A stretch of 5,756 bases of DNA from an uncultured Lachnospiraceae bacterium. Lineage in GTDB: Bacteria; Bacillota_A; Clostridia; TANB77; CAG-508. The first letter of the stretch is position 1, and every line of letters starts with the position of its first letter. The stretch spans positions 1-5,756 of the forward strand of contig CAMUZC010000093.1 of NCBI GenBank assembly GCA_947165105.1, in the 5' to 3' direction. The position numbers and the translations under genes are program-made. The notes under the pieces were generated by a model. The model searched no databases. It was not told the DNA's origin and saw only the letters and a list, made by a program, of their open reading frames with translations. Of the stretch, positions 1 to 5,756 are shown one piece after another.

Positions 1-7
1 TTTAATT

Positions 8-45
8 TGGAGTGTAGCTCAATTGGTAGAGCATTAGAATTATAA
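8..45 (+). pseudogene. tRNA 5'-half-like sequence, no 3' half found
   Basis: The sequence begins like a tRNA. A seven-base would-be acceptor strand (8-14) is followed by TA at 15-16. A perfect D-arm comes next: GCTC at 17-20 paired with GAGC at 29-32, around an AATTGGTA loop. A33, a TTAGA strand and a seven-base ATTATAA loop follow; read as an anticodon loop this would give TAT (Ile, AUA). The fold then fails: bases 46-50 do not pair with TTAGA, and no T-arm or matching acceptor strand appears in the next 100 bases. I read it as a decayed or truncated tRNA, or a tRNA-derived piece of the following structured leader. The D-arm match is clear; the rest is inference. Confidence 0.4.
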
Positions 46-55
46 ACCGCATAGT

Positions 56-140
56 TTAGGCGCACACAGCAATTATTTTAATAATAGATGATAACAAATA
101 TATACAAATTAGTTAATTAAAATTTATTTATTAGGCGCCG
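56..140 (+). ncRNA. CAGCAAT-type structured spacer/leader element, copy 1
   Basis: This is the first of three related elements in the window. TTAGGCGC at 56-63 supplies a stem strand GGCGC (59-63) that pairs with GCGCC at 135-139. CACAGCAAT follows the first strand at 65-73, the same nine bases as in copy 3. The 70-base interior is almost pure A+T and has no strong internal helix. The closing strand is followed by GTTTAT (142-147) and then the ribosome binding site of the gene at 163, so the element forms that gene's 5' leader. The family resemblance is seen directly; a role in RNA processing or translational control is inference. It is the weakest of the three copies. Confidence 0.4.
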
Positions 141-162
141 CGTTTATTTAAAGGAGAATTGC

Positions 163-486
163 ATGAGAAGAATAGATAATTATAATTGGCTTCATTGTAT
201 CCCACAAGGTTGGGAAAAGATTGGCCGACAGATGATTGCTGAGTGCGAAGCAATTGATTCAAGATATGAAATTTTAGACATGAAAGAAAAGTATGGTATG
301 CTTCGTACTTGTAGTGTTTATTCTCACGATAATATTCCAAAAATTGAAAGTCGTTACGAAGATATTAGTAGTAAAACTTGTTGTATTTGCGGCAAACCTG
401 CTACGAAAATGTCTATCGGTTGGATTTGTCCTTATTGTGATAATTGCGGAGATAAGGATGAAAAGTTTTATAAGAGGTTTAAATGA
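163..486 (+). CDS. Phage zinc-finger protein of the KEKFGxLRFY-like family, function unknown
   Basis: This is a 107-aa soluble protein. An N-terminal helical part containing GWEKI (17-20) is followed by KEKYGMLR at residues 41-48. That matches the pattern of a widespread uncharacterised phage family: GW, then a K-E-K-[FY]-G-x-L-R block, then a C-terminal Cys cluster. Cysteines at 73, 74, 76, 89, 92 and 95 form CxxC-type knuckles (CCICGKPA and CPYCDNC) that should bind one zinc ion. The start is well supported, with GGAG at 153-156 seven bases upstream of the ATG. The stop codon overlaps the next start in an ATGA junction, so the two genes are probably translationally coupled. The biochemical role of the family is not known to me, and I do not assign one. 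Such genes usually sit among small accessory genes of tailed phages. Confidence 0.85.
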   Translation: MRRIDNYNWLHCIPQGWEKIGRQMIAECEAIDSRYEILDMKEKYGMLRTCSVYSHDNIPKIESRYEDISSKTCCICGKPATKMSIGWICPYCDNCGDKDEKFYKRFK

Positions 487-680
487 ACAAAATTGAAAAA
501 ATTATTTCCGCATATGAATGTGGAAACAAACAATTCCCCGGAGAACGTTGCAAAACTTGCCCTTATGGATATGGAAAATGGGATGATAGTGGGGATAATA
601 GCTTCTGGTGGTGTGATACGGACCGAATTGAAGAAGATGCCATAAATCTTCTTAAAGTAATTTATGCGGTATTAGCGTAG
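483..680 (+). CDS. Small Cys-rich phage protein ending inside tRNA-Ser
   Basis: This is a 65-aa protein with cysteines at 13, 23, 26 and 44, arranged as C...CxxCPYGYG...C, followed by an acidic DAINLL helix. This resembles the short C-x(n)-CxxCPY-x(n)-C-x(n)-DA-x-x-LL proteins very common in phages of gut Bacillota, which probably bind a metal; no function is known to me. It starts in an ATGA overlap with the preceding gene and has no strong Shine-Dalgarno of its own, so it probably depends on coupling. The stop TAG (678-680) lies in the D-loop of tRNA-Ser(GCT), so the last 15 bases (A-V-L-A-stop) are also the tRNA acceptor and D-arm 5' strand. Cleavage at the tRNA 5' end would remove the stop codon from the message. 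Confidence 0.75.
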   Translation: MNKIEKIISAYECGNKQFPGERCKTCPYGYGKWDDSGDNSFWWCDTDRIEEDAINLLKVIYAVLA

Positions 681-755
681 TGGTCGAACGCGGGGTCTTG
701 CTAAGTCCTGTCGGCCTTTAGTGGCCCGAAGGTTCGAATCCTTCATACCGCGCCA
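666..755 (+). tRNA. tRNA-Ser(GCT)
   Basis: This is a class II tRNA reading AGC/AGT. The acceptor GCGGTAT (666-672) pairs with ATACCGC (745-751), followed by discriminator G752 and an encoded CCA (753-755). The D-stem is GCG 675-677 with CGC 689-691. The anticodon loop is TTGCTAA (698-704) with GCT at 700-702. Its stem, 693-697 with 705-709, has one T-T mismatch. A long variable arm contains GGCC (713-716) with GGCC (723-726). The T-arm is GAAGG, loop TTCGAAT, CCTTC. At 90 nt it has normal tRNA-Ser length. AGT codons are used in the large downstream gene, so a codon-supply role fits. Confidence 0.93.
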
Positions 756-756
756 A

Positions 757-916
757 TTGTGGACTGTTGGCTTAGAAGCAGCCATTCAGCTAAGGAGTTC
801 TTAATTTCTCTATCGGTGCAAAATGTATCATAGGCTACATTTGTTATAATGCCCTACGAGTATGAAGTGCCGATAGACAATAGAAATATGAGATTTGGCG
901 TAATAGCACACCGCAA
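757..916 (+). ncRNA. 23S rRNA GTPase-associated-centre (L11-binding) mimic domain
   Basis: Bases 765-785, containing TTGGCTTAGAAGCAGCC, are identical over 21 nt to helix 43 of E. coli 23S rRNA (U1058-U1078); A774 equals A1067. Bases 898-907 (GCGTAATAGC) equal the helix 44 loop G1091-C1100; A902 equals A1095. The junction is rebuilt with different sequence. TTGTGG (757-762) pairs with CCGCAA (911-916) as helix 42. C764-G789 replaces the A1057-U1081 pair at the base of helix 43. T767 and A796 stand where U1060 and A1088 form their tertiary pair. A 99-nt arm (798-896) interrupts the 5' strand of helix 44. From known GAC biology, this fold binds L11 and contacts EF-G and thiostrepton. A decoy, docking or L11-capture role is inference. 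The domain starts two bases after the tRNA-Ser CCA, so it is probably released by tRNA processing. Confidence 0.8.
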
Positions 917-1097
917 ATATTGAGCTGGTCAGAGTAGCGTGCAGAAAGCTCAAGAGAATAAACACGGGGTTACTACATAGCTCATCTGCCATGTGTAGAA
1001 GGAGCGGAAAATACGTTGGGAGCATAAGCAGTATATAGTCCTAGTGCCGCAGATGGAAACGGCGAATAAACCTAGGTGGGATACACAACGTATTTAT
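917..1097 (+). ncRNA. 3' structured domain of the large tRNA-cluster RNA
   Basis: No open reading frame is credible here, and several long helices are visible. TTGAGCT (920-926) pairs with AGCTCAA (947-953). CTACA (973-977) pairs with TGTAG (994-998). A ten-base-pair helix joins AAATACGTTG (1009-1018) to CAACGTATTT (1086-1095). Inside it, CCTAG (1040-1044) pairs with CTAGG (1072-1076) and encloses GCCG (1046-1049) with CGGC (1060-1063), looped by a purine-rich CAGATGGAAA. GGACT at 761-765 could alternatively pair with AGTCC at 1037-1041 and tie this domain to the GAC-like one. With 757-916 it makes an RNA of about 340 nt. It may be one transcript or a member of a known giant phage RNA class; I could not recognise GOLLD or ROOL from memory. 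Confidence 0.65.
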
Positions 1098-1098
1098 T

Positions 1099-1267
1099 AA
1101 TGCGGTGGCGAAATAGGTAAACGCTGCGTCGTGAGACTACGGCAGTCACTTAATTCATGGCCGAGATTGAAAAAGATCACTGACAGCCACTAATAGTAAG
1201 GAATATTAGTAAAGATGAAGAGCGAAAAAACGTATGTCATGTAAGGTGCAAATCCTTACCCGCATTA
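1099..1267 (+). tRNA. tRNA-Leu(GAG)-like RNA with an extra ~98-nt variable domain
   Basis: The outer parts are tRNA-like. The acceptor AATGCGG (1099-1105) pairs perfectly with CCGCATT (1260-1266). TG and a class II D-arm follow (GCG 1108-1110 with CGC 1122-1124 and an AAATAGGTAAA loop). The T-arm is GTAAGG (1241-1246), loop TGCAAAT, CCTTAC (1254-1259). The loop GTGAGAC (1131-1137) puts T at position 33 and GAG (Leu) at 1133-1135, in keeping with the Leu-like D-arm. Oddities: the anticodon stem is poor; the T-stem has six pairs, so acceptor plus T-arm is 13 bp; the T-loop has TGC instead of TTC; no CCA is encoded. About 98 nt replace the variable arm, holding helices 1141-1148/1181-1188 (one A-A mismatch) and 1189-1195/1204-1210. 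It may be a repurposed tRNA scaffold rather than a decoding tRNA. Confidence 0.6.
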
Positions 1268-1272
1268 TTTAT

Positions 1273-1346
1273 GTGTCATTGGTGTAATGGTAACATAGTG
1301 GCCTTCCACGCCGCGGTTGTGGGTTCGAGTCCCATATGACACTCCA
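1273..1346 (+). tRNA. tRNA-Gly(TCC)
   Basis: The cloverleaf is complete. The acceptor GTGTCAT (1273-1279) pairs with ATGACAC (1336-1342), then discriminator T1343 and an encoded CCA (1344-1346). The D-stem is GTGT 1282-1285 with ACAT 1293-1296. The anticodon stem is GTGGC 1298-1302 with GCCGC 1310-1314, around loop CTTCCAC with TCC at 1305-1307. The T-loop is TTCGAGT. It reads GGA (and GGG), and GGA is a frequent Gly codon in the long gene downstream, so codon supply is plausible. It starts six bases after the discriminator of the tRNA-Leu-like RNA. Confidence 0.95.
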
Positions 1347-1352
1347 AGATGC

Positions 1353-1425
1353 TTAGACAGTATCAGCAATTACACATCTCTTGCGTTGAGCCTTCGGAGT
1401 CATCCTCCGATTGTATTCTGTCTAG
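1353..1425 (+). ncRNA. CAGCAAT-type structured spacer element, copy 2
   Basis: This element fills the gap between tRNA-Gly and tRNA-Gln. TTAGACAG (1353-1360) pairs with CTGTCTAG (1418-1425) over eight pairs, one of them T-G. Inside, CAGCAAT (1364-1370) contributes GCAAT (1366-1370), which pairs with ATTGT (1410-1414). Within that, TCGGAG (1394-1399) pairs with CTCCGA (1405-1410; A1410 can serve only one of the two helices), and a small CTC/GAG hairpin (1378-1380 with 1388-1390) precedes it. The layout parallels copies 1 and 3. The stable closed fold between two tRNA genes suggests a processed small RNA or a structured processing spacer; the function is unknown. Confidence 0.5.
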
Positions 1426-1430
1426 TATAT

Positions 1431-1501
1431 AGCCCGGTAGTCTAGCGGCAGGACACGTGGCTTTGACCCACGGCGTGTTGGTTCAACCCCAACCCGGGCT
1501 G
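1431..1501 (+). tRNA. tRNA-Gln(TTG)
   Basis: The acceptor AGCCCGG (1431-1437) pairs with CCGGGCT (1494-1500), and the discriminator is G1501. The D-stem is GTC 1440-1442 with GAC 1452-1454. The anticodon stem is CGTGG 1456-1460 with CCACG 1468-1472, around loop CTTTGAC with TTG at 1463-1465. The T-arm is GTTGG 1477-1481 with CCAAC 1489-1493 and loop TTCAACC. CCA is not encoded, unlike in the Ser and Gly genes, so the host enzyme must add it. It reads CAA, which is by far the commoner Gln codon in the 952-aa gene. The Gln identity rests on the anticodon. Confidence 0.93.
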
Positions 1502-1507
1502 CTTATT

Positions 1508-1591
1508 TTAGACATTCACAGCAATAATAATAAGCAATGCCATTTTACTTAATTTAAATCAAAAGATTATTGCAACTTTTGTAGTGTCTAG
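1508..1591 (+). ncRNA. CAGCAAT-type structured spacer/leader element, copy 3
   Basis: TTAGACA (1508-1514) pairs with TGTCTAG (1585-1591). After CACAGCAAT (1517-1525), a second helix joins GCAATAAT (1521-1528) to ATTATTGC (1566-1573), a perfect eight pairs. The loop (1529-1565) is A+T-rich and repeats AGCAAT at 1533-1538. Only five bases separate the closing strand from the Shine-Dalgarno AGGAG (1597-1601) of the next gene, so the element is also the 5' leader of that gene. The GTTTAT after the closing strand matches copy 1. It could stabilise the message, be a processing site at the end of the tRNA cluster, or control translation; none of these is shown. Confidence 0.5.
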
Positions 1592-1606
1592 TTTATAGGA
1601 GAAAAT

Positions 1607-1831
1607 ATGAAAATGAAAAGAGGAACAGACCATTCTTGGGATGTAAGAAGATATAAAGGTGATACTGCTTTATACGCACATTGCAATTGTGGATTTGATT
1701 ATAATTGTTCGCGCACTGAATATGATAAAGAAAAAGGCTTTATTACTAAAATAACTTCTATTTATCAATATTGTCCTAACTGTGGCGCTCGCAAGAAATG
1801 GTACAATGAAGTTCCTCACAAAATGTTCTAG
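1607..1831 (+). CDS. Small zinc-ribbon protein
   Basis: This is a 74-aa protein with two cysteine pairs: CNC at residues 26-28 with C34, and CPNC at 56-59 in a YCPNCGARKK context. That is the usual layout of small treble-clef or zinc-ribbon proteins in phages of gut Clostridia, where YCPNCGA is the typical C-terminal knuckle. The N-terminal part is basic and contains HSWDVRRY. It has no enzyme motif; nucleic-acid or protein binding is the only reasonable guess. The ATG at 1607 has AGGAG at 1597-1601, five bases away. The second in-frame ATG at 1613 gives an eleven-base spacing and is also possible. The next gene's Shine-Dalgarno overlaps the stop of this one, so the genes at 1607-2409 look like one operon. 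Confidence 0.82.
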   Translation: MKMKRGTDHSWDVRRYKGDTALYAHCNCGFDYNCSRTEYDKEKGFITKITSIYQYCPNCGARKKWYNEVPHKMF

Positions 1832-1844
1832 GAGGTTAATCGGA

Positions 1845-2153
1845 ATGAACAATGATATTTTAGACTTTATTAATCGGCGTTTTCCAATTGATAAAGATTG
1901 TGATTGGATGACTGGCAATTGTTATTATTTTGCTCGAATTTTAAAGTCAAGATTTAAAGGTGAAATTTGGTATGATTTGGTTGACGGTCATTTTCTCTTC
2001 CGTCGCGGCGATTATTTTTTTGATTGGACTGGGATTAGATTAGAGTATGATTTAAATAAGCCTGAAACAGTAGATAATCTAGTTAAATGGTCTACTTATA
2101 AAAAAATCGACCCATCACATTATGAAAGAATTGTTAGAGATGTAATTGCATAA
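1845..2153 (+). CDS. Phage protein with a GNCYYFA...GHF...YxFDWTG pattern, possible Cys-His-Asp fold
   Basis: This is a 102-aa protein. The ATG at 1845 is chosen over the in-frame ATG at 1782 because AGGAGG (1830-1835) sits nine bases upstream, and the earlier start would overlap the zinc-ribbon gene by 50 bases. The conserved-looking core is GNCYYFARILKSRF (25-37), DGHFLF (47-52) and DYFFDWTG (56-63). The order Cys26 at a helix start, His49 in a strand and Asp60 in the next strand is that of papain-like, NlpC/P60 or transglutaminase-type folds. I recall similar uncharacterised proteins in Clostridia phages, with the same NCYYFA and DWTG blocks. Catalysis is an inference; the chain is short for an active peptidase and no signal peptide is present. 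It ends where the next gene's AGGAG begins. Confidence 0.85.
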   Translation: MNNDILDFINRRFPIDKDCDWMTGNCYYFARILKSRFKGEIWYDLVDGHFLFRRGDYFFDWTGIRLEYDLNKPETVDNLVKWSTYKKIDPSHYERIVRDVIA

Positions 2154-2163
2154 GGAGAGAAAT

Positions 2164-2409
2164 ATGAGTAAGTTTTTAAATAATATTAAGGATTTAGAGG
2201 CTTTTCGCGCGGCAGTAAGACAATGTAAAGGAGATGTTATTCTTCGTAGTACTGATGGCACTGAAGAGTTTAATTTAAAAAGTCGTTTATCAGAATTTAT
2301 CGCTCTCGGTAAATTAGCTGATTCGCATGGAGATCAATATGAAATATTTTGTATGAATTATGCTGATGAATCTATTTTGCTAAAATATTTTTATGATAAA
2401 ACACATTAA
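2164..2409 (+). CDS. HPr-fold-like small protein lacking the phosphorylatable histidine
   Basis: This is an 81-aa protein. The start at 2164 is preferred to the in-frame ATG at 2146: GGAGAG (2153-2158) is correctly spaced from 2164, and 2146 lies inside the previous gene. Residues 14-75 follow the HPr pattern: a Phe-Val helix (FRAAVRQ), a strand (DVILRS), a turn (TDGTEE), then FNLKSRLSEFIALGKL, like the NxKSixgxxsLG block of HPr around Ser46, then a strand (YEIFCMNY) and a DES-ILLKYF final helix. The chain starts too late to include the HARPA active-site His15, so PTS phosphotransfer is not expected. Similar HPr-like proteins without histidine occur in Clostridia and their phages. It is the last gene before the intrinsic terminator. 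The assignment is by pattern only. Confidence 0.8.
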   Translation: MSKFLNNIKDLEAFRAAVRQCKGDVILRSTDGTEEFNLKSRLSEFIALGKLADSHGDQYEIFCMNYADESILLKYFYDKTH

Positions 2410-2415
2410 TATATA

Positions 2416-2444
2416 TAAACCCGCGAAAGCGGGTTTATTTTTTT
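2416..2444 (+). terminator. Strong intrinsic terminator
   Basis: TAAACCCGC (2416-2424) and GCGGGTTTA (2429-2437) form a perfect nine-pair stem with a GAAA tetraloop, followed directly by seven T (2438-2444). It begins six bases after the stop at 2409, closes the small-gene operon and lies just ahead of the Shine-Dalgarno of the 952-aa gene. No promoter is visible between the T-run and that gene, so the long gene must rely on read-through, antitermination, or a promoter I could not see inside the upstream coding region. Confidence 0.93.
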
Positions 2445-2457
2445 AGGTGGTGAAATT

Positions 2458-5316
2458 ATGTCTAAAAAATTATCAAGAAATACTAATAGAGTTGTTAATA
2501 GGAAAAGAAACCAAAGCTCTTTATTAGGAAATTTTAAAGAATTTGCTAAAATGGGAAATTTAATGTTTTATTCTTCAAATGGAGTTGATGCTTCAGATCG
2601 TTTTTTCTTTTTTAAAACTTTATTAACTGATTATGCTAAGAATAATAACCCAGAATATACAAAAAAAGCGAATGAAATTGGTAATGCTGCTGTATCTGCT
2701 TTAAGTAATAGTCCTTTAGGACAATTAAATAATGAAGATTCTAGAGTTGTTCAACTTTTAGAGCAAGCTCTGAAAATTTTACAAGCTGGAATAAAATATG
2801 AAAGAGCAAATGAAAATAAATATATTCAAGAAAAATTAAAAAAAATATCACAAGTTTTTAATAATTCTCCACTTGAGACAACTGCCGAAGTAGTAACAAT
2901 TAAAACTCTTTTAGCTAATTTAGAAGAAGGTTTTGATTATACTTCTTTTATTAATTTATTAAATATTTTAATGCAAGGATTAGACAATACTAAAGCAATT
3001 TATAAGTTTGAAAAAGAACATATTGAAGAAGTTAATAAAAAATATCTTCAAGCTAAAGATAATTATTTTCGACAATTAGATGGATTAGATAAAAGAAATT
3101 TAATGAGTTTTAACGAATCTAATGCTCGAACTGGATTAAGAAGCGAACGATTTGACCGTTCAGCTGAAAAAGATTATTTATTACATCATACTTATAATGT
3201 TGAAAAAACTAGAACAAATATTGCAGCAATGTTAAAAAAAGCTATGGAAGGCACTGAAACTATTGATACTATTCTTGCAAGAAAATTAACAGAACAATTA
3301 AAAGCTATTTATGACGATAAAACTTTAAAAAGTCAAATTTGGGAAATTTTACAAAAAAATAAAGCAATTGTTAATGGTTATGATACTTCCGCAGCACAAA
3401 TTAGAACAACAATTATGGTTATGATTGAGAAATATATGAACGATAATATGTCTACTTTTTTAACTGAAGAAATTGATTATGGTACAATCGCAGATAGACT
3501 TGAAGAATATTTTAATAATAATAGTGAAGAATCTTTTGAATTAAATATTCGAGGAATTTATGATAATTTTGGCTTTTATGGAAAACGTTTAGAATTTTTC
3601 AAAAAACAATCTGATTTAAGTACAGATTTAGAACAAAGTTCTGAAGGTTTATACGACGCTTTAGTAAAATTTAGACAAGAAGTAAATGGGAAAAAGAAAA
3701 AAGTAAGTGAACTTACTGATAAACAAAAATATACCAGGAATATGGTTTTTAATTTACAGCAAGAAAATGGAACTTGGAATACTTTAATTAGATTTATGAA
3801 TCAACTAGAAAGAGAAGCTAAAAAATTTGAAAAGATAAATTCTGAATTTAAAACTGCTGAATTAACTTTTAAAGATATTGGTGCAAAAAAAGATGATAAA
3901 CCTATAAAAATTGTTATCACTGAAAAAGATGGAAAATTAACTATTAGCGGAGATAATTTTGAAAATTCCGAATTATGGAAAACATTAGGTTTTAAAAGTT
4001 TTAATCCAGCAAATTTAAAAAATGCTATTGCTACTCTAAAAGGTCGAATGAGTAGTTTAATTAAAAAACAGCTAAATGTTGCTTTTACTACAGCTATGCT
4101 TAGTGGAAAAGAAAAACAAGCTAGAAATGCTGTAAAACAAGCTCTACAAAATTTACAAATTAGTATAGGCGGGCCTACATTTAATGAAACACGACAATTA
4201 ATTGCGGAAAATTTAGATGCTGAAGCTTTTTGGAGCGGTAAATTAAATATTAAAGCTGATACTATTACAATAGTTGCTCCAGAATTTAAACCAGACATAG
4301 ATATAAATTTTTCTAATAGTGAATTACAAAATATTTCAGATGAACTTGTTTCACAAATAAATCAAGAAAGACAAAAATATCAAAAAGAATATATGGATGC
4401 TATTGAAGAAGATATGCAACAAATATCACAAAGTAGAAAATTTACTGATTATGAACAATTAACTCAAAATTTTTTCAAAGCTAATGAAGTTCGAAATCAA
4501 AAAATTCAAGCAATACTAAAAGAAATTCCTTTATTAGATTCAGAATTAGAAAGTCTTTCGGATTTAACAGAAGAGCAATCAAAAGAACTTCTTTCTAATT
4601 ATCCTGCTCAATACGCTTTATTAAATGAATTAGAAAATACTTTATATATAAGTTCTACAGACAAAACATTTAAACATTATCAAAATAATATCGGTTTTGT
4701 AGGCGGTTCTATTGGGGCAGATATAGCCGCACAAATCGATAATTTAAATATTTTATTTTCTAAAGCTGGAATGCCATTAACTTCGTCTGAGATAAACTGG
4801 CTAATTTTTGCAGCAATAAATAATTCTTCTTTAAGTGTAGTTGGCCATCAAAATGAAGATTTAATTAGTACTCTATTAGGTTCTTTAGCTATGTTTGCTT
4901 TATTTGATGAAGGCGGCGCAGAATTAGAAATTTTAAATCACAGCATAAATGATAGTTTAGCAAATATTTCTGCAACAGGAATTATGCATTTATATTTTGT
5001 AAATGGTACTTATTATCCTGGCTCTTTTGTTTTACAACAAGCTTTAGATAATATTAATTTAATTTTTGAAGAAATAAAAGGAGAAGTTGAAAATAAAAGC
5101 AATGTAAGTCGTGGAGTTAAAATTACCAATACAGTCAGTTTTAAAGATATCCCAAATAACCCTCATCCAACCGGAGCTTTTAACGAACATCCTTGGGAAT
5201 CAGTTAGTAAAACAGCAATTGGCAAAACAAATATTAAAGTTATATTTCTTGCTGGATTATTAAGTGTTATTGATGGATTAATGAATCAACTTTCTGAAAT
5301 TGAATTTCCTCAATAA
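2458..5316 (+). CDS. Large helical protein of unknown family, probably phage structural or virion-associated
   Basis: This is a 952-aa protein with no family I recognise. The N-terminus is strongly basic (about residues 1-18). Long stretches rich in Lys, Glu, Asn, Gln and Leu follow (about 50-490 and 610-730), with helix and coiled-coil character. A more beta-like patch lies near 480-510 (PIKIVITEKDGKLTISGDN). The C-terminal third differs: a small-residue segment near 745-760 (IGFVGGSIGADIAA), a conserved-looking GHQNEDLISTLLGSLAMF...FDEGGAE near 797-825, and a hydrophobic helix near 925-944. There is no signal peptide and no catalytic motif. The Shine-Dalgarno AGGTGG at 2445-2450 fits the start at 2458. 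Composition is visibly A+T-richer than in the small genes upstream. Size, helical character and isolation as one transcription unit suggest an internal virion, scaffold or ejection protein, but that is only inference. Confidence 0.93.
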   Translation: MSKKLSRNTNRVVNRKRNQSSLLGNFKEFAKMGNLMFYSSNGVDASDRFFFFKTLLTDYAKNNNPEYTKKANEIGNAAVSALSNSPLGQLNNEDSRVVQLLEQALKILQAGIKYERANENKYIQEKLKKISQVFNNSPLETTAEVVTIKTLLANLEEGFDYTSFINLLNILMQGLDNTKAIYKFEKEHIEEVNKKYLQAKDNYFRQLDGLDKRNLMSFNESNARTGLRSERFDRSAEKDYLLHHTYNVEKTRTNIAAMLKKAMEGTETIDTILARKLTEQLKAIYDDKTLKSQIWEILQKNKAIVNGYDTSAAQIRTTIMVMIEKYMNDNMSTFLTEEIDYGTIADRLEEYFNNNSEESFELNIRGIYDNFGFYGKRLEFFKKQSDLSTDLEQSSEGLYDALVKFRQEVNGKKKKVSELTDKQKYTRNMVFNLQQENGTWNTLIRFMNQLEREAKKFEKINSEFKTAELTFKDIGAKKDDKPIKIVITEKDGKLTISGDNFENSELWKTLGFKSFNPANLKNAIATLKGRMSSLIKKQLNVAFTTAMLSGKEKQARNAVKQALQNLQISIGGPTFNETRQLIAENLDAEAFWSGKLNIKADTITIVAPEFKPDIDINFSNSELQNISDELVSQINQERQKYQKEYMDAIEEDMQQISQSRKFTDYEQLTQNFFKANEVRNQKIQAILKEIPLLDSELESLSDLTEEQSKELLSNYPAQYALLNELENTLYISSTDKTFKHYQNNIGFVGGSIGADIAAQIDNLNILFSKAGMPLTSSEINWLIFAAINNSSLSVVGHQNEDLISTLLGSLAMFALFDEGGAELEILNHSINDSLANISATGIMHLYFVNGTYYPGSFVLQQALDNINLIFEEIKGEVENKSNVSRGVKITNTVSFKDIPNNPHPTGAFNEHPWESVSKTAIGKTNIKVIFLAGLLSVIDGLMNQLSEIEFPQ

Positions 5317-5399
5317 TTTTTTACTAAATTTCTCAATTAGTCTTATCACATATCTATGAGGAAGAGAAAATCTTCCATCTTTTGAGGAGGTATAGGCCA
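5317..5399 (+). promoter_or_regulatory. Intergenic hairpins and strong Shine-Dalgarno
   Basis: After the 952-aa gene, ACTAA (5323-5327) can pair with TTAGT (5337-5341). GGAAGA (5360-5365) pairs with TCTTCC (5371-5376) around GAAAA, followed by ATCTTTT. The second hairpin could be a weak terminator or attenuator. Directly behind it GAGGAGG (5384-5390) is a near-perfect ribosome binding site, nine bases before the ATG at 5400. No promoter consensus is evident. Confidence 0.45.
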
Positions 5400-5504
5400 A
5401 TGCAGCAAATTGTAGAATGGATAGGTAAAAATTTATGGACAATAGTAATTATTGTCTCTATTTTTATTCAAATTACACCTATCAAATTTCGATTTGACTA
5501 TTAA
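5400..5504 (+). CDS. Short single-span membrane peptide
   Basis: This 34-aa frame starts with MQQIVEWIGKNLW, crosses the membrane once (about residues 13-26, IVIIVSIFIQI) and ends ITPIKFRFDY. The support is GAGGAGG nine bases upstream and a close resemblance to the N-terminal anchor of small phage membrane proteins that read ...xxQITPIKINPWS..., which normally continue with a coiled-coil domain. Here the frame stops right after ITPIK, so the peptide is either naturally minimal or a truncated copy. Its role is unknown; holin-like and anchor functions are both guesses. It overlaps the 3' end of the minus-strand gene tail to tail by 72 bases, and a hairpin (5438-5456) falls inside it. Confidence 0.55.
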   Translation: MQQIVEWIGKNLWTIVIIVSIFIQITPIKFRFDY

Positions 5505-5756
5505 ATCCATTCTTTCTAAAAGTAGCTTATAATTCGGATTATCGAAGTCAATCAAGGATTCAAAATCCAAATAAAAATTAAATAAAAAATTCTCAAAAGT
5601 TAAATTTTTCTCTTGATATAATTGCACATTTTTGGTATATAAATCTGCATATATTTTTTTCATTAAATTTCTATTAAGATTATCTAAATCTTTTGCTCGC
5701 TTTTGAGTTTTGGATGTTTCCTGAGATTTATTCAAAGGGTCTTCTGCAGATTGAGT
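5433..5756 (-). CDS. C-terminal part of an uncharacterised minus-strand protein (start beyond the window)
   Basis: The frame is open from the right edge of the window to the TAA at 5433-5435, over 100 codons in very A+T-rich DNA. That is unlikely by chance and argues for coding. The visible part begins at the edge with TQSAEDPLNKSQETSK and is Lys- and Asn-rich. It continues through a helical stretch (KDLDNLNRNLMKKIYADLY) and an aromatic segment (FENFLFNFYLDFESLIDF), and ends in a basic tail. An internal TTG at 5733-5735 could be a start, but nothing like a ribosome binding site supports it, so I prefer a gene starting outside. No family is recognised. It converges with the plus-strand genes, so transcription direction changes here, as at module borders in phage genomes. 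Confidence 0.6.
   Translation of the reverse strand, partial: TQSAEDPLNKSQETSKTQKRAKDLDNLNRNLMKKIYADLYTKNVQLYQEKNLTFENFLFNFYLDFESLIDFDNPNYKLLLERMDLIVKSKFDRCNLNKNRDNNYYCP
5438..5456. terminator. Possible weak bidirectional terminator between convergent genes
   Basis: GACAATA (5438-5444) pairs with TATTGTC (5450-5456) around GTAAT. On the plus strand it is followed by TCTATTTTTATT, and on the minus strand by CCATAAATTTTT just past the minus-strand stop codon. Position and T-tracts fit a shared terminator. The stem has only two G-C pairs, so it is weak, and it lies within the reading frame at 5400-5504. Confidence 0.35.

What the first reader, a model, noticed from the sequence alone, without database searches (positions are those of the whole stretch)
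757..916. Phage RNA that rebuilds the 23S rRNA GTPase-associated centre inside a tRNA cluster
Seen: 21 bases (765-785) identical to E. coli 23S helix 43, then the helix 44 loop (898-907) in the same order, closed by a helix 42 equivalent (757-762/911-916) whose sequence differs from rRNA but still pairs. The base pair at the foot of helix 43 is also replaced by another pair (C764-G789). Keeping the contact loops (A1067 and A1095 equivalents) while changing the scaffold helices points to selection for the fold. Known: this three-way junction binds L11 and is the site used by EF-G, thiostrepton and, through L11, RelA activation. Inferred: the RNA could titrate L11, mimic the factor-binding centre, affect the stringent response, or recruit L11 to a phage RNA particle.
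Basis: partly seen in the sequence, partly recalled or inferred. Interest (0 to 1): 0.92.

Follow-up and report, generated by a model that had tools for sequence, protein, structure and literature searches.

The report
Phage RNA mimicking ribosomal GTPase centre
A large family of phage RNAs that appears undescribed, often tucked between tRNA genes, carries a free-standing copy of the part of bacterial ribosomal RNA that holds protein L11, which suggests that these viruses use RNA mimicry to capture a ribosomal protein.

Summary
Window 757-916 carries the elements of the 23S rRNA GTPase-associated centre (GAC); it starts one base after the CCA end of tRNA-Ser, and close relatives conserve the sequence to 977. 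Seeds from the helix 44 side alone gave 93 distinct hits; 88 have H43-like sequence upstream, against 1 of 93 shuffled. In a motif-anchored alignment of 117 cores, 15 column pairs covary above a phylogeny-aware null; all 15 are GAC pairs or pairs closing a new insertion, and they include tertiary pair 1082-1086. I located 156 distinct RNAs. Thirteen named isolate phages carry it, with no RNA annotated there. The window and 20 sampled loci give no Rfam 15 match (other than tRNA) at the site, and nine paper-search listings show no report. Of 141 loci, 74 have a tRNA within 500 nt, all 74 with the nearest tRNA on the same strand. Unlike rRNA, helix 42 is rewritten, a 29-369 nt domain interrupts the junction, and 1101 is changed. 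Best reading: a trans-acting rRNA-domain mimic that binds host L11. The fold is very well supported; expression, L11 binding and effect are inferred.

The parts
666..755 (+). tRNA-Ser (GCU) with encoded CCA at 753-755; its 3' end lies one base before the RNA
   Evidence: ARAGORN, Rfam
757..977 (+). conserved phage RNA: GAC core 757-916 plus a 3' extension seen only in the window's close relatives
757..762 (+). helix 42 equivalent, 5' strand
   Evidence: pairs with 911-916; this helix covaries in the family
764..766 (+). 1057-1059 equivalent (base of helix 43), pairs with 787-789
   Evidence: 1057-1081 and 1058-1080 covary; 1059-1079 is not among the pairs above the null
767..784 (+). helix 43 stem-loop, 1060-1077; A774 is A1067
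   Evidence: composition in H44-seeded copies
787..789 (+). 1079-1081 equivalent (base of helix 43); U786 is an extra base
790..798 (+). junction 1082-1090 (CUAAGGAGU): C790-G794 is tertiary pair 1082-1086; A796 is A1088
   Evidence: 1082-1086 covaries
799..897 (+). inserted domain absent from 23S rRNA, closed by helix 799-802/890-893, ending in UUUG
   Evidence: closing helix covaries; 29-369 nt in the family
898..910 (+). helix 44 stem-loop and 3' joint, 1091-1103; A902 is A1095; A908 is the derived A1101
911..916 (+). helix 42 equivalent, 3' strand
917..977 (+). 3' extension: hairpin GAGCU...AGCUC, then AAACACGGGGUUACUACA
   Evidence: the terminal 18-mer occurs in 12 held sequences (window and 11 loci, some near-duplicates), each with the GAC upstream

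Best explanation
This is a phage-encoded, trans-acting non-coding RNA that rebuilds the L11-binding domain of 23S rRNA. Shown by comparison: the fold, its selection as RNA, its independence from 23S genes, and its presence in phages and often in tRNA arrays. Inferred: it is transcribed and, in arrays, cut out by tRNA processing enzymes. Inferred: it folds as the 58-nt GAC RNA does and binds host uL11. Inferred: when abundant during infection it holds newly made L11 away from ribosomes, or uses L11 as an assembly partner; ribosomes short of L11 would answer poorly to RelA activation and related stress signals while still translating (effect of L11 loss recalled). The insertion would stabilise the RNA or carry a second, phage-specific function.
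For: Co-occurrence of H43 and H44 without using H43 as seed. 15 of 15 pairs above the null are predicted ones, including tertiary pair 1082-1086. Predicted pairs form in 1783 of 1989 cells, against 0.39-0.56 of cells when slid by 1-3 columns. U1060 is kept in 136 of 136 cores. A1095 is kept in 76 of 77 H43-seeded copies with an H44 match. In 34 distinct bacterial 23S copies 1082-1086 is U-A in 33 and U/C in 1, so the C-G and A-U phage copies are not fresh copying from that sample. Context: 74 of 141 loci have a tRNA within 500 nt, all 74 nearest ones on the same strand (random positions in the same loci: 819 of 2566 within 500 nt); 54 of 156 RNAs lie within about 30 nt of a tRNA end. Open frames over the RNA are short. 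No L11 N-domain match (PF03946) in 13 of 13 isolate phages, while 14 of 14 control genomes ring, so any L11 bound would be the host's. L11 binds and stabilises the isolated GAC RNA (passages of PMC10161774).
Against: No binding, expression or knockout data. 1101 is A in 134 and G in 2 of 136 cores, 1070 is G in 28, 1096 is G in 31, none of which occurs in 34 bacterial 23S copies; their effect on L11 affinity is unknown. XaC1 has G at 1095. The insertion at 1090/1091 might obstruct L11. L11 is about as abundant as ribosomes (recalled), so titration needs a very abundant RNA. Thermodynamic folding recovers H42 in 109, H43 in 73 and the closing helix in 13 of 136 whole RNAs.
Confidence: 0.5

Rival explanations
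1. L11 (or the bare fold) is only a structural cofactor: the RNA is a phage regulatory or scaffold RNA whose insertion domain does the work, and the GAC is a docking module.
For: The insertion is closed by a covarying helix and holds lineage-level modules (12 and 28 of 136, shuffle means 0.0 and 0.5).
Against: The insertion varies from 29 to 369 nt and neither module is general, whereas the GAC core is shared.
Confidence: 0.2
2. Decoy for something that attacks or senses the GAC of the ribosome, such as a host immune effector, a ribosome-targeting toxin or a thiopeptide antibiotic.
For: Exposed loops are largely retained (A1095 in 76 of 77). Phage tRNA arrays are often read as counter-measures against tRNA-cleaving defences (recalled), and the RNA often sits in such arrays.
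Against: Position 1067, near which thiostrepton binds (passage of PMC4409310), is G or C in 15 of 69 copies not found by the H43 seed. No GAC-targeting defence is known to me.
Confidence: 0.15
3. Mimic that binds translation factors, RelA or the tRNA elbow directly rather than L11.
For: The contact loops of H43 and H44 are largely kept.
Against: Of six conserved 23S words searched in the 156 loci only one 10-base SRL word in L233 was found; helix 42, which carries the stalk site (recalled), is rewritten.
Confidence: 0.1
4. Remnant or recent capture of a host 23S fragment, or contamination by real 23S genes.
For: Some collection hits are real 23S: L097 and L103, Paenibacillus phage Pd_22F (L127).
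Against: The counted copies share derived letters and an insertion and covary, and 13 lie in named isolate phage genomes among phage genes or tRNAs.
Confidence: 0.01

Closest known systems
23S rRNA GTPase-associated centre (58-nt L11-binding domain, helices 42-44)
   Same: Register, H43 and H44 loops, 1057-1059/1079-1081 stem, 1060 and 1088, pair 1082-1086.
   Different: Free-standing phage RNA; H42 rewritten and often longer; 29-369 nt insertion between 1090 and 1091; U1101 replaced by A; no other 23S parts found.
GOLLD and ROOL RNAs (Rfam; PMC12286853, passages seen)
   Same: Phage and prophage RNAs of unknown function, often near tRNA islands. GOLLD is said there to bind ribosomes in pull-downs.
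   Different: No match in the window (E up to 5) or at the RNA in 20 loci (gathering). The window copy has 221 nt, against 659 nt for ROOL env-120 and over 800 nt for many GOLLD. The word 23S does not occur in that paper's main text. Contig L046 carries a ROOL beside this RNA.
Ribosomal-protein mRNA leaders that imitate rRNA binding sites (recalled)
   Same: rRNA mimicry to bind a ribosomal protein.
   Different: Those are cis-acting host leaders of ribosomal-protein genes; 13 of 13 isolate phages with this RNA show no L11 gene.
OLE RNA (PMC12286853, passages seen)
   Same: Large RNA proposed to sequester a ribosomal protein (RpsU).
   Different: Different RNA; nothing in the passages seen describes a copied rRNA domain.

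Membership tests
23S rRNA GTPase-associated centre | helix 42 closing the three-way junction | tested here: met
   1047-1054/1105-1112 covary; 1055-1104 paired in 115 of 117
23S rRNA GTPase-associated centre | helix 43 loop with A1067 | tested here: met
   A774 in the window; in 90 H44-seeded copies 75 A, 13 G, 2 C; bacterial 23S 31 A, 3 G of 34
23S rRNA GTPase-associated centre | helix 44 loop with A1095 | tested here: met
   A902; 76 of 77 H43-seeded copies with an H44 match; XaC1 has G
23S rRNA GTPase-associated centre | tertiary pair 1082-1086 | tested here: met
   U-A 59, C-G 41, A-U 26, other 10 of 136; covariation above the null
23S rRNA GTPase-associated centre | U1060 and A1088 (long-range pair, recalled) | tested here: met
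   U1060 in 136 of 136; A1088 was fixed by the search pattern, so it is not independent
23S rRNA GTPase-associated centre | uninterrupted junction between helices 43 and 44 | tested here: not met
   29-369 nt insertion; 99 nt in the window
23S rRNA GTPase-associated centre | U1101 | tested here: not met
   A in 134, G in 2 of 136; U in 34 of 34 bacterial 23S
23S rRNA GTPase-associated centre | embedded in a 23S rRNA gene | tested here: not met
   window copy flanked by tRNAs with no rRNA match; isolate copies among phage genes or tRNAs
23S rRNA GTPase-associated centre | binds L11 | not testable with these tools
   needs a binding assay
GOLLD / ROOL | match to the Rfam model | tested here: not met
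   no match in the window (E up to 5) or at the RNA in 20 loci (gathering)
GOLLD / ROOL | phage RNA near tRNA islands | tested here: met
   74 of 141 loci with a tRNA within 500 nt
Ribosomal-protein leader | lies upstream of the gene of the protein it binds | tested here: not met
   no L11 N-domain match in 13 isolate phages; the window copy lies between tRNAs

The most novel reading that the evidence does not exclude
A class of viral RNAs that imitate a working part of the ribosome: phages of many hosts deploy a free-standing, evolving copy of the L11-binding centre that captures host L11 and so retunes ribosomes and silences RelA-dependent and other L11-dependent stress signalling during infection.
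Probability: 0.35. Interest if true: 0.97.

Novelty: categorically new. Interest (0 to 1): 0.93.

Why it matters
Viral mimicry of tRNA is well known (recalled), but I know of no virus-borne, independently evolving copy of a functional centre of ribosomal RNA, and the nine paper-search listings named in the report show none. It would mark a host ribosomal protein as an RNA-targeted hub of infection and give a natural L11 trap for studying the stringent response. It also supplies many natural GAC variants outside the ribosome, including C-G and A-U forms of tertiary pair 1082-1086 absent from 34 bacterial 23S copies. And it explains stretches left without an RNA annotation in 13 named isolate phages.

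Tried and rejected
Rejected: chance; 23S contamination or remnant for the counted family; GOLLD, ROOL or another Rfam family; coding sequence (median longest open frame 246 nt over RNA midpoints against 537 at random flank positions; 13 of 141 RNAs still lie in a frame of 450 nt or more, against 372 of 621 flank points). Other 23S pieces: 7 weak insertion hits against 3 for shuffled insertions. A terminator directly after the RNA is not general (5 of 154, control 7 of 770). Energy-based folding alone is a poor guide. blastn of window 640-1520 against isolate phages found nothing; only short conserved cores do. Two low-score isolate hits (Illi-2, S-CAM7) overlap annotated genes and were not counted. 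The notebook's first entry gives 997 for the RNA end; 977 is right.

Rows dropped before counts: 11 of the first 120 loci before (L097, L103 real 23S; L010, L026, L044, L045, L057, L061, L101, L108, L120 judged by eye to lack the conserved context, not tested further). One search dropped one hit with short upstream sequence. One search dropped 44 duplicates, 4 without a junction match, 2 at edges and 2 real-23S rows, and ignored candidates with under 14 of 18 H43 bases; its patterns fix most junction and H44 letters, so only positions outside them are informative. One search dropped rows over 85% identical (136 to 117). One search set aside 30 printed 23S rows whose spacing is one base longer; one search counts both spacings (34 distinct, 11 of them longer).

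Full report
What is there. The window is a phage tRNA region: tRNA-Ser 666-755, tRNA-Gly 1273-1346, tRNA-Gln 1431-1502, with a phage YunG-like protein among the neighbours (PF24591, 30.4 bits against a cut-off of 27). The RNA begins at 757, one base after the encoded CCA of tRNA-Ser. In E. coli 23S numbering (recalled) 757-762/911-916 is helix 42, 764-766/787-789 is 1057-1059/1079-1081, 767-784 is helix 43 (A774 = A1067), C790-G794 is 1082-1086, A796 is A1088, 799-897 is an insertion, 898-907 is helix 44 (A902 = A1095). Close relatives conserve the sequence to 977. No Rfam 15 family matches 757-977 up to E 5.

Is it more than chance? Two were real 23S and nine were set aside by eye; the other 109 and the window gave 110 sequences, 85 non-redundant. 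An H44 match of at least 11 of 15 follows within 600 nt in 77 of these 85. Of the 8 misses, L047, L094, L098 and L083 have only 144, 61, 14 and 2 nt of downstream sequence; L113 has H44 further on; L001, L081 and L099 remain without one. The less biased test goes the other way: seeds from the H44 side only (89 and 29 stretches) gave 93 distinct hits with enough upstream sequence, and 88 had at least 14 of 18 H43 bases upstream, against 1 of 93 for shuffled sequence. 69 of the 90 with at least 13 of 18 were not among the H43-seeded loci.

Selection on the fold. From the loci then held, 136 distinct cores were anchored on sequence motifs, not on pairing. After an 85% identity filter 117 remained. 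I compared G-test covariation with 40 alignments simulated on the inferred tree (my own script in the manner of R-scape, not R-scape itself). 15 column pairs had E below 0.05 and all are expected: 1047-1054 with 1105-1112, 1057-1081, 1058-1080, 1082-1086, and the four pairs closing the insertion. 1055-1104 is nearly constant (115 of 117 paired, E about 1.5). Predicted pairs form in 1783 of 1989 cells, and in 0.39 to 0.56 of cells when slid by 1-3 columns. The 1082-1086 pair has 59 U-A, 41 C-G, 26 A-U and 10 other of 136, whereas 34 distinct bacterial 23S copies, from genomes reached, have U-A in 33 and U/C in 1. So the phage RNAs hold this tertiary contact through exchanges absent from that host sample.

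What has changed. 1101 is A in 134 of 136 cores but U in 34 of 34 bacterial copies, and the 5' side of helix 44 reads UUUG in nearly all cores. Every counted core has an insertion of 29-369 nt; candidates with 8 or fewer inserted bases were classed as real 23S (2 rows), so its presence is partly by construction. The shared changes suggest one origin. In 69 copies found without the H43 seed, 1067 is A in 54, G in 13 and C in 2. G1067 also occurs in 3 of 34 bacterial 23S copies (printed rows), so it may follow the host. XaC1 has G at 1095, and the FeN3W plasmid copy differs at 1096-1097. Insertions share modules only within lineages: two word-pair modules occur in 12 and 28 of 136, shuffle means 0.0 and 0.5.

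Who carries it. 156 distinct RNAs were located: the window, 68 H43-seeded and 66 further H44-seeded viral loci, 12 from GTDB genomes and 9 from isolate phages. Thirteen named isolate phages show both H43 and H44: Cronobacter GAP32, Pectobacterium CBB, Serratia BF, Erwinia pEa_SNUABM_12 and Kaldavass, Xanthomonas XaC1, XbC2 and XacN1, Pseudomonas pf16, UNO-G1W1, Milchi and Astolliot, Aeromonas 4_4572 (fetched). Of the four not among the 156, BF and pEa_SNUABM_12 repeat a counted core (L181), CBB matches GAP32 at the compared ends, and XaC1 fails the motif. None of the 13 feature tables lists an RNA there; Kaldavass, Milchi and UNO-G1W1 have short hypothetical ORFs across it. Five more pEa_SNUABM records hit were not fetched. 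Other records (short Staphylococcus, Listeria, Escherichia and other records, Salmonella contigs) were not examined and not counted; several are labelled 23S. Paenibacillus Pd_22F is real 23S. A 909-kb Pseudomonas plasmid also carries the RNA. In GTDB genome contigs 13 of 22 pattern hits have an H43 match of at least 14 of 18 upstream.

Context. Of 141 loci of at least 3 kb, 74 have a tRNA within 500 nt, the nearest one on the same strand in all 74, against 819 of 2566 random positions in the same loci with a tRNA within 500 nt; 54 of 156 RNAs lie within about 30 nt of a tRNA end. Others, such as the GAP32 and BF groups, are intergenic without an adjacent tRNA. The longest open frame over the RNA midpoint has a median of 246 nt, against 537 at random flank positions. 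Directly following terminators are rare (5 of 154).

Mechanism. The retained nucleotides are those of the GAC fold, the binding site of L11 (passages of PMC4409310 and PMC10161774). The stalk-bearing helix is rewritten, and of six 23S words searched only one 10-base sarcin-ricin word in L233 was found, so a complete factor site is unlikely. The L11 N-domain profile found nothing in 13 of 13 isolate phages and rang in 14 of 14 control genomes. I therefore favour capture of host L11. That L11 loss blunts RelA activation is recalled, not shown here. Shown: fold, family, distribution, context. Inferred: expression, processing, L11 binding, effect on infection.

Against. The thermodynamic fold of the window is ordinary (z -1.24; -1.06 for 754-1102); MFE folding finds H42 in 109, H43 in 73 and the closing helix in 13 of 136 whole RNAs, the closing helix in 74 of 136 insertions folded alone. 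The case rests on comparison. The insertion and the changes at 1070, 1096 and 1101 could weaken L11 binding.

Literature. Nine searches of the held library gave listings of titles and abstract starts, some capped (10 of 11, 14 of 15 and 20 of 42 shown), and two gave no paper; none of those shown reports a phage GAC mimic. Passages of three papers were read, no paper in full. Most subscription papers are not held, so absence is not proof.

Noticed in passing
window 1099-1266: Looks like a tRNA-Leu (D-arm, T-arm and acceptor ends present) with a long non-canonical middle; not called by ARAGORN or Rfam. Several close relatives show the same ends with different middles.
   Followed up: no
window 8-160: tRNA-like start (GGAGTGTAGCTCAATTGGTAGAGC...) without a recognisable 3' half nearby; not called.
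   Followed up: no
window 67-73, 1364-1370, 1519-1525: The word CAGCAAT recurs in three spacers beside the tRNAs; it also occurs three times inside the long gene (3224, 4811, 5213), so this may be chance.
   Followed up: partly
L046 1503-2100: A ROOL RNA lies in the same tRNA array as a GAC-like RNA, with a tRNA-Lys at 2179-2253 between them.
   Followed up: partly
L018 853-1296: A viral contig with the GAC-like RNA also carries a predicted tmRNA.
   Followed up: no
23S rows L307, L309-L317: Some 23S copies from the phylum of the Hymenobacter genome have G instead of A at 1067 (3 of 34 distinct rows), a possible host match for phage copies with G1067.
   Followed up: partly
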